A program made the translations under genes and the position numbers. The notes below the pieces were generated by a model, which had not been told where the DNA came from, ran no database searches, and worked only from the letters and a program-made list of their open reading frames with translations. Of a stretch of DNA of 64,000 bases, positions 1-64,000 are shown one piece after another. How positions within the stretch are numbered: position 1 is the stretch's first letter; each line of letters opens with the position of its first letter. The stretch is from Chloroflexota bacterium (GTDB lineage Bacteria > Chloroflexota > Limnocylindria > P2-11E), in the NCBI GenBank assembly GCA_027310565.1, contig DAIDAP010000030.1:1-64000 (forward strand), given 5' to 3'.

Positions 1-7
1 CTGTTAT

Positions 8-98
8 GGAGTGCGGTGGCCTGCCACCGCTTTCACAAACGCGGCCTGCCGCGCCGGGGCGCGGCGGATGAAAACGGCGCCGGGTCGCCGCACTCCAA
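8..98. repeat. Composite palindromic repeat element beyond ftsE
   Basis: The outer arms GGAGTGCGG (8-16) and CCGCACTCC (90-98) are perfect inverted repeats. Inside lies a hairpin with an 8-bp perfect stem, GCGGTGGC at 13-20 and GCCACCGC at 23-30, followed by TTTC, and further GC-rich inverted sequence around 42-68. No credible gene is seen here. The structure looks like a REP/MITE-type dispersed repeat lying just past the ftsE stop. It could also end ftsE transcription. Family membership is inferred from structure only. Confidence 0.6.
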
Positions 99-111
99 AG
101 AGATCCCAGAA

Positions 112-774
<663 letters not shown>

Positions 775-986
775 TCCGTCGCCTTCCTCATTCGTCCTGA
801 TCCGCGGTCGCGTCCGTGCTCGCGGACGAGCGAACCCTCGCTGTGCCGCTACGCGACGGAACATACGACACCCGTCGCGACGAACACAACGCTGTAGCGT
901 GCCGACCTGCTACTGGCACGGCCGAAAGCGTACGGTCCGCGCTCGTGCCGGCGCTCGTCTGTGTGCCGTCCGGCGTGACGTGCCCC

Positions 987-3955
<2,969 letters not shown>

Positions 3956-3959
<4 letters not shown>

Positions 3960-4464
3960 CTCGTGCCCATCTCCTCCTCTTGGACCGCCGCCTTCACCTT
4001 CGCGAACGCCTCTTCGACCCGCGAGTAGCGGCGCTCGAGCTCGCGCCGGCGCTCCTCGGGCATGACGAGGAACGTCGCGTCCGCCTCCGCGACCAGCGCA
4101 CCGCTCGCGTCGCGCACCTCGCCGTGGGTCTCGATCGCGCGCCGCGTCTCCTTCGTCACCGTGCCCGTCACGGTGAGCTGCGCGCCCACGGCGATGGGCC
4201 GACGGAAGGCAACGGCGATGCGCGCGGTGACGCCCCAGATGCCCTCGTGGAAGATCGCCCAGCCCATCGTCTCGTCGAGGAGCGCGGTGACGATCCCGCC
4301 GTGTACGAGCCCTTCGTAGCCGCTGTGCTCGCGCGCCGGCACGAAGCGCGTCGACGCGCGCCGCCGCGCGACGTCGTAGTCGAGATGGAGCCCGACCGGG
4401 TTCGCACGCCCGCACGCGAAGCACCAGTGATCGAAGTCGACGCCGAGCTCGCTCAGGCGCGCCA

Positions 4465-4465
<1 letters not shown>
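3956..4465 (-). CDS. PaaI-family (hotdog-fold) thioesterase
   Basis: This is a probable acyl-CoA thioesterase of the hotdog fold, about 169 residues. The motif [14 protein letters not shown] at the N terminus and [19 protein letters not shown], with the HGG(I/M)xxxxxD signature, are characteristic of PaaI/YigI-like enzymes; the Asp is the expected catalytic acid. I favour the GTG at 4465, whose G overlaps the gyrB TAG stop. An ATG at 4507 would give 183 residues but overlaps gyrB by 43 nt. The 3' end overlaps the gyrA GTG by 4 nt, so the gene is wedged between the two gyrase genes and probably translationally coupled to them. The substrate is unknown. Confidence 0.8.
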
Positions 4466-6606
<2,141 letters not shown>

Positions 6607-7467
6607 TTACGACCTTCCGGCGCGGACGAGCAGCTCGTACAGCCGCTCGAAGTCCTCGTCGGAGTAGTACTCGATGACGATGCGCCCCCCGCGGCGCCGG
6701 CGCAGGATCTCCACCTTCGTCCCCAACGCGGAGCGCAGCTCGCCCGTCACCCCCGCGAGGTCGGGGTCGCCTCCGGGGTGCCGGCCGCGCCGCCTCCGCC
6801 CCGGCAGGCGTACGACCTTGCGTACCAGCGCCTCGGCGTCGCGGACCGACAGGTCCTTCGCGATGATGTCGCCCAGAGCGGCGATCGCGGCGGAGAGGGG
6901 CAGCGGCAGGAGCGCGCGAAGGTGACCCTCGCTGATCTTCCCCTCGAGGACCGCGTCCTGCAGCACCTGCGGCGCGTTCAGCGCGCGGAGCATGTTCGCC
7001 ACGTGCGGACGGCTCTTCCCCACCCGCTCCGCGAGCTGCTCCTGGGTGAGGTCGTAGGTCTCCATCAGCAGCTTGTAGGCGCGCGCCGTCTCGATCGCGT
7101 TGAGGTCCGCGCGCTGGAGGTTCTCCACCAGAGCAAGCTCGAGGCGATCGCGGACGTCCTCGCGGATGACCGCCGGGATGGTCGTCTTTCCCGCCGCACG
7201 CGCCGCGAGCACGCGCCGGTGCCCGGCGACGAGCTCGTAGCCGTCCCCCCTTCTCGAGACCACAATTGGTTGCAGAACGCCGTGCCGGCGGATCGACGCG
7301 GCGAGCTCTTCGATGCCGACGGCGTCGAACTGTGACCGCGGCTGCTGCGGGTTCGGCGCGATCCTCTCGAGCGGAAGGTCGCTCGTCGCCGGCGCTGCGG
7401 TCTGCGCAGCGGTCGGCTGCGTACCGAGGAGCACGTCGAGTCCTCTTCCAAGACCGGTGCGCGCCAT
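6607..7467 (-). CDS. parB: Chromosome-partitioning protein ParB
   Basis: ParB is the CTP-dependent clamp that loads at parS and spreads along the chromosome. The 286-residue protein opens with GLGRGLDVLLG, has the N-terminal domain with PQQPRSQFD and the nucleotide-binding region VAGHRRVLAARAAG, a KorB-like helix-turn-helix around TQEQLAERVGKSRPHVANMLR, and a C-terminal dimerisation domain. An Arg/Gly-rich linker (RRRRGRHPGG) precedes that last domain. The ATG overlaps the parA stop (TGATG), so the pair is one operon. A parS-like site lies just upstream of parA. Confidence 0.95.
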   Translation of the reverse strand: MARTGLGRGLDVLLGTQPTAAQTAAPATSDLPLERIAPNPQQPRSQFDAVGIEELAASIRRHGVLQPIVVSRRGDGYELVAGHRRVLAARAAGKTTIPAVIREDVRDRLELALVENLQRADLNAIETARAYKLLMETYDLTQEQLAERVGKSRPHVANMLRALNAPQVLQDAVLEGKISEGHLRALLPLPLSAAIAALGDIIAKDLSVRDAEALVRKVVRLPGRRRRGRHPGGDPDLAGVTGELRSALGTKVEILRRRRGGRIVIEYYSDEDFERLYELLVRAGRS

Positions 7468-8252
7468 CAGGCCGATCCCGCAAGGGCGATGGGCTGGCGT
7501 GAGCGGAGCCGGCTCTCGATCTCGCGCGCGAGCTCGCGATACGCCTCGGCGGCGCGCGAGGCCGGGTCATAGAGCGTGATGGGCTTACCGTGGCTTGGCG
7601 CCTCCGCTAGCCGTACGGTGCGCGGGATGTGTGTGTGAGCGACGAGTTGCGGGAAGTGCTTGCGCACCTCTTCGGCGACCTCCATCGAGAGCCTGTTGCG
7701 GCGGTCCTCCATCGTCAGGACGATTGCGAGCGCATCGAGGCGCTCGTTCAGCCGCTCGCGCACCGCGCCGATCGTCTCAAGGAGCTGAGCCAGGCCTTCG
7801 AGCGCGTAGTACTCGCACTGCACGGGCACGAGGACGACGTCGCCCGCGGCGAGCGCATTGACGGTGAGGAGGCCGAGGGATGGTGGGCAATCGATGATGA
7901 CCATGTCATATCCGGCGACCTCCTTGAGTGCGCGTCGTAGCCGGAACTCGCGAGCCATGAGCGGCACGAGCTCCACTTCCGCACCGGCCATGTCGGCGCC
8001 CGAGGGAACGAGGTCGAGGTTGGCGACCGAGGTCTTCACCGCGTACTGGGCGATCGGCTGCTCCTTGACGATTACGGAGTAGACGCCGTCTCGCGACTTG
8101 GAAACGCCGAGACCGCTGGTCGCGTTGGCCTGAGGATCGAGATCGATGAGCAGGATCCGCGAGCCGCGCTCGACCATAGCGGCGCCAAGGCTGATCGCGG
8201 TGGTCGTCTTTCCTACCCCACCCTTCTGGTTCGCCACGACGAGGAACGTCAT
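7467..8252 (-). CDS. parA: Chromosome-partitioning ATPase ParA (Soj type)
   Basis: ParA is a Walker-type ATPase that binds DNA non-specifically and drives ParB-parS segregation. The 261-residue protein starts directly with a deviant Walker A, QKGGVGKTTTAISLG, followed by LLIDLDPQANATSGLG and VIIDCPPSLGLLTVNAL (Walker B), and the PVQCEYYALEGLAQLLETI segment typical of chromosomal Soj proteins. There is no N-terminal helix-turn-helix extension of the plasmid ParA type. It is the first gene of the parA-parB run, with a parS-like palindrome 33 bp upstream of its start. Confidence 0.96.
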   Translation of the reverse strand: MTFLVVANQKGGVGKTTTAISLGAAMVERGSRILLIDLDPQANATSGLGVSKSRDGVYSVIVKEQPIAQYAVKTSVANLDLVPSGADMAGAEVELVPLMAREFRLRRALKEVAGYDMVIIDCPPSLGLLTVNALAAGDVVLVPVQCEYYALEGLAQLLETIGAVRERLNERLDALAIVLTMEDRRNRLSMEVAEEVRKHFPQLVAHTHIPRTVRLAEAPSHGKPITLYDPASRAAEAYRELAREIESRLRSRQPIALAGSA

Positions 8253-8285
8253 CGCACCGCCGCCCGTGCTGCCGCGTCACCGTGA

Positions 8286-8301
8286 TGTTTCCCGTGAAAC
8301 A
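8286..8301. promoter_or_regulatory. parS-like centromere site inside a longer palindrome
   Basis: TGTTTCCCGTGAAACA differs from the widely conserved parS palindrome TGTTTCACGTGAAACA at one central base. It is flanked almost symmetrically by a perfect 10-bp inverted repeat, CCGCGTCACC at 8272-8281 and GGTGACGCGG at 8305-8314, giving a 43-bp palindromic arrangement. It sits upstream of parA, a common place for parS. The outer repeat could be an operator for parAB. The 8253-8528 gap otherwise holds a less GC-rich stretch with no recognisable gene and no clear DnaA boxes. Confidence 0.85.
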
Positions 8302-8528
8302 AGTGGTGACGCGGAATGCTCCGAAACCAGGGGTGTCGGCGGTCGCAGAACGGCTCTGTCGTGCCCCCTATTGTAGTTGAACGACAGGGCCAGCGCCCCA
8401 AGGCTAATGCTGCATTACCTGCGTTGGTAGGCTTTTGCTGCACAAACTGCATCATCTTGTCATCAGATCCACACGCATGTGAGCAATCGCGCGCAGGACC
8501 GGAAGACCTGGCGGATAATCGCGGAACG

Positions 8529-9677
8529 ATGAGACCGCGCTGGAGTCCGACCGCCAAGAGAGCCGTGGTCGCCGCGTTCACCGCGGCCTTCCTGGTCTTC
8601 GTGTGGCGGGCCGGCCCAATCGTCGAGCCCTTCGTGTGGGCGATGATCCTCGCGTACATTTTGCTACCATTAGTGGGAGCGATCGAGCGGCGCCTCGGCC
8701 TCCCCCGGACCCTCGCCGCGGTCATCGTGTTCGCCGGCCTTCTCGCGGTCATTTTCGGTGGCGGCCGCCTGGTCATCCCGCGCATCGTGGAGAACGGCCG
8801 CGACCTGCAGAGGACCTGGCCGGTGCTGCTGGGCAACGCCGAGCGGACGATCACCGGGACGCTGGACCAGCTCGGCCTCCAGGACCTGAGCGACGCGCTC
8901 GTCGGCCCGAACGTGGCGGACATCGAGCGGGAGCTCGGCGGCGCGCTGGGGCGGATGGCGCTGCCTTTTGCGGTAGCGTTCGGCCGCTTCCTGCTGGAGT
9001 TCTTGGTCTTCCTCATCATGACGTTCCTGCTGCTGCGGGACGCGCCGCGTCTCTTCGGGTTCGTCCAGCGCAGCCTTCCCCGTGACCACCGCGTCGAGAT
9101 GCTCCACGTCCTCCGTGACACGAACGTCATGCTCGGCCGCTACATCCGCGGCCAGGTCATCCTCGTCTTCCTGATGGCGACGGTGACGACCGTCGGCCTG
9201 ACCATCCTCGACGTGCCGTACAGCCTGCTGCTCGGCGTCATGACGGGCGTGCTCGAGGTGATCCCCTTCGTCGGCCCGATCACCGCCGGTGCCATCGCGA
9301 GCCTCATCGCGCTCGGCCATCCGAACGCCTTCGGCTGGTCGCAGGTCGCTTACGTCGGGGTCGTCGCCGCGATGTACACGGTGCTGCGCCAGGCCGAGGA
9401 CTACCTGGTGATCCCGACCGTCATCGGCCGCGCCGTGCGCCTGCATCCCGCGATCGTCATCTTCGCGCTGCTGTCCGGCGGCGCCGTGTTCGGCCTGCTC
9501 GGGATCTTCGTGGCGGTGCCCGTGGCCGCCACGCTCCGGCTGGTCCTCATCTACGTGCGTGCGAAGCTCCGCGACGAGGATCCGTTCCAGCCGCTCACCC
9601 AGGATCTCGCCGCCGCGACGGAGTCGGCGGCCGCGGGGCCCGAGGCGAGGGCGATGGGGGAGCGGGCGAGCACCTGA
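8529..9677 (+). CDS. AI-2E/PerM family permease
   Basis: This is an integral membrane protein of the PerM/AI-2E transporter superfamily, about 382 residues with some eight hydrophobic segments. The pattern fits: two N-terminal helices, a soluble region with amphipathic helices around residues 80-150, then the conserved stretch VIPFVGPITAGAIASLIAL and the C-terminal segments with LHPAIVIFALLSGGAVFGLLGI. The substrate cannot be deduced; family members export diverse small molecules or sodium. I chose the ATG at 8529 because the hydrophobic N terminus begins just after it; the frame is open to 8316, but that extension looks non-coding. Confidence 0.85.
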   Translation: MRPRWSPTAKRAVVAAFTAAFLVFVWRAGPIVEPFVWAMILAYILLPLVGAIERRLGLPRTLAAVIVFAGLLAVIFGGGRLVIPRIVENGRDLQRTWPVLLGNAERTITGTLDQLGLQDLSDALVGPNVADIERELGGALGRMALPFAVAFGRFLLEFLVFLIMTFLLLRDAPRLFGFVQRSLPRDHRVEMLHVLRDTNVMLGRYIRGQVILVFLMATVTTVGLTILDVPYSLLLGVMTGVLEVIPFVGPITAGAIASLIALGHPNAFGWSQVAYVGVVAAMYTVLRQAEDYLVIPTVIGRAVRLHPAIVIFALLSGGAVFGLLGIFVAVPVAATLRLVLIYVRAKLRDEDPFQPLTQDLAAATESAAAGPEARAMGERAST

Positions 9678-9736
9678 CCCAGCGGCCCGCGTAGCACCGT
9701 GGCGGCCGCCGCGTTCCGCCACGAGAGGAGGAAGCC

Positions 9737-10243
9737 GTGCGCTTCGCGCTCGCCCTCGTGGTGCCGCTGCTCGCGGCGCTCCTCCAGGGGTCGGTCGCTC
9801 CCTTCGTCGCGATGGGCGGTGCTCGGCCGAACCTCGTCGTCCTCGCGGCGGCGTCGTGGTCGGTCGCCGCGGGCCCCCGCGAGGCGGCCTGGTGGGCGTT
9901 CTGGGGAGGCGTGGTGATGGACCTGCTTTCGGGCGGGCCGCTCGGCGGCTTCGCGCTGGCCTCGCTCGTCCCGGTGGCCGCCGTCGGCGTGCGCGGTGCC
10001 GGCGGTGCCAGGTCGCGCTCGACGGTGGGCGGGGCGGTGCTCGTCGGCGTGGCGACGCTCGGCGCGGGCGTGCTCTACCTGCTGATACTGGCGCTCATCG
10101 GCGAGCCCCTCGGCGAGGCGCCGCCGCTCGCCGCGGCCGCCGTCGGCGGCGCGGTCTACAACGGCGTGCTCGCGCTTGTCACCTATCCGATCGCGCGGAG
10201 GGCGTGCCGCGCGGGCGAGAAGCAGGCATCCTTCGGATGGTGA
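9737..10243 (+). CDS. mreD: Rod shape-determining protein MreD
   Basis: MreD is a polytopic membrane component of the elongation machinery. The 168-residue protein is almost wholly hydrophobic, with five or six predicted helices, and carries MreD-like features: an N-terminal LLAALLQGSVAPF, then PNLVVLAAASWSVAAGPREAAWWAFWGGVVMDLLSG. It starts at a GTG preceded by GAGAGGAGGA. Its stop lies inside the start of the PBP2 gene. MreB and MreC are not in the window, so the usual mreBCD set is split here. Confidence 0.85.
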   Translation: MRFALALVVPLLAALLQGSVAPFVAMGGARPNLVVLAAASWSVAAGPREAAWWAFWGGVVMDLLSGGPLGGFALASLVPVAAVGVRGAGGARSRSTVGGAVLVGVATLGAGVLYLLILALIGEPLGEAPPLAAAAVGGAVYNGVLALVTYPIARRACRAGEKQASFGW

Positions 10244-12120
10244 GAGCCGAGGATCGCGCCTTCGTCAGGCCGCGCCGCTTCGCCGCGATCGCCGTCGCGA
10301 TCGTCGTCGTGTTCACGGCGCTCACCGTCCGACTGTGGGACCTGCAGGTCGTGAACGGCGCGTACTACCGGTCGCTGTCGGAGCAGAACCGCGTGCTTCG
10401 CCTCCCCGTGACGGCGGACCGCGGACGGATCCTCGATCGCAACGGGTACGTGCTCGCGCAGAACATCCCGGGTTTCGCGGTCATGGTCCTGCCGGTCGAC
10501 CTCCCGAGGGCCGATGAGCCCGTGCTCGTCTCGGAGCTTGGGGCGATCCTGGGACGCGACCCCGCGGTCCTCCAGAAGATCATCGACGACCAGCGGACGC
10601 GGAACCCGTACGAGCCGGTGAAGGTCTCCGGCAAGCCGGTGGCGCGCGACACCGCGCTCCTGCTCGCCGAGCGCGCCGAGCTCTTTCCCGGCGTGACCAT
10701 CACGGCGGAGTCGATCCGCGACTACCCGGACGCAGTGCTCTACGCACCGATCCTCGGCTACGTCGGCCCGATCACCGACGACGAGCTGGCGGCGAAGAAG
10801 GACAGGGGCTACCTGCCCACCGACATCGTCGGCCGCACCGGCCTCGAGTGGGAGTACGAGCGCTACCTGCGCGGTACCTACGGATGGCGCGAGGTCGAGC
10901 GCGACGCGGCGCAGCGGGAGATCAAGACGCTCGCCTACACGCCGCCGGTGACCGGGAACAGCGTCGTCCTCACGATCGACGACCGGCTGCAGAAGCTGCT
11001 CGAGGCGGAGCTGCGCAAGGGCGTCGAGGCGGGGAGGTTCACGCAGGCGGTCGGCGTCGCGATGAACCCGCAGAACGGCGAGATCCTCGCGATGGTCTCG
11101 ATCCCCAGCTACGACAGCAACTGGTTCGTGCAGGGGATCACGCCCGAGCAGATGAAGCTCCTGAACGGCGACGACCGCCGGCCGCTCGTGAACAAGGCGA
11201 TCGGCGACATCTACCCGCCCGGCTCGACCTTCAAGCTGGTGACCGGGCTCGCCGCGCTCACCGTCGGCACGGCGACGCGCGACACCACCGTGAACGTGTC
11301 CTCGAACGTCATGAGCGTGAGCGGCACCAACTTCTTCGACTGGACCGCGCACGGAGTGGTGAACTTCGTGAACGGCTTCGCGCGGTCGAGCGACATCTAC
11401 TTCTACACGCTCGCCGGCGGATCGCCGGTGGCGCCGAGCATCGTCGGCGCCGGCCCCGACAACATCGCGAAGTACGGGCGCATGCTCGGATTCGGCACGC
11501 CCACGGGCATCGACCTGCCCGGCGAGGCCGCCGGGATCATGCCCGATCCGGCCTGGAAGCAGGCGACGCTCGACGAGCCGTGGACGATCGGCAACACGTA
11601 CCAGGAGGCCATCGGGCAGGGCTTCGTCGCGGTCACGCCGCTCCAGCTCCTCAACGCCTACGCCGCGGTCGCGAACGGCGGGACGCTCTACACGCCGCGC
11701 CTGCTCAAGGAGGTCCGCGATGCGAACGGGACCGTCATCTACACGCAGCCGCCGAAGGTCACGCGCAAGCTCGAGATGCGTCCCGAAGACCTGCGGCTCA
11801 TCCGTGAGGCGGCGCGCCGCGTCGTGACGATCGGCATGGCGCCCATGCCGAACGCGAAGCTCCCGATCGCGGGGAAGACCGGCACGGCCGAGTTCGGCGA
11901 GTCGAGCGGGAAGGACTCCGCCGGTCGGAACAAGCTCGGATTCCACAACTGGTTCGTCTCGTTCCTGCCGCAGCAGGACAACACCGACCCCACCGCGCAG
12001 ATCGCCATGGCCATCTTCACCTACGACTCCAGCAAGGGTATGTGCGAGTTCTGCCTCAATCCCGCGGTGGGGATCACCCAGCGCGTCTTTGAGGCGTACG
12101 TCCTGGGGGACAAGAAGTGA
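10237..12120 (+). CDS. mrdA: Penicillin-binding protein 2 (elongation-specific transpeptidase)
   Basis: This class B PBP cross-links lateral-wall peptidoglycan together with RodA. It has 627 residues: one N-terminal transmembrane helix (about 14-35), a pedestal domain with the conserved ADRGRILDRNG, and a transpeptidase domain with the catalytic PGSTFKLVTGL (SxxK), the SSD motif in FARSSDIYFY and the KTGTAEFG box. The EAIGQGFVAVTPLQLLNAYAA stretch is a typical PBP2 signature. The ATG at 10237 overlaps the end of mreD by 7 nt, indicating coupling. rodA follows after 34 nt, so mreD-mrdA-rodA form one elongasome operon. Confidence 0.95.
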   Translation: MVRAEDRAFVRPRRFAAIAVAIVVVFTALTVRLWDLQVVNGAYYRSLSEQNRVLRLPVTADRGRILDRNGYVLAQNIPGFAVMVLPVDLPRADEPVLVSELGAILGRDPAVLQKIIDDQRTRNPYEPVKVSGKPVARDTALLLAERAELFPGVTITAESIRDYPDAVLYAPILGYVGPITDDELAAKKDRGYLPTDIVGRTGLEWEYERYLRGTYGWREVERDAAQREIKTLAYTPPVTGNSVVLTIDDRLQKLLEAELRKGVEAGRFTQAVGVAMNPQNGEILAMVSIPSYDSNWFVQGITPEQMKLLNGDDRRPLVNKAIGDIYPPGSTFKLVTGLAALTVGTATRDTTVNVSSNVMSVSGTNFFDWTAHGVVNFVNGFARSSDIYFYTLAGGSPVAPSIVGAGPDNIAKYGRMLGFGTPTGIDLPGEAAGIMPDPAWKQATLDEPWTIGNTYQEAIGQGFVAVTPLQLLNAYAAVANGGTLYTPRLLKEVRDANGTVIYTQPPKVTRKLEMRPEDLRLIREAARRVVTIGMAPMPNAKLPIAGKTGTAEFGESSGKDSAGRNKLGFHNWFVSFLPQQDNTDPTAQIAMAIFTYDSSKGMCEFCLNPAVGITQRVFEAYVLGDKK

Positions 12121-12154
12121 TCGGATCCGCGCCGCGGACCAGCGCGGAGCGACG

Positions 12155-13318
12155 ATGAGCGTCAAGGCGCTCGAGCTGCCGCGCGCCGCGTCGCCGTTCC
12201 ACGACCGGCCGCACGCGCGCCGCCTCGACCAGGTCGATCCGCTCCTGCTCATCTCGATGCTGCTGCTCGTCGCGTACGGGCTCGTCATGACCTACTCGGT
12301 CACCGCCGAGTCGCGCACGTTCACGGGCGACCCGATGCAGTTCGTCTACCGAGGCGCGATCTGGGCCCTCATCGCGATCGCGGTGATGGTCGCCGTCGCG
12401 TGGTTCGACTACGCGTGGCTCGGGACCTTCGCGCCGCTGGTCTACCTCGGTGCGCTCGGGCTCCTCGCGGCGGTGCTCGTGATCGGGCAGGAGACGCTCG
12501 GCGCGCAGCGCGCCGTGACGTTCGCCGGCCTCACGTTCCAGTTCAGCGAGATCGCCAAGGTGCTCATGATCGTCGTGCTCGCGAAGTGGTTCGCCGATCG
12601 CACCGATTCGATCCGCTCGCCGCTCGTCATCGCCGGCGGCCTCCTCATCCTCGGCCCGGCGGTCGCGCTCGTGTACAAGCAGCCCGACCTCGGCACGAGC
12701 CTCGTGTTCGTCGCGATCTTCTTCGGGATCGCGTTCATGGCAGGGGCGCGGCTCTGGCAGCTCACCGCGCTCGTGGCGCTCGGCGGCGCGGCGTCCCCGC
12801 TCCTCTGGTCGCTGCTGAAGCCGTACCAGCAGGCGCGCCTGACCGCGTTCCTCGATCCGTACTCCGACCCGCAGGGCGCCGGCTGGAACATCATCCAGTC
12901 GCTCATCGCGGTCGGCTCGGGGCAGGCGACGGGGAAGGGGCTGACCGCGGGGACGCAGTCGCCGCTCGGCTACCTGCCGATCGCCGAGTCGGATTTCGTG
13001 TTCTCCGGCCTCGCCGAGGACCTCGGGTTCGTCGGAGCGGCGATCCTCTTCGCGCTCTACGTCGTGCTCCTCGTCGCCGCGCTACGGATCGCGTACCGCT
13101 CGCGCGACGCGTTCGGGATGCTCTTCGCCTCGGGCGTCGTCGCGATGCTGCTCTTCCAGATACTCGTGAACGTCGGGATGGCGATCTCGCTCATGCCGGT
13201 CACCGGGATCCCGCTGCCGTTCATCTCACACGGAGGCAGCTCGCTCGTGTCGATCGGCTTCGCGCTCGGGGTGCTGCAGTCCATCTCGATGCGAAGACCC
13301 GCGCCCGCGATCGGTTAG
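12155..13318 (+). CDS. rodA: Peptidoglycan glycosyltransferase RodA (SEDS family)
   Basis: RodA polymerises lipid II into glycan strands and pairs with PBP2. The 387-residue protein has about ten transmembrane helices, the SEDS segment LTFQFSEIAKVLMIVVLAKWFA, KQPDLGTSLVF with the catalytic-region Asp, and the C-terminal PVTGIPLPFISHGGSSL signature. I chose the ATG at 12155, which has GCGGAG upstream; the frame is open to 12089 inside the PBP2 gene. It is the last gene of the mreD-mrdA-rodA run. Confidence 0.93.
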   Translation: MSVKALELPRAASPFHDRPHARRLDQVDPLLLISMLLLVAYGLVMTYSVTAESRTFTGDPMQFVYRGAIWALIAIAVMVAVAWFDYAWLGTFAPLVYLGALGLLAAVLVIGQETLGAQRAVTFAGLTFQFSEIAKVLMIVVLAKWFADRTDSIRSPLVIAGGLLILGPAVALVYKQPDLGTSLVFVAIFFGIAFMAGARLWQLTALVALGGAASPLLWSLLKPYQQARLTAFLDPYSDPQGAGWNIIQSLIAVGSGQATGKGLTAGTQSPLGYLPIAESDFVFSGLAEDLGFVGAAILFALYVVLLVAALRIAYRSRDAFGMLFASGVVAMLLFQILVNVGMAISLMPVTGIPLPFISHGGSSLVSIGFALGVLQSISMRRPAPAIG

Positions 13319-13433
13319 CGACCGAGCGCCTCCGCGGTCTGCCGGACGCGACCCGGGGTCGCGTGCGCGTCGAGATGGAGATCCAGCGAATGCCGCGACG
13401 GCTCCTCGAGGCGGATCAGCCGGTACATCCGCC

Positions 13434-13439
13434 TATACT
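13434..13439 (+). promoter_or_regulatory. Candidate -10 box of the leuS T-box leader
   Basis: TATACT matches five of six positions of the sigma-70 -10 consensus and lies about seven bases before the inferred 5' end of the T-box leader. No good -35 hexamer is seen at 16-18 bp spacing. Confidence 0.5.
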
Positions 13440-13615
13440 TTGCGTCGAAAGGCCGCGAACGGGAGCAGTACGCGTCCTTCCCAGCAAGGGAGCCGGCGGC
13501 TGGTGCGAGCCGGTCTGCGGGAGGCGCCGAACTCGCCCGGGAGCCGCGAGGGTGAAGTGCGGTAGCCCTCGCCGGAGTCACGCCCGTTACCAGCGTGCTC
13601 GAGCGGAGAGCGATC

Positions 13616-13687
13616 GGGGCTGTGGCGCAGTGGGAGCGCATCACACTGGCAGTGTGGGGGTCGCGGGTTCGAATCCCGCCAGCTCCA
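13616..13687 (+). tRNA. tRNA-Ala (anticodon GGC)
   Basis: The 72-nt cloverleaf has acceptor GGGGCTG/CAGCTCC, including the G3:U70 pair that identifies alanine tRNA, a D arm GCGC/GCGC with GG in the loop, an anticodon stem TCACA/TGTGG around loop CTGGCAG (anticodon GGC, reads GCC), and a T arm GCGGG/CCCGC with loop TTCGAAT. The discriminator is A; CCA is not encoded. Conserved T8, A14, G18-G19 and A21 equivalents are present. It lies inside the leuS T-box leader. Confidence 0.95.
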
Positions 13688-13726
13688 CTCGGTAGTCGTT
13701 CTCAAGCGGGGTGGTACCGCGGAAGT

Positions 13727-13777
13727 CGCCTTCCGTCCCCGTGCCGGCGTCGTCCGGCGCGAGGCGGAGGGCGTTTT
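13727..13777 (+). terminator. T-box-controlled intrinsic terminator before leuS
   Basis: CGCCTTCCG (13727-13735) pairs over nine positions, with one G-U, with CGGAGGGCG (13765-13773), which is followed by TTTT. A smaller GCCGG/CCGGC hairpin sits inside. The 5' arm lies directly after the GGTGGTACCGCGG antiterminator core, as expected of a transcriptional T-box switch. Confidence 0.85.
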
Positions 13778-13804
13778 CATGTCTCGTGAAGGGAGGCGAG
13801 CGCG

Positions 13805-16231
13805 ATGGCGGTGGCGAAAGAGCGGACCGAGCGATACGACCCCGCCACGATCGAGCCGAAGTGGCAGCAGGAGTGGGCGCGCTCCGGCCTCCACGAGACG
13901 CCCGACACGGTCGAGGGCAAGAAGAACTTCTACTACCTGACGATGTTCCCGTACCCCTCGGGCGTGCTGCACGTCGGGCACTGGTACGCGTTCGCCCCGC
14001 CGGACGCCGTCGCCCGTCACCTCCGCATGCGCGGGTACAACGTGCTGTTCCCGATGGGCTTCGACGCGTTCGGCCTGCCCGCGGAGAACTCCGCGATCAA
14101 GAACGACGCCCATCCGGCGCCGTGGACGGACCAGAACATGGCGCGCATGCGGGAGCAGTTCCGCAGGATGGGTGCGGCCATCGACTGGCGCCGCGAGGTC
14201 GTGACCTGCTACCCCGACTACTACCGCTGGAACCAGTGGATCTTCCTGAAGCTCCTCGAGAACGGTTTGGCCTACCGGGCGAAGGCACCGGTGAACTGGT
14301 GCCCGAAGGATCAGACCGTGCTCGCGAACGAGCAGGTCATCCAGGGGAGATGTGAGCGGTGCGAGACGCCCGTGATCAGGCGCGACCTGGAGCAGTGGTT
14401 CTTCCGGATCACGAAGTACGCCGATGAGCTGCTGAGCTTCGAGGGTCTCGACTGGCCCGAGCGCGTGAAGGTCATGCAGACCAACTGGATCGGGCGCTCG
14501 GAAGGCGCGGAGCTCGGATTCCCCGTCGAGGGCCACGATGCGACGATCCGCTTCTTCACCACGCGGCCGGACACGATCTACGGAACGACGTTCATGGTGC
14601 TCGCGCCGGAGCATGCGCTCGTCGAGAAGGTCACCACGCCCGACAAGCGCACGGAAGTCGCGGCCTACGTCGAGCGCGCGCGCAACACGGGCGAGATCGA
14701 GCGCACGACGGCCGAGCGCGAGAAGACGGGGGTCTTCACCGGCGCGTACGCGCGGAACGTCTTCACGGGCGAGCGGATCCCGATCTGGATCGCGGACTAC
14801 GTGCTCGCGACGTACGGCACCGGGGCGATCATGGCCGTCCCCGCGCACGACGAGCGCGACTTCGCGTTCGCGAGGAAGTTCGGGCTCGAGATCCGCGAGG
14901 TCATCTCGGTCGACGGCACCGAGCACGCCACGCTGTCCGAGGCGTACGTCGGCGACGGCCTCATGGTGCGCAGCGGACCGTTCACCGGACTGTCGAGCGC
15001 CGACGGGAAGAAGGCGATCGCCGACGATGCGAAGAGGCGCGGCATCGGTCGACCGTCCGTGACGTACCGCCTGCGTGACTGGCTCATCTCGCGTCAGCGC
15101 TACTGGGGGACGCCCATCCCGGTCGTGTACTGCGATGCCGACGGCATCGTCCCCGTGCCCTACGACCAGCTGCCGGTGGTCCTGCCGCGCGACGCGAAGT
15201 TCGATCCCCAGGGCGGCAACCCGCTGGCGCGTGTCGAGTCCTTCGTGAACACGACGTGCCCGAAGTGCGGCAAACCGGCACGCCGCGAGACCGACACGCT
15301 CGACACGTTCATGGACTCGTCCTGGTACATGTATCGCTACGTCGATCCGACGATCGAGAGCGCCTTCATGAACAAGGAGATCGGCCGTCGCTGGCTCCCC
15401 GTCGACATGTACGCGGGCGGCATCGAGCACGCGATCCTGCACCTGCTGTACATGCGCTTCGTGTGCAAGGGGCTGCGCGACCTCGGCGAGCTGTGGATCG
15501 ACGAGCCGGCGCTCCGCCTGCGGAATCAGGGCACCATCGTCTTCGGCGGCCGGAAGATGTCGAAGTCGCGCGGCAACGTGCGGTCGCCGGACGTGTACGT
15601 CGAGAGGTACGGCGCCGACACGCTGCGGCTCTTCATGATGTTCTTGGGTCCCTGGTCGGAGGGTGCCGACTGGGACGCCTCCGGCATCGACGGCTGCCAT
15701 CGGTTCCTGCGCCGTGTGTGGGAGCTGGGGCTGTCGCCAGGCGAGCTGAGCGGCGCGCGGGATGTCGCGGTCGATCGCGTCGTGCACCGCACGGTCAAGA
15801 AGGTGACGGAGGACATCGACGACTACTCCTTCAACACCGCGATCGCCGCGATGATGGAGCTGGCGAACACCCTGATGAAGGCGAGCGGTCCGAGCCGCGC
15901 CGATGGCGTGTCGACGCTCGTCCTGCTGCTCGCGCCCTTCGCCCCGTACGTCAGCGAGGAGCTCTGGCATCGCCGCGGCGGGTCGGATTCGGTGCACCGC
16001 CAGCCCTGGCCGGCGTACGACGCCGCGCTCGCCGCGGCCGAGCGGGTCACGATCGTCGTCCAGGTGGATGGCAGGGTGCGCGATCGGTTCGAGGCGCCGG
16101 CGGCGACCGGGCAGGCCGAGCTTGAGCGCCTGGCGCTCGCGAGCCCGAAGGTCCGTGCCGCCCTCGGCGGCGCGGCACCCGCGCGCGTCATCGTCGTACC
16201 GGGACGCCTCGTGAGCGTCGTGACGAAGTGA
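13805..16231 (+). CDS. leuS: Leucyl-tRNA synthetase
   Basis: LeuS charges tRNA-Leu. The 808-residue class I enzyme has the HIGH-type motif as PYPSGVLHVGHW (about residues 43-54), the CP1 editing domain with the threonine-rich FFTTRPDTIYGTTFMVLAPEH and GTGAIMAVPAHDERD segments, a zinc-binding CPKCGKPARRETDTLDTFMDSSWY region, and KMSKS as GGRKMSKSRGNV. The C-terminal anticodon-binding domain follows. The ATG at 13805 has GGGAGG nine bases upstream. Expression is controlled by the T-box leader. The stop overlaps the next gene by 4 nt. Confidence 0.97.
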   Translation: MAVAKERTERYDPATIEPKWQQEWARSGLHETPDTVEGKKNFYYLTMFPYPSGVLHVGHWYAFAPPDAVARHLRMRGYNVLFPMGFDAFGLPAENSAIKNDAHPAPWTDQNMARMREQFRRMGAAIDWRREVVTCYPDYYRWNQWIFLKLLENGLAYRAKAPVNWCPKDQTVLANEQVIQGRCERCETPVIRRDLEQWFFRITKYADELLSFEGLDWPERVKVMQTNWIGRSEGAELGFPVEGHDATIRFFTTRPDTIYGTTFMVLAPEHALVEKVTTPDKRTEVAAYVERARNTGEIERTTAEREKTGVFTGAYARNVFTGERIPIWIADYVLATYGTGAIMAVPAHDERDFAFARKFGLEIREVISVDGTEHATLSEAYVGDGLMVRSGPFTGLSSADGKKAIADDAKRRGIGRPSVTYRLRDWLISRQRYWGTPIPVVYCDADGIVPVPYDQLPVVLPRDAKFDPQGGNPLARVESFVNTTCPKCGKPARRETDTLDTFMDSSWYMYRYVDPTIESAFMNKEIGRRWLPVDMYAGGIEHAILHLLYMRFVCKGLRDLGELWIDEPALRLRNQGTIVFGGRKMSKSRGNVRSPDVYVERYGADTLRLFMMFLGPWSEGADWDASGIDGCHRFLRRVWELGLSPGELSGARDVAVDRVVHRTVKKVTEDIDDYSFNTAIAAMMELANTLMKASGPSRADGVSTLVLLLAPFAPYVSEELWHRRGGSDSVHRQPWPAYDAALAAAERVTIVVQVDGRVRDRFEAPAATGQAELERLALASPKVRAALGGAAPARVIVVPGRLVSVVTK

Positions 16232-16635
16232 CCGCCGAGATCAAGCTCGCCGCGCTGTGCGACCACGCGCTCGTCGGGCAGGACGGCAAGGTCAGCCTGC
16301 TCGGGATCTTCCGCAACATCAGCGTGAGCGGGCTGCCGGCGCAGCACCCGCGCATGTTCCTGGTGGCGATCCTGGGGCTTGAGGCCGGCCCGCACAGCGT
16401 CGTGGTCCGCCTCCTCCGGCCGGACGGGCAGCAGGCCATGCCGAACCCGCCGGAGATCTCGGTGCACGCCGCCGCCGGCCAGGACGTGAACGTCATCGTC
16501 GAGCTCAACAACATGAGCTTCACGACGTACGGCGCGCATCGCTTCGAGCTCTCGGTCGACGGCGATCCCATCGGCGATCTGCCGGTGTCGATCCTCCAGA
16601 TGCAGCCCCCCGCGGACCGGCGTCGCACGAATTAG
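16228..16635 (+). CDS. DUF6941 family protein
   Basis: This 135-residue soluble protein of unknown function begins TAEIKLAALCDHALVGQDGKVSLLGIF, the opening I associate with the DUF6941 family (N-terminal strand, a DYA/DHA motif, then GKxxxLGIF). The rest is predicted beta-rich, with no catalytic motif. It starts at a GTG overlapping the leuS stop and is probably translated from the leuS message. Its operon partner gives no functional clue. Confidence 0.65.
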   Translation: MTAEIKLAALCDHALVGQDGKVSLLGIFRNISVSGLPAQHPRMFLVAILGLEAGPHSVVVRLLRPDGQQAMPNPPEISVHAAAGQDVNVIVELNNMSFTTYGAHRFELSVDGDPIGDLPVSILQMQPPADRRRTN

Positions 16636-16718
16636 CGACGGCTCGTCGCATGAACGTGCTACGACTTCGGAGGCGCTGAGGCCTTCCCACGACGCGGCGG
16701 ACCGATCAGCCTCCGGGG

Positions 16719-17267
16719 GTGCCACGCCTGGTCCTGCTCGCGGTCGGTGTCGCGGTCGCGCTCGGCGCCGTCGTCGTGTTCGCGCGCGCGCGCGCCGCTC
16801 CGCCGGTGCCGGTCGCCGTCGTCGAGGCGAGCCCGGCGCCGACGCCCGCGCCGCCGATCGTGGTCGACGTCGGCGGAGCGGTGGCCCGTCCCTCCGTCGT
16901 CCACGTCCCGGCGGGGTCGCGCGTCGGCGACGCCATCGCGGCGGCCGGTGGTGCCACGCCCGACGCCGATCTCGCCTCGGTGAACCGCGCCGCCCCGCTG
17001 CGCGACGGCGGCCGCGTCTACGTGCCGCGCGTGGGGGAGGAGCCGCCGGCCGGGAGCATCGGCACCGGCGCCGAGACCAAGGTAGACCTCAACCGCGCGT
17101 CGAGCAGCGAGCTCGAGACGCTGCCCGGCATCGGACCGGCGACCGCCGGCAAGATCATCCGCTCGCGCGAGCAGCGGCCCTTCACCAAGGTCGACGAGCT
17201 GCAGACGCGCGGCCTCGTCTCCGCGCGCGTCCTCGCCGACATCCGAGAGCTCGTGACGGTCCGGTGA
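16719..17267 (+). CDS. comEA: Competence DNA-binding protein ComEA
   Basis: ComEA binds incoming double-stranded DNA at the outer face of the membrane. The 182-residue protein has an N-terminal membrane anchor (about residues 2-24), an Ala/Pro-rich spacer, a SLBB-type domain (VDVGGAVARPSVVHVPAGSRVGDAI to VNRAAPLRDGGRVYVP), and a C-terminal helix-hairpin-helix domain VDLNRASSSELETLPGIGP. That domain order is standard ComEA. The GTG start is the first reasonable one. The stop overlaps the comEC GTG by 4 nt. Confidence 0.92.
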   Translation: MPRLVLLAVGVAVALGAVVVFARARAAPPVPVAVVEASPAPTPAPPIVVDVGGAVARPSVVHVPAGSRVGDAIAAAGGATPDADLASVNRAAPLRDGGRVYVPRVGEEPPAGSIGTGAETKVDLNRASSSELETLPGIGPATAGKIIRSREQRPFTKVDELQTRGLVSARVLADIRELVTVR

Positions 17268-19318
17268 GCGCCGTCCTGCGCGCGCCGCTGCTGCCGGCGG
17301 TGCTCGTCAGCGTGCTCTCCGCCGCGGCCGCGCAGGCCGGTCCGCTCGGCGTCCCGCTCGCGCTCCTGCTCGCGGCCGCGACCGGCACGCTCGCGGCGGC
17401 GAGCGTCGGCCGGCGGCGGCTGGCCTGGGCCGCGGCGAGCGTCGTCGCGCTCGGCATCGCCGCCCGCTTCGGGACGCCGGTGCCGCCCGCCGTCGCGCTG
17501 CCGCAGCTCGACGCGCAGCGCGCCGTGCTCGCGCGTCCGCTCGAGCTGCTCGTGGCGGCGCCGGAGAGCGCGATCCTCCTCGGCATCGTGCTGGGCGAGC
17601 GCGCGCAGATACCCCGGGAGCTCGCCGACGCCTTCGCAAGGAGCGGGACGACCCACCTGCTCGCGATCTCCGGCTTCAACATGACGCTCGTCGCGGCGGC
17701 CGTCGCGCTGGCGCTCCGCGGCCGCGTCGCCCCCACGGTGAACGCGGCGCTCTCCGTCGCCGCCATCGCCGGCTACAGCGCGCTCGTCGGTCTCGGCCCG
17801 AGCGTCCTGCGCGCGGCGCTCATGTCGGCCGTCGGGGCGATCGGCCTCGCCACCGGCCGACGCGCCGCGACGGCGAACGCGCTGTGCGCCGCCGTCACGC
17901 TCATGCTGCTCGCCGACCCGGCCGCGGTCGGCGACCTCGGCCTGCAGCTCTCCGCGCTCGCGACCGCGGGTCTGATCCTGTGGCAGGCGGAGCTCACGCG
18001 GCGGATGGGGGCGCTCCCCGCGCCGCTGCGCGACGGGATCGCGACGACCGTCGCCGCCACCGCGCCGACGCTGCCGGTGATCGCGGGCGCCTTCGGCCGC
18101 GTGTCACTCATCTCGCCGCTGGCGAACCTCGTGGCCGTGCCGCTCTTCCCGGTGCTCATGCTCTCCGGCGCCGCGACGAGCGTCGCGGGTGCGGTCTCGC
18201 TCGACCTCGCGCGCCCGGTCGGCCTGCTCGCGTGGGCGTCGGCGCTCACGCTCCGGCTCGTGGTCGAGACGTTCGCCGCGATCCCGCTCGCGGCGGTCGC
18301 CGTGCCGGCCGGTCCGCTCACCGGCCTCCTCGTCGGCCTCGTCGAGATCGGCGCCGTCCGGCTCGCTCGCGAGTGGCGCCGGCCCGCCCTCGACGAGCTC
18401 GTGCGCCGCGTCCGCCCTGGGCGCGTCGACGTCTCGCTCTCGCCCGGCCTCGCGGCGATCGTCCTCGGCCTCGCGCTCGCTCCCGTCGCCGCCGCGGCCG
18501 CGTGGCCGGTGCGGACCGACGGCATGCGCGTCATCGCGCTCGACGTCGGGCAGGGCGACGCCTACCTGCTCGAGCTGGGCGACGCGCTCGTCCTCATCGA
18601 CGGCGGCCCGGACCCCGTGCGGCTCATGGACGAGCTCGGCGCGACCCTGCCCCCGTGGCGCCGGCGCATCGACCTGGTCGCGCTGACCCACGCCCACACC
18701 GACCACGGTGCCGGCCTCGTCGCGCTCTTCGGCCGCTACGAGGTCGGTCTGGTGATCGAGCCCGAGGGCCTGAACCCGGGCACCCTGACCGACCAGTGGT
18801 CGGCCGCGATCGCCAGGAGCGGTGCGGCGCGGCGCGCCGTCCACGCCGGCGATCGCATCGATCTCGGGTCCGCCTCGCTCGCGGTGCTCGCGCCGGACCC
18901 GGATCTGCTCGTCGACACGCCCGACCTCGTGCTCCGCGTGCAGCGCGGGGCGTTCTCGGCGCTCTTCACCGGCGACGTCGTCGAGGACGCCCAGCTGCGG
19001 CTCCTCGAGCGCCCCGAGCAGCTCCGCGCGCGCCTCTACGTGCCGCCGCATCACGGCGCCGCGACGCCGTACGCGCGCTCGCTGCGCGACGCGGCGGCAC
19101 CCGAGGTCGCGCTCATCTCCGTCGGAGCGGGGAACCGCTATGGTCATCCCACGCCGGAGACGCTCGCGGCGCTCTCGGGCGTGCCGACGTATCGCACCGA
19201 TCAGGATGGAACGGTGGAGATCTCGTTCGATGGCAGCACGCTCCTCGCCCGCACCCGCGCGAACGGTCTTCCTCCTCCACGGCGAGGATCCCTTCCGTAT
19301 CCGCCTGCGGGCGGGTGA
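17264..19318 (+). CDS. comEC: DNA internalisation channel ComEC/Rec2
   Basis: ComEC transports single-stranded DNA across the cytoplasmic membrane. It has 684 residues. The hydrophobic N-terminal two-thirds contain the competence domain with SGTTHLLAISGFNMTLVAA. The C-terminal metallo-beta-lactamase domain starts at MRVIALDVGQGDAYLLE and keeps THAHTDHGAGL and PPHHGAATPY. The N-terminal OB-like DUF4131 domain seems shortened. With comEA it forms the uptake pair; holA begins inside its 3' end. Pilus and dprA genes are not in the window. Confidence 0.93.
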   Translation: MSAVLRAPLLPAVLVSVLSAAAAQAGPLGVPLALLLAAATGTLAAASVGRRRLAWAAASVVALGIAARFGTPVPPAVALPQLDAQRAVLARPLELLVAAPESAILLGIVLGERAQIPRELADAFARSGTTHLLAISGFNMTLVAAAVALALRGRVAPTVNAALSVAAIAGYSALVGLGPSVLRAALMSAVGAIGLATGRRAATANALCAAVTLMLLADPAAVGDLGLQLSALATAGLILWQAELTRRMGALPAPLRDGIATTVAATAPTLPVIAGAFGRVSLISPLANLVAVPLFPVLMLSGAATSVAGAVSLDLARPVGLLAWASALTLRLVVETFAAIPLAAVAVPAGPLTGLLVGLVEIGAVRLAREWRRPALDELVRRVRPGRVDVSLSPGLAAIVLGLALAPVAAAAAWPVRTDGMRVIALDVGQGDAYLLELGDALVLIDGGPDPVRLMDELGATLPPWRRRIDLVALTHAHTDHGAGLVALFGRYEVGLVIEPEGLNPGTLTDQWSAAIARSGAARRAVHAGDRIDLGSASLAVLAPDPDLLVDTPDLVLRVQRGAFSALFTGDVVEDAQLRLLERPEQLRARLYVPPHHGAATPYARSLRDAAAPEVALISVGAGNRYGHPTPETLAALSGVPTYRTDQDGTVEISFDGSTLLARTRANGLPPPRRGSLPYPPAGG

Positions 19319-20338
19319 GCTCGTCGCGTCGCTCCTCGCGGGCCAGGGCGCGGCGCGCGGCGACCTCGCATCGCGTGAGCTGCTGCCCTACGGCACGGCG
19401 CTCGGCCTCACCCGGCTCGACGCGCGCACCGACGACCCGGACGCCATCCTCGTTGCCGGCCGGTCGCAGGGCCTCTTCGCCGCGCCGGACGAGCGCCGTG
19501 TCGTGCTCGTCGAGCACGCCGAGAGCCTCGGCCGCCTCGACGTCGTCGAGCGCTTCCCCGACGACGCCGCGCTCGTCCTCGTCGCGCCCGAGCCGATGCG
19601 CTCGGGGCGCGCTCGCTCACGCGCGCGGTCGAAGCAGGCGCCACCCGCCGCCGCCGGCCTGCTCCTCGACGCCGTGGAGTCGGTCGGCGGCGGCGTGGAG
19701 CGCATCGACCGGCTCGCGCCCGACCAGGTCGGCCCGTGGATCGCCGCGCGCGCGGCGATCCAGCGGGTCGACCTGCGTCCCGACGCGGTCGCGGCGCTCG
19801 CCTTCGCGCTCGGGCCGGACACCGAGCGGATCGAGGGCGAGGTCCGCAAGCTCGGGGCGTGGGCGAACGGCGCCCCGGTGACGGCCGCCGACGTCCGCGC
19901 GCTGGTGAGCGGCGCGATCGAGTCCGACGTCTTCGACCTCACGAAGGCGGTCGTGCGCCGCGACGTGCGCACGGCGGTCCCGCTCCTCGACCGTCTGCTC
20001 GCCGAGGGGAACGCGCCGCAGCAGCTCCTCGCCCTCCTGCTCTGGCAGTTCCGCGTGCTGCTGTTCGCGTCGCGCTCGCCGACGCGGGGCGAGGCGGAGC
20101 GCATGGCGAAGGCGATCCGCTCGTCGTCCGGCGCGATCCTCCGCTACGTGCAGTACGCGCGCGGGCTCGCGCCGTCGGACATCCTGCGCGCGTACGAGTC
20201 GCTGTACGCCTGCGACATCTCGATCAAGACCGGCCGCGCCGAGTCGGACGACGCCGCGCTGCTGCTCTGCGTCATGGACCTCTGCGGCGTCCCGGGAGCC
20301 GACTACCGCGACTTCCTCCTCCGGGACGCGCCGCGCCG

Positions 20339-20342
<4 letters not shown>
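19230..20342 (+). CDS. holA: DNA polymerase III delta subunit
   Basis: HolA is the clamp-loader subunit that opens the beta sliding clamp. The 370-residue protein begins with the family's FLLHGEDPFRIR, followed by RLDARTDDPDAI and an AAA-like domain without a Walker A motif, then WANGAPVTAADVRALVSGAIESDVFDLTKAVVRRD, typical of delta, and the C-terminal collar domain. The ATG at 19230 overlaps comEC by 89 nt; a later start is possible but would cut into the FLLHGED strand. holA directly after comEC is a common arrangement. Confidence 0.9.
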
Positions 20343-22698
<2,356 letters not shown>

Positions 22699-23775
22699 TC
22701 AGTCGGTGAGTCGAAGGCTCTGGAGGACGACGAGCCTCGGCCGCTCGGTCCCCGCCGACGGCGTGGTCGACTCGACCTGGACGGGCTCCTCGGTGCGGCA
22801 GTCGTCCGGGCGGCCGTCGAAGCGCAGCGCGCGGAACCGCGCGTCACGCAGCACCCCGGCGTCGCCGGCGTGCTCGACGATCGCCACGAGACGCGGGCGG
22901 AGCCACCGCGTTCCGGCGCGCACCGGGACCGGCGACGCGAACGACGAGGCGTCGGCGGCGAACGCGCGTGTCGCCTCGTCGAGCCATCGACCGAGATACG
23001 CGGGGACCGACGCCTCTCCGACGAACACGAGCGTGCCGTCGTCCGCGTACATGCCGCAGAGCGCGCGCAGCGCGGCGTGCGCGTCGTCCTCCGCGAGACC
23101 GCCGAGGACGACGTCGGCGCGCGGCGTGACGTGGCACTTCAGCCAGTCGCGCGTGCGCGCACCCGGCACGTAGGTGCTCGCTCGTCGCTTCGCGACGATC
23201 CCCTCGAGGCCGTATTCCGCGACCACCTCGAGGAACGGCTCGCCGTCGGTCTCGAGGTGGTCGGGGACGCCGATCGCGCGCCCGCGCAGCCCCAGCCCGG
23301 CGAGCCTGCGGCGGCGCTCCTCGAGGGGCCGCTCGAGCAGCGGGCGGCCGGCCTCGTAGAGCAGGTCGAACGCGACGTAGATCGGGCCGCGCCCGCGCTT
23401 GGCGGCGCGCGGGCCGAGCCGGCCCGCCAGGAGCTCGTACGAGGGACGGCCGCGCGAGTCGCAGACGACGATCTCGCCGTCGAGGAGCGTCCCTTCGGGG
23501 AGCCGGAGGTCCGCGAGCTCGGGGACGAGCGGCAGGAGGTCGCCGCCGGAGCGGTCGGTGAGGCGGATCGCGCCGCGGTCGAGCGAGGCGAAGGCGCGCA
23601 ACCCGTCCCACTTCAGCTCGAACAGGTGCTCCGGCGAGTTGAACGCGGCCGCGGCGGTCCGCGGCCGCATCGGGGCGAGGTCGCGCGGGATCCCCGCGCG
23701 AGCGTGAGCGACGTCGAGCAGGATCGGCTGCGCGGCGCTCGGCGTGCGCACGTCCCTCGGCACCGGAGCGAGCAT
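22699..23775 (-). CDS. Stand-alone ATP-dependent DNA ligase (LigC-like)
   Basis: This is a compact DNA ligase of about 358 residues. Motif I is ELKWDGLRA with the adenylated lysine. Later motifs include LLDGEIVV, FDLLYEAGRPLLERPLEERR, EGIVAKRRAS and DWLKCHVTPRADVVLGG, and a C-terminal OB-fold follows. In motif V the second lysine seems replaced by His. It lacks the polymerase and phosphoesterase modules of LigD, so it resembles mycobacterial LigC. It lies 16 nt downstream of ku on the same strand and so probably acts in end joining or backup repair. ATG at 23775 chosen; the frame is open to 23859 through ku. Confidence 0.85.
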   Translation of the reverse strand: MLAPVPRDVRTPSAAQPILLDVAHARAGIPRDLAPMRPRTAAAAFNSPEHLFELKWDGLRAFASLDRGAIRLTDRSGGDLLPLVPELADLRLPEGTLLDGEIVVCDSRGRPSYELLAGRLGPRAAKRGRGPIYVAFDLLYEAGRPLLERPLEERRRRLAGLGLRGRAIGVPDHLETDGEPFLEVVAEYGLEGIVAKRRASTYVPGARTRDWLKCHVTPRADVVLGGLAEDDAHAALRALCGMYADDGTLVFVGEASVPAYLGRWLDEATRAFAADASSFASPVPVRAGTRWLRPRLVAIVEHAGDAGVLRDARFRALRFDGRPDDCRTEEPVQVESTTPSAGTERPRLVVLQSLRLTD

Positions 23776-23791
23776 ATCGACCGCGATCGGC

Positions 23792-24664
23792 TCAGGAGGC
23801 CTTCCGGCGCCGCTCCTTCGTCGCGGTCTTCCTGTGCACGAGCGACTCGTGATCGCCACGTGCCGCGCGCCCGCGCGCCTGCTCGCCCTTCTTCGCCTTC
23901 TCGACGGAGGCCTTCAGGGCGGACATGAGGTCGACCACGGTGGTCTCGGCCTCGGGCTCCGGCGCCTCGATGACCTCCCGCTTCTCGACCTTCGCCTCGA
24001 CGACCTCCATGAGCGCTTCCTTGTATTCGTCCTTGTAGTCCTCGGGCTCGAACTTCGCCGCCATCATGCCGACGAGGTTCTCGGCCATCTTCAGCTCGGC
24101 CGCGGATACCGTCGGGGCCTCGAGGTCGAGGTCCTCGGTGGACCGGATCTCGTCCGGCCAGTGCAGCGTGTTGAGGACGAGCGCGCCGTCGTGGGCACCG
24201 ATGGACACCAGGCGCTCACGGTCGCGCAGCGCGAACTTCGCGATCGCGAGACGGCCGGTGCGCTCGAGCGTCTTCTTCAGGAGGGCGTAGGGCTTCTGCG
24301 CGGACTTCTCGGGCTCCAGGTAGTAGGCCGACTGGATGTACAGCTCCTCAGCGATGTCCTTCTTGTCGATGAAGCCCGAGATGTCGATCGCCTTGCTCGA
24401 CCGCAGCGGCAGCTTCGCGAGATCCTCGTCGTCGAGCTCGACGTAGCTGCCCTTCTCGTACTCGTACCCGCGCACCACGTCGTTCCACTGGACCTCGTGG
24501 TCGCCCTCGGGGCACCAGCGCTTGTTCTTGATCCGCGACTTGTGATCGGGGCAGAGGAGGTTGAACGACACCTTGCTCGAGCTTTCGGTCGCGAGGTAGA
24601 GCCGGACCGGGATGGCGACCATCCCGAAGGACAGGACACCCCGCCAGATCGAACGCGGCATCAT
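23792..24664 (-). CDS. ku: Non-homologous end-joining protein Ku
   Basis: Bacterial Ku forms a homodimeric ring on DNA ends and recruits LigD. The 290-residue protein starts MPRSIWRGVLSFGMVAIPVRLY, carries NLLCPDHKSRIKNKRWCPE and VVRGYEYEKGSYVELDDEDL, and ends in a Lys/Arg-rich tail (KKGEQARGRAARG...KTATKERRRKAS) of the kind that binds DNA. Two adjacent ATGs (24664, 24661) are possible starts, with GCGGCGGGG upstream. It heads a two-gene run with the LigC-like ligase. A perfect 18-bp palindrome lies 34 bp upstream. Confidence 0.95.
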   Translation of the reverse strand: MMPRSIWRGVLSFGMVAIPVRLYLATESSSKVSFNLLCPDHKSRIKNKRWCPEGDHEVQWNDVVRGYEYEKGSYVELDDEDLAKLPLRSSKAIDISGFIDKKDIAEELYIQSAYYLEPEKSAQKPYALLKKTLERTGRLAIAKFALRDRERLVSIGAHDGALVLNTLHWPDEIRSTEDLDLEAPTVSAAELKMAENLVGMMAAKFEPEDYKDEYKEALMEVVEAKVEKREVIEAPEPEAETTVVDLMSALKASVEKAKKGEQARGRAARGDHESLVHRKTATKERRRKAS

Positions 24665-24697
24665 CACACCCCGCCGCCGCTCTCTGTCTCCATCTCG

Positions 24698-24715
24698 CGC
24701 GCGGCATGCCGCGCG
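24698..24715. promoter_or_regulatory. Perfect 18-bp palindrome upstream of ku
   Basis: CGCGCGGCATGCCGCGCG is its own reverse complement and sits between the end of the DUF1232 gene and ku. On the minus strand TTGACA (24733-24738) lies just upstream, but without a -10 at normal spacing. The palindrome could be an operator for the ku-ligase pair, or a short hairpin. Confidence 0.35.
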
Positions 24716-24755
24716 AGCATAGGCGGCCCTGTCAAGGACCGCACGTGCCGTGCCG

Positions 24756-25142
24756 TCACGCGCGGACGAGGGAGAGGAGGCGCTGCAGCGTGCGCGGGTC
24801 GCCTCGCCAGTGCTCGGCGAGGACGGCGCGGGGCGTCGACGACAGCACGAACCGCAGGACGAGCGCCGCGATGATCGCGTCGTCGAGGGCTCCGGCGACC
24901 GGGATGAAGTCCGGGACGAGGTCGATCGGGAGGGCGAAGTACGCGAGCGCCGCGGCGACGACGAGCCTGGCGCGCCTCCGCACCCGCGTGTCGGTGGTGA
25001 GGTCGCGGAACAGCAGGACGAGGTTGGGGATGAAGAGCGCGAGCTCGCGCGCATGCGCGCCGCGTCCCGCCGCGAGCAGCCCGAGGACGAAGACGGCGTA
25101 GACGCCGGCCGCGAGCAGGACGGCGACGAGCCGGGTGTCTAC
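24756..25142 (-). CDS. DUF1232 (YkvA-type) membrane protein, start uncertain
   Basis: About 128 residues. The DUF1232 core is clear: DTRVRRRARLVVAAALAYFALPIDLVPDFIPVAGALDDAIIAALVLRFVL, with the family signature PxDLxPDFIPxxGxxDD. One transmembrane segment precedes it (VAVLLAAGVYAVFVLGLLAA) and the DUF1232 hydrophobic stretch follows. Function unknown. No ATG/GTG/TTG lies at the expected place; the first in-frame codon past the upstream stop is GTA at 25142, so the true start is unresolved (a CTG a few codons later, or coupled initiation). Confidence 0.6.
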   Translation of the reverse strand, partial: VDTRLVAVLLAAGVYAVFVLGLLAAGRGAHARELALFIPNLVLLFRDLTTDTRVRRRARLVVAAALAYFALPIDLVPDFIPVAGALDDAIIAALVLRFVLSSTPRAVLAEHWRGDPRTLQRLLSLVRA

Positions 25143-25726
25143 GTCGGTGCCACCAGGAGGTTGAGGTCGCGCGTGCCGACGACGGCGACGTTCGCGCCGT
25201 CCGCGATGTCGACGTCCGCGGTCGCGGCGACCGCGCGCACGTTCCCGTCCGCGTCGCGCAGCGCGACCTCGCCGTACCCGCCCGCGGCGATGGGCGCGAT
25301 GACGCGAGCCTCCCAGCCGACGTACCGCGCGAGCGGGTCCTTCGTCCGCGCGGGGGACAGGATCTCGCGCAGGTCCACCCGCAGCAGCGTCGCCAGGAGG
25401 GAGCCGACCATGCCGAGCGTGAGGGGCAGGTTGGCCGGATCGAAGGGCGCGAAGAGGCCCGTCCCGCGGAATCGCCCGACGCCGACCGGCGGACGAGGCG
25501 GCCCGCCGGGGGACGGACCCAGCTGCAGCGCGACCAGCGCGCCGGCGCCGTACCCCACGAGGAACGCGCCGACGACCTCGGTGAACAGAACGCTCCCGAC
25601 GCGCAGCGCGACGAGCGACTCCCAGCGCGCGCCGCGGACGGCGGCCCACCGCGCGAGCGCGATGAGGACCATGCCGGCGGCGACCGCCGCGAGGTAGAGC
25701 GGGACGTCGAAGGCGGTCGGCCGCAT
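25139..25726 (-). CDS. Membrane protein with a C-terminal NfeD-like OB-fold
   Basis: Unrecognised 195-residue protein. Two to three transmembrane helices occupy the first half (PLYLAAVAAGMVLIALARW; VLFTEVVGAFLVGYGAGALVAL), then a Pro-rich loop (PSPGGPPRPP), another hydrophobic stretch, and a C-terminal beta domain from YVGWEARVIAPIAAGGYGEVAL to VAVVGTRDLNLLVAPT that resembles the NfeD soluble OB-fold. NfeD-like domains usually accompany SPFH proteins, none of which is nearby. ATG at 25726 chosen because the upstream frame overlaps the DUF885 gene. The stop overlaps the DUF1232 reading frame. Confidence 0.6.
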   Translation of the reverse strand: MRPTAFDVPLYLAAVAAGMVLIALARWAAVRGARWESLVALRVGSVLFTEVVGAFLVGYGAGALVALQLGPSPGGPPRPPVGVGRFRGTGLFAPFDPANLPLTLGMVGSLLATLLRVDLREILSPARTKDPLARYVGWEARVIAPIAAGGYGEVALRDADGNVRAVAATADVDIADGANVAVVGTRDLNLLVAPT

Positions 25727-25730
25727 CGCT

Positions 25731-27356
25731 TCAGCCCGCGATGGACCGCTCCGCGAGCGTGGTCGGCAGCATCCCCGCGGAGGTGATCGCGTCGTGGAAG
25801 GCCCGCAGCGCGGCCCGGTCCGTCGCACCTCGCCTCGCGAGCCAGCGCGTGCGGATGTCGACGATCTCGAGCATGCCGGTGAGGTAGCTCGACGCCTGCG
25901 TCGGCCACGAGCAGTAACGCCCCACCTCGGACCGGGCGTTGGGCTCGGTGAGGTTCCCGCGCTCGACCATGTGGCGGACCGCGTCGTCGAAGCTCATCTC
26001 GCCCATGTGCAGGCTCGTGTCGACGACGATGCGCGCCGCGCGGAAGATCGTCGCCTCGTACTGGTAGAGGAGGTGCTTCGGGTCGCTGAAGAAGCCCTGC
26101 TCGCGCATGACCCGCTCCGCGTAGAGCGCCCAGCCCTCGCTGAAGTACGAAGTGCCGAAGATGCGCCGGACCGGCGACGGGTTGGCTTTCGCCATCACCA
26201 GGTGCCAGTGATGCCCCGGATAGGCCTCGTGCACCGCCGTCGTCGGGATGCCGGCGCTGCAGTTGCCCTCGAGCCGCTTCTGCACCTCGGCGTCGGGCGT
26301 CCCGTCCGGCGGATACGGCACGAAGAAGTGGCCGTGCAGCGTGTCCTGGAAGGCCGGCGGGCGCTGGTACGACGCTACCGCGAGGATCGGCCGCTGGAAC
26401 GGCGGCGAGGGCTCGACCGTGCAGCGCTCGCCGGCGGGCAGCGTGACGAGGCCCGTGTCGCGCAGGAACGACCGCGCGCGCCCGGTCCACTCGGCGTACT
26501 CCTCGCGCATGCCGTCCGGGGTGGATGCGTGGACCCGGTTGAGGCGCACGCAGGTCTCCTGCCACGTGCCGCCGTCGATCTCCTTCGCGATGCGGTCCGC
26601 CTCGGCGGAGAGCAGGTCCCACTGCTCGCGGCCCCTCTCGCGCAGCTCGCGCGCGCCGAACGGGAGCAGCTCCTTCTCGCGCAGGAGCGCGCTGTACGCC
26701 TCCTCGCCGATCGCGTAGTCGCCCTTGGCCTCCCCCTTGCGCGACTCGAGATGCGCCGCGAACGAATCGAACGCGTCCGCCGCGACCGCGCCCGCCTTCT
26801 CGAGCTTCGCGCGGGCCGACGCGTCATTCGTCTCGGCCGGCACGAGCCGCCGCGCGTAGCCCACCGCGGCCCTCGCCTGGCCGATCGCGCGCTCGAGGTA
26901 CACGCGCGGCGTGCGGGGAAGGTCGAGATTCGCGACGCCGTCGGCGATGTTCCGCGGGACCTGCTCCAGACGCGCGGCCGCCGCCTCGGCGAGCTCCCGC
27001 TCGGGCCGCAGGCGGTGCAGGAAGAGCGTGAAGACGCCGTTCAGGCCGGGGTTGAGGTAGGTCGCGGGCTGGCGCCGCCACATCTCGATCGGATGCGCGA
27101 GCTCGCGCCCGCGCAGCACCGAGACGAGGAGATCGCGGTCGATGCGCTCCGCCGGCGCGAGATCCGCGTCCGGCATCGCCCGGAAACGGCCCAGCCAGGC
27201 GACGTCGCGCTCGATACGCCGGCGCTGCGCGTCGGCGCCGAGGTCGTCGAGCCGCTCGTCGTACTCGGTGAGCCCGAGACTCGAGGCGAGCGTCGGCGAC
27301 TCCTCGTACTCCTCGCGCAGGAAGGTCTCGACGAGCGAGCGGAATGCTGACGCCAC
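25731..27356 (-). CDS. DUF885 family putative zinc metallopeptidase
   Basis: A 541-residue soluble protein. The DUF885 hallmark is present: HEAYPGHHWHLVMAKAN (HExxH-like HEAYPGHH) followed about 40 residues later by FSEGWALYAERVM, whose Glu would be the third metal ligand, then TSLHMGEMSFDDAVRHMVE. The N terminus is the usual helical region (LVETFLREEYEESPTLAS). No signal peptide, so probably cytoplasmic. Family members are thought to be metallo-carboxypeptidase-like; the substrate is unknown. It is divergent from ligD, with about 70 bp between the starts. Confidence 0.85.
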   Translation of the reverse strand: MASAFRSLVETFLREEYEESPTLASSLGLTEYDERLDDLGADAQRRRIERDVAWLGRFRAMPDADLAPAERIDRDLLVSVLRGRELAHPIEMWRRQPATYLNPGLNGVFTLFLHRLRPERELAEAAAARLEQVPRNIADGVANLDLPRTPRVYLERAIGQARAAVGYARRLVPAETNDASARAKLEKAGAVAADAFDSFAAHLESRKGEAKGDYAIGEEAYSALLREKELLPFGARELRERGREQWDLLSAEADRIAKEIDGGTWQETCVRLNRVHASTPDGMREEYAEWTGRARSFLRDTGLVTLPAGERCTVEPSPPFQRPILAVASYQRPPAFQDTLHGHFFVPYPPDGTPDAEVQKRLEGNCSAGIPTTAVHEAYPGHHWHLVMAKANPSPVRRIFGTSYFSEGWALYAERVMREQGFFSDPKHLLYQYEATIFRAARIVVDTSLHMGEMSFDDAVRHMVERGNLTEPNARSEVGRYCSWPTQASSYLTGMLEIVDIRTRWLARRGATDRAALRAFHDAITSAGMLPTTLAERSIAG

Positions 27357-27428
27357 CTAACGCCTCCCCTCGGTCGGGCTGGACGGGGCCACCGGCCCCG
27401 CCTGCCGTGACAATGGCCGATAGACCAG

Positions 27429-29864
27429 ATGAGTCTCACGGAGTATCAGCGCAAGCGCGACTTCACGCGCACGCCCGAGCCGGAGGGGCGCGCGCCGAAG
27501 GCGACGGCCGTGCGGCGCTACGTCGTGCACCGCCACCACGCCACGCGGCTGCACTGGGACGTCCGGCTCGAGATGCACGGCGTGCTCGCGTCGTGGGCGG
27601 TGCCGCAGGGTCCGCCGCTGGAGGCGGGGAAGCGACGGCTTGCCGTCCACACCGAGGACCATCCGCTCGAGTACCTCACGTTCCACGGCGTCATCCCCGA
27701 CGGCTACGGCGCGGGCACGATGACGATCTGGGACGAGGGGACCTACGACCTCCTGAAGGACAGCGAGAACGAGTACAAGGTGCGCTTCCACGGGCGGCGG
27801 CTCGACGGCGAGTGGGTGCTCGTGCGTACGAAGCAGAACGAGGGACGCGACTGGCTCATGATCCGGCACGGAACGGCGCCGAAGGCGCATCCGCTCGACG
27901 CGAAGGTCGCGCCCATGCTCGCGATCACGGCGGAGGAGCCGTTCGACTCGCCGGACTTCGCGTTCGAGGCGAAGTGGGACGGCGTGCGGACCATCGCCTT
28001 CGTCGACGGCGGTGCCGTGCGTCTCCAGACGCGCAACCTGCTCGACTGCACCGCGCAGTACCCCGAGGCGCACCAGATCGCCGAGGCGCTGACCGGCGCC
28101 TACCAGGCGATCGTGGACGGGGAGATCGTCGCGCTCGACGAGAGGGGCGTCCCCTCGTTCCAGCGGCTCCAGCCGCGCATGCAGGTGCGCGACGAGTCCG
28201 CGGTGCGCAAGCTGCGGCGCACGACGCCGGTCGTGTACGAGGTCTTCGACATCCTCTGGCGGGACGGCGAGGACCTCACGAAGCGGCCGCTGCGCGAGCG
28301 GCGGCGCATCCTCGACGAGATCCTCACACCGATGGGCGCGATCCGCCGCTCCGGGCAATTCGTCGGCACGGGCAGAGCGCTCTTCGAGGCGGTGAAGGAG
28401 CAGGGCCTCGAGGGGATCGTCGCGAAGCGGCTCGATGCGCCGTACGTGACGGCGCGCTCGGCGGCGTGGGTGAAGGTCAAGGCCTTCCGCTCCATGGAGT
28501 GCGTCATCGGCGGGTGGACCGCGGGCCAGGGCGGGCGCTCTTCCACGCTCGGCGCGCTCCTGCTCGGGATCTACAGGGACGACCGCCTCATTCCCGTCGG
28601 GCACGTCGGGTCCGGCTTCGACGAGGGCACGCTGCGCGATCTCCTCGCCGCCGTGCGCGAGCGCGAGTCGCCGCGCTCGCCGTTCGCGGTCGAGCCGCGC
28701 GTGAACCAGCCGGCGCGGTGGTGCCTCCCCGAGCTCGTGTGCGAGGTGCGGTACGGCGAGCTCACCCGCGACGGAACGCTCCGGCATCCCGTCTACCTCG
28801 GCCTGCGCTCCGACGTCGACCCGAGGGAGTGCCGCGGCGAGGAGCGGCTCGAGTCCGCGAAGAGCGCGCTCCGGGCCGCGAAGGAGGCCGCGGCGCGGCG
28901 GCCCGAGGGCGAGCTCGCTCCGACGAAGCCGCGCGTCCCGGCGGTCCTCCGCGTCGACGGGCACGACCTGCGGCTCACGAACCTCGAGAAGGTGCTCTTC
29001 CCCGAGGACGGCTACACGAAGGCCGACCTCATCCGCTACTACACCGAGGTCTCGCCGTACCTCCTGCCGGTCATCCGCGATCGTCCGCTCACGCTCAAGC
29101 TCTTCCCCGATGGGATCGCGGGCGCGTTCTTCTACCAGAAGGACAAGCCCGACTTCACGCCGCGCTGGGTCCGGACGTGGGTCGACCGAGGCGCGGAGCG
29201 CGAGGGCGGCATCGACTACATCCTCGGGAACGACCTCGCGACCCTGGTGTGGCTCGCGAACTACACCGCGATCGAGATCCATCCGTGGCTCGCGCGCGTT
29301 GACGATCCCGAGCACCCCGACATCGCGATCGTCGACCTCGACCCCTCGAAGGGCGCGACGTGGGACGACGTGAAGGAGGCCGCGGCCCTCGTCCATCGCA
29401 TCCTCGACGACCTCGGTCTGCGGGGCTACCCGAAGACGACCGGGTCGCGCGGCATCCACGTCTACGTGCCGATCGCGCGGCGCTACACCTTCGACGAGTC
29501 GCGCGGCTTCGTCTTCGACGTGGGGAGGGCGGCCCGCGACAAGGCGCCGAAGCTCGTCACGCTCGAGGTCGTGAAGGAGCGGCGCCGCGGCGTGTACGTC
29601 GACTACCTCCAGAACGTCGGCGGGAAGACCACCGCCGGCGCGTACAGCGTGCGCCCGATCCGCCGCGCGCCGGTCTCCGCGCCCCTCGCGTGGGACGAGA
29701 TCGCGGCCCTCGGCCGCCCCGACGCGTTCACCATCGCGAACATGCGGGAGCGTCTCGAGACGACCGGTGACCTCCTCGCGGGGATGCTCGACCTCGAGCA
29801 GACGCTGCCGCGCGCCTCGGTCTCGGCGCCGGCGAAGCCGACGCGTCGCGCCTCGCGCCGGTGA
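27429..29864 (+). CDS. ligD: Multifunctional NHEJ DNA ligase LigD
   Basis: LigD repairs double-strand breaks with Ku. The 811-residue protein has three modules in the order 3'-phosphoesterase (RRYVVHRHHATRLHWDVRLE; HGVIPDGYGAGTMTIWDEG), ATP-dependent ligase (EAKWDGVRTIAFVDGG with the adenylated lysine, EGIVAKRLDAPYV, AAWVKVKAF) and primase-polymerase (LTNLEKVLFPEDGYTKADL; AIVDLDPSKGATWDDVKEAA with catalytic acids; TTGSRGIHVYVPI). This PE-Lig-Pol order is that of Pseudomonas LigD, not mycobacterial LigD. No strong ribosome site precedes the ATG; a GACAAT -10-like hexamer ends 14 nt upstream, so the transcript may be nearly leaderless. ku lies 2.8 kb away on the other strand. Confidence 0.95.
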   Translation: MSLTEYQRKRDFTRTPEPEGRAPKATAVRRYVVHRHHATRLHWDVRLEMHGVLASWAVPQGPPLEAGKRRLAVHTEDHPLEYLTFHGVIPDGYGAGTMTIWDEGTYDLLKDSENEYKVRFHGRRLDGEWVLVRTKQNEGRDWLMIRHGTAPKAHPLDAKVAPMLAITAEEPFDSPDFAFEAKWDGVRTIAFVDGGAVRLQTRNLLDCTAQYPEAHQIAEALTGAYQAIVDGEIVALDERGVPSFQRLQPRMQVRDESAVRKLRRTTPVVYEVFDILWRDGEDLTKRPLRERRRILDEILTPMGAIRRSGQFVGTGRALFEAVKEQGLEGIVAKRLDAPYVTARSAAWVKVKAFRSMECVIGGWTAGQGGRSSTLGALLLGIYRDDRLIPVGHVGSGFDEGTLRDLLAAVRERESPRSPFAVEPRVNQPARWCLPELVCEVRYGELTRDGTLRHPVYLGLRSDVDPRECRGEERLESAKSALRAAKEAAARRPEGELAPTKPRVPAVLRVDGHDLRLTNLEKVLFPEDGYTKADLIRYYTEVSPYLLPVIRDRPLTLKLFPDGIAGAFFYQKDKPDFTPRWVRTWVDRGAEREGGIDYILGNDLATLVWLANYTAIEIHPWLARVDDPEHPDIAIVDLDPSKGATWDDVKEAAALVHRILDDLGLRGYPKTTGSRGIHVYVPIARRYTFDESRGFVFDVGRAARDKAPKLVTLEVVKERRRGVYVDYLQNVGGKTTAGAYSVRPIRRAPVSAPLAWDEIAALGRPDAFTIANMRERLETTGDLLAGMLDLEQTLPRASVSAPAKPTRRASRR

Positions 29865-30412
29865 GCCCGACCCGCGCCGCGGTCCTCGTGCCCGGATACG
29901 GCGGCGGCGCGACGCAGCCGATCCTCCGCGCCCTCGCCGAGCGGCTCGGCCGCGACGGCATCGACGCGCGGGCGATCGCGTTCTCCACGCGCGGCCGGCG
30001 TCCGAGCCGGGACTACGCGACCGAGATCGCCGAGCTCCGCGCCGCTCGGGACGAGCTCCGCGCGTCGCACGAGCTCGTCGCGCTCGTCGGCCGCAGCTTC
30101 GGCGGCCGCATCTGCGCGTTCCTCGCGCGCGACGAGCCGCCCGACGCCCTCGTCATCGTCGGCCACCCCATCGCGCCGCCCCGCCGGCCGCGTCCGCGCG
30201 ACGAGGCCGCGCTGGCGGCGATGGCCTGCCCGACGCTCGTCGTGCAGGGCTCGCGCGACGAGCTCGGCCCGCTCGCCGTCCTCGAGCGGATCGCCGGCGC
30301 GAACCCGCGCGTCGACCTCGTCGTCGTGGACGGCGCCGGCCACGACCTCGGCGCACGCGAGCGCGAGGCGATCGAGCACGTGGCGCGCTGGCTCGACGCG
30401 GTCATGCGCTAG
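29861..30412 (+). CDS. Small alpha/beta-hydrolase (KANL3/Tex30-like)
   Basis: A 183-residue alpha/beta-hydrolase without a lid domain. The strand-nucleophile elbow is LVALVGRSFGGRICAF (Ser), the acid is in LVVQGSRDELGPL and the His in VVDGAGHDLGAR, giving a full triad in the expected order. The N terminus RAAVLVPGYGGGATQPIL supplies the oxyanion region. The substrate is unknown. The start overlaps the ligD stop by 4 nt, so it is cotranscribed with ligD; a repair role is not implied. The 3' end overlaps the convergent aldehyde dehydrogenase stop. Confidence 0.8.
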   Translation: MSPTRAAVLVPGYGGGATQPILRALAERLGRDGIDARAIAFSTRGRRPSRDYATEIAELRAARDELRASHELVALVGRSFGGRICAFLARDEPPDALVIVGHPIAPPRRPRPRDEAALAAMACPTLVVQGSRDELGPLAVLERIAGANPRVDLVVVDGAGHDLGAREREAIEHVARWLDAVMR

Positions 30413-31911
30413 GACGAGGTCGTGCCCCCGCCGTCCATCTGCGCCTTCTGCAGCCTGCCGCTGAAGTCGACGTAGATCGACTTCCAGTCGGCGTACACGT
30501 CGAGCGCGGCCCGCCCGGCCTCGCGGTGGCCGTTGCCGGTCGTCTTCATGCCGCCGAACGGGAGCTGGATCTCCGCGCCGATCGTCCCCGCGTTCACGTA
30601 GACGAGCCCGGTCTCCGCGTCGCGCATGAAGCGGAAGGCGTTGTTGACGTTCCGCGTGTAGATCGAGCACGAGAGACCGTACTTCGTCGAGTTGAGGACC
30701 TTCACCGCCTCCTCGAGCGAGCCGACCTCGAGGACGGCGACGACCGGGCCGAAGATCTCCTCCTGCGCGACGCGCATGTTCGGCTTCACGTCCACGAGCA
30801 CGGTCGGCTCGTGGAAGAACCCCTTCGCGAGCGCGCCCTCGGTCGGGATGCGCCCGCCGGCGGCGATCGTGGCGCCTTCCTTCTCCGCGACCGGCATGTA
30901 GGAGGCGACCTTCTCCTGCGCCTGCTTCGAGACGACCGGACCCAGGTCCGTCGTCGGCTCGAGCCCGTGGCCCATGCGCATCTTCTTGGCCCGGCCGACG
31001 AGCTTGTCGATGACGTCGTTCGCGACGCCGCGGTGGGCGATGACCCGCGACGCCGCGGTGCAGCGCTGCCCCGACGTCCCGAAGGCCGACCAGACGATGC
31101 CCTCGATCGACAGGTCGACCTCCGCGTCGTCCATGACGACGATGGCGTTCTTGCCGCCGAGCTCGCACGAGACCCGCTTCAGCAGGCGCCCGGCGATCTC
31201 GCTGATGTGCGCCCCCGCGTCGCTCGAGCCGGTGAACGAGACCAGGTCGACGCCCGGGTGGGTGACGAGGTGATCGCCGATCTCGCCGCCGGGGCCGAGG
31301 ACGAGGTTGAGCACGCCCTTCGGCAGCCCCGCCTCCTCGAGGACCTCGACCAGACGCACGGCGAGGAGCGGCGTGTACGACGCCGGCTTGAACACCACGG
31401 TGTTCCCCAGCACGAGCGCGGGCATGATCTTCCACGTCGGGATCGCGAGCGGGAAGTTCCACGGCGTGATCGCCGCGACGACCCCGTGCGGGTGGCGCAT
31501 GCTCATCGCCCACTTGTTCGGCAGCTCCGCCGGGACGACGTCGCCGAACTGGCGGCGCCCTTCGCCGGCCATGTAGTAGGTCATGTCGATGCCCTCTTGC
31601 ACGTCGCCACGGGCCTCGGCGAGGACCTTGCCCATCTCGCGCGTCATCTCGCGCGCGAGGTCGTCCTTGCGCCGCAGGAGGATCTCGCCCGCGCGGTAGA
31701 GGATCTCGCCGCGCTTGGGCGCGGGTGTGAGCCGCCATGCCTCGCAGGCGCGCCGCGCCGCGTCGACCGCCCGGTCGACGTCCGCGGTCGTCGAGCGGGT
31801 GACGGTCGCGATGACCTCGCCGTTCGCCGGATCGGTGTCCTCGAAGGCCTCGCCCGACGATCCCTCGACCCAGCGGCCGTCGATGTGGTTCCGCAGGTGC
31901 ATCGTTGCCAT
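30409..31911 (-). CDS. NAD(P)-dependent aldehyde dehydrogenase
   Basis: A 500-residue aldehyde dehydrogenase that oxidises an aldehyde to the acid. Visible are the cofactor-binding ITPWNFPLAIPTWKIMPAL and VSFTGSSDAGAHI, the general base in KRVSCELGGKNAIVVM (Glu), the catalytic thiol in FGTSGQRCTAASRVI (Cys) and the C-terminal EIFGPVVAVLEV and LPFGGMKTTGNGHREAG. No signal peptide, so cytoplasmic. The substrate cannot be fixed; the general type resembles semialdehyde dehydrogenases. A 40-residue membrane protein gene lies just upstream on the same strand. Confidence 0.92.
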   Translation of the reverse strand: MATMHLRNHIDGRWVEGSSGEAFEDTDPANGEVIATVTRSTTADVDRAVDAARRACEAWRLTPAPKRGEILYRAGEILLRRKDDLAREMTREMGKVLAEARGDVQEGIDMTYYMAGEGRRQFGDVVPAELPNKWAMSMRHPHGVVAAITPWNFPLAIPTWKIMPALVLGNTVVFKPASYTPLLAVRLVEVLEEAGLPKGVLNLVLGPGGEIGDHLVTHPGVDLVSFTGSSDAGAHISEIAGRLLKRVSCELGGKNAIVVMDDAEVDLSIEGIVWSAFGTSGQRCTAASRVIAHRGVANDVIDKLVGRAKKMRMGHGLEPTTDLGPVVSKQAQEKVASYMPVAEKEGATIAAGGRIPTEGALAKGFFHEPTVLVDVKPNMRVAQEEIFGPVVAVLEVGSLEEAVKVLNSTKYGLSCSIYTRNVNNAFRFMRDAETGLVYVNAGTIGAEIQLPFGGMKTTGNGHREAGRAALDVYADWKSIYVDFSGRLQKAQMDGGGTTSS

Positions 31912-31950
31912 GACGGTCTCCCCTCCGCGTCTCCGGGACTCGGTCGCTCG

Positions 31951-32073
31951 CTAGAAGGACGCCCCGTAGAAGAGCCAGATCGTGAGCCCGCCCACGAACA
32001 CGATGCCGAGGAAGACGAGAAGGAACGCGATGTTCGCGTTGCGCTCCGGATCCCCGCCGGAGAAGAGGCTCAT
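31951..32073 (-). CDS. 40-residue single-span membrane protein
   Basis: A short ORF encoding MSLFSGGDPERNANIAF followed by one transmembrane helix (about residues 16-36, LLVFLGIVFVGGLTIWLFYG) and ASF. The polar N terminus with a Gly-Gly-Asp-Pro segment and the single helix look like a genuine small membrane protein. GGACGAG lies directly upstream of the ATG and CATAAT (32082-32087, minus strand) is a candidate -10. It lies 39 nt upstream of the aldehyde dehydrogenase start, in the same direction. Function unknown. Confidence 0.6.
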   Translation of the reverse strand: MSLFSGGDPERNANIAFLLVFLGIVFVGGLTIWLFYGASF

Positions 32074-32105
32074 CTCGTCCGATTATGTGACAATGGTGGT
32101 CCCGA

Positions 32106-32180
<75 letters not shown>

Positions 32181-32222
32181 GCCCCCGCCGTCAGGGCATC
32201 GTCGCGAGGAGCGCGAGCGAGA

Positions 32223-32702
32223 TCAGCACGCCCGCGCCCGCGAGCGCAGCGGGCGGCATGATGCGATAGTCTGCGCGGTCAGTTCTCCGCCGCCGAAGCG
32301 TCGCCGGTAGTCGTCGTCGAGGGCGAGCATGTCGGCCATCGCGCGCACCGGACGCGGCTCGCCGTGCACCCGCATCGTCGCCGCGAGGCGTTCACGATGG
32401 GCCCGTGCCGCCTCCTCGAGCGTCGTTGCCACGACGCGCAGCTGCAGCCCGGCGCGATCGATCACTGCACCGATCGGGTGGCTCGTGCCGATCCACGTCC
32501 CGTCCGCCCACGCCGAGTACCACGCGGTCATGCCCCCGAAGCTCGTCGTGATGAGCATCGCGTAGGATCGGCCGTCCTCGGCTCCGAGGATCCACGAAGT
32601 CGCCCAGCAGCGCGGACCGGTCCTGGACCGACGTCGGGACGGGGCCCCCGAATCGCAACAGCGGCGCCGTCGACACGAGGAGCATCCCGACGACGAGCCC
32701 AC
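32223..32702 (-). pseudogene. Hypothetical protein, probably frameshifted
   Basis: The 3' two-thirds of this frame, from about 32590 downward, reads like real protein: WILGAEDGRSYAMLITTSF, GGMTAWYSAWADGTWIGTSH, TTLEEAARAHRERLAATM and ADMLALDDDYRRRFGG. The first 40 codons in the same frame are Cys/Arg/Ser-rich and implausible. In the adjacent frame the same DNA reads GMLLVSTAPLLRFGGPVP then SVQDRSALLGDFVDP, a plausible hydrophobic N terminus. A one-base frameshift near 32590-32600 would join them. The joined protein would be a membrane-anchored protein of unknown family, starting about 20 nt after rsfS. A sequencing error is the alternative. Confidence 0.4.
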
Positions 32703-32721
32703 GCTCCCTCTCGCGCGTCCG

Positions 32722-33090
32722 CTACGCGATCCGCAGGACCACGGGTGCGTCGCCCCACAGGCGCTCGAGCCGGTACTTCTCGCGCTCCTCGGGCACGAAC
32801 GCGTGCACGATGACGTCGCCGAGGTCGATGAGCACCCAGCGGCCCGCGTCGTAGCCCTCGACGCCGAGCGGCTGACGGCCGGCGGCCTTCGCCTTCTCCA
32901 CGATCCCGTCGGCGATGGCCTGCACCTGGCGCTCGCCGCGGCCGCTGCAGATGACGAAGAGGTCGGCGATGGTCGTGACCTCGCTCACGTTCAGCACGAG
33001 GATGTCCTCGGCCTTCTTGTCGCTCGCCGCGTCCACGACCACGTCGGCGAGGGCGCGCGGGGCGAGGCCGCTCGGTGGGAGGGCGCTCAT
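32722..33090 (-). CDS. rsfS: Ribosomal silencing factor RsfS
   Basis: RsfS (Iojap) binds ribosomal protein L14 and blocks subunit joining in starvation. The 122-residue protein shows the family core: ALADVVVDAASDKKAEDILVLNVSEVTTIADLFVICSG, RQVQAIADGIVEKAK, GYDAGRWVLIDLGDVIVHAFVPEEREKYRLERLWGDAP. The ATG overlaps the nadD stop (ATGA). The obgE-nadD-rsfS order is widely conserved. Confidence 0.95.
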   Translation of the reverse strand: MSALPPSGLAPRALADVVVDAASDKKAEDILVLNVSEVTTIADLFVICSGRGERQVQAIADGIVEKAKAAGRQPLGVEGYDAGRWVLIDLGDVIVHAFVPEEREKYRLERLWGDAPVVLRIA

Positions 33091-33647
33091 CGATAGAGCC
33101 CGTGGTGCTCGATGTGCTGCCACACGCCGTCGGGGACAAGGTACCGCAGCGAGAGCCCGCGCGCGGCCCGCGCGCGCAGCTCGCGCGCGCTGATGTCGAG
33201 GGCGGGCGCGTCGAACGTGCGCGCCCCGGACGACGGGTCCGGCTCCGGGGCGCCCGGCCGGCGCGCGACGAGGATCGTGGCGAGCGCGCGGATGCGCTCG
33301 GGCGATCGCCACCGGGGCAGCTCCGCGAGCGCGTCTCCGCCGAGGATGAGGAAGAGCTCGCCCTCCTCCCTCAGCGCCTCGAGGGTGTCGACCGTGTACG
33401 AGGGTCCTTCGCGGTCGAGCTCGATGCGCGACAGTCCGAAGCGCGGCTCGTCGCCGAGGGCGCGGACGAGCATCGCGTAGCGATCCTCGGCGCTCGCGAC
33501 CGGCCCCCGATCCTTCAGCGGCGAGCGGCGCGCGGGCACGAACAGCACCTCGTCGAGCGGGACGGTCTCGAGCGCCGCGAGCGCGATCGCGAGGTGACCG
33601 ACGTGCACCGGGTCGAAGGTGCCGCCGAACACGCCGACGCGGCTCAC
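33087..33647 (-). CDS. nadD: Nicotinate-nucleotide adenylyltransferase
   Basis: NadD adenylates nicotinate mononucleotide in NAD synthesis. The 186-residue protein has the nucleotidyltransferase motif VGVFGGTFDPVHVGHLAIA, FVPARRSPLKD, GGDALAELPRWRSPERI, and the C-terminal ISARELRARAARGLSLRYLVPDGVWQHI. I favour the GTG at 33647, which overlaps the obgE stop (GTGA) and begins just before the first strand; an ATG at 33665 would add six residues. Confidence 0.95.
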   Translation of the reverse strand: MSRVGVFGGTFDPVHVGHLAIALAALETVPLDEVLFVPARRSPLKDRGPVASAEDRYAMLVRALGDEPRFGLSRIELDREGPSYTVDTLEALREEGELFLILGGDALAELPRWRSPERIRALATILVARRPGAPEPDPSSGARTFDAPALDISARELRARAARGLSLRYLVPDGVWQHIEHHGLYR

Positions 33648-34909
33648 TCGGCGCTCTCCGACCACTCGAGCTCGAGCCGTCCGATGCGCACCGTGTCGCC
33701 TTCCTTCACGCCGAGCTCGCGCAGCCTGCGCTCGACGCCGCTGCGCTGCAGCAGCCGGTGGAAGTACGCCGACGCGTCGCCGCTCGCCCAGTCGATGCCC
33801 GCGGCGAGGCGCTCGATGCGGTCGCCGCGCACCCGGAACGCGCCGTCTTCGCGCTCGACGCGGACGTCGCGCGCGCTTCCGGCGAAGACGATGCGCCGCT
33901 CCCGCGCGGCGGCCTCGGCGGCCGGGCGCGGACCGACGAGCGTGAAGAGCTGCTTCGCGAGCCGGTCGACGCCCTCGCCGGTCGCGGCGGAGACCGCGAG
34001 CGCCTCGCGGCCGCGTGCCCTGAGCGTCTCGACGAGCTCGGGGACGCGCTCGCGCGCCTCGGCCAGGTCGATCTTGTTGAGCGCGACGATCTCCTGCCGC
34101 GCGTCGAGGCCGCGCCCGTACGCGGCGAGCTCGCGGTCGATCGTCGCGATGTCCGCGAGGGGATCGGGGCGCGCCGCGTCGACGACGTGCACGACGAGGC
34201 GCGTGCGCTCGATGTGCCGCAGGAAGTCCTCACCGAGGCCCGCGCCGGTGCTCGCGCCCTCGATGAGCCCGGGGATGTCCGCGATGACGAGCTCGCGCTC
34301 CTCGAGGCGCGCCACGCCGAGGTTCGGCGTGAGCGTGGTGAACGGGTACGCCGCGATCTTCGGACGCGCTCGTGTGAGCGCGGCCAGCAGGCTCGATTTG
34401 CCGGCGTTCGGCAGCCCCGCGAGCCCAACGTCGGCGATGAGCCGCAGCTCCAGATCGAGCTCGCGCCGCTCGCCCGGCTGGCCGTCCTCGGCGATGCGCG
34501 GCGCGCGCCGCGTGCTCGAGACGAACCGCGCGTTCCCGCGCCCGCCCCGGCCACCCTTCGCCGCGACGATCTCGGCGCCGGCGGCGACGAGGTCGACGAC
34601 CTCGGCCCCGCTCGCCGCGTCGCGCACCGTCGTGCCGACCGGTACGCGGACGACGAGATCCCCGCCGGCCTTCCCGGAGCGGTTGGACCCCGCGCCGGCG
34701 CCGCCGCTCTCGGCGGCGAACACCCGCTTCACGCGGAAGTCGCCGAGCGACGCGAGCTGCGGGTCCGCGCGCAGGACGACGTCGCCGCCGCGCCCGCCGT
34801 CGCCGCCGTCGGGTCCTCCGCGCGGCACGTGCGCCTCGCGGCGGAACGCGATGACGCCGCGCCCGCCGTCGCCGCCGCGCACCGAGATCCGCGCGCGATC
34901 GAGGAACAT
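33644..34909 (-). CDS. obgE: GTPase Obg
   Basis: Obg is a ribosome-assembly and stress GTPase. The 421-residue protein has the Gly-rich Obg fold (RISVRGGDGGRGVIAFRRE to KGGRGGRGNARFVSS), the G domain with G1 GLPNAGKSSLLAAL, G2 around PFTTLTPNLGV, G3 DIPGLIEGAS and G4 NKIDL, and a C-terminal OCT domain (VRVEREDGAFRVRGDRIERL to TVRIGRLELEW). The ATG overlaps the stop of the upstream gene (TGATG), so four genes from 36138 to 32722 form one run. Confidence 0.96.
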   Translation of the reverse strand: MFLDRARISVRGGDGGRGVIAFRREAHVPRGGPDGGDGGRGGDVVLRADPQLASLGDFRVKRVFAAESGGAGAGSNRSGKAGGDLVVRVPVGTTVRDAASGAEVVDLVAAGAEIVAAKGGRGGRGNARFVSSTRRAPRIAEDGQPGERRELDLELRLIADVGLAGLPNAGKSSLLAALTRARPKIAAYPFTTLTPNLGVARLEERELVIADIPGLIEGASTGAGLGEDFLRHIERTRLVVHVVDAARPDPLADIATIDRELAAYGRGLDARQEIVALNKIDLAEARERVPELVETLRARGREALAVSAATGEGVDRLAKQLFTLVGPRPAAEAAARERRIVFAGSARDVRVEREDGAFRVRGDRIERLAAGIDWASGDASAYFHRLLQRSGVERRLRELGVKEGDTVRIGRLELEWSESAE

Positions 34910-36138
34910 CAGATCCTCGCGAGCGGCCTGACGAACGCGCCGACGCGCAGGTGCGGAAGGCGCTCGCGCAGGCGCTCGACGGCGTCGGCGACGCCGATCG
35001 CCCCCTCGCCGTCGCCGGCGATGGCGAGGGCGCGCAGCGGATCGGCGTGGAGGTCGCGCAGCAGAAGGGTGCTCCCCGCGGGCAGCTCGGCGGCGAGGCC
35101 GACGAGCGCCTCCTGCTCGTCCTGGCGGTCGAAGACGCCGGGCAGCACGAGCACGAGCAGGCCGATCGCGAGCCGCAGCTCGGCCGCGAGGCGCAGCGTC
35201 GCGCGCACGTCGTGGAAGCGGTAGTCGCGCGGACCGTGGAACGCCTCGTACGTGCGGGCGCGCGCCGACGTGATGCGGATCGTGATCGAGTCGAGCCCCG
35301 CGCCGGCGAGGCGGCGGAGCGCCTGCGTCGCGGAGCCGTTCGTCTCCAGGTGCACCGTCCCGGCGCGCGTCCGCGCGCGGATGCGCCCGATGGCGTCCTC
35401 GATGACGCGGGCCGCGAGGAGCGGCTCGCCCTCGCACGCGCGTCCGAAGGCGAGGATCGTCCCGCCCGCGGCGACGTGCGCCGTCGCGGCGCGCGCGATC
35501 TCCTCGGCGGAGGGATGGAACGCGGCGGGCTCGCGCGCCTCGGCCTCGCCGTCGCGATGCGGCGCGACCGCGTCCGGCGGCGTCTCGTTCGCCGGCGCGG
35601 CGACCGGGAGCGCGCATTCCCAGCGCCCGTAGAACGCGTTCGCGGCGCCGCGGCAGCCGTACTCGCGCGCGCAGCGGGCGAGTTGGCGCACCAGCCGGTC
35701 GCCGGGGGCGGCGCGCAGCGCGTCGCTCACGCGCGCCGCGATCTCGGCCCGCGGGTACGCGGCGGCGTCGTGGGTCGGGTCGCGGTCGAGCAGGACGCCC
35801 GCGGCGACGAGCCTGCCCTCCTCGTCGGCCGCGACGGCGGCGTACGGGCGCGGGGCGAGATCGGCGCGGTCGGGCGCGTCCAGGTACGCGGGAAGATGCG
35901 TGCGCAGGTGCCCCGGCGGGAGCAGCGCGGCGGCGGCGAGGCGCCCGGCGCCGAGCCGCCGCGGCCTGCCGCTCCGCTCCGCGGCGAGCGCTTCGCGCTC
36001 GATCGGGATGAGCGGCGTGTCGGGCGGGAGCGGCGTGGCGTCGGTCAGCGGGGCCAGGCGGGCGCCGTCGAACGCGAGCGCGGGATGGTCGGTGACGAGC
36101 ACGCGCCCGGCACGGTCGGCGTGAACCGCGCGGTACAT
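34909..36138 (-). CDS. Radical-SAM-fold protein lacking the 4Fe-4S cysteines
   Basis: This 409-residue protein has the layout of a radical SAM enzyme: a variable N-terminal domain, then NAFYGRWECALPVAAP, then TILAFGRACEGEPLLAARVI, GTVHLETNGSATQALRRLAGAGLDSITIRI and the TIM-barrel strands to LLVLVLPGVFDRQDEQEAL. In related proteins, as I recall them, YGRWE is followed by a CxxxCxxC triad. Here that position reads ALPVAAPANETPP with no cysteine. The nearest cysteines (CAREYGCRG, and Cys in RWEC) do not fit the spacing. So the fold seems kept and the iron-sulfur chemistry lost. It is the first gene of the obgE-nadD-rsfS run. Function unknown. Confidence 0.65.
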   Translation of the reverse strand: MYRAVHADRAGRVLVTDHPALAFDGARLAPLTDATPLPPDTPLIPIEREALAAERSGRPRRLGAGRLAAAALLPPGHLRTHLPAYLDAPDRADLAPRPYAAVAADEEGRLVAAGVLLDRDPTHDAAAYPRAEIAARVSDALRAAPGDRLVRQLARCAREYGCRGAANAFYGRWECALPVAAPANETPPDAVAPHRDGEAEAREPAAFHPSAEEIARAATAHVAAGGTILAFGRACEGEPLLAARVIEDAIGRIRARTRAGTVHLETNGSATQALRRLAGAGLDSITIRITSARARTYEAFHGPRDYRFHDVRATLRLAAELRLAIGLLVLVLPGVFDRQDEQEALVGLAAELPAGSTLLLRDLHADPLRALAIAGDGEGAIGVADAVERLRERLPHLRVGAFVRPLARI

Positions 36139-36187
36139 GGAGCGAGCATAAGAAGACGCCGAGCGACCGGCGATCGACTCGCGGAGG

Positions 36188-37348
36188 TCAGTAGTCCAGA
36201 CCGTTCACCTGCACGCCGTCCTTCCACACCTCCCAGTGGACGTGCGGGCCCGTGGTCACGCCGGTGAGACCGATCGCCGCGATCTTCTGACCGCGCTTCA
36301 CGACCTCGCCGGGCGTCACGAAGACGGCGCTCGTGTGGTAGTAGCAGGTCTTGAAGCCGTCGGCGTGCTGGACGCAGACACGCAGACCGCCCACGGGGAC
36401 CCAGCCGGTCGCGACGACGACGCCGTCGTCCGACGCGCCGATCGGCGTGCCGTACGGCGCGGCGATGTCCAGCGCGGTGTGGCCCCACCAGAAGTACTGC
36501 GTGATGACGCCCTGCACCGGCCACGAGAGGCGGCCCGTGCGCGCGGGGAGCCGGTCGCCGCCCGGGGGTGCGATGAAGCGGCTGACGGTGAGGCGCTGGA
36601 TCGCCGGCACGGCGGCGCCCGGGATGAAGATCCGCTGGTCGGCCGCGAAGTTCTGCGGCTCGAAGTACAGGCGGTTGTACGTCTTGACGACGGCGGGGTC
36701 GACCTTGAAGCGTGTCGCGACCGCCTCGACGGTGTCGCCCTTGCGCACCGTGTAGAGCGCGCCGCGACCGGGCGGGACGACCAGCTCGGCGCCGATCCGC
36801 AGCGGGGTGCCCTCGTCGCCGATGCCGTTCGCGAACGCGAGGTCGTCGAGCGTGACCTTGAACGACTCGGCGATCCCCGAGAGCGTGTCGCCGCGCTCGA
36901 CGACGCGGCGCTGGATCGGCTGTGGATCCGCGGCGGCGACGGTGACGACGCCGCGCGTCGCGGCGGTGATGCCGCGTGCCTGCGTCTGGGCGCGCGGCGC
37001 GCCATCCGACGCGAGCGACGCGAGGCTCGCGACGGGCGCGGCCGCCGACGCGAGGGTCGGGGCATCCTGCGGAGCGCTGACGGCCGCGAAGGGGAGGGAC
37101 AGGACGAGCGCGGCCGTCGCCGCGTTCATCAGCAGCTTGAGGCCGCGCGCGCCGTAGAGGGCGCCGACCGCCGCGGGGATGCGTCGATCGAAGAGGTCCG
37201 CCAGCGCGCCGCCGAACGCCGCGAGTGCGGCCCCGAAGCCGGCCCCGGCCACGCGGAGCTCGCGACGCACCATGAGCCGCGCGCTCGGCGTCGCGTGCGG
37301 TCGCCGCAGCGTCGTCGCCAGGTTCGTGCCCTCCCCGACTTTCCTCAC
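36188..37348 (-). CDS. LysM-M23 peptidoglycan endopeptidase
   Basis: A 386-residue cell-wall hydrolase. An N-terminal cytoplasmic segment precedes a transmembrane or signal helix (about residues 70-92, LMNAATAALVLSLPFAAVSA). Two LysM domains follow (RRVVERGDTLSGIAESFKVT; YTVRKGDTVEAVATRFKVD), then an M23 domain with GHTALDIAAPYGTPIGAS (His and Asp zinc ligands), YYHTSAVF and GPHVHWEVW (HxH). All metal ligands of a LytM-type peptidase are present. The long cytoplasmic N terminus is unusual. It is divergent from the nuo genes. Confidence 0.9.
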   Translation of the reverse strand: MRKVGEGTNLATTLRRPHATPSARLMVRRELRVAGAGFGAALAAFGGALADLFDRRIPAAVGALYGARGLKLLMNAATAALVLSLPFAAVSAPQDAPTLASAAAPVASLASLASDGAPRAQTQARGITAATRGVVTVAAADPQPIQRRVVERGDTLSGIAESFKVTLDDLAFANGIGDEGTPLRIGAELVVPPGRGALYTVRKGDTVEAVATRFKVDPAVVKTYNRLYFEPQNFAADQRIFIPGAAVPAIQRLTVSRFIAPPGGDRLPARTGRLSWPVQGVITQYFWWGHTALDIAAPYGTPIGASDDGVVVATGWVPVGGLRVCVQHADGFKTCYYHTSAVFVTPGEVVKRGQKIAAIGLTGVTTGPHVHWEVWKDGVQVNGLDY

Positions 37349-37354
37349 GCCCGT

Positions 37355-37369
37355 GTACGCAATGCGTAC
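37355..37369. promoter_or_regulatory. 15-bp palindrome GTACGCA-A-TGCGTAC in the M23/nuo divergent region
   Basis: Seven-base arms are perfectly inverted around one base, six bases upstream of the M23 gene start. A second inverted repeat, AAACG-GTA-CGTTT, lies at 37418-37430 between candidate promoters. They could be operators for one or both divergent units. Confidence 0.35.
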
Positions 37370-37389
37370 TGACCGCGGGCAGCCGTGCC

Positions 37390-37419
37390 ACCGTACCGAC
37401 GCGAGCCATCCGCTGTCAA
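37390..37419 (-). promoter_or_regulatory. Candidate promoter of the LysM-M23 gene
   Basis: On the minus strand TTGACA (37414-37419), a perfect -35 consensus, is followed after 18 bp by TACGGT (37390-37395), a weak -10. The start codon is about 40 bp downstream. Confidence 0.4.
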
Positions 37420-37428
37420 ACGGTACGT

Positions 37429-37457
37429 TTGCGGTCCCTGTAGCCCCTCCGTACGCT
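37429..37457 (+). promoter_or_regulatory. Candidate promoter of the nuo operon
   Basis: TTGCGG (37429-37434), 17 bp spacing, then TACGCT (37452-37457). The hexamers match four and three consensus positions. It is the best-spaced pair before nuoC. Confidence 0.3.
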
Positions 37458-37463
37458 ACGACC

Positions 37464-37601
37464 GTGCCCGCCGGAGATCTCTCCTCTCTCTACGTGCTCG
37501 TCCTCGTCCGCGTCGCGGCCCTCCTCCCGAGCGCGATCCACCTCGTCGCCGGTCCGCTCGTGCCTCCCGGTCCGGCGGGGAAGGCACGCGGTTGGCCCTG
37601 A
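37464..37601 (+). CDS. Possible 45-residue membrane peptide before nuoC
   Basis: A GTG-initiated frame reads [19 protein letters not shown] then a second hydrophobic part [18 protein letters not shown] and ends ARGWP, overlapping the nuoC TTG start by 10 nt. The length, single hydrophobic stretch and position recall the N terminus of NuoA, which normally begins nuo operons, but the match is weak and the conserved E/D-rich NuoA parts are missing. It could be a remnant, a leader peptide coupled to nuoC, or chance. Confidence 0.25.
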
Positions 37602-38080
37602 GCGCGCAGCGGCCGGCCGTCGACCTCCGCGCCGCCCGCGACGCGCTCGCGGCCCGGCTCGGTGACCGCGCGACGGTCACGACTCTCCACGACATGCTCG
37701 TCGTCGACGCGGACCGCCGGAGGCTCGTGGAGGTCGCGCGGGTCGTCCGCGACGACCCGGCCACGCGCTGCGACCTGTACGCCGCGAACGCGGGCGTCGA
37801 CATGGGCAGCGAGCTGCGCAGCGTGACGTTCGTGCGCGGCGTCGAGACGAAGGTCTACGTCATGATCCGCACGACGTGCACCGAGCTCGATCCGCACGTG
37901 CCGAGCCTCGTCGAGGTGTGGACCGGCGCGAACTGGCCGGAGCGCGAGACCTACGACATGTTCGGCATCGAGTTCGACGGGCATCCCGATCTGAGGCGCA
38001 TCTTCCTCGAGGAGTCGTTCCCCGGCCATCCGCTGCGGAAGTCGTTCCTGCCGCCGCGCAGCGACGCGCGGGGCGGCTGA
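37592..38080 (+). CDS. nuoC: NADH-quinone oxidoreductase subunit C
   Basis: NuoC is the 30-kDa peripheral-arm subunit of complex I. The 162-residue protein has the conserved [31 protein letters not shown] and the closing [11 protein letters not shown] chose the TTG at 37592 because GGGGAAGG lies eight bases upstream and no better start exists; the frame is open to 37385. nuoH follows after 3 nt. NuoD, its usual neighbour or fusion partner, is absent. Confidence 0.92.
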
Positions 38081-38083
38081 GCG

Positions 38084-39223
38084 ATGCCGGAGGGCCCGTT
38101 CGGCCTCGACCCGGCGATCTGGGCGGTCGTCCGCCTCGTCATCGCGCTGGCGCTGCTCGTCGTCGTCGTGTTGAACGGCGCGCTGTCGCAGGTCTACATC
38201 GAGCGGAAGGTTCAGGCGTTCATCCAGAACCGTTACGGACCGATCCACACCGGCCCGTGGGGTCTGCTGCAGACCGTCGCCGACGCGGTGAAGCTGCTCG
38301 GCAAGGAGGACATCCGCGCGCGGCTCACCGACCGCTGGTTCTTCCTCTCCGCGCCGGGGATCGTCTTCAGCCCGATGCTGGCGTCGTGGGTCGTCATCCC
38401 GTTCGCGCCGGGCCTCGTCGGCGCCGACCTCAACATCGGCCTGCTGTACCTCGCGACGCTCGGCTCGATGACCGTGCTCGGGATCGTCATCGCGGGCTGG
38501 GCCTCGAACAACAAGTACTCGCTCATCGGCGGTCTGCGGTCCGGCGGCCAGCTCATCTCGTACGAGGTGCCGCAGATCCTCTCGCTCGTGACGGTCGCCA
38601 TGCTGGTCGGCTCGCTGTCGATGGTGGACATCGTCGACGCGCAGCCGGGGTGGCAGCTCACGGTCTTCATCCTGCCGCTCGCGTTCCTCACGTACTTCAT
38701 CGCCGGCCTGGCGGAGACCAACCGCAACCCGTTCGATCTGCCCGAGGCGGAGTCCGAGCTCGTCGCGGGGTTCCTCACGGAGTACTCGGGGATGCGCTAC
38801 GCCGTGTTCTTCATGGCGGAGTACGGCGAGGTCTCGGTCGTCTCCGCGATCGTCGCCACGCTCTGGTTCGGCGGCTGGCACGGCCCGTTCGTCGACACGG
38901 CCGGTCCGCTCCTCGGCCCGGTGCTCGGCGTGCTCTGGTTCACGCTCAAGACGTACGCGTTCGTGCTCGTCTTCATGTGGATCCGCGCGACGCTGCCGCG
39001 CTTCCGGATCGACCAGCTCATGGCGCTCTGCTGGAAGCTGCTCATCCCGGCGACGCTCACGAACCTCCTCGTGACGGCCGTCCTGCTCCTCGCGTTCCCC
39101 GGCTCCCTGCTCCCCGTGGCGATCGCGAACTGGATCATGCTCGGACTCTTCGTGCTCGCCATCCCGTTGTTCCAGCGCCGCCGTCTCGCGTCGCTGCGCG
39201 CGCGCCTGCGGGCGGCGGCCTAG
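38084..39223 (+). CDS. nuoH: NADH-quinone oxidoreductase subunit H
   Basis: NuoH links the quinone site to the proton channels. The 379-residue membrane protein has VYIERKVQAFIQNRYGPIHTGPWGLLQTVADAVKLLGKE, the EVPQILSLV segment and the GLAETNRNPFDLPEAESELVAGFLTEYSGMRYAVFFMAEY loop, with about eight transmembrane helices. These acidic-loop residues are the conserved quinone-site ones. Confidence 0.96.
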   Translation: MPEGPFGLDPAIWAVVRLVIALALLVVVVLNGALSQVYIERKVQAFIQNRYGPIHTGPWGLLQTVADAVKLLGKEDIRARLTDRWFFLSAPGIVFSPMLASWVVIPFAPGLVGADLNIGLLYLATLGSMTVLGIVIAGWASNNKYSLIGGLRSGGQLISYEVPQILSLVTVAMLVGSLSMVDIVDAQPGWQLTVFILPLAFLTYFIAGLAETNRNPFDLPEAESELVAGFLTEYSGMRYAVFFMAEYGEVSVVSAIVATLWFGGWHGPFVDTAGPLLGPVLGVLWFTLKTYAFVLVFMWIRATLPRFRIDQLMALCWKLLIPATLTNLLVTAVLLLAFPGSLLPVAIANWIMLGLFVLAIPLFQRRRLASLRARLRAAA

Positions 39224-39226
39224 CCG

Positions 39227-39727
39227 GTGTCGTACGACCTCGTCGGGGTCATCCTCTTCGCCGTCCTCGCCATCGGCATCGTCGGCGCGGGCATCGGCGT
39301 CGTCCTGCTCGACCGCATCACCGCCTCGGCGCTGCTCATGGCCTTCACGTTCCTCAACGTGGCCGGCATGTTCGTGCTGCTCGGCGCCGAGACGATCGCC
39401 GCGTTCCAGGTGCTCATCTACGTCGGGGCGATCACCGTGCTGATCCTCTACGGCGTCATGTTCACGCCGCAGCGCGAGCGCGCGTACGCGCTCTTCTTCC
39501 AGACGCAGTGGCCGTGGGCCGCGCTCGTCGTCGCGCCGCTCGGGATCGGGGTCGCCCTCGTCGGCCTCTCGTTCCGCGACAGGGCCACCGCGGTCCCGGC
39601 CGGTGGCGACCTCGACGCGCTCGCCACGAGCATCTTCCGCGACTTCGCGTTCCCGTTCGAGGTCGCGTCGGTGCTGCTGCTCGCCGCGATGATCGGCGCG
39701 ATCGTGCTCGTGCGGAGGGACGACTAG
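39227..39727 (+). CDS. nuoJ: NADH-quinone oxidoreductase subunit J
   Basis: A 166-residue membrane subunit with five helices; the conserved stretch AFQVLIYVGAITVLILYGVMF, which holds the TM3 pi-bulge, is clear. It starts at a GTG three bases after the nuoH stop and overlaps nuoK by 1 nt. nuoI, which normally sits between H and J, is missing. Confidence 0.93.
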   Translation: MSYDLVGVILFAVLAIGIVGAGIGVVLLDRITASALLMAFTFLNVAGMFVLLGAETIAAFQVLIYVGAITVLILYGVMFTPQRERAYALFFQTQWPWAALVVAPLGIGVALVGLSFRDRATAVPAGGDLDALATSIFRDFAFPFEVASVLLLAAMIGAIVLVRRDD

Positions 39728-40038
39728 TGGCCGTCCCGCTCGGCGCGTTCATCGCCGTCTCCGCGGTGCTGTTCTCCATCGGCATCGCGGGCGTGCTCGT
39801 CCGGCGCAACGCCGTCGTCATCCTCATGTGCGTCGAGCTCATGCTCAACGCCGCGAACCTCGCGCTCGTCGCGTTCTCGCGCCGCGGTGGATTCCCGGAC
39901 GAGCGCGGCAGCGTCTTCGTCGTCTTCGTGTTCGTCGTCGCCGCGTCCGAGGTCGCCGTGGGCCTCGCGATCGTGCTCTCCGCGTACCGCAACCGCCCGA
40001 CGGTGGACGTTGACGAGATCCACGCGATGAAGGGGTGA
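39727..40038 (+). CDS. nuoK: NADH-quinone oxidoreductase subunit K
   Basis: A 103-residue three-helix subunit with the family core RRNAVVILMCVELMLNAANLALVAF, containing the conserved membrane Glu, and FVFVVAASEVAVGLAIVLS with the second one. The GTG start shares its first base with the nuoJ TAG. The nuoL start follows four bases after the nuoK stop. Confidence 0.95.
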   Translation: MAVPLGAFIAVSAVLFSIGIAGVLVRRNAVVILMCVELMLNAANLALVAFSRRGGFPDERGSVFVVFVFVVAASEVAVGLAIVLSAYRNRPTVDVDEIHAMKG

Positions 40039-40042
40039 TGCC

Positions 40043-41944
40043 GTGATCGAGGCGGTTTGGCTCATCCCCGCGCTGCCGCTCGCGGCGTTCCTCGTCAACG
40101 GGCTCTTCGGGCGGCGCTGGCTCCGGCACGCCACCGGGTGGATCGCCTCGGCCGCCGTCGGCCTCTCCGCCGTCCTCGCGATCGGCGTGTTCCTCGAGGT
40201 GCTCGGTGGACGGGAGCGGACGACCGTGACGCTCTACGAGTGGATCGGCGCGGGCGACTTCCGCGTCGACGTGGCGGCGCTCATCGACCCGCTCTCGACG
40301 GTGATGCTCCTCGTCGTGACCGTGGTCAGCACGCTCATCTTCGTCTACGCGAACGGCTACATGGAGCACGACGCCGGGTTCCATCGCTTCTTCACGTGGT
40401 TCCCGCTCTTCGTGTTCGCGATGCTCATCCTGGTGATGGCCGACAACTACCTCCTCATGTTCGTGGGCTGGGAGGGCGTCGGCCTCTGCTCCTACCTGCT
40501 CATCGGGTACTGGTTCGACAAGCCGGCGCCCCAGCAGGCCGCGAACAAGGCGTTCTGGATGAACCGCATCGGCGACTGGGGCTTCACCGTCGGCATGATC
40601 ACGACGTTCCTCGTGTTCGGCTCGGTGACCTTCAGCGACGTGTTCGATCGCGTCGGCGTCGCGACGCAGGCGAACCTCACGCTCATCTCCCTGGCGTTCT
40701 TCTTCGCCGCGACCGGCAAGTCGGCGCAGCTGCCGCTGTACTCGTGGCTGCCCGACGCCATGGAGGGGCCGACACCGGTGTCGGCGCTCATCCACGCGGC
40801 GACGATGGTCACCGCCGGCGTGTACCTCGTGGCGCGCTCGGTCCCGCTCTTCGTCGGGGCCGGTCCGTCGCTCGAGATCGTCGCCGTCGTCGGGGCGATC
40901 ACCGCGCTCTTCGCGGCGACCATCGCGCTCGTGCAGGTCGACATCAAGCGGGTGATGGCCTACTCGACGGTGAGCCAGCTCGGATACATGTTCCTCGCGC
41001 TCGGCGTCGGCGCGCCGGCGGCCGCGCTCTTCCACCTCGCCACGCACGCCTTCTTCAAGGCCCTCCTGTTCCTCGGCTCCGGCTCGGTGATGCACGGGAT
41101 GCAGGGCGAGCAGGACATGCGCAAGATGGGCGGCCTGCGCCCGAAGATGCCGGTGACGTTCTGGACGATGCTCATCGCCGGCGGCTCGCTCGCCGGGCTG
41201 CCGCCGCTCGCGGGCTTCTGGTCGAAGGACGAGATCGTCGGCGCCGCGTGGAACGAGGGCCAGACCGCGCTCTGGGCGATCGGGATCCTCACCGGGGTGC
41301 TCACGGCGGCCTACGTGACACGCGCGCTCTGGCTCACCTTCGGTGGCGAGCCGCGCGACCGCCACCTCTTCGAGCACGCGCACGAATCGCCCGCGGTGAT
41401 GACGCTTCCGCTCATGGGGCTCGCCGTCGGCGTCCTCACGCTGGGCGTCGTCCTCGGGTTCCCGCCCGACGCGGGCTTCATCCACACCTTCCTGCGGCCG
41501 GTCGTCGAGGTCGAGGGGCTCGCGCCGCGCGAGGTGGAGGTCGTCACGCTGCTCGCGCTCCTCGCCGTCTCGGTCGCCGCGGCGATCGTGGGCATCCTCA
41601 TCGTGATCTCGATGTACGCGCGGCATCGGCCGGACCCGGCGGCCGTGTCGCGGGCGAGCGGGCCGGTCTACCGCCTCCTCGTGAACAAGTACTACGTGGA
41701 CGAGCTGTACGACCGGCGGATCGCCGGCGCGCTCCGCGCTCTCTTCGGCGTGCTGTGGGCGTTCGACGTCCACGTCGTGGACGGGATCGCGAACGGTCTG
41801 GGCCGGCTGTCGTCGCTCGGCGGGCAGGGCGTGCGCCGCCTGCAGACCGGCATCGTCGGGAACTACGCGCTCACGATCGTCGCCGGCCTGATCGTGATCA
41901 TCGTCGTCTACGGCGGGTACGCGGCCGGGCTGTGGCGGCGATGA
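40043..41944 (+). CDS. nuoL: NADH-quinone oxidoreductase subunit L
   Basis: NuoL is an antiporter-like proton-pumping subunit with the lateral helix. The 633-residue protein shows VGWEGVGLCSYLLIGYWF, YSWLPDAMEGPTPVSALIHAATMVTAGVYL, and KRVMAYSTVSQLGYMFLALG, all NuoL hallmarks, and a C-terminal extension ending in a transmembrane helix near GNYALTIVAGLIVIIVVYGG. It begins with GTG and overlaps nuoM by 4 nt. Confidence 0.96.
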   Translation: MIEAVWLIPALPLAAFLVNGLFGRRWLRHATGWIASAAVGLSAVLAIGVFLEVLGGRERTTVTLYEWIGAGDFRVDVAALIDPLSTVMLLVVTVVSTLIFVYANGYMEHDAGFHRFFTWFPLFVFAMLILVMADNYLLMFVGWEGVGLCSYLLIGYWFDKPAPQQAANKAFWMNRIGDWGFTVGMITTFLVFGSVTFSDVFDRVGVATQANLTLISLAFFFAATGKSAQLPLYSWLPDAMEGPTPVSALIHAATMVTAGVYLVARSVPLFVGAGPSLEIVAVVGAITALFAATIALVQVDIKRVMAYSTVSQLGYMFLALGVGAPAAALFHLATHAFFKALLFLGSGSVMHGMQGEQDMRKMGGLRPKMPVTFWTMLIAGGSLAGLPPLAGFWSKDEIVGAAWNEGQTALWAIGILTGVLTAAYVTRALWLTFGGEPRDRHLFEHAHESPAVMTLPLMGLAVGVLTLGVVLGFPPDAGFIHTFLRPVVEVEGLAPREVEVVTLLALLAVSVAAAIVGILIVISMYARHRPDPAAVSRASGPVYRLLVNKYYVDELYDRRIAGALRALFGVLWAFDVHVVDGIANGLGRLSSLGGQGVRRLQTGIVGNYALTIVAGLIVIIVVYGGYAAGLWRR

Positions 41945-43461
41945 CGATCGACAACATCCTCACCCTCCTCCTCGTCGTGCCGGCGGTCGGGCTCATCCCG
42001 CTCGCCATCTTCCGCGACGACCGCGCCGCGAGGCAGGTCGGCATCGTCACGACGTTCGTCGAGCTCGCGCTGTCGCTCGTCATGCTCGCGCGGTTCCGCG
42101 TCGGGGAGGCCGACTTCCAGCTCGTCGAGCGGGCGGACTGGCTCCCGAGCCTCGGCATCCGCTACCTCGTCGGCGTCGACGGCATCAGCGTGCTGCTCGT
42201 CCCGCTGACGACGCTCCTCACGTTCATCGCGGTGGTCTACTCGAGCACGGTCGTGAAGCAGCGCCTCACCGCGTTCATGGCCTCGTTCCTCCTGCTCGAG
42301 ATCGGCATGGTCGGCGTGTTCATCGCGCTCGACCTCTTTCTCTTCTACGTGCTGTTCGAGCTGATGCTCGTGCCGATGTACTTGATCATCGGCATCTGGG
42401 GCGGCCCGCGCCGCATCTACGCCACGCTGAAGTTCGTCATCTTCACGCTCGCCGGCTCGCTGCTCATGCTCGTGGGGATCGTCGCGGTGTGGCTCGCGTC
42501 CGGCGACACGGGCTCGCGCACGCTCTCCCTGCCCGAGCTGCTCGCGATCCGCGGCAGCTTCTCCCCCGAGTTCCAGTTCTGGGTCTTCCTGGCGTTCGCG
42601 CTCGCGTTCGCGATCAAGCTCCCGATGTTCCCGTTCCACACCTGGCTGCCCGACGCGCACGTCGAGGCCCCGACCGCGGGCTCGATCCTCCTCGCCGGCG
42701 TGCTGCTGAAGGCCGGCGGGTACGGCTTCCTGCGGTTCGCGCTGCCGCTCTTCCCGATCGCCACGCAGGTGTGGCTGCCGGTGATGATCGTGCTGTCGGT
42801 CGTGGCGATCCTCTACGGCGCGGCGGTCGCGACGGTCCAGAAGGACCTGAAGAAGATGGTCGCGTTCTCGTCCGTGGCCCACATGGGCTTCGTCACGCTC
42901 GGCATCTTCGTGCTGAACACGCAGGGCGCCGTGGGCGCGGTGCTGCAGATGCTCAACCACGGCTTCGTGACCGGCGCGCTCTTCCTCTTCGTCGGCATCC
43001 AGTACGAGCGCACGCATCGCCGTCTGCTCGCGGATCTCGGCGGGCTCGCGCACCGCTGGCCGCTCTACACGGCGTTCCTCGGCGTCTTCGTGCTCGCCTC
43101 CCTCGGCCTGCCCGGCCTGAACGAGTTCGTCAGCGAGTTCCTGGTGCTGCTGGGCGCGTTCCAGTTCGGCGGAGAGCCGCTCGGCGGCCTGTTCTGGGGG
43201 CCGCTCGCGGCGCTCGGCGTCATCCTCGCGGCGGTCATGCTCCTCTGGATGTTCCAGCGCCTCATGTACGGGCCGGTGCGTGAGGCGTACCGGGCGCTTC
43301 CCGACATGAACCGTGTCGAGGTCTTCTGCGCCGTCCCGCTCCTGCTCGTCACGGTGTTCCTCGGCGTCATGCCGCAGGCCGCGATCGCCATCATCGAGCC
43401 GTCGGTCGAGCGGATCATCCGGCTCGCGCAGGACCCGACGTTCCAGGTGGCGCTGCGATGA
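41941..43461 (+). CDS. nuoM: NADH-quinone oxidoreductase subunit M
   Basis: A second antiporter-like proton-pumping subunit, 506 residues and about fourteen helices. It has YLVGVDGISVLLVPLTTLLT, FYVLFELMLVPMYLIIGIWGG, FPFHTWLPDAHVEAPTAGSILLAGVLLKAGGYG and KKMVAFSSVAHMGFVTLGIF. The ATG overlaps the nuoL stop (ATGA), and its own stop overlaps the nuoN start. Confidence 0.96.
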   Translation: MTIDNILTLLLVVPAVGLIPLAIFRDDRAARQVGIVTTFVELALSLVMLARFRVGEADFQLVERADWLPSLGIRYLVGVDGISVLLVPLTTLLTFIAVVYSSTVVKQRLTAFMASFLLLEIGMVGVFIALDLFLFYVLFELMLVPMYLIIGIWGGPRRIYATLKFVIFTLAGSLLMLVGIVAVWLASGDTGSRTLSLPELLAIRGSFSPEFQFWVFLAFALAFAIKLPMFPFHTWLPDAHVEAPTAGSILLAGVLLKAGGYGFLRFALPLFPIATQVWLPVMIVLSVVAILYGAAVATVQKDLKKMVAFSSVAHMGFVTLGIFVLNTQGAVGAVLQMLNHGFVTGALFLFVGIQYERTHRRLLADLGGLAHRWPLYTAFLGVFVLASLGLPGLNEFVSEFLVLLGAFQFGGEPLGGLFWGPLAALGVILAAVMLLWMFQRLMYGPVREAYRALPDMNRVEVFCAVPLLLVTVFLGVMPQAAIAIIEPSVERIIRLAQDPTFQVALR

Positions 43462-44912
43462 ACGAGCTTCTGCAGACGATCTCCCCGCTGTTCCCGGAGC
43501 TGGTCGTCGCGGTCACGGCGAGCGCCGTCATCGTCGTCGACGCCTCGCTGCCACGGGAGCGGGCGTCGGCCGCGCTGCCGGTGCTCACCGTGGTCGGCCT
43601 CCTCGTCGCGCTCGTCGGCGGGCCCGCGGTGTCCGCCCAGGGCACCTACTTCGGCGGGTACGTGCGGGTGGACGAGTTCGCCGTCTTCTTCCGCACGGTG
43701 TTCCTGCTGCTGGCGATCTTCGCCACGATGGTCGCGCCGGCCTACCTCGATCGCAAGCGCGTCCCGGCGGCCGAGTACTACGCGACGGTGCTGTTCTCGA
43801 CGATCGGAGCGATGACGATCGCGCTGTCCACCGACCTCATCACCCTGTTCGTGGGCCTCGAGCTCATGACGATCCCGGTCTACGTGCTCGCCGGCATGCA
43901 GCGCCACGACCGCTTCTCCAACGAGGCGGCGCTCAAGTACTTCCTCCTCGGGGCGTTCAGCTCGGCGCTCCTCGTGTACGGGTTCGCCTGGCTGTTCGGC
44001 CTCAGCGGCTCGACCCGCTACGCCGACATCGCCAGGACCGTCGCGAGCACCGGCATGAGCGACGCGGCGACGATCGTGGCGCTCGGGCTCGTCACCGCCG
44101 GCCTCGGCTTCAAGGCGGCGGCCGTGCCGTTCCACCAGTGGACGCCCGACGCGTACGAGGGCGCGCCCACGCCCGCGACGGCGTTCATGTCCGTCGCACC
44201 GAAGGCGGCGGCCTTCGCGGCGATCCTGCGCGTGCTCGTGAGCGGCATGGGCCCGCTCGCCGCGGACTGGGCGACCGTCTTCGCGCTGCTCGCCGCGGTC
44301 ACCATGAGCGTCGGGAACGTCGTCGCGCTCGTGCAGACCAACACGAAGCGGATGCTCGCGTACTCCAGCATCGCGCACACCGGCTACGTCCTCGCCGCGG
44401 TCGCCGCGACGGGCGCGGGCGCGCCGGCGGGCGCCGCCGTGCTCTTCTACGTCTTCGCGTACGGCCTGATGAACCTCGGCGCGTTCGCGTGCCTGCTCTA
44501 CCTGGACATCGAAGGGACGCGCGGCGCGACGCTCGACGAGCTCGACGGCTTCGCCAGGCGCGAGCCGCTCGGCGCGCTCGCGTTCGCCGTGTTCCTCGTA
44601 TCGCTCACCGGGATCCCGCCGACGATCGGGTTCGTGGCGAAGTTCTTCGTCATCCAGCCCGTCCTCGACGCGGGCTTCACGTGGCTCGCGGTCGTGCTCG
44701 CGTTCAACGCCGTGCTCGCCGCGTTCTACTACCTCCGCGTCGTCGTGCACATGTACATGTACGAGCCGGAGGGCGCGCTGCCGCCGGTCGTATCGCCGCG
44801 CCTCTTGTCGTTCTCGCTCGCGCTGTCGGCCGCCGCGGTCGTCGTGCTCGGCATCCTGCCCGACTCGCTCTACGCCTGGGCGCTCGCCGCGGCCGGACCG
44901 ATCCTGCCCTAG
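43458..44912 (+). CDS. nuoN: NADH-quinone oxidoreductase subunit N
   Basis: The third antiporter-like subunit, 484 residues. It shows FVGLELMTIPVYVLAGMQRHDRFSNEAALKYFLLGAFSSALLVYGFA, PFHQWTPDAYEGAPTPATAFMSVAPKAAAFA and KRMLAYSSIAHTGYVLAAVA. The last gene of the nuo run. Its TAG stop is part of the left terminal repeat of the following MITE-like element, so the original end may have been slightly different. Confidence 0.95.
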   Translation: MNELLQTISPLFPELVVAVTASAVIVVDASLPRERASAALPVLTVVGLLVALVGGPAVSAQGTYFGGYVRVDEFAVFFRTVFLLLAIFATMVAPAYLDRKRVPAAEYYATVLFSTIGAMTIALSTDLITLFVGLELMTIPVYVLAGMQRHDRFSNEAALKYFLLGAFSSALLVYGFAWLFGLSGSTRYADIARTVASTGMSDAATIVALGLVTAGLGFKAAAVPFHQWTPDAYEGAPTPATAFMSVAPKAAAFAAILRVLVSGMGPLAADWATVFALLAAVTMSVGNVVALVQTNTKRMLAYSSIAHTGYVLAAVAATGAGAPAGAAVLFYVFAYGLMNLGAFACLLYLDIEGTRGATLDELDGFARREPLGALAFAVFLVSLTGIPPTIGFVAKFFVIQPVLDAGFTWLAVVLAFNAVLAAFYYLRVVVHMYMYEPEGALPPVVSPRLLSFSLALSAAAVVVLGILPDSLYAWALAAAGPILP

Positions 44913-45093
44913 TGTCGTGACCCGGAATCCATGCGCAGCTGCATCGGTACCGGATCCGCCGATGCCGGCGTCGCCTTCGTCCGGGCGCTCCTCACGCAGC
45001 TGCGGCTACGCTCCGGGGCGTCCTCCTCGGCTCCTTGGCCTCGGCGTCCCGAGGCCGCGCATCTGCACATGACTTCCGGGTCACGACACTAGG
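44908..45093. mobile_element. MITE-like element with 20-bp perfect terminal inverted repeats
   Basis: CCTAGTGTCGTGACCCGGAA at 44908-44927 is repeated exactly in inverse orientation at 45074-45093. The inner sequence keeps partial inverted similarity (ATGCGCAGCTGC against GCAGATGCGCGG). The element is about 186 bp, has no transposase gene and carries CTAG/TA at both tips, as would result from insertion at TA by an IS630/Tc1-type transposase. That family assignment is inference. It separates nuoN from the MFS gene and may also form a large hairpin terminator. Confidence 0.7.
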
Positions 45094-45099
45094 CTCGAG

Positions 45100-46293
45100 A
45101 TGTCCAGGCGTGTCCCGCGGCTGCCGGGCTCCGTGTATCTCCTCGCCGTCACGAGCTTCTTCGCGGACGTGTCGACCGAGATGCTCTATCCGGTGCTCCC
45201 GCTCTTCCTCACCGAGGAGCTCCGCGCGCCGCGCACCGCCGTCGGCATCGTCGAGGGCGTGGCGGAGGCGACGCAGAACGTGGTGCAGGGCGGCTCGGGC
45301 TGGATCGCGGACCGGATGCGGCGGAACAAGCCCATCGCGGTCGCGGGGTACGCCCTCGCCGCGCTCGCGAAGCCGACGATCGGCCTCGCGACGGCGTGGC
45401 CGAGCGTCCTCGCGTCGCGCTTCGGCGATCGTCTCGGGGCCGGGCTCCGCTCCGCGCCGCGCGACGCGCTCATCGCGGGCTCGGTGGACGACGCGCGCCG
45501 CGGCGCCGCGTTCGGGCTCGAGGGCGTCGGCGACAACCTGGGAGCCGTCGTCGGGCCGCTCCTCGCGGCCGGCCTTCTGTACCTGCTCGACGTCCCGCTG
45601 CGTTCGATCTTCCTCCTCGCGTTCGTCCCCGCCGCGCTCGCGGTCGTGCTCATCGCCTCGGTCCGCGAGACGGGCCCGGAGCGGCCGGCGCCGCGAACGC
45701 GGGTCGCCCTCTCGGCGCTCCCGCCGGCGTACCGCCGGTATCTCGTCCCGGTCGCCGTCTTCGGGCTCGGCAACGTGTCGAGCGCGTTCATCGTCCTCAA
45801 GGCCGCCGAGGTCGGCGTGCCCGCCGAGCTCGTCATCCTCGTGTACGCCGGCTACAACCTCGCCGCCGCCCTCGCGTCCTATCCCGCGGGTCGGCTCTCG
45901 GACGCGTGGGGCCGCGCGCGTGTCATGCTCGCCACGCTCGCGCTGTTCGTCCTCGCGTTCGGCGGGCTCGCCGTCGCGACGAACGGCGTGCTCGTCGCCG
46001 TCCTCTTCGCGCTGTACGGCGTGCACCGCGGCGCCGTGCGCGCGGCGGGCAAGGCGCTCGCGGTCGACCTCGCGCCCGTGGAGCTGCGCGCGTCGAGCGT
46101 CGGCCTCTACAGCGCCGTCCTCGGGCTCACCGCGTTCGTCGCGAGCGCGGCCGCCGGCGTCCTCTGGGACCGCGTCGGGTCGGCGACGATGTTCGCGCTC
46201 GCCGCGGGGATCGGGCTCGTCGCGACCCTGCTGTTCGCCCTGCTCGTCCCCCTGCGCGCGGCGGGCTCCGGCGCGCCGTCAGCGCGACGGTAG
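45100..46293 (+). CDS. Major facilitator superfamily transporter
   Basis: A 397-residue transporter with about twelve transmembrane helices. Helix 1 carries VTSFFADVSTEMLYPVLPLFL, a pattern seen in a subgroup of MFS efflux-like proteins; the loop 2-3 signature is GWIADRMRRNKP, and RFGDRLGAGLRSAPRDALIA holds a conserved arginine-rich loop. The substrate is not predictable. ATG at 45100 with CGAG upstream; the start is only 7 bp after the MITE-like element, which may therefore hold or have displaced its promoter. The 3' end overlaps a convergent membrane-protein gene by 15 nt. Confidence 0.88.
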   Translation: MSRRVPRLPGSVYLLAVTSFFADVSTEMLYPVLPLFLTEELRAPRTAVGIVEGVAEATQNVVQGGSGWIADRMRRNKPIAVAGYALAALAKPTIGLATAWPSVLASRFGDRLGAGLRSAPRDALIAGSVDDARRGAAFGLEGVGDNLGAVVGPLLAAGLLYLLDVPLRSIFLLAFVPAALAVVLIASVRETGPERPAPRTRVALSALPPAYRRYLVPVAVFGLGNVSSAFIVLKAAEVGVPAELVILVYAGYNLAAALASYPAGRLSDAWGRARVMLATLALFVLAFGGLAVATNGVLVAVLFALYGVHRGAVRAAGKALAVDLAPVELRASSVGLYSAVLGLTAFVASAAAGVLWDRVGSATMFALAAGIGLVATLLFALLVPLRAAGSGAPSARR

Positions 46294-46653
46294 GAGACGC
46301 TCGCCCACCAGACCGCCGGTGAGCCCGAGCAGCGCCGCCAGCGCGAGCGGCGGGATCAGCTCGGGGAGCGAGAGGGTCATGAGGCTCCCGAAGGAGCCGA
46401 TCGGCGGATACTCGGGAACGTAGTACTGGTAGAGCCGCGTCGAGAGGATGCTGCCGAGGAGGAGCGAGAACAGCAGACCGACCGGCGACGCGATCGCGCC
46501 GAGGCGGCCCGCGATGATGCCGGTGCAGACGAGGATGGCGGAGGGCACGCCGAGGAGGATCGGCGGCGGGATCGGGAGCGGCTCGGTGAGCGCCCACCAG
46601 AACGCCAGGCCGACGGTGGTCGCGACCACAGAGGCGACGAGCCGTGTGCGCAT
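46279..46653 (-). CDS. Membrane protein of unknown function
   Basis: Unrecognised 124-residue protein with three to four hydrophobic helices (VASVVATTVGLAFWWAL, ILLGVPSAILVCTGIIAG, VGLLFSLLLGSIL, LIPPLALAALLGLTGGLVG). A periplasmic-looking Tyr/Pro loop (YQYYVPEYPPIGSFGS) lies between helices 3 and 4. The ATG overlaps the stop of the upstream membrane-protein gene (TGATG), so the two are coupled. Confidence 0.6.
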   Translation of the reverse strand: MRTRLVASVVATTVGLAFWWALTEPLPIPPPILLGVPSAILVCTGIIAGRLGAIASPVGLLFSLLLGSILSTRLYQYYVPEYPPIGSFGSLMTLSLPELIPPLALAALLGLTGGLVGERLLPSR

Positions 46654-47012
46654 CAGCCCCGCGCGAGCACGCGCCGGCGAAGCGCCGCGCCGAGCGCTCC
46701 GGTGACCGCGCCGATCGCGATGTACGGCCAGAACGTTCCGACGACCGCGAGCACCTGGCCGACGACCTCGGCCGCGGTCATGCCCGCGCCCGCCGGGCCG
46801 AGGAGCGTCACCACGGCGTAGACCGCGGCGGCGACGGCGACCGAGAGCGCGCCCGCGAGCGCGCCGCGGCTCGCCGCGAACCAGCCGGCGCCGAGCGTGG
46901 CGAGGACGATGTACGCGAGCAGGGCCGGCGGGACGCCCGCCGCGCCCGCGTAGCGCAGGTACACGACGACCTGCGCGGCCGCGGCCGCGAGCACCGCGAG
47001 CGTGAGCCTCAC
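46653..47012 (-). CDS. Membrane protein of unknown function
   Basis: Unrecognised 119-residue hydrophobic protein with about four helices and an Arg-rich C terminus (LRRRVLARG). The GTG start at 47012 overlaps the stop of the M24 peptidase gene, so it probably lies in one transcript with that gene and the next membrane protein. Nothing in it indicates function. Confidence 0.6.
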   Translation of the reverse strand: MRLTLAVLAAAAAQVVVYLRYAGAAGVPPALLAYIVLATLGAGWFAASRGALAGALSVAVAAAVYAVVTLLGPAGAGMTAAEVVGQVLAVVGTFWPYIAIGAVTGALGAALRRRVLARG

Positions 47013-48112
47013 CCGACGATCGCGAGCGCGTGGTCCGCGTGGTTGAGCGGCTCGGCGCGACCGTCCGCGCCGATGACCGCGATGTCCTCGATGCGCACGC
47101 CGAAGCGGCCGGAGAGGTAGACGCCGGGCTCGATCGAGAAGGCCATCCCCGTCTCGAGGCGCTGCTGGTTGCCGGCGACGAGGTACGGGTGCTCGTGCCC
47201 GTCGAGCCCGATGCCGTGGCCGAGACGATGGATGAAGGAAGCCGCGTAGCCCGCGTCGTCGATCACCCCGCGCGCCGCCGCGTCGACCGACGACGCGGTC
47301 GCGCCCTCGACCGCCGCCGCGTAGGCGGCCTCCTGCGCGCGGCGCACCGTGTCGTGCACCCCGCGCACCTCGGCCGGCGGCTCTCCGACGTGCACGGTCC
47401 GCGTGATGTCCGAGCAGTACCACCCGCGCGTGCCGCCGAAGTCCAGCACGATCGCGTCGCCGCGCTCTACGCGGCGCTCTCCGGTCTCGTGGTGCGGCGA
47501 GGCTCCGTTCGGCCCCGACGCGACGATGGTGAACGCGACCTCCTCGTGTCCCTCCTCACGCAGCAGCGCGGCGAGGTCGGCGGCGACCTCGCGCTCGCGG
47601 CGCCCCGCGAACTGCCCGCGGACGACGCGCGCGTACGCGCGATCGGCCGCCGCGGCGACCGCGCGCAGCGCCTCGATCTCGTGCGGCTCCTTGCGCATCC
47701 GCAGCTCGGCCGTCACACCCGACGCGAGCACCGTGCGCCGTCCGGGGAGGGCGCGCTGCAGGCTCAGGACGAACAGCGCCCACATCTGGTCGGAGAGCGC
47801 GACGTCGCCCGTGTCGCGGACGAGGCTCGCGGCGACGGCGTACGGATCGTCGGTCTCGCCCCACGTGCGCTGATCGAGCTCCGGGGCGATGGTCCGCGCG
47901 CGCGGCGACTCGAGCTCCGGCACGACGAGCGTCGCCGTGCCGTCCGCGCCGACGACGAGGCACGTCAGCCGCTCGCTGCCGAACATGCGGTAGCCCGCGA
48001 GGTACGCGAGGTCCGAGCCGGGCGCGAGGAGGAGCGCCGCGAGGCCGCGCGCGCGGAGGATCGCGCTCGCGCGGCGGCGTCGGTCGGTGAAGACGCCTCG
48101 GTCGATCGGCAT
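47009..48112 (-). CDS. pepQ: M24 family Xaa-Pro aminopeptidase/dipeptidase
   Basis: A 367-residue pita-bread metallopeptidase that removes residues before proline. After an N-terminal creatinase-like domain (APGSDLAYLAGYRMFGSERLTCLVV), the catalytic domain keeps all five metal ligands: the two Asp in AIVLDFGGTRGWYCSDITRT, His in HRLGHGIGLDGHEHPYL, Glu in FSIEPGVYL and Glu in GVRIEDIAVI. Cytoplasmic; no signal peptide. Whether it acts on dipeptides or longer peptides is not decided by sequence. Confidence 0.92.
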   Translation of the reverse strand: MPIDRGVFTDRRRRASAILRARGLAALLLAPGSDLAYLAGYRMFGSERLTCLVVGADGTATLVVPELESPRARTIAPELDQRTWGETDDPYAVAASLVRDTGDVALSDQMWALFVLSLQRALPGRRTVLASGVTAELRMRKEPHEIEALRAVAAAADRAYARVVRGQFAGRREREVAADLAALLREEGHEEVAFTIVASGPNGASPHHETGERRVERGDAIVLDFGGTRGWYCSDITRTVHVGEPPAEVRGVHDTVRRAQEAAYAAAVEGATASSVDAAARGVIDDAGYAASFIHRLGHGIGLDGHEHPYLVAGNQQRLETGMAFSIEPGVYLSGRFGVRIEDIAVIGADGRAEPLNHADHALAIVG

Positions 48113-48278
48113 CGGGTGTGTCTCGGAGGATAGCCAAGGCCCCGCCGGCGCCTGTTCGCAGCGCGAGAAAGCGAGCCATGGCGAGCGAGCGCTCGGCGAC
48201 CGTGGTGTGTCGCCGGAGTAACGATCTGTTCACGAGACCGACACGCGCTGGAGCCACGCTTGCTCGTGGCGGCCCACC

Positions 48279-48845
48279 GTGCACGGCCAGCGTCTGCTCG
48301 CGCGTCTCGGGGTCGCCGTCTTCGGCCTCTCGCTCATTGCGCCGAGCGCGCTCTGGCAGATCCTCCCCGCGCGGCCGCTCGCGCTCGCCGCACTCCCCGC
48401 GCGGCCGCTCGCGCTCGCCGCCTCGCCGACCGGCGACGTGTCCGGTCTCGCCGATCTGCTCGTCGAGGCCGAGATCGTCCCCACGCCGTCGCCGCCGCCC
48501 GCGGCGACGCCTCGCGCGACGGATCTCGCGGCGCCGGCCGGTCCGGCGATGCTCGTCACGGCGTCGTGGTACGGGCCGGGCTTCTACGGCAACCGCCTGC
48601 CGTGCTGGAGGTGGCTCCAGGAGAACGGGCTGCCGATCCAGCTCCAGACGGACACCTGGGGCGTCGCGCACAAGACCCTGCCCTGCGGCACGATGCTTCG
48701 CCTCCGCCACGGCGAACGGGAGGTCGTCGTCCCGGTGGTCGACCGCGGACCGTACATCGCCGGGCGCGAGCTCGATCTGTCGCCGCGCGTGAAGGCGGCG
48801 CTCGGCTGCTCCGATCTCTGCACGGTCCTGATGCAGATCCGCTAG
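48279..48845 (+). CDS. Secreted RlpA-like double-psi beta-barrel protein
   Basis: A 188-residue exported protein: N-terminal signal or anchor helix (LLARLGVAVFGLSLIAPSAL), a Pro/Ala linker with two exact copies of LPARPLALAA (30-bp DNA repeat), then a double-psi beta-barrel: ASWYGPGFYGNRLPC, AHKTLPCGTMLRLRHG, VVVPVVDRGPYIAGRELDLSPRVKAALGC. The RlpA motif VxDRGPY and the aspartate of ELDLS are present, so cell-wall binding or lytic transglycosylase activity is possible. Start is the GTG at 48279. An insertion (WRWLQENGLPIQLQTDTW) makes it longer than minimal RlpA domains. Confidence 0.8.
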   Translation: MHGQRLLARLGVAVFGLSLIAPSALWQILPARPLALAALPARPLALAASPTGDVSGLADLLVEAEIVPTPSPPPAATPRATDLAAPAGPAMLVTASWYGPGFYGNRLPCWRWLQENGLPIQLQTDTWGVAHKTLPCGTMLRLRHGEREVVVPVVDRGPYIAGRELDLSPRVKAALGCSDLCTVLMQIR

Positions 48846-48978
48846 GACCGTCCGCCTTCCGTCCGTTCGCATCGCGGCTCGTCAACCTGACAGCCGAGCG
48901 ATGGCATGCGACATGCAGTCCCGCCCGGTGACCGGGGGAGCAGCGGCTGCCCTGGGACCTCGAGACGGGAGTGGCGAG

Positions 48979-49317
48979 ATGACGAAGAACAAAGGCGCGA
49001 TGACGGTGGCCGAGGCCGGCCGGCGCGGTGGCGCGACGACGGCGCAGCGCCACGGACCCGAGTTCTACGAGACCATCGGCAAGAAGGGCGGCCGCACGAC
49101 GGCGCAGCGCCACGGCGCGGACTTCTACGAGCACATCGGCAAGCAGGGCGGGCAGCGCGTGAAGGAGCTGTACGGCCCGCGGTTCTACGGCCGCATCGGC
49201 AAGATCGGCGGCGACGCGGTCTCGGAGAAGTACGGACACGAGCACTTCGAGGAGATCGGCAAGAAGGGCGGCCAGAAGGTCGCCGAGCTCATCGCCCGCG
49301 GGCGCCAGGCAAGCTAG
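48979..49317 (+). CDS. KGG-repeat stress protein (GsiB/LEA group 1-like)
   Basis: A 112-residue hydrophilic protein made almost entirely of four to five copies of an about 20-residue repeat, roughly (K/R)xGG-xxxxx(R/K)HG-xxFYExIG: GRRGGATTAQRHGPEFYETI, KKGGRTTAQRHGADFYEHI, KQGGQRVKELYGPRFYGRI, KIGGDAVSEKYGHEHFEEI, KKGGQKVAE. This is the KGG/Em-like motif of GsiB and plant group 1 LEA proteins, thought to protect in desiccation. ATG at 48979 chosen (GGAGTGGCGAG upstream). No clear promoter is seen in the 130 bp before it. Confidence 0.85.
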   Translation: MTKNKGAMTVAEAGRRGGATTAQRHGPEFYETIGKKGGRTTAQRHGADFYEHIGKQGGQRVKELYGPRFYGRIGKIGGDAVSEKYGHEHFEEIGKKGGQKVAELIARGRQAS

Positions 49318-49406
49318 AGGGCGCTCGCCTGTCCACGCGACGATCGGAGGACCTGGCCGGCGACGGCGCGCACGCGTCGCTCGTCACAACCTCCCCAGCC
49401 CCGCCG

Positions 49407-49434
49407 TTGACACGACGACTACGTCTCGTATCGT
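49407..49434 (+). promoter_or_regulatory. Sigma-70-type promoter
   Basis: TTGACA (49407-49412), 16 bp, TATCGT (49429-49434). The -35 is perfect and the -10 matches four of six. The downstream TTG start at 49461, with its GGAGGGGGAAGG site, gives a short leader. Confidence 0.6.
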
Positions 49435-49460
49435 CCGCGCGAGCACGGAGGGGGAAGGCG

Positions 49461-49763
49461 TTGGACAGCGCGTCAGACGGGGGCGCACGGCTCGTCGCCG
49501 TGGAATGGGAAGACATCGTCGCGTACTCGCGGACGGCGATCCCGGAAGACTTCGAGCCGTACCGTCTGCGGAAGCTCACCTGCGGTCTCCTCTGGAAGGA
49601 CACTCCCGAGTACGTCGTCGTCGTCGGCGACTACGACCTCACCAACGAGGGCAGGGACTACCGCCACAACGACTTCCACATCATCCCCCGTGGGGTGATC
49701 CGCAAGCTCACCTACCTCAGCGACGCGGGCTCGATCGTCGCCTTCGGCGCCGAGTCGGCCTAG
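49461..49763 (+). CDS. Hypothetical 100-residue protein
   Basis: Unrecognised soluble protein. It has conserved-looking segments VEWEDIVAYSRTAIPEDFEP, GLLWKDTPEYVVVVGDYD and RHNDFHIIPRGVIRKLTYL, suggesting a small alpha/beta domain with a Trp/Asp/His-rich face. TTG at 49461 is favoured by a strong purine-rich ribosome site and a well-placed promoter; a GTG at 49500 would give 87 residues. Monocistronic, followed by a GC palindrome. Confidence 0.6.
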   Translation: MDSASDGGARLVAVEWEDIVAYSRTAIPEDFEPYRLRKLTCGLLWKDTPEYVVVVGDYDLTNEGRDYRHNDFHIIPRGVIRKLTYLSDAGSIVAFGAESA

Positions 49764-49768
49764 CCGGG

Positions 49769-49786
49769 CGGGCGGCCGGCCGCCCG
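49769..49786. terminator. GC-rich perfect palindrome after the 49461 gene
   Basis: CGGGCGGCCGGCCGCCCG is a perfect 18-bp palindrome six bases after the stop codon. It has no T-tract, so it may pause polymerase or protect the 3' end more than terminate. Confidence 0.4.
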
Positions 49787-49895
49787 AACTGCATCCCAGG
49801 TAACGGAACGGCGCGGTCCCGCGGTGGGTATGAGCGGTGAGGAACAGGGAGCGCCCTGGCACCGTTCTTGTTCCGGAGATGCCTGGAGGTCCGCG

Positions 49896-50150
49896 ATGAC
49901 CGTTCGTGCCGAGCTCTACTGCTACTTCTGCGGCCACGGCCTCGGCGAGGTCCTGGTGCCCGCGAGGACGCGGCGGCCTTCGGTCGAGCAGCTGCGCGCG
50001 GCGTACGCGGCCGCCGGGCGCGAGTCTCCCACCTGGAGCGCGGCCGACCAGCCGCTCTGCCCGCGCTGCGGCGGTCAGCTCTTCCTCGAGCGCTTCGACC
50101 ACGAGGTCGTTCGCCCCGCCGAGCGGCGCGCGCTGAAGCGCGCCAGCTGA
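49896..50150 (+). CDS. Small zinc-ribbon protein
   Basis: An 84-residue protein with two CxxC pairs: YCYFCGHG at residues 9-12 and LCPRCGGQLFLERFD around 53-60, the arrangement of a zinc ribbon. The spacer is basic and helical (SVEQLRAAYAAAGRES). Function unknown; such proteins often bind nucleic acids. ATG at 49896 with TGGAGG seven bases upstream. A hairpin follows about 20 bp downstream. Confidence 0.65.
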   Translation: MTVRAELYCYFCGHGLGEVLVPARTRRPSVEQLRAAYAAAGRESPTWSAADQPLCPRCGGQLFLERFDHEVVRPAERRALKRAS

Positions 50151-50172
50151 CCGAAGAGCGGCGAGCCGGAGC

Positions 50173-50194
50173 GGCCGCGGCGCAAGCCGCGGCC
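50173..50194 (+). terminator. Hairpin with GCAA tetraloop after the zinc-ribbon gene
   Basis: GGCCGCGGC (50173-50181), loop GCAA, GCCGCGGCC (50186-50194): a perfect 9-bp stem with a GNRA loop, followed by GTTCTCGTT. The T-tract is weak, so termination is likely but partial. Confidence 0.55.
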
Positions 50195-50206
50195 GTTCTC
50201 GTTCAC

Positions 50207-50572
50207 GTGGCGCTTCGCGGCGTCGGCTGGCTGGTCATCGGCGGGCTGTGCGGGTGGGTCTGGGCGCGGAGGGTCGTCGGCGCGCCCGCGCGTCCGGCGG
50301 GTCTCACCGACCGCCAGGCGGAGATCCTCTCGCTCGTCGGCCGCGGCCTCTCGACGAAGGAGATCTCGCGCCGCGAAGGGCTCAGCCCGTACTCGGTCGA
50401 GACGCACATCCGCCGCGCGCGCCGGACCCTCGGCGTGACGACGCGCGCGGCCGCCGCGGCCGCCGTGTCAGCCGGCTCGCGTCAGGCGGCCGTCCCGGCG
50501 AGGCCGAGGCGGTCGGCGACGCCGTCGAGGGCGGCGACGGTCTCCGCGACGAGCTCGTCGAACGGGACCTGA
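50207..50572 (+). CDS. Membrane-anchored LuxR-type DNA-binding protein
   Basis: A short protein with one N-terminal hydrophobic helix (VGWLVIGGLCGWVWA) followed by a LuxR/GerE helix-turn-helix: LTDRQAEILSLVGRGLSTKEISRREGLSPYSVETHIRRARRTLGV. There is no receiver or sensor domain. Start uncertain; GTG at 50207 is the nearest before the helix. The last 30 residues lie antisense to the HD-domain gene and look non-native, so the 3' end may be eroded or simply lack an earlier stop. Confidence 0.6.
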   Translation: MALRGVGWLVIGGLCGWVWARRVVGAPARPAGLTDRQAEILSLVGRGLSTKEISRREGLSPYSVETHIRRARRTLGVTTRAAAAAAVSAGSRQAAVPARPRRSATPSRAATVSATSSSNGT

Positions 50573-51042
50573 AGGTCCTCGGCGCCCTTCAGCATCATCT
50601 CTCGGCTCACCGCGCGCGCGAACGCCTTGTCCTTCATCTTCCTGCGCACCGCCTGGGCGTCGACGTCGCGCACCGCCCTCGAAGGCCGTACCAGCGCCAC
50701 CGCGGTGATGAACCCGGTGAGCTCGTCGACCGCGTAGAGCGTCTTCTCCATCGCGGTGACGCGCGGCACGCCGGTGTGATCGCCGTGCGACTGGATCGCG
50801 TGGACGATCGGTGCCGGGACGCCCGCCTGCTCGAGGATCGGCTTGCCGTTCTGCGGATGACCCGCCGGATCGCGCTCGTAGTCGAAGTCGTGGAGCAGGC
50901 CGGTGACCGCCCAGGTCTCCTCGTCCTCCGCGAACCGCCGGGCGTAGTGGCGCATGGCCGCCTCCACGGCGAGCCCGTGCTTGCGCAGGCCGTCGCCCTT
51001 GGTGTGCTCGCAGAGGAGCGTCCACGCTTCGTCTCGCGTCAC
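50482..51042 (-). CDS. HD-domain phosphohydrolase
   Basis: A 186-residue HD-superfamily protein. The first His (RKHGLAVEAAMRHYA), the HD pair in VTGLLHDFDYERDP, the later His in IVHAIQSHGDHTGVP and Asp in ALYAVDELTG-like KTLYAVDELTGFI form the expected metal site. It resembles the small stand-alone HDIG-type hydrolases often annotated as predicted phosphohydrolases. The substrate is unknown. It is divergent from the HesB-like gene, with 24 bp between the starts. Confidence 0.85.
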   Translation of the reverse strand: MTRDEAWTLLCEHTKGDGLRKHGLAVEAAMRHYARRFAEDEETWAVTGLLHDFDYERDPAGHPQNGKPILEQAGVPAPIVHAIQSHGDHTGVPRVTAMEKTLYAVDELTGFITAVALVRPSRAVRDVDAQAVRRKMKDKAFARAVSREMMLKGAEDLQVPFDELVAETVAALDGVADRLGLAGTAA

Positions 51043-51066
51043 GGGAACGAATGGTAGTCTCGCCGG

Positions 51067-51375
51067 GTGGTCGAGCTCACCGCCGTCGCCGCGGACAAAC
51101 TGCGCGAGCTGCGCGGCGACGATGCGTCCCGCGCCGTCGTCCGCCTCTACGTCGCGGGCCGCACCTGCTGCGGCTACGAGTACGCGCTCGCGTTCGACGA
51201 GCGCACCGAGGAGAGCGACACGGTCACCGACTGCGGCGGGGTCCCGGTCGCGATCGACGCCGAGAGCCTGCCGTACTGCGATGGCGCGACCATCGACTAC
51301 GTGAACGAGGCGCTCGGCGGCGGATTCGTCGTCCGCAACGAGCGCTTCGGCGGCGGCTGCGCCTGCGGCGGGTAG
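51067..51375 (+). CDS. HesB/IscA-family iron-sulfur protein
   Basis: A 102-residue A-type carrier fold: VELTAVAADKLRELRGDD at the N terminus, RLYVAGRTCCGYEYALAFDE in place of the usual GGCSGxxY, and a C-terminal Cys cluster GGGCACGG resembling the IscA CGCG tail. The three-cysteine set needed to hold an Fe-S cluster is present, with an extra Cys next to the first one. Probably an iron-sulfur carrier, but no isc/suf genes are nearby. Confidence 0.75.
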   Translation: MVELTAVAADKLRELRGDDASRAVVRLYVAGRTCCGYEYALAFDERTEESDTVTDCGGVPVAIDAESLPYCDGATIDYVNEALGGGFVVRNERFGGGCACGG

Positions 51376-51384
51376 CCCCGTCGC

Positions 51385-51561
51385 GTGACCGGCTGCGGCT
51401 GCCTGGTCCTCGTCGGCGTCATCGTGGGCCTCATCCTGTTCATGGTCTTCGGCTCGACCGACCCCGGTGAGCCGGTGGCGAGCGCCGTCGTGCTCGCGCT
51501 AGGTCTGCGGGTGGCGCGTGTGCCACTCGGTCGCGCGCTCGTACGCGTGCGCGGCGCGTAG
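51385..51561 (+). CDS. Possible 58-residue small membrane protein
   Basis: A GTG-initiated ORF 9 bp after the HesB-like gene encodes TGCGCLVLVGVIVGLILFMVFG, a Cys-rich start with one transmembrane helix, then a short polar/Ala tail. The 3' third is antisense to the amidase gene. Small CGC-LL-type membrane proteins are common, but no ribosome site is evident. Confidence 0.35.
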   Translation: MTGCGCLVLVGVIVGLILFMVFGSTDPGEPVASAVVLALGLRVARVPLGRALVRVRGA

Positions 51562-52884
51562 GAGCACGGCCTCGCGCCACGGCCCCGCCGCGAGCTGCAG
51601 ACCGATCGGCAGCCCCTCCGCGGTGAAGCCGCAGGGGACCGAGATCGCGGGCAGGCCGGTGAGGTTGAACGGCGACGTGTTCGCCGTGAGCCGCGCCGCG
51701 GCGGCGACCGCGTCCTGACCCGCCCGCGGCGGCGCGGGGACGGGCGTCGTCGGCGTGAGGACGACGTCGTACCGCCCGAGCAGCGCCGTCCAGTCCCGGC
51801 GGATGACGTCGCGGTCGCGGTGCGCCCGCGCCAGCTCGACGCCGTCGATCGCGGCGCCGGCGCGCAGACGCTCGAGCACGTCGGCGCCGTAGTCGGCGGG
51901 GCGCCCCTCGAGGTTCTCGCGGTGGAACGCCGCCGCGTCCGAGCCGATGATCGCGCGCTGCGCCGCGCGCAGGAGCTCGGTGTGCGGGAGCGGGCGCTCC
52001 TCGATCGTCGCCCCGAGCGACGCCAGCGTGGCGGCCGCCTCGCGCACCGCGCGCTCGACGTCGGGGTCCACCTCGCCGAAGAAGTGCGTGCTCGGAACCA
52101 GGACGCGCAGGCCGCGGACGCCCTCGTCGAGCGCGGAGGCATAGTCGTCCGCGGGCCGGTCGACGCTCACCGGGTCGCCCTCGTCGTATCCGGCGAGCGC
52201 GCCGAGCGACAGCGCGGCGTCGCGGACGGTGCGGGCGAGCGGTCCGGCGTGGTCGAGCGTCCACGACAGCGGGATGGCCCCGCGGAGCGACACGCGGCCA
52301 TAGGTCGGCTTCAGCCCGACCACCCCGCAGAGCGCGGCCGGGATGCGGATCGACCCGCCGGTGTCGGTGCCGAGCGCCATGTGGCTCATGCCCGCCGCGA
52401 CCGCGACGGCGCTCCCGCCGCTCGACCCGCCGGGGATGCGCGCGGCGCCCCACGGGTTCTTCGCCGGGCCGAAGTGCGGGTTCTGACTCGTGACGCCGAA
52501 CGCCCACTCGTGCAGGTTCGTCTTCCCCACGAGCACGGCGCCGGCCGCGCGCAGGCGCTCGATTACGGCGGCGTCGCGCGCCGCGACGTTCCGCGCGAGG
52601 ATCCTCGATCCCCCGGTCGTCGGCACGCCGGCGACGTCGAAGAGGTCCTTGACCGCGACCGGGATGCCCTGGAGCGGGCCGCCGTCGACGCCGCGCGCGA
52701 ATCGCTCGTCGGCGAGGGCGGCGTCCGCGAGCGCCGTGTCCGCGGTGCGGGTGATGAAAGCGCCGAGCCCCGCGAGCGCGTCCGCGCGCTCGAGGCAGGC
52801 CCGGACGAGCTCGACCGACGAGAGGCTCCGCCGGCGGAGCTGCACGGCGGCCTCGGCGATGGTGAGGAGCGCGGGGTCGGCGAT
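51499..52884 (-). CDS. Amidase (amidase signature family), start codon unresolved
   Basis: About 461 residues of the amidase-signature family. The catalytic Ser-cisSer-Lys set is visible: Lys in PVAVKDLFDVAGV, and the Gly/Ser-rich IPGGSSGGSAVAVAAG with TDTGGSIRIPAALCGVVGLKPT. No GatC or GatB gene is nearby, so it is probably a stand-alone amidase of unknown substrate and not GatA. The expected N terminus (ADPALLTIAEAAVQLRRR) begins at an ATC at 52884; no ATG/GTG/TTG occurs in frame near it until GTG at 52845, which would drop the first helix. An ATC start or a small frameshift near 52900 are the options. Confidence 0.82.
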   Translation of the reverse strand: MADPALLTIAEAAVQLRRRSLSSVELVRACLERADALAGLGAFITRTADTALADAALADERFARGVDGGPLQGIPVAVKDLFDVAGVPTTGGSRILARNVAARDAAVIERLRAAGAVLVGKTNLHEWAFGVTSQNPHFGPAKNPWGAARIPGGSSGGSAVAVAAGMSHMALGTDTGGSIRIPAALCGVVGLKPTYGRVSLRGAIPLSWTLDHAGPLARTVRDAALSLGALAGYDEGDPVSVDRPADDYASALDEGVRGLRVLVPSTHFFGEVDPDVERAVREAAATLASLGATIEERPLPHTELLRAAQRAIIGSDAAAFHRENLEGRPADYGADVLERLRAGAAIDGVELARAHRDRDVIRRDWTALLGRYDVVLTPTTPVPAPPRAGQDAVAAAARLTANTSPFNLTGLPAISVPCGFTAEGLPIGLQLAAGPWREAVLLRAAHAYERATEWHTRHPQT

Positions 52885-52890
52885 GGGCCG

Positions 52891-53517
52891 ATGGTACGCA
52901 GGAGCGCCGAGGCGGTATCGTCGGGCGCCATCAGCGACCGCTCGTTTGTCAGGTTCGGTGGTGCCGCGGGCATCCTGCTCGCGCTCACCTCGTGGTCCGC
53001 CGTCGCGTCGTACGTCACCGTCGCGCAGGGCGGAGCCCAGGCCGTCGGCGTCCAGGTCTTCCAGCTCCTGTACGCGCTCGTCGCGGTGTGGGCGCTGTTC
53101 GCCGTCGTGGCGGTCCACCAGGTGGCGCGCGCGCAGGGTGAGGCGTGGTCCTTCTTCGCGACGCTCGTCGGCGTCGCCGCGTCGCTCGGCACGATGGCGA
53201 GCGCGCTCTACACGGTGGCGTACGTCCGGGCCAACATGGCGCTGCCGGACATCCCTCCGGTCGACCCGCTGCACCTGGCGACGTTCGGGCTCACCGGCCT
53301 GTGGTTCCTCGTCGCGAACGTCCTGCTGTGGCGCGCGCGCCTGCCGCGGCCGCTCGTCGCGCTGGGGTTCGTCGCGGCGGCCGACCTGCTCGGCGGCTTC
53401 GTCGCCGCTCTCGCGGGGAACGAGGCCCTGGTGACCGCCGCGGCGCTCGTGGCCGGCGCAGCGGGGGGCCCGATCTACTGGCTCTGGCTCGGCGTGGCGC
53501 TGCGGCGTCTTCCCTGA
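52891..53517 (+). CDS. DUF4386-like membrane protein
   Basis: A 208-residue protein with six predicted helices (AAGILLALTSWSAVASYVTV, FQLLYALVAVWALFAVVAVH, FFATLVGVAASLGTMASALYTV, FGLTGLWFLVANVLLW, ALGFVAAADLLGGFVAAL, AALVAGAAGGPIYWLWLGVAL). The layout resembles DUF4386 proteins, but I recognise no motif that settles it. Its ATG lies 6 bp from the inferred amidase start on the other strand. Function unknown. Confidence 0.6.
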   Translation: MVRRSAEAVSSGAISDRSFVRFGGAAGILLALTSWSAVASYVTVAQGGAQAVGVQVFQLLYALVAVWALFAVVAVHQVARAQGEAWSFFATLVGVAASLGTMASALYTVAYVRANMALPDIPPVDPLHLATFGLTGLWFLVANVLLWRARLPRPLVALGFVAAADLLGGFVAALAGNEALVTAAALVAGAAGGPIYWLWLGVALRRLP

Positions 53518-53565
53518 CGCGCGTCGTGCCGGCGGTCGAGACGGCGGCCGCGACGAAGGAGGACC

Positions 53566-54285
53566 ATGACCGGCATGGCGGACATCGCGGAGATCCGTGA
53601 GCGCCACCGCCGCCTCAGGGACGAGCTGACCCGTCGGGTCGCGAGCGCCCTCGCGCGCGCGTCGAGCGAGGACTACAGCGCGCTCGTCGCGCTGCTCGAG
53701 GGCGAGCTGCTCGCGTACGCACGGGCCGAGCGGGCGCGGCTGTACCCCGTCGTCGACGCTCTCGTGCGCGAGCACGGCCGCGCGACGGCGACGATGGAGG
53801 TCGACCACGAGCACATCGCGAGGTGCGTGGCGGAGGTTTCGGCGGCGGTGGAGCGCCTGCGGGCGACGACGGAGCGGGCGGCGCGCATGTCCGCGCGGAG
53901 CGAGCTGCGCGACGCGCTGCTGCGCCTGGGGGCGCTCCTCGAGCTGCACCTCGAGAAGGAGGAGCGGGTCTACCTGCCGCTCCTGGAGCGCCACCTCGCA
54001 CCCGACGAGCAGCGGGCGCTGGTCCGCGACATGCGTGAGCCGCCCGCCGCGGCCGCGCCGGGCGAGATCGACGTGCGCACGATCCCGCAGCGCGAGCGGC
54101 ACGCGCGGGTCTTCGCGGCGTTCGAGGCGCTGCCGGTCGGGTCGTCGCTCGTGCTGCTGAGCGACCACGACCCGCGGCCGCTCTCCTACCAGCTCCGGAG
54201 CCGCCATCGCGGGGCCTACGCCTGGGACGACCTCGAGCGCGGTCCGCTGTGGCGGGTGCGCATCACGCGGACGACGACCGGCTGA
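53566..54285 (+). CDS. Hemerythrin-like protein fused to DUF2249
   Basis: A 239-residue cytoplasmic protein. The N-terminal helical bundle carries hemerythrin ligands: His in VREHG and EVDHEHIARCVAEV, and HLEKEERVYLPLLERHL. From about residue 160 a DUF2249 domain follows: GEIDVRTIPQRERHARVFAAFEALPVGSSLVLLSDHDPRPLSYQL. This pairing is known in proteins linked to NO and oxygen stress or denitrification. It sits just upstream of a NirK-like gene and is separated from it by a strong hairpin. ATG at 53566 has GAAGGAGG upstream. Confidence 0.85.
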   Translation: MTGMADIAEIRERHRRLRDELTRRVASALARASSEDYSALVALLEGELLAYARAERARLYPVVDALVREHGRATATMEVDHEHIARCVAEVSAAVERLRATTERAARMSARSELRDALLRLGALLELHLEKEERVYLPLLERHLAPDEQRALVRDMREPPAAAAPGEIDVRTIPQRERHARVFAAFEALPVGSSLVLLSDHDPRPLSYQLRSRHRGAYAWDDLERGPLWRVRITRTTTG

Positions 54286-54290
54286 CCGTG

Positions 54291-54320
54291 CCGGAGGTCC
54301 CGCCGGAACGGGACCTTCGG
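54291..54320 (+). terminator. Strong hairpin between the hemerythrin and nirK-like genes
   Basis: CCGGAGGTCCCG (54291-54302) pairs with CGGGACCTTCGG (54309-54320) over twelve positions with one G-T, around loop CCGGAA. It begins five bases after the stop codon and is followed by GCCCTTCCCC. Probably ends the hemerythrin transcript. Confidence 0.65.
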
Positions 54321-54397
54321 GCCCTTCCCCGTCGCGGCCGCCGCTCACACCTTCGTGTCAGACCGATGGCAGCGTGCCATCCGTGGAGGTGTCGAGC

Positions 54398-55579
54398 ATG
54401 GCCACTCTCACCGGGCATCAGGAGCGGGACGTCGCGGCGAGCGGGGCGATGGGGGCGCTCCTCGGAGCGCTCGCGATCGCGCTCGTGACCGCGCTCATCG
54501 TCGGCATCGTCGGGCTGAACGGCGGGTTCCGGACGGTGACGGTGACGCCGGGAGCGCCGGCATCCGCGGCGACGGCCGCTCCGAGCGGCGCGGCGGCCGC
54601 GCCGGCCGCCCCGCAGACGGCGCAGGCGAGCCTCGCGCCCGCGAAGCCGGTGACGGTGGCGTCGATCGCTCGACCGGCGACGGACGTTCCGAAGCCCATC
54701 AACCGCACCACGCCGGCGCTCATCGAAGTCAACCTCGAGACGAAGGAGGTCGTCGCCGAGGTCGAGAAGGGGCAGACCTACACCTACTGGACCTTCAACG
54801 GCACCGTGCCGGGCCCGATGATCCGCGGCCGGGTCGGCGACACGGTGAAGCTGCGCCTTGCGAACGCGCCGAACAGCGTGATGCCGCACTCGATCGACCT
54901 CCACGCCGCGACCGGCCCCGGCGGCGGCGCGGTCGCGACGCAGACGATGCCCGGCAAGGAGAGCACCGTGACGTTCAAGCTCCTCAACCCCGGGCTCTAC
55001 GTCTACCACTGCGCGACGCCGCCGATCCCGATGCATGTCGCCAACGGGATGTACGGCATGATCCTCGTCGAGCCGGAGGGGGGCCTCCCGCCGGTCGACC
55101 GCGAGTTCTACGTCGTCCAGGGCGAGCTCTACACGAACGCCGCCCGCGGCGTCGCCGGCCAGCACGAGTTCGACACCGTGCGCATGGACGCCGAGGACCC
55201 GAGCTACGTGGTCCTCAACGGGAAGGTCGGCGCGCTCACCGGCGCGGGCGCGATGACCGCCAAGGTCGGCGAGACCGTGCGCATCTACTACGGCGTCGGC
55301 GGCTTCCTCCCGTCGTCGACCCACCTCATCGGCGAGATCTTCGACCGGGTGTACGCGGAGGGCTCGCTCACCTCGCCGCCGCTGACCGACGTCCAGACGA
55401 CGCTCATCCCGGCGGGCGGCGCCGCGGTCGTGGAGGTGCGCTTCCAGGTGCCCGGGACGTACACGCTGCTCGACCACACGCTCACCCGCGCGCTGGACAA
55501 GGGCGCCGCGGCCCAGATCGTCGTGAGCGGCGAGCTGGACAGATCGATCTACGACGGTCCGCTGAGCGGAGCGGGGTGA
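54398..55579 (+). CDS. nirK: Copper-containing nitrite reductase-like protein (NirK)
   Basis: NirK reduces nitrite to NO outside the membrane. The 393-residue protein has an N-terminal membrane anchor (about residues 17-40), an Ala/Pro linker and two cupredoxin domains. Type 1 copper ligands are His in MPHSIDLHAA and His/Cys in YVYHCATPPIPMHVANGMYG (H-C-H-M). Type 2 ligands are the second His of SIDLHAA, His of YVYHC and His in DHTLTRALDKG. The catalytic Asp (SIDLH) and the second-domain His (STHLIGEIF) are present. ATG at 54398 chosen for its GTGGAGGTG ribosome site. Electron donors are not in the window. A two-domain copper oxidase with another substrate is less likely. Confidence 0.88.
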   Translation: MATLTGHQERDVAASGAMGALLGALAIALVTALIVGIVGLNGGFRTVTVTPGAPASAATAAPSGAAAAPAAPQTAQASLAPAKPVTVASIARPATDVPKPINRTTPALIEVNLETKEVVAEVEKGQTYTYWTFNGTVPGPMIRGRVGDTVKLRLANAPNSVMPHSIDLHAATGPGGGAVATQTMPGKESTVTFKLLNPGLYVYHCATPPIPMHVANGMYGMILVEPEGGLPPVDREFYVVQGELYTNAARGVAGQHEFDTVRMDAEDPSYVVLNGKVGALTGAGAMTAKVGETVRIYYGVGGFLPSSTHLIGEIFDRVYAEGSLTSPPLTDVQTTLIPAGGAAVVEVRFQVPGTYTLLDHTLTRALDKGAAAQIVVSGELDRSIYDGPLSGAG

Positions 55580-55592
55580 CGCCCCGCTCCGC
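55566..55592. terminator. Bidirectional terminator hairpin between convergent genes
   Basis: GCGGAGCGGGG (55566-55576) and CCCCGCTCCGC (55582-55592) form a perfect 11-bp stem with a 5-base loop that includes the nirK stop codon. It lies between nirK and the convergent lipoprotein gene and can form in either transcript. Confidence 0.65.
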
Positions 55593-55606
55593 GCTCGGCG
55601 GGCGGC

Positions 55607-57109
55607 TCAGTACGCGAGCGGGTCGACGATCTCGCCGTTCACCTTGGCCTCCCAGTGGGTGTGGGGGCCGGTCGTGATCCCGCTCATGCCGATGAGCGCG
55701 ATCGGCTGACCGCGGACCACCCGGTCACCCGGCCGGACGAGCGGCACCGAGTTGTGGTACGTGCACAGCTCGATCCCGTCGGGCTGCGTGACGCACACGT
55801 AGTTCCCGCCGAAGGGGTGCACGCCGACGCCGGTCACCACCCCGTCGTTCCCGGCGTAGATGAGGCTGCCGTATGGTCCGGCGACGTCGATGCCGGTGTG
55901 GTCGCGCTGGACGTAGCTCGTGTACGCGCCGGCGGTCGGGCGGATGAGCTTGAGCGGATCGCCCGCGATCTTCCGCGCCCGCGCGCGCACGTCCTCGTCG
56001 GCGGCGAGGTCGGTCTCCCAGGTGGCGCTGCAGCGGTAGATCTCGAGCTGGCTCGAGCGGACGCCGGTGCGGCTGACGCCGGCGAAGTACGCGCCGTTCG
56101 GGCTGAACGCGCGGATGCCGTAGAGGTTCGGCAGCGTCGCGGTCTCCCCGCTGCGCGCGCCGCCCCACACCGTGAAGCGGTCGTACGCGTCGCCCGCCGG
56201 CACCGTCGGCGACACCGACCCGAAGAGCAGCAGCCCGTCGGCGGTCCACGCGTGCACGACGCCGGGCAGCGCCGACCGCCGCTCGCTCACGGTGCGCCCG
56301 TCGTCGTAGCGCAGCGTGACCGTGTCGGCCGAGCGCAGCAGCAGCGTGTGGCCCCGAGGCGACCACTCGACGAAGCGCGTGTCGGCCGTGCCGATGGGCG
56401 TCGTCGCTCCCGTCGCGGTCGTGCCGAGGAGCCGGCGCTCGGTGGCGCCCGGCCCGTAGCGCGTGATGGTGAAGAGCTCTCCGTCGGCGCTGAAGTAGGC
56501 GTCGTCCGACGGGTAGCGCGGCTCGTCGCCGGCGGCGACGCGCGAGACCGTACGGACGCCCGCGGCGCTCCACGCCCTGATCTCCGGACCCTGCCAGAAG
56601 AGGAGCTCCTCGCCGATCCAGCGGACGTCGGGCTCGGTCGGCCGGAAGCGCGCGATGATCGTCGCCCCCTCGGCGATGCGCAGGTCCAGGTCGTCCATCC
56701 AGTAGGCGAGCAGCCGCCCCGACGCCGACCACTTCGGCTCGCTCCCCTGGCCGAGCTCCTGCACCGCGCCGCTCACGACGTCGATCACCGCGAGGCGCTG
56801 GTCCTCCTCGGTGCCGGTGACGTTCTCGCGCGACGGCTTCAGCCGGATGTACGAGACGGCGATGCGCCGCGAGTCGGGCGCCCACTCCCCCTCGAACACG
56901 TCGGGCACCGGTGCGATCTCGATCCGCGCCGTGCAGCGCAGCGGATCGCCGCGCGTCACGGCGGAAGTCGCGACGGCCACCGGTCGCTCCGTCGTCGGCA
57001 GGGCGGACCGGCTCGGGCTCGGCGCGGCGGTCGACGACCCGGCGCTCGACGTGCACGCCGTGAGCGCCGCGAGCACGAGCGCGAGGGCGCGGGGCATGTT
57101 CGCCGTCAT
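55607..57109 (-). CDS. Lipoprotein with beta-propeller and C-terminal M23 peptidase domain
   Basis: A 500-residue exported lipoprotein: signal peptide MPRALALVLAALTACTSS with lipobox LTAC, a low-complexity Ser/Ala/Pro linker, a WD40/TolB-like propeller of about 300 residues (VFEGEWAPDSRRIAVSYIR, GRLLAYWMDDLDLRIAEG, DTRFVEWSPRGHTLLLRSAD, IRAFSPNGAYFAGVSRTG), and an M23 domain with RDHTGIDVAGPYGSLIYAG (His, Asp), CTYHNSVPL and GPHTHWEAKVN (HxH). So it is a membrane-tethered endopeptidase whose propeller may sense or bind a partner. ATG at 57109 chosen because the signal peptide begins there. Divergent from a secreted amidase. Confidence 0.85.
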   Translation of the reverse strand: MTANMPRALALVLAALTACTSSAGSSTAAPSPSRSALPTTERPVAVATSAVTRGDPLRCTARIEIAPVPDVFEGEWAPDSRRIAVSYIRLKPSRENVTGTEEDQRLAVIDVVSGAVQELGQGSEPKWSASGRLLAYWMDDLDLRIAEGATIIARFRPTEPDVRWIGEELLFWQGPEIRAWSAAGVRTVSRVAAGDEPRYPSDDAYFSADGELFTITRYGPGATERRLLGTTATGATTPIGTADTRFVEWSPRGHTLLLRSADTVTLRYDDGRTVSERRSALPGVVHAWTADGLLLFGSVSPTVPAGDAYDRFTVWGGARSGETATLPNLYGIRAFSPNGAYFAGVSRTGVRSSQLEIYRCSATWETDLAADEDVRARARKIAGDPLKLIRPTAGAYTSYVQRDHTGIDVAGPYGSLIYAGNDGVVTGVGVHPFGGNYVCVTQPDGIELCTYHNSVPLVRPGDRVVRGQPIALIGMSGITTGPHTHWEAKVNGEIVDPLAY

Positions 57110-57228
57110 GGACACATCGCCGCAACGGACCGCACACGCGCGCGTGATGCGCGGCGCCGGGAAACGGATCGTTGACATCTCCGTGAAGACCGCGCAACGG
57201 ACACCGACCCGTGTCGTTCACCACGCGG

Positions 57229-58341
57229 ATGAGGGGATGGGTCGCGGCACTGCTCGGCGTCGCGCTGCTGCTCGAGGGCTGCGCGTCGACGCTCGACGTG
57301 GTGCGCATCGGCGGCGGCGGGGGTCCGGTGGCGGCGGTGCCGCGGCCGGAGCCCGCCGCGCGCTCGAGCAGGGGGACGAACGTGGAGCCCGCCGCTCGCT
57401 CGGCACCCGCGCGAGCGTTCCCGTACGACATCGCGATCGAGAGCATCCCGACGCCGGTGAACCACGACGCCACTCGCTCCGGCGCGAAGGTCGCGTACAT
57501 CGTCGTCCACTACACGGTGATCAGCTACGAGCGCACCCTGCGAGCCTTCAACAACCCGCGCTCGGGGGTGAGCGCCAACTACGTCATACGCGGCGACGGC
57601 AAGGTCGCCGAGGTCGTCAGCCCCGACGACGTCGCCTGGCACAGCGGGAACGCCTGGATGAACGATCGCTCGGTCGGCATCGAGCTCGAGCTGAGCGCGG
57701 AGACCAATCCGGCCTTCACCGAGACGCAGTACCAGGTGGGCGCGCGGCTCACCTGCGCGCTGTCCGAGCGGTACGGCATCCCGATCGATCGTAAGAACAT
57801 CATCGGTCACGTCGAGGTGCCGGGGAGCACCCACACCGATCCGGGCCCCACCTGGGACTGGCCGCGCTTCATGTGGTACGTGAAGCTCTGCGCGCCCGCG
57901 AACGCGAGCACGGTCAAGGCCGCGTTCGTCGCGCAGTCTCCGTTCCTGTCGGTCGATGCCGGCTCGGTCGGCACGGTGCAGGTCCGCCTGCGGAACACCG
58001 GCGCGACGACCTGGCGGAAGGGCACGAAGACCGAGGCGCGCATCGCGATCCGGGACGACAGCGACGCCTACGCGTCCCTCGCGAAGGACTGGCTGGCGCC
58101 GGACCGGCCGGCGGCGCAGGACGAGGCCGTGGTGGCGCCGGGTGACAGCGCGACGTTCACCTTCGAGGTGCGGGCCACGCGCCCGGGCCGGTACACCATC
58201 CCGCTCCGCGGGGTGATCGACGGCGCCGCGTGGATGAACGACCTGGGTATGTACACGGTGGTGACCGTCAACGAGGCCCGGACCGAGCCTCCGTCGGACC
58301 GCGGAGCCTCGCGAGCGTCCGGGCGGCGCGCCGGAGATTGA
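57229..58341 (+). CDS. Lipoprotein N-acetylmuramoyl-L-alanine amidase with NBR1-like Ig domain
   Basis: About 370 residues. Signal peptide MRGWVAALLGVALLLEGCAS with lipobox LEGC, then a linker, an Amidase_2/PGRP-type domain (AYIVVHYTVIS, ANYVIRGDGKVAEVV, VAWHSGNAWMNDRSVGIELEL, NIIGHVEVPGSTHTDPGPTWDW) with the zinc ligands expected of this fold, and a C-terminal Ig-like domain (SVDAGSVGTVQVRLRNTGATTWRKGTK) that resembles the NBR1-like domain. It would cleave the muramyl-alanine bond. ATG at 57229 or an in-frame GTG at 57211 could start it. TTGACA at 57172-57177 is a possible -35. Confidence 0.85.
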   Translation: MRGWVAALLGVALLLEGCASTLDVVRIGGGGGPVAAVPRPEPAARSSRGTNVEPAARSAPARAFPYDIAIESIPTPVNHDATRSGAKVAYIVVHYTVISYERTLRAFNNPRSGVSANYVIRGDGKVAEVVSPDDVAWHSGNAWMNDRSVGIELELSAETNPAFTETQYQVGARLTCALSERYGIPIDRKNIIGHVEVPGSTHTDPGPTWDWPRFMWYVKLCAPANASTVKAAFVAQSPFLSVDAGSVGTVQVRLRNTGATTWRKGTKTEARIAIRDDSDAYASLAKDWLAPDRPAAQDEAVVAPGDSATFTFEVRATRPGRYTIPLRGVIDGAAWMNDLGMYTVVTVNEARTEPPSDRGASRASGRRAGD

Positions 58342-58375
58342 GGCGCCGCGGCGGTAACGGACGGTCACGGGTACG

Positions 58376-59566
58376 ATGGGGAAGATGGCGAGCGCACCGG
58401 GGCTGTGGACAAGGGTCGTCGCGTCGCTGCAGGGAGAGGTACCCGCCGGCGCGCTCGAGTCGTACCGCGCGGCCGGCGCGAGCGTGTACGACCGGCTCGA
58501 GGCGACCGACGCCGCGCGTGCCGAGGCGCTGTCACGCGGCGCGGACGCGTGGACGCTGCCGCGTCCGGTCGTCCTCCAGGCGCTCTGCACCTGGAACGCC
58601 TTCGTCCTCCAGTCTCTCGGGGACGAGATCCTCGCCGCCGACTACCAAGCCAGTCCCGCCACAGTTGGCTTCGTCCCGTCCGTCACCGCGAGCCAGTGCC
58701 TGCGGCTGTACGCGCAGGTCGAGCCCTGGCTCGCCCGCGCCGCCCGCGCCGCGTCGGACGCGTCCTACGAGCTCGACGTCGCCGTTCCGGCCGACGTGCC
58801 GCGGTGGGTGGAGGTCAAACCGTGCCCGGCGGTCCACGTGCAGGCGATGCTCGCGGCCGGCGGGAAGATCCGCGCGCACGCCGAGGCCCACTTCGCGCGC
58901 TTCGCCGACGACTCCCACGAGGAGCATCGCGCGCTCGTCGACAAGCTCCGCGGACTGCTCTCCGAGGCCGCGGCGTCGCTGACCTACGCCGAGCAGCTGT
59001 GGCGGCCGGGCGTCCCGATGAGCATCCACGAGGAGATCGAGGGGAAGCTCAAGTCCGCGCTCGAGCGCTACTACCACCTCGGGCAGCTCGTCGCGATGCC
59101 GTCGCTCGTCGCGGACTACGGCAAGGCGCCCGTCCGCCGGAGCGGCGCCGCCTCGCGCGCGGCCGGGCCGAGCTACGACAAGTGGTCGCTCACCGACCCG
59201 CGCACGCGGGCGTCCTGGCAGCGCGATCCGAAGGCGGACCGCGCGATCGACCACATGTGGCGCACGGACCCCGACCCGGAGCGCACGCGCGCGATCCAGG
59301 CCGAGATCGACGACGCGTTCGCGCGCGGCGACATCGCGTACGCCACCGACCGGGGCCGGCCCATCGGCAACTACTTCTGCTGCCCGTGGTCGCCGATCTA
59401 CGAGGTGAAGCGGCCGGTCGAGATCGGCGGGACGCAGCTGGCCGCGATGGAGACGTTCACCTACGACGTCTCCGCCGAGGACGTCGACAGAGGCGGTCCG
59501 TTCCGGCGCGAGATCCTCGTGGCGACCTTCCGATCGACCGACGAGGTTGACTACTGTGTGCGCTGA
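58376..59566 (+). CDS. Hypothetical protein upstream of pspA
   Basis: Unrecognised 396-residue soluble protein. The first half is helical (LWTRVVASLQGEVPAGALES, PVVLQALCTWNAFVLQSLGDEILAADYQASPATVGFVPSV). The middle has VEVKPCPAVHVQAMLAAGGKI and a long helix with HEEHRALVDKLRGLLSEAA. The C terminus is beta-rich with a Cys pair, IGNYFCCPWSPIYEVKRP, and ends EVDYCVR. It is followed after 33 nt by a PspA-type gene on the same strand, so a role in membrane-stress response or in partnering PspA is an inference from position only. Confidence 0.65.
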   Translation: MGKMASAPGLWTRVVASLQGEVPAGALESYRAAGASVYDRLEATDAARAEALSRGADAWTLPRPVVLQALCTWNAFVLQSLGDEILAADYQASPATVGFVPSVTASQCLRLYAQVEPWLARAARAASDASYELDVAVPADVPRWVEVKPCPAVHVQAMLAAGGKIRAHAEAHFARFADDSHEEHRALVDKLRGLLSEAAASLTYAEQLWRPGVPMSIHEEIEGKLKSALERYYHLGQLVAMPSLVADYGKAPVRRSGAASRAAGPSYDKWSLTDPRTRASWQRDPKADRAIDHMWRTDPDPERTRAIQAEIDDAFARGDIAYATDRGRPIGNYFCCPWSPIYEVKRPVEIGGTQLAAMETFTYDVSAEDVDRGGPFRREILVATFRSTDEVDYCVR

Positions 59567-59599
59567 CGGGTCCGGGACCCGCGGGGGAGGACAGGTCCG

Positions 59600-60640
59600 A
59601 TGAGCATCCTGCGACGGCTGACGGAGGTCTTTCAGCAGAAGGTGAACGCGTCCCTCGAGAGCGCGGAGGATCCGGCGCAGGCGCTCGACCTCTCGTACCA
59701 GAAGCAGCTCGACACGCTGCAGGAGGTCCGCCGCGAGGTCCTGAACGTCCTCGCCGCGGAGAAGCAGCTCGGCCTGCGCGCCCAGGCCATGCGCGACCAG
59801 CAGGCCAAGCTGCGTGCCACCGCCCAGACCGCGCTCCAGCAGGGGCGCGAGGATCTCGCCCGGGAGGGGCTCACGCGCGCGCAGCTCGTGCAGACGCAGC
59901 TCGCCGGGCTCGAGGAGCAGATCACCCAGGTGCGCGCGCAGGAGCAGAAGCTCTCGGAGACCGCGCAGAAGCTGCGCGTGAAGGTCGAGGCGTTCCGGCA
60001 GCAGCGCACCGCCCTCTCCGCGCAGTACGGCGCGGCGCGCGCGTCGACGAAGGCCGGGGAGGCCGTCACCGGCCTCTCGGAGGAGTTCGCGAACGCGACG
60101 CTGATGGCCGACCGCGCGAAGGACAAGGTCGAGCGGATGCAGGCCCGCGCGCAGGCGCTCGGGGAGCTCATCGACACGGGCGCGCTCGAGGCTGGCGGGA
60201 CCGGGACCGAGGACCTCGAGCGCCAGCTCGGCGTGAAGGTCCTCGACGCCGGCGTCGAGGCCGAGATGCTCGAGATGAAGCGCAGCCTCGGTATCGCCGC
60301 GCCGGCGCAGGCCCCGCAGCTCGGGAGCGGCTCGTTCGTCGTGCGCATCCTGGGTGAGGATCAGTACCGGGTCCCGCTCTCGGCCCACGACACGCTCGAG
60401 GGCTACGACCGCGATCTCGTCGCGGCGATCGGCGCGGGAGACGAGCCGCGCTTCAAGGCCGCCCTGCAGGGGCTCGCGGCGTACGTCCGCTCCGCGGGCG
60501 CGCGCGTCGCGGATTCGGAGACGCCGCCTTCGGAGGCGATGATCCCGGCCGACGACACGGGGATCGACGAGGCGAAGGAGCTCCTCGGCCCCGAAGGGTT
60601 CATCCCCGATCAGATGAAGCCCGCGCCTTCGCGGCGCTAG
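59600..60640 (+). CDS. pspA: PspA/IM30 membrane-stress protein fused to PspAA domain
   Basis: A 346-residue ESCRT-III-like protein. The N-terminal PspA part is a long coiled coil: amphipathic MSILRRLTEVFQQKVNASLE, EDPAQALDLSYQKQLDTLQE, then helices to about residue 230. The C-terminal 100 residues (GSGSFVVRILGEDQYRVPLSAHDTLEGYDRDLVAAIG to VAYVRSAG-like AAYVRSAGARVADSE) correspond to the PspA-associated (PspAA) domain, usually a separate gene. It should coat and repair the cytoplasmic membrane. GGGGGAGGACAGG precedes the ATG. The PspAA assignment rests on pattern and position. Confidence 0.85.
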   Translation: MSILRRLTEVFQQKVNASLESAEDPAQALDLSYQKQLDTLQEVRREVLNVLAAEKQLGLRAQAMRDQQAKLRATAQTALQQGREDLAREGLTRAQLVQTQLAGLEEQITQVRAQEQKLSETAQKLRVKVEAFRQQRTALSAQYGAARASTKAGEAVTGLSEEFANATLMADRAKDKVERMQARAQALGELIDTGALEAGGTGTEDLERQLGVKVLDAGVEAEMLEMKRSLGIAAPAQAPQLGSGSFVVRILGEDQYRVPLSAHDTLEGYDRDLVAAIGAGDEPRFKAALQGLAAYVRSAGARVADSETPPSEAMIPADDTGIDEAKELLGPEGFIPDQMKPAPSRR

Positions 60641-60688
60641 CCAACACCGCGGCGCGCCCGAGAGGGGGCCACGTTGGCCTGATCGCCG

Positions 60689-60949
60689 CTACGGGCGCCT
60701 GAGCGTCGGGTCATGCGCGCCCACGTTCCGAAGCAGGATCCCGCCCTCGATCTTCTCGAAGGTGAAGCGGAGCGCGTCGGACGCACGAGCCTCCCATATG
60801 CCTTCGGTCCCCTGAACGCGCTTGACCGCCAGCGACGGGTGCGACGGGTCCTGCTCGTAGCGGAGCAGGGCCTTGTCGAGCCGGTCTCGGTCGTCGTCGG
60901 CGAGCTTCTTCGCGGCTCGCTTGAAGCGCGACGTGCGCTCGAAGATCAC
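60689..60949 (-). CDS. RelE/ParE-superfamily toxin
   Basis: An 86-residue protein with the RelE/ParE fold pattern: IFERTSRFKRAAKKLADDDR at the start, a central VKRVQGTEGIWEARASDALRFTFEKIEGGILLRNVGAHD, ending in a His-Asp pair. Probably a ribonuclease of the mRNA-interferase type, or a gyrase toxin; the sequence does not decide. Its ATG overlaps the antitoxin stop by 4 nt, the normal antitoxin-toxin arrangement. Confidence 0.8.
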   Translation of the reverse strand: MIFERTSRFKRAAKKLADDDRDRLDKALLRYEQDPSHPSLAVKRVQGTEGIWEARASDALRFTFEKIEGGILLRNVGAHDPTLRRP

Positions 60950-61233
60950 CGCTTGAGATCAGCGATGAGCGCCTTCGCCGAGCGGAATCGCTTCACGCGG
61001 CCGCGTCGGATGTCCTCCTGCGCTTCGCGCTCGCTCTCTTGCCACTCGGCCGTCCAGAAGTACGCCTGCGAGGCATCGATGAGCTGCTTGCGCCGGAGGA
61101 CGATCTCGTCGGGTCCGCGAACTTCCGCGACGAAGACATCGCCGTCGGTCGCCCGGATCCTCTTGCGCAGGTCGGACGGGAGCGTGAGCTGTCCATTCCG
61201 CCGAAGGGTGACGACCTCGGATGCCTTCGCCAT
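60946..61233 (-). CDS. AbrB/SpoVT-type antitoxin
   Basis: A 95-residue protein: SpoVT/AbrB DNA-binding domain (ASEVVTLRRNGQLTLPSDLRKRI, EIVLRRKQLIDASQ) and a C-terminal toxin-binding tail (YFWTAEWQESEREAQEDIRR). ATG at 61233 has AAAGGGCG just upstream; the open frame runs to 61440 but the added part is remnant sequence. An AbrB antitoxin with a RelE toxin is a known mixed pairing. A palindrome covering the expected promoter probably serves autoregulation. Confidence 0.8.
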   Translation of the reverse strand: MAKASEVVTLRRNGQLTLPSDLRKRIRATDGDVFVAEVRGPDEIVLRRKQLIDASQAYFWTAEWQESEREAQEDIRRGRVKRFRSAKALIADLKR

Positions 61234-61241
61234 CGCGCCCT

Positions 61242-61264
61242 TTACGATATCACGAAGTTCGTAA
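61242..61264. promoter_or_regulatory. Candidate operator of the toxin-antitoxin pair
   Basis: TTACGA (61242-61247) and TCGTAA (61259-61264) are perfect inverted repeats 11 bp apart; inside lies the shorter palindrome ACGAA-G-TTCGT (61252-61262). It begins 9 bp upstream of the antitoxin start, where an AbrB-type autoregulator would bind. Confidence 0.45.
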
Positions 61265-61270
61265 TTCCGG

Positions 61271-61350
61271 ACGCGCGCCGCGACGCGCACTTCCACTGTG
61301 GATCCCAGGTCGACTTCGGCTCCGTTCGGGGTCGCATCAGGGCGAGCTCT
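61271..61350 (+). pseudogene. 3'-end remnant of a LuxR-type gene
   Basis: In one frame this reads DARRDAHFHCGSQVDF, GSVRGRIRASSRA, stop, nearly matching the end of the intact gene at 62929-63216 (NAHRDAHMFCGTRVDF, GPVRDRIRASSLTRIV). The DNA is roughly 80% identical by eye, with the exact 15-mer GCATCAGGGCGAGCT in both. No helix-turn-helix remains. Confidence 0.65.
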
Positions 61351-61442
61351 AGGGCCTAGGAGGAGCGCATCGTCGTGCGACGTGAGCGCGACACCGCGCC
61401 GGCCTCGATGCGAGACGCGACTTCGCCGGTATCGGGCCACCG

Positions 61443-61547
61443 GTTTTCGAGCTCGCGGGTGTCGGTCCGGCCGTCTCGTCGGATGGAAAGCGCCTCGCGT
61501 ACTGGCGCACGAAGCCGAACATCGGCTCGACCCGCCTCACCCTAACG
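61443..61547 (+). pseudogene. Fragment of a beta-propeller protein gene
   Basis: The frame reads VFELAGVGPAVSSDGKRLAY then WRTKPNIGSTRLTLT. The SSDGKRLAYW piece is a typical WD40/TolB blade turn and resembles GRLLAYW in the lipoprotein at 55607-57109. There is no start and no further blades. The rest of 61351-61541 holds nothing recognisable. Confidence 0.35.
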
Positions 61548-61955
61548 CGGCGGCGCTTCCGGTGTGAGGTCCAACAACTGAGAGGAAGCGACCAAAGCAG
61601 CTTTGAGAAGGAGTCTCTCGGGAACAACCTCGAACGTCATTCCCTCTACCTCTACCGTTCGACACTCTGATTCGCCACACACAGAACAGCAACGGCTGCT
61701 CCCGACTCTCGCACCGAGCCATTCCTCCATGGGTCTGCCCGCGATCCAAATGCGGTTGGACTCGGAGGGGTTGGCCATGAATGATTCCTCGTCTATCTCT
61801 CTGATCTCAAGGGTTGGCTCAATGCCCAAGGGGCGGAGCGCTTCCTTGAGTTTGTTGATGGCTCGCTGGATCTCCTGGTACGTGGCATGGCAGCGATCAC
61901 ACGTCTTCCCGCCTGAACTCACGAGCCTCTGCCACACAATCGGTAGCGATTTCAT
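61542..61955 (-). CDS. DUF2703 family protein
   Basis: A 137-residue thioredoxin-like protein: LPIVWQRLVSSGGKTCDRCHATYQEI with a CxxC, a helix INKLKEALRPLGIEP, EESFMANPSESNRIWIAGRPMEEWLGARVG, then CCSVCGESECRTVEVEGMTFE with five cysteines, and a C-terminal helix. This matches DUF2703 as I know it, a family found near metal and arsenic resistance genes; function unproven. A strong AGGAGGG site precedes the ATG. The gene is visibly less GC-rich than the rest of the window and lies among remnants, so recent transfer is likely. Confidence 0.65.
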   Translation of the reverse strand: MKSLPIVWQRLVSSGGKTCDRCHATYQEIQRAINKLKEALRPLGIEPTLEIREIDEESFMANPSESNRIWIAGRPMEEWLGARVGSSRCCSVCGESECRTVEVEGMTFEVVPERLLLKAALVASSQLLDLTPEAPPR

Positions 61956-62010
61956 GGCAATGATCCCTCCTGAGGCGGCTAACGAACAGGATCGTATCCG
62001 TCGTCTGAGC

Positions 62011-62600
62011 CGGCGACGTCGGCCTCGGCGAGCTCGCCCGTTGGGCCAGCCGCGAGAGCTATCGCAAGCCGCGCGGCCGCGCCCTCACCAGCGAGTGGTG
62101 GCGCAACGTGCTGGAGAACCCGATGAACGCCGGCCACCTCGGCTACCGCCGCAAGCGCGGCGGGACCGAGCTGCGGCGCGCGGCCTTCGACGGCCTCATG
62201 CCGCTCGAGATGTACCAGGAGCTGCACGCGATGCGGCGCCGTCGGACGCGCGCGAACGGCCAGGACGTCGCGGCGCGCGCCTACCCGCTGTGGGGACGCG
62301 CTGCCGCTGCGGGGAAGGTGACCTGGATGTCGAAGCAGCGGATGCGCTGCCGCAATGCGCAGCACGCGGGAATGCGAGTAGCCGTCGGTCTCTGCGGCGG
62401 AGCTCAAGCGCGAGTTCGGGACGTGGCCGACGAAGGCGACGACCCTCCGCGAACATGACCGCGCGCGGATCGCGAAGCTCGTAGGAGATCCTCGAGGCGA
62501 CTCAGATGGCTGCGGACTTCGCCTCGACCTGGCAGGAGGGATCGCCGGAGGTCCAGCGTCGGATCACGCGGACACGATCTGCTCAAGGATCCTGATCGAT
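62011..62600 (+). pseudogene. Remnant of a large serine recombinase gene
   Basis: The first frame reads GELARWASRESYRKPRGRAL, TSEWWRNVLENPMNAGHLGY, RRKRGG and GLMPLEMYQELHAMRRRR, the recombinase domain of large serine integrases, followed by a damaged zinc ribbon (KVTWMSKQRMRCRNAQHAG). From about 62397 another frame reads AELKREFGTWPTKATTLREH, and from 62485 a third reads EILEATQMAADFASTWQEGS, both typical of the C-terminal coiled-coil part. At least two frameshifts are needed, and the catalytic N-terminal domain is missing. Confidence 0.7.
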
Positions 62601-62928
62601 GGGGGACCTTCAGGGAGTCGGGTCCGAAAAGAGGTCGCGCCGCTGTTCGCAGTCGCGGCGTCTTCGGGCTCGACGCTGCGGTCCCGACCGGGGTCTGACC
62701 CGCGGCATCGAACTCTGATCCACGGCGTATCCGTCGGCGGCCTGGAGGAGCTGATGGAGCTTCTCGCCGCGGGTGCCGCATGACCGGCATTTTGGCCGCG
62801 TGGCCGCGTGTGTGCCCACGTGTGGCGGCCGCCGCCCGCTTTCAGCGCCCGAACCCGACCGGCCGCGCGACACCGCCCGTTGGCCCTCGTGTCGCCTCGT
62901 GCGCCGTGGCAGCCGCGGGGAGGCGCAC
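62601..62928. other. Stretch without a recognisable gene
   Basis: Between the recombinase remnant and the LuxR-type gene I see only short fragments. One frame ending at 62782 reads GVSVGGLEELMELLAAGAA, which could be the tail of a lost gene. No terminal repeats or tRNA-like sequence were found here. Confidence 0.4.
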
Positions 62929-63216
62929 GTGAGGCGATCGCCGCGCTCCTACCCGCGCCCGCTCACGGCTCGCGAATGCGCCACCCTCGAGCGCATGGCT
63001 CGAGGCATGACGCAGAAGATGATCGCCTTCGAGTTCGGAATCTCGATCAGCACCGTGGGCAACATCGCGGCGAACGCGTACAGGAAGCTCGGCGTCCACA
63101 GTGCGGCGGCCGCCGTCAACGCACACCGCGACGCGCACATGTTCTGCGGAACCAGGGTCGACTTCGGTCCCGTTCGCGATCGCATCAGGGCGAGCTCTCT
63201 CACTCGCATCGTCTGA
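62929..63216 (+). CDS. Short LuxR-type transcriptional regulator
   Basis: A 95-residue protein that is little more than a GerE/LuxR helix-turn-helix: LTARECATLERMARGMTQKMIAFEFGISISTVGNIAANAYRKLGVHSAAAAVNAH, then a tail with HRDAHMFCGTRVDFGPVRDRI. There is no sensor or receiver. GTG at 62929 has GGGGAGG six bases upstream. It shares its 3' end with a remnant 1.85 kb upstream. Target genes unknown. Confidence 0.7.
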   Translation: MRRSPRSYPRPLTARECATLERMARGMTQKMIAFEFGISISTVGNIAANAYRKLGVHSAAAAVNAHRDAHMFCGTRVDFGPVRDRIRASSLTRIV

Positions 63217-63251
63217 GTCCGGCTGGCTACGATGGCTGGCCGTAGGCGAAT

Positions 63252-63872
63252 GTGATTGACATCCAAGAGGCCGCGATGGACCGGGCGCTCCGGGACATGG
63301 CTCCCGCCGTGGATACGTATTGCTGGCTCCAGTCCACCCTTGCGATCACCGACGTGGCCAATGACTACGAGTTCCAGACCCGGTTCAACGGCTTCTATCG
63401 GGTGCGGGGGCGCAACGCGGCGTGGCGGTCAGCCTTCTACCGGATTCTCGAAGAACAGAAGTCCAGGCGACGGTCCTTCGCCGCCGTCCTGCGCGCGCTT
63501 CACACCGCGACGGAGAGGGTGGAAGCGTCGTTCGCGAGCAAGCTCGTGGCCTCGGTCGATCCAGACCTGCCGGTCATCGACAAGGTCGTCTTGAGCCATC
63601 TCGGATTGCGACTCCCACGCCCAGGACCTCTCGAGGGACGGCTGGCCGGTGTGGTCGAACTTCACGAGCACATGCGTCGCATCTATGCCCGATACCTCAG
63701 GAGCGACCGGGGCCGGTGGCTCAGGGCGAAGTTCGAGGCGGCGTATCCGGACCGAGGCATGACACCGGTGAAGATGCTGGACCTGGTGCTCTGGAAGACC
63801 CGTAACTCCGGCCAAAGGGACCAACTCCAACCACCCGTCCTCACCGCCGACGGGTCTGGTAGCTGGGACTGA
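63252..63872 (+). CDS. Hypothetical protein of the accessory region
   Basis: Unrecognised 206-residue soluble, mainly helical protein. Notable segments are NDYEFQTRFNGFYRVRGRNAAWRSAFYRIL, RRSFAAVLRALHTATERVEASFASKLVASVDPDLPVIDKVVLSHLGLRLP and HEHMRRIYARYLRSDRGRWL. The conserved-looking Arg/Trp/Tyr pattern suggests a nucleic-acid-related function, but no catalytic motif is clear. Start is GTG 63252 or ATG 63276. Base composition is a little lower in GC than core genes, and its neighbours are accessory. Confidence 0.6.
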   Translation: MIDIQEAAMDRALRDMAPAVDTYCWLQSTLAITDVANDYEFQTRFNGFYRVRGRNAAWRSAFYRILEEQKSRRRSFAAVLRALHTATERVEASFASKLVASVDPDLPVIDKVVLSHLGLRLPRPGPLEGRLAGVVELHEHMRRIYARYLRSDRGRWLRAKFEAAYPDRGMTPVKMLDLVLWKTRNSGQRDQLQPPVLTADGSGSWD

Positions 63873-63925
63873 ACTGCATCACGCGCATGCGATGGAGGCG
63901 CCGCTCGAAGGCAGATGCCGACCGG

Positions 63926-64000
63926 TCATGTGGGAGGAGGAAAGATCCCGAGCGACACCATGAGCGCCTTCTCCACTGCACGTATCGTTTCGGGCGTCAG
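63926..64000 (-). CDS. C-terminal end of a possible MazF/PemK-type toxin (partial)
   Basis: Only the last 24 codons are in the window, reading LTPETIRAVEKALMVSLGI then FPPPT and a stop. The pattern LxPExxxxVExALxxxLGL is usual at the end of MazF/PemK mRNA interferases. The start and the antitoxin would lie beyond 64000. With so little sequence the call is tentative. The 53 bp between this stop and the preceding gene hold nothing clear. Confidence 0.4.
   Translation of the reverse strand: MTPETIRAVEKALMVSLGIFPPPT

Follow-up and report, generated by a model that had tools for sequence, protein, structure and literature searches.

In this study, we found that a complete tRNA-Ala(GGC) gene lies within the leuS T-box riboswitch leader of a Chloroflexota bacterium, on the 64,000-nucleotide stretch of DNA analysed here (the window). 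By membership, this composite locus is a T-box riboswitch plus a tRNA gene, and the nesting itself is the new part. The nesting of a tRNA in a T-box is a conserved and probably old arrangement and not the oddity of a single genome. It has apparently not been described so far; in line with what an earlier note on this DNA had stated, no description of a tRNA nested in a T-box was found in the open-access literature. The same note had proposed, from the letters alone, a complete T-box with a Leu specifier and a complete tRNA-Ala inside it, ahead of leuS, and ARAGORN, RF00005, and RF00230 agree on this anatomy. The features of the locus are as follows.

13434 to 13439, forward strand: candidate -10 element TATACT, without a good -35, in a high-GC genome (from sequence)
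13446 to 13743, forward strand: T-box leader, full-length match to RF00230 (80.4 bits, E 8.1e-18, model 1-219)
13452 to 13545, forward strand: Stem I (cmscan alignment)
13532 to 13534, forward strand: specifier CTC (Leu), as GAA-CUC within the specifier loop (cmscan alignment)
13546 to 13572, forward strand: helix following Stem I (Stem II region), GCGAGGG/CCCTCGC (cmscan alignment)
13573 to 13589, forward strand: hairpin CGG...CCGTTA (Stem IIA/B region; cmscan alignment)
13601 to 13605, forward strand: GAGCG, the RRRNG motif 5' of Stem III (from sequence; motif as in PMC7778990)
13606 to 13614, forward strand: Stem III 5' arm GAGAGCGAT, pairing at 9 of 9 positions, two of them G-U, with 13695-13703
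13616 to 13687, forward strand: tRNA-Ala(GGC) with G3:U70 and A73, without encoded CCA (ARAGORN, RF00005)
13695 to 13703, forward strand: Stem III 3' arm GTCGTTCTC, pairing with 13606-13614 and followed by AA at 13704-13705
13708 to 13740, forward strand: antiterminator GGGGTGGTACCGCGG...CCGTCCCC, with the T-box bulge TGGT at 13712-13715 (cmscan alignment)
13727 to 13777, forward strand: competing intrinsic terminator CGCCTTCCG/CGGAGGGCG (arms 13727-13735 and 13765-13773), then TTTT (from sequence; formed in the MFE fold of the leader)
13805 to 16231, forward strand: leuS, leucyl-tRNA synthetase of 808 aa (open reading frame)

The RF00230 match was obtained in an E-value search and covers the complete model, with 84 nt skipped within Stem III; Stem I was thus found by covariance upstream of the tRNA, where the earlier note had placed it. 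No T-box was reported in the window at the Rfam gathering cut-off, because 80.4 bits fall below the cut-off of 93. The match is the top-scoring T-box match of its genome. Among nested relatives, five score 94-133 bits with RF00230, and the nested T-boxes of Thermosyntropha (133 bits), Desulfofundulus (120), Desulfovirgula (115), and Syntrophomonas wolfei (106) all lie above the curated cut-off; a nested T-box of Armatimonadota (L065) scores 46 bits. Two of the elements that mark T-box membership, an antiterminator with a UGGN bulge and a competing terminator with a T run, are present in the window. The specifier also fits the regulated gene, as CTC occurs together with leuS downstream and with a tRNA-Leu(GAG), which reads CUC, in the host genome. 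When the window leuS was used as a query, leuS was matched in nearly every genome searched, with E below 1e-60. A simple terminator scan missed the terminator at 13727-13777, and the MFE fold of the whole leader recovered neither Stem I nor Stem III and was no better than those of shuffles (z -0.57). MFE folds of long high-GC RNA are commonly uninformative.

The ends of the nested tRNA were placed at 13616-13688 by ARAGORN and at 13616-13687 by RF00005 (66 bits). The window copy has the cloverleaf, GGC anticodon, G3:U70, and A73 of an elongator tRNA-Ala, and G3:U70, A73, and a 7-bp acceptor stem were found in all 110 nested tRNAs checked. As far as its sequence tells, the nested tRNA appears to be chargeable and functional. 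Moreover, a pattern search, which a divergent second tRNA-Ala(GGC) could escape, found exactly one such gene, the nested one, in 50 of 50 host genomes. Extra pattern matches in two genomes (G333 and G353) were read as other tRNAs, their spacing being different. The genome of the window itself gave 48 matches in a full tRNA search, only one of which, the nested gene, is Ala(GGC). The only other tRNA in the window is a stand-alone tRNA-Ala(CGC) at 32106-32178.

The RRRNG-StemIII-AA motif adjoins the T-box antiterminator (PMC7778990). Its parts occur in the window in the order GAGCG-GAGAGCGAT-[C-tRNA-CTCGGTA]-GTCGTTCTC-AA, with the 5' end of the tRNA one nucleotide from the Stem III 5' arm, and therefore the tRNA takes the place of the Stem III apical loop. 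The earlier note had assigned the tRNA to the variable linker of the leader, a location which is borne out and can now be refined to this loop. Seven nested relatives (Bacillota, Chloroflexota, Caldisericota, and Coprothermobacterota) show the same in their Rfam alignments, the skipped Stem III insert being the tRNA. Judged by sequence comparison, the Stem III arms flanking the nested tRNA covary in relatives. Pairing at the first six arm positions is 76% in the real loci compared with 55% (sd 1.8%; 0 of 1000) when the 3' arms were re-dealt among loci 1000 times, and the 76% is probably an underestimate, because the first anchor rule mis-registers some loci, the window included. The duplex energy of the arms is -11.6 kcal/mol for real and -8.2 kcal/mol (sd 0.2) for re-dealt pairs. 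In three loci of the window's family (L146, L153, and L265), an extra hairpin-rich insert of 50-90 nt lies between the nested tRNA and the Stem III 3' arm, and Stem III pairs despite it.

When 84,980 species genomes were scanned, without regard to isotype, for a T-loop with a T-box antiterminator after it, at least 120 loci were returned; these were checked with ARAGORN and for leuS downstream, and loci from relatives were added. The scan and the follow-up searches together yielded at least about 120 distinct nested loci; both this wide spread and the sole-copy status of the tRNA are points on which the earlier note was silent. Among the matches listed, the nested isotype is tRNA-Ala(GGC) in all, and the few scan matches with other tRNAs (Ser, Gly, Pro, and Lys) have neither leuS nor a T-box context. 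leuS lies downstream in every nested locus listed with a long enough stretch, in some cases after one intervening gene; in a handful of loci (such as L061, L087, and L090), the available sequence ends too early or is too short for leuS to be judged. The specifier is CTC in the 110 nested loci called, the sequence GAACTC is invariant in 14 diverse members, and GGTGG.ACCGCG is nearly so across phyla. This recurrence, with the same isotype, site, and downstream gene, indicates that the nesting is more than chance.

The hosts belong to at least five phyla: Bacillota, Chloroflexota/Thermomicrobia, Armatimonadota, Coprothermobacterota, and Caldisericota. Single MAGs labelled Pseudomonadota and Thermodesulfobacteriota, which may be mis-binned, were left out of this count. 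Nesting was found in the isolate genomes of Syntrophomonas wolfei, S. palmitatica, Desulfofundulus thermobenzoicus, and Desulfovirgula thermocuniculi, and in MAGs of Chloroflexota, Thermomicrobia, Armatimonadota, Coprothermobacterota, and Caldisericota. Almost all genomes of the window's family show a single T-box match of about 300 nt, and the tRNA is present in those that were fetched. A strict pattern found 24 nested cases in a 400-genome sample of the window's phylum, which is an underestimate because variant cores (L269, L272, and L278) were missed. Long T-boxes of family f3 in the window's class (L248-L250 and L252-L257) were rejected as candidates; these are leaders of the Trp type with a TGG specifier and without a tRNA, which match the nested ones in length but are unrelated to them.

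Some loci depart from the common layout. Six leaders (L072, L074, L075, L089, L098, and L278) have a tRNA-Ala(CGC) upstream of Stem I and the tRNA-Ala(GGC) nested, and thus two tRNAs beside one leader. In L026 and L049, from Coprothermobacterota and Caldisericota, Stem I of the nested T-box is much shortened and lacks the distal domain, and in L269 and L272 an ORF resembling a GNAT acetyltransferase (by eye) separates the nested T-box from leuS.

A consensus promoter scan found no site in the window, where the promoter is weak by consensus. Relatives of lower G+C have TTGACA-17-TATAAT at the position matching the TATACT of the window. Such promoters, called with at least 9 of 12 consensus matches (many with 12 of 12 at low G+C), were found just before Stem I in 53 of 87 relatives, whereas the consensus scan found promoter-like sites in only 6 of 178 tiles inside the leaders of relatives, a distribution that fits a single promoter ahead of tRNA and leuS and gives no support to a separate internal promoter. 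Strong promoters also precede T-boxes without a tRNA and are not special to nested leaders.

The 60 leuS loci that were collected by their protein only, without regard to tRNA, are of four kinds. Ten are nested; five (L268, L283, L293, L294, and L295) have tRNA-Ala(GGC), often with tRNA-Ala(CGC), ahead of a complete T-box; six (L271, L274, L275, L277, L281, and L301) have the tRNA and leuS without a T-box; and the rest have a T-box without the tRNA, or neither. Both a T-box and tRNA-Ala(GGC) are present in 15 of the 60, and the tRNA is 5' of the antiterminator in every one of these (10 nested, 5 before Stem I); a sixteenth 'core', in L275, was rejected as a chance pattern. Stem III is ordinary both in the leuS T-boxes that follow the tRNA and in those that lack it. 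In one locus (L270, genome G078), Stem III of the T-box contains GGGCCTGTAG...CAGGTCCA, a degenerate tRNA-Ala relic with the acceptor strands kept and the remainder lost, and an intact tRNA-Ala(GGC) lies on another contig of the same genome; therefore decay of the nested gene is possible when there is a second copy. A copy elsewhere was found in most of the genomes without a nested tRNA that were tested, G078 among them. Among Bacillota with the T-box only, 6 of 9 have a tRNA-Ala(GGC) elsewhere by pattern and 3 of 9 gave no pattern match. In L301, Stem I is gone and a consensus-like promoter stands directly before tRNA-Ala(GGC), followed by leuS; the tRNA can therefore outlive the T-box when it is the sole copy, and L301 is possibly a descendant of the nested form.

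A LeuRS tree built from 110 sequences has nested members in both its Bacillota and its Chloroflexota parts, and at least 14 changes of the nested state are forced by well-supported branches. The LeuRS tree alone therefore cannot separate one old origin with losses from several gains. That the isotype and the site are always the same speaks for an old common origin followed by many losses, perhaps starting from a tRNA-Ala(GGC)-leuS cluster, and leaves room for transfer or repeated gain of the nesting.

The most likely reading, and probably the correct one, is that the locus is a composite unit whose T-box decision is made before, or independently of, cleavage. One promoter ahead of Stem I would give an RNA that is both the precursor of tRNA-Ala(GGC) and a leucine-responsive T-box leader of leuS, with the elements in the order promoter, Stem I, tRNA, antiterminator/terminator, and leuS. 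The tRNA sits at the end of Stem III, the single T-box helix whose apical loop can vary freely, so that the specifier, Stem II, RRRNG-StemIII-AA, and antiterminator, which bind and read tRNA-Leu(GAG), keep their relative places and are unaltered by the nesting. Provided that the T-box is functional here, charged tRNA-Leu would lead to termination and uncharged tRNA-Leu to read-through. With its position ahead of the terminator, the tRNA would be part of every transcript, so that tRNA-Ala would be made either way and only leuS would be conditional. RNase P, together with RNase Z, or with a 3' exonuclease where CCA is encoded, would release the tRNA from both the terminated and the read-through RNA, most probably once the T-box has made its decision during transcription. 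Counterpoints within the window are the T-box score below the curated cut-off, the MFE fold lacking Stem I and Stem III, and the promoter weak by consensus. In addition, the linkage of tRNA and leuS may be under selection for something other than the switch, because some relatives keep this linkage without a T-box.

Alternatively, processing may be part of the switch itself, although we consider this rather unlikely. Cutting by RNase P at 13615/13616, along with a 3' cut, would break the chain between Stem I and the antiterminator; the split RNA, held only by the Stem III helix, might antiterminate less well, or the freed leuS mRNA might begin with a stable 5' hairpin and be longer-lived, and RNase P activity or tRNA folding would become a second input to leuS. 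The cut sites necessarily fall between the two tRNA-binding parts, and the covarying arms around the tRNA stay paired, as expected if the halves must remain together; since tRNA-less leuS T-boxes keep the same Stem III, however, this helix is explained without a nested tRNA. Also in favour of processing, N(-1) is U in 61% of the nested tRNAs and in 25% of the other tRNAs in the fetched loci, and G(-2)U(-1) is found in 32% and 10%, respectively, but this comparison ignores the relatedness of the loci and is a lead only. Pairing of this kind between the leader and RCCA slows E. coli RNase P (PMC9433436). On the other side, other Chloroflexota show a second stable arrangement, with the tRNA ahead of the T-box. 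Cutting by RNase P and RNase Z need not part Stem I from the antiterminator at once, because the arms flanking the tRNA still pair. If the riboswitch were indeed self-splitting, with RNase P maturation halving the T-box and Stem III holding the halves for a limited time, which we are inclined to doubt, leuS regulation would acquire an intrinsic timer, or RNase P or tRNA-folding capacity would act on it as a second input.

The remaining explanations are less likely still. A sub-threshold RF00230 score in the window and the loss of the T-box in the six relatives named above would be consistent with a T-box that is a decayed remnant around the tRNA, with leuS constitutive here, but every sequence element that defines a T-box is present, GAACTC shows no variation and GGTGG.ACCGCG hardly any, and Stem III covaries, which makes such decay improbable. 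It is more doubtful yet that the tRNA serves the T-box as structure, by lengthening Stem III, and supplies functional tRNA only in a minor way or not at all. Its place at the Stem III tip in aligned members would suit such a role, whereas it is the sole tRNA-Ala(GGC) gene in the 50 genomes, has the alanine identity pair in 110 of 110, and is missing from Stem III of other leuS T-boxes; the proposal of the earlier note that the tRNA may be a needed structured linker is likewise weakened by the ordinary Stem III of leuS T-boxes with the tRNA in front (L268, L283, and L293-L295) or without it. Coupling of the tRNA-Ala supply to leucine, up or down with leucine starvation, was also suggested in that note, and would draw on the inferred shared transcript. 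We give it very little credence, since the tRNA is upstream of the terminator in 15 of 15 leuS loci with both parts and would thus be in every transcript, termination leaving its synthesis unchanged. Chance, contamination, or an assembly artefact is scarcely credible: most source genomes are metagenome-assembled, but isolate genomes and many members of the window's family have the nesting as well.

Compared with the leuS T-box of RF00230 (transcriptional, Stem I-II-III), the window leader has the same Stem I with specifier and distal motifs, Stem II region, RRRNG-StemIII-AA, UGGN antiterminator, terminator, and downstream aminoacyl-tRNA synthetase gene, and differs in that a complete and apparently functional tRNA for a different amino acid occupies the tip of its Stem III. 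Bacterial operons that co-transcribe tRNA and protein genes exist, for example the E. coli tRNA-tufB operon, with which the window locus would share a single primary transcript giving processed tRNA and mRNA. Unlike the tRNAs of that operon, which are separate units before the message, the tRNA of the window is nested between the halves of a regulatory RNA. The T-box leader of B. subtilis thrS is cut between its domains in vivo, upstream of the terminator, and the cleavage predicted for the window leader would also fall upstream of the terminator; a general endonuclease acts on the thrS leader, whereas tRNA maturation enzymes would have to cut here.

Thus a riboswitch for one tRNA harbours the gene of another, and isotype, site, and regulated gene are the same in at least five phyla. 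Annotation can miss such T-boxes, as that of the window is below the Rfam cut-off, or can overlay tRNA and riboswitch without comment. The arrangement shows that Stem III is able to carry a large independent fold, and it is therefore a natural test of the communication between Stem I and the antiterminator. Furthermore, the T-box decision and maturation by RNase P and RNase Z would compete on one RNA, a competition that is directly timeable. Finally, the nesting suggests that an essential single-copy tRNA could lock a regulatory leader in place over long evolution.
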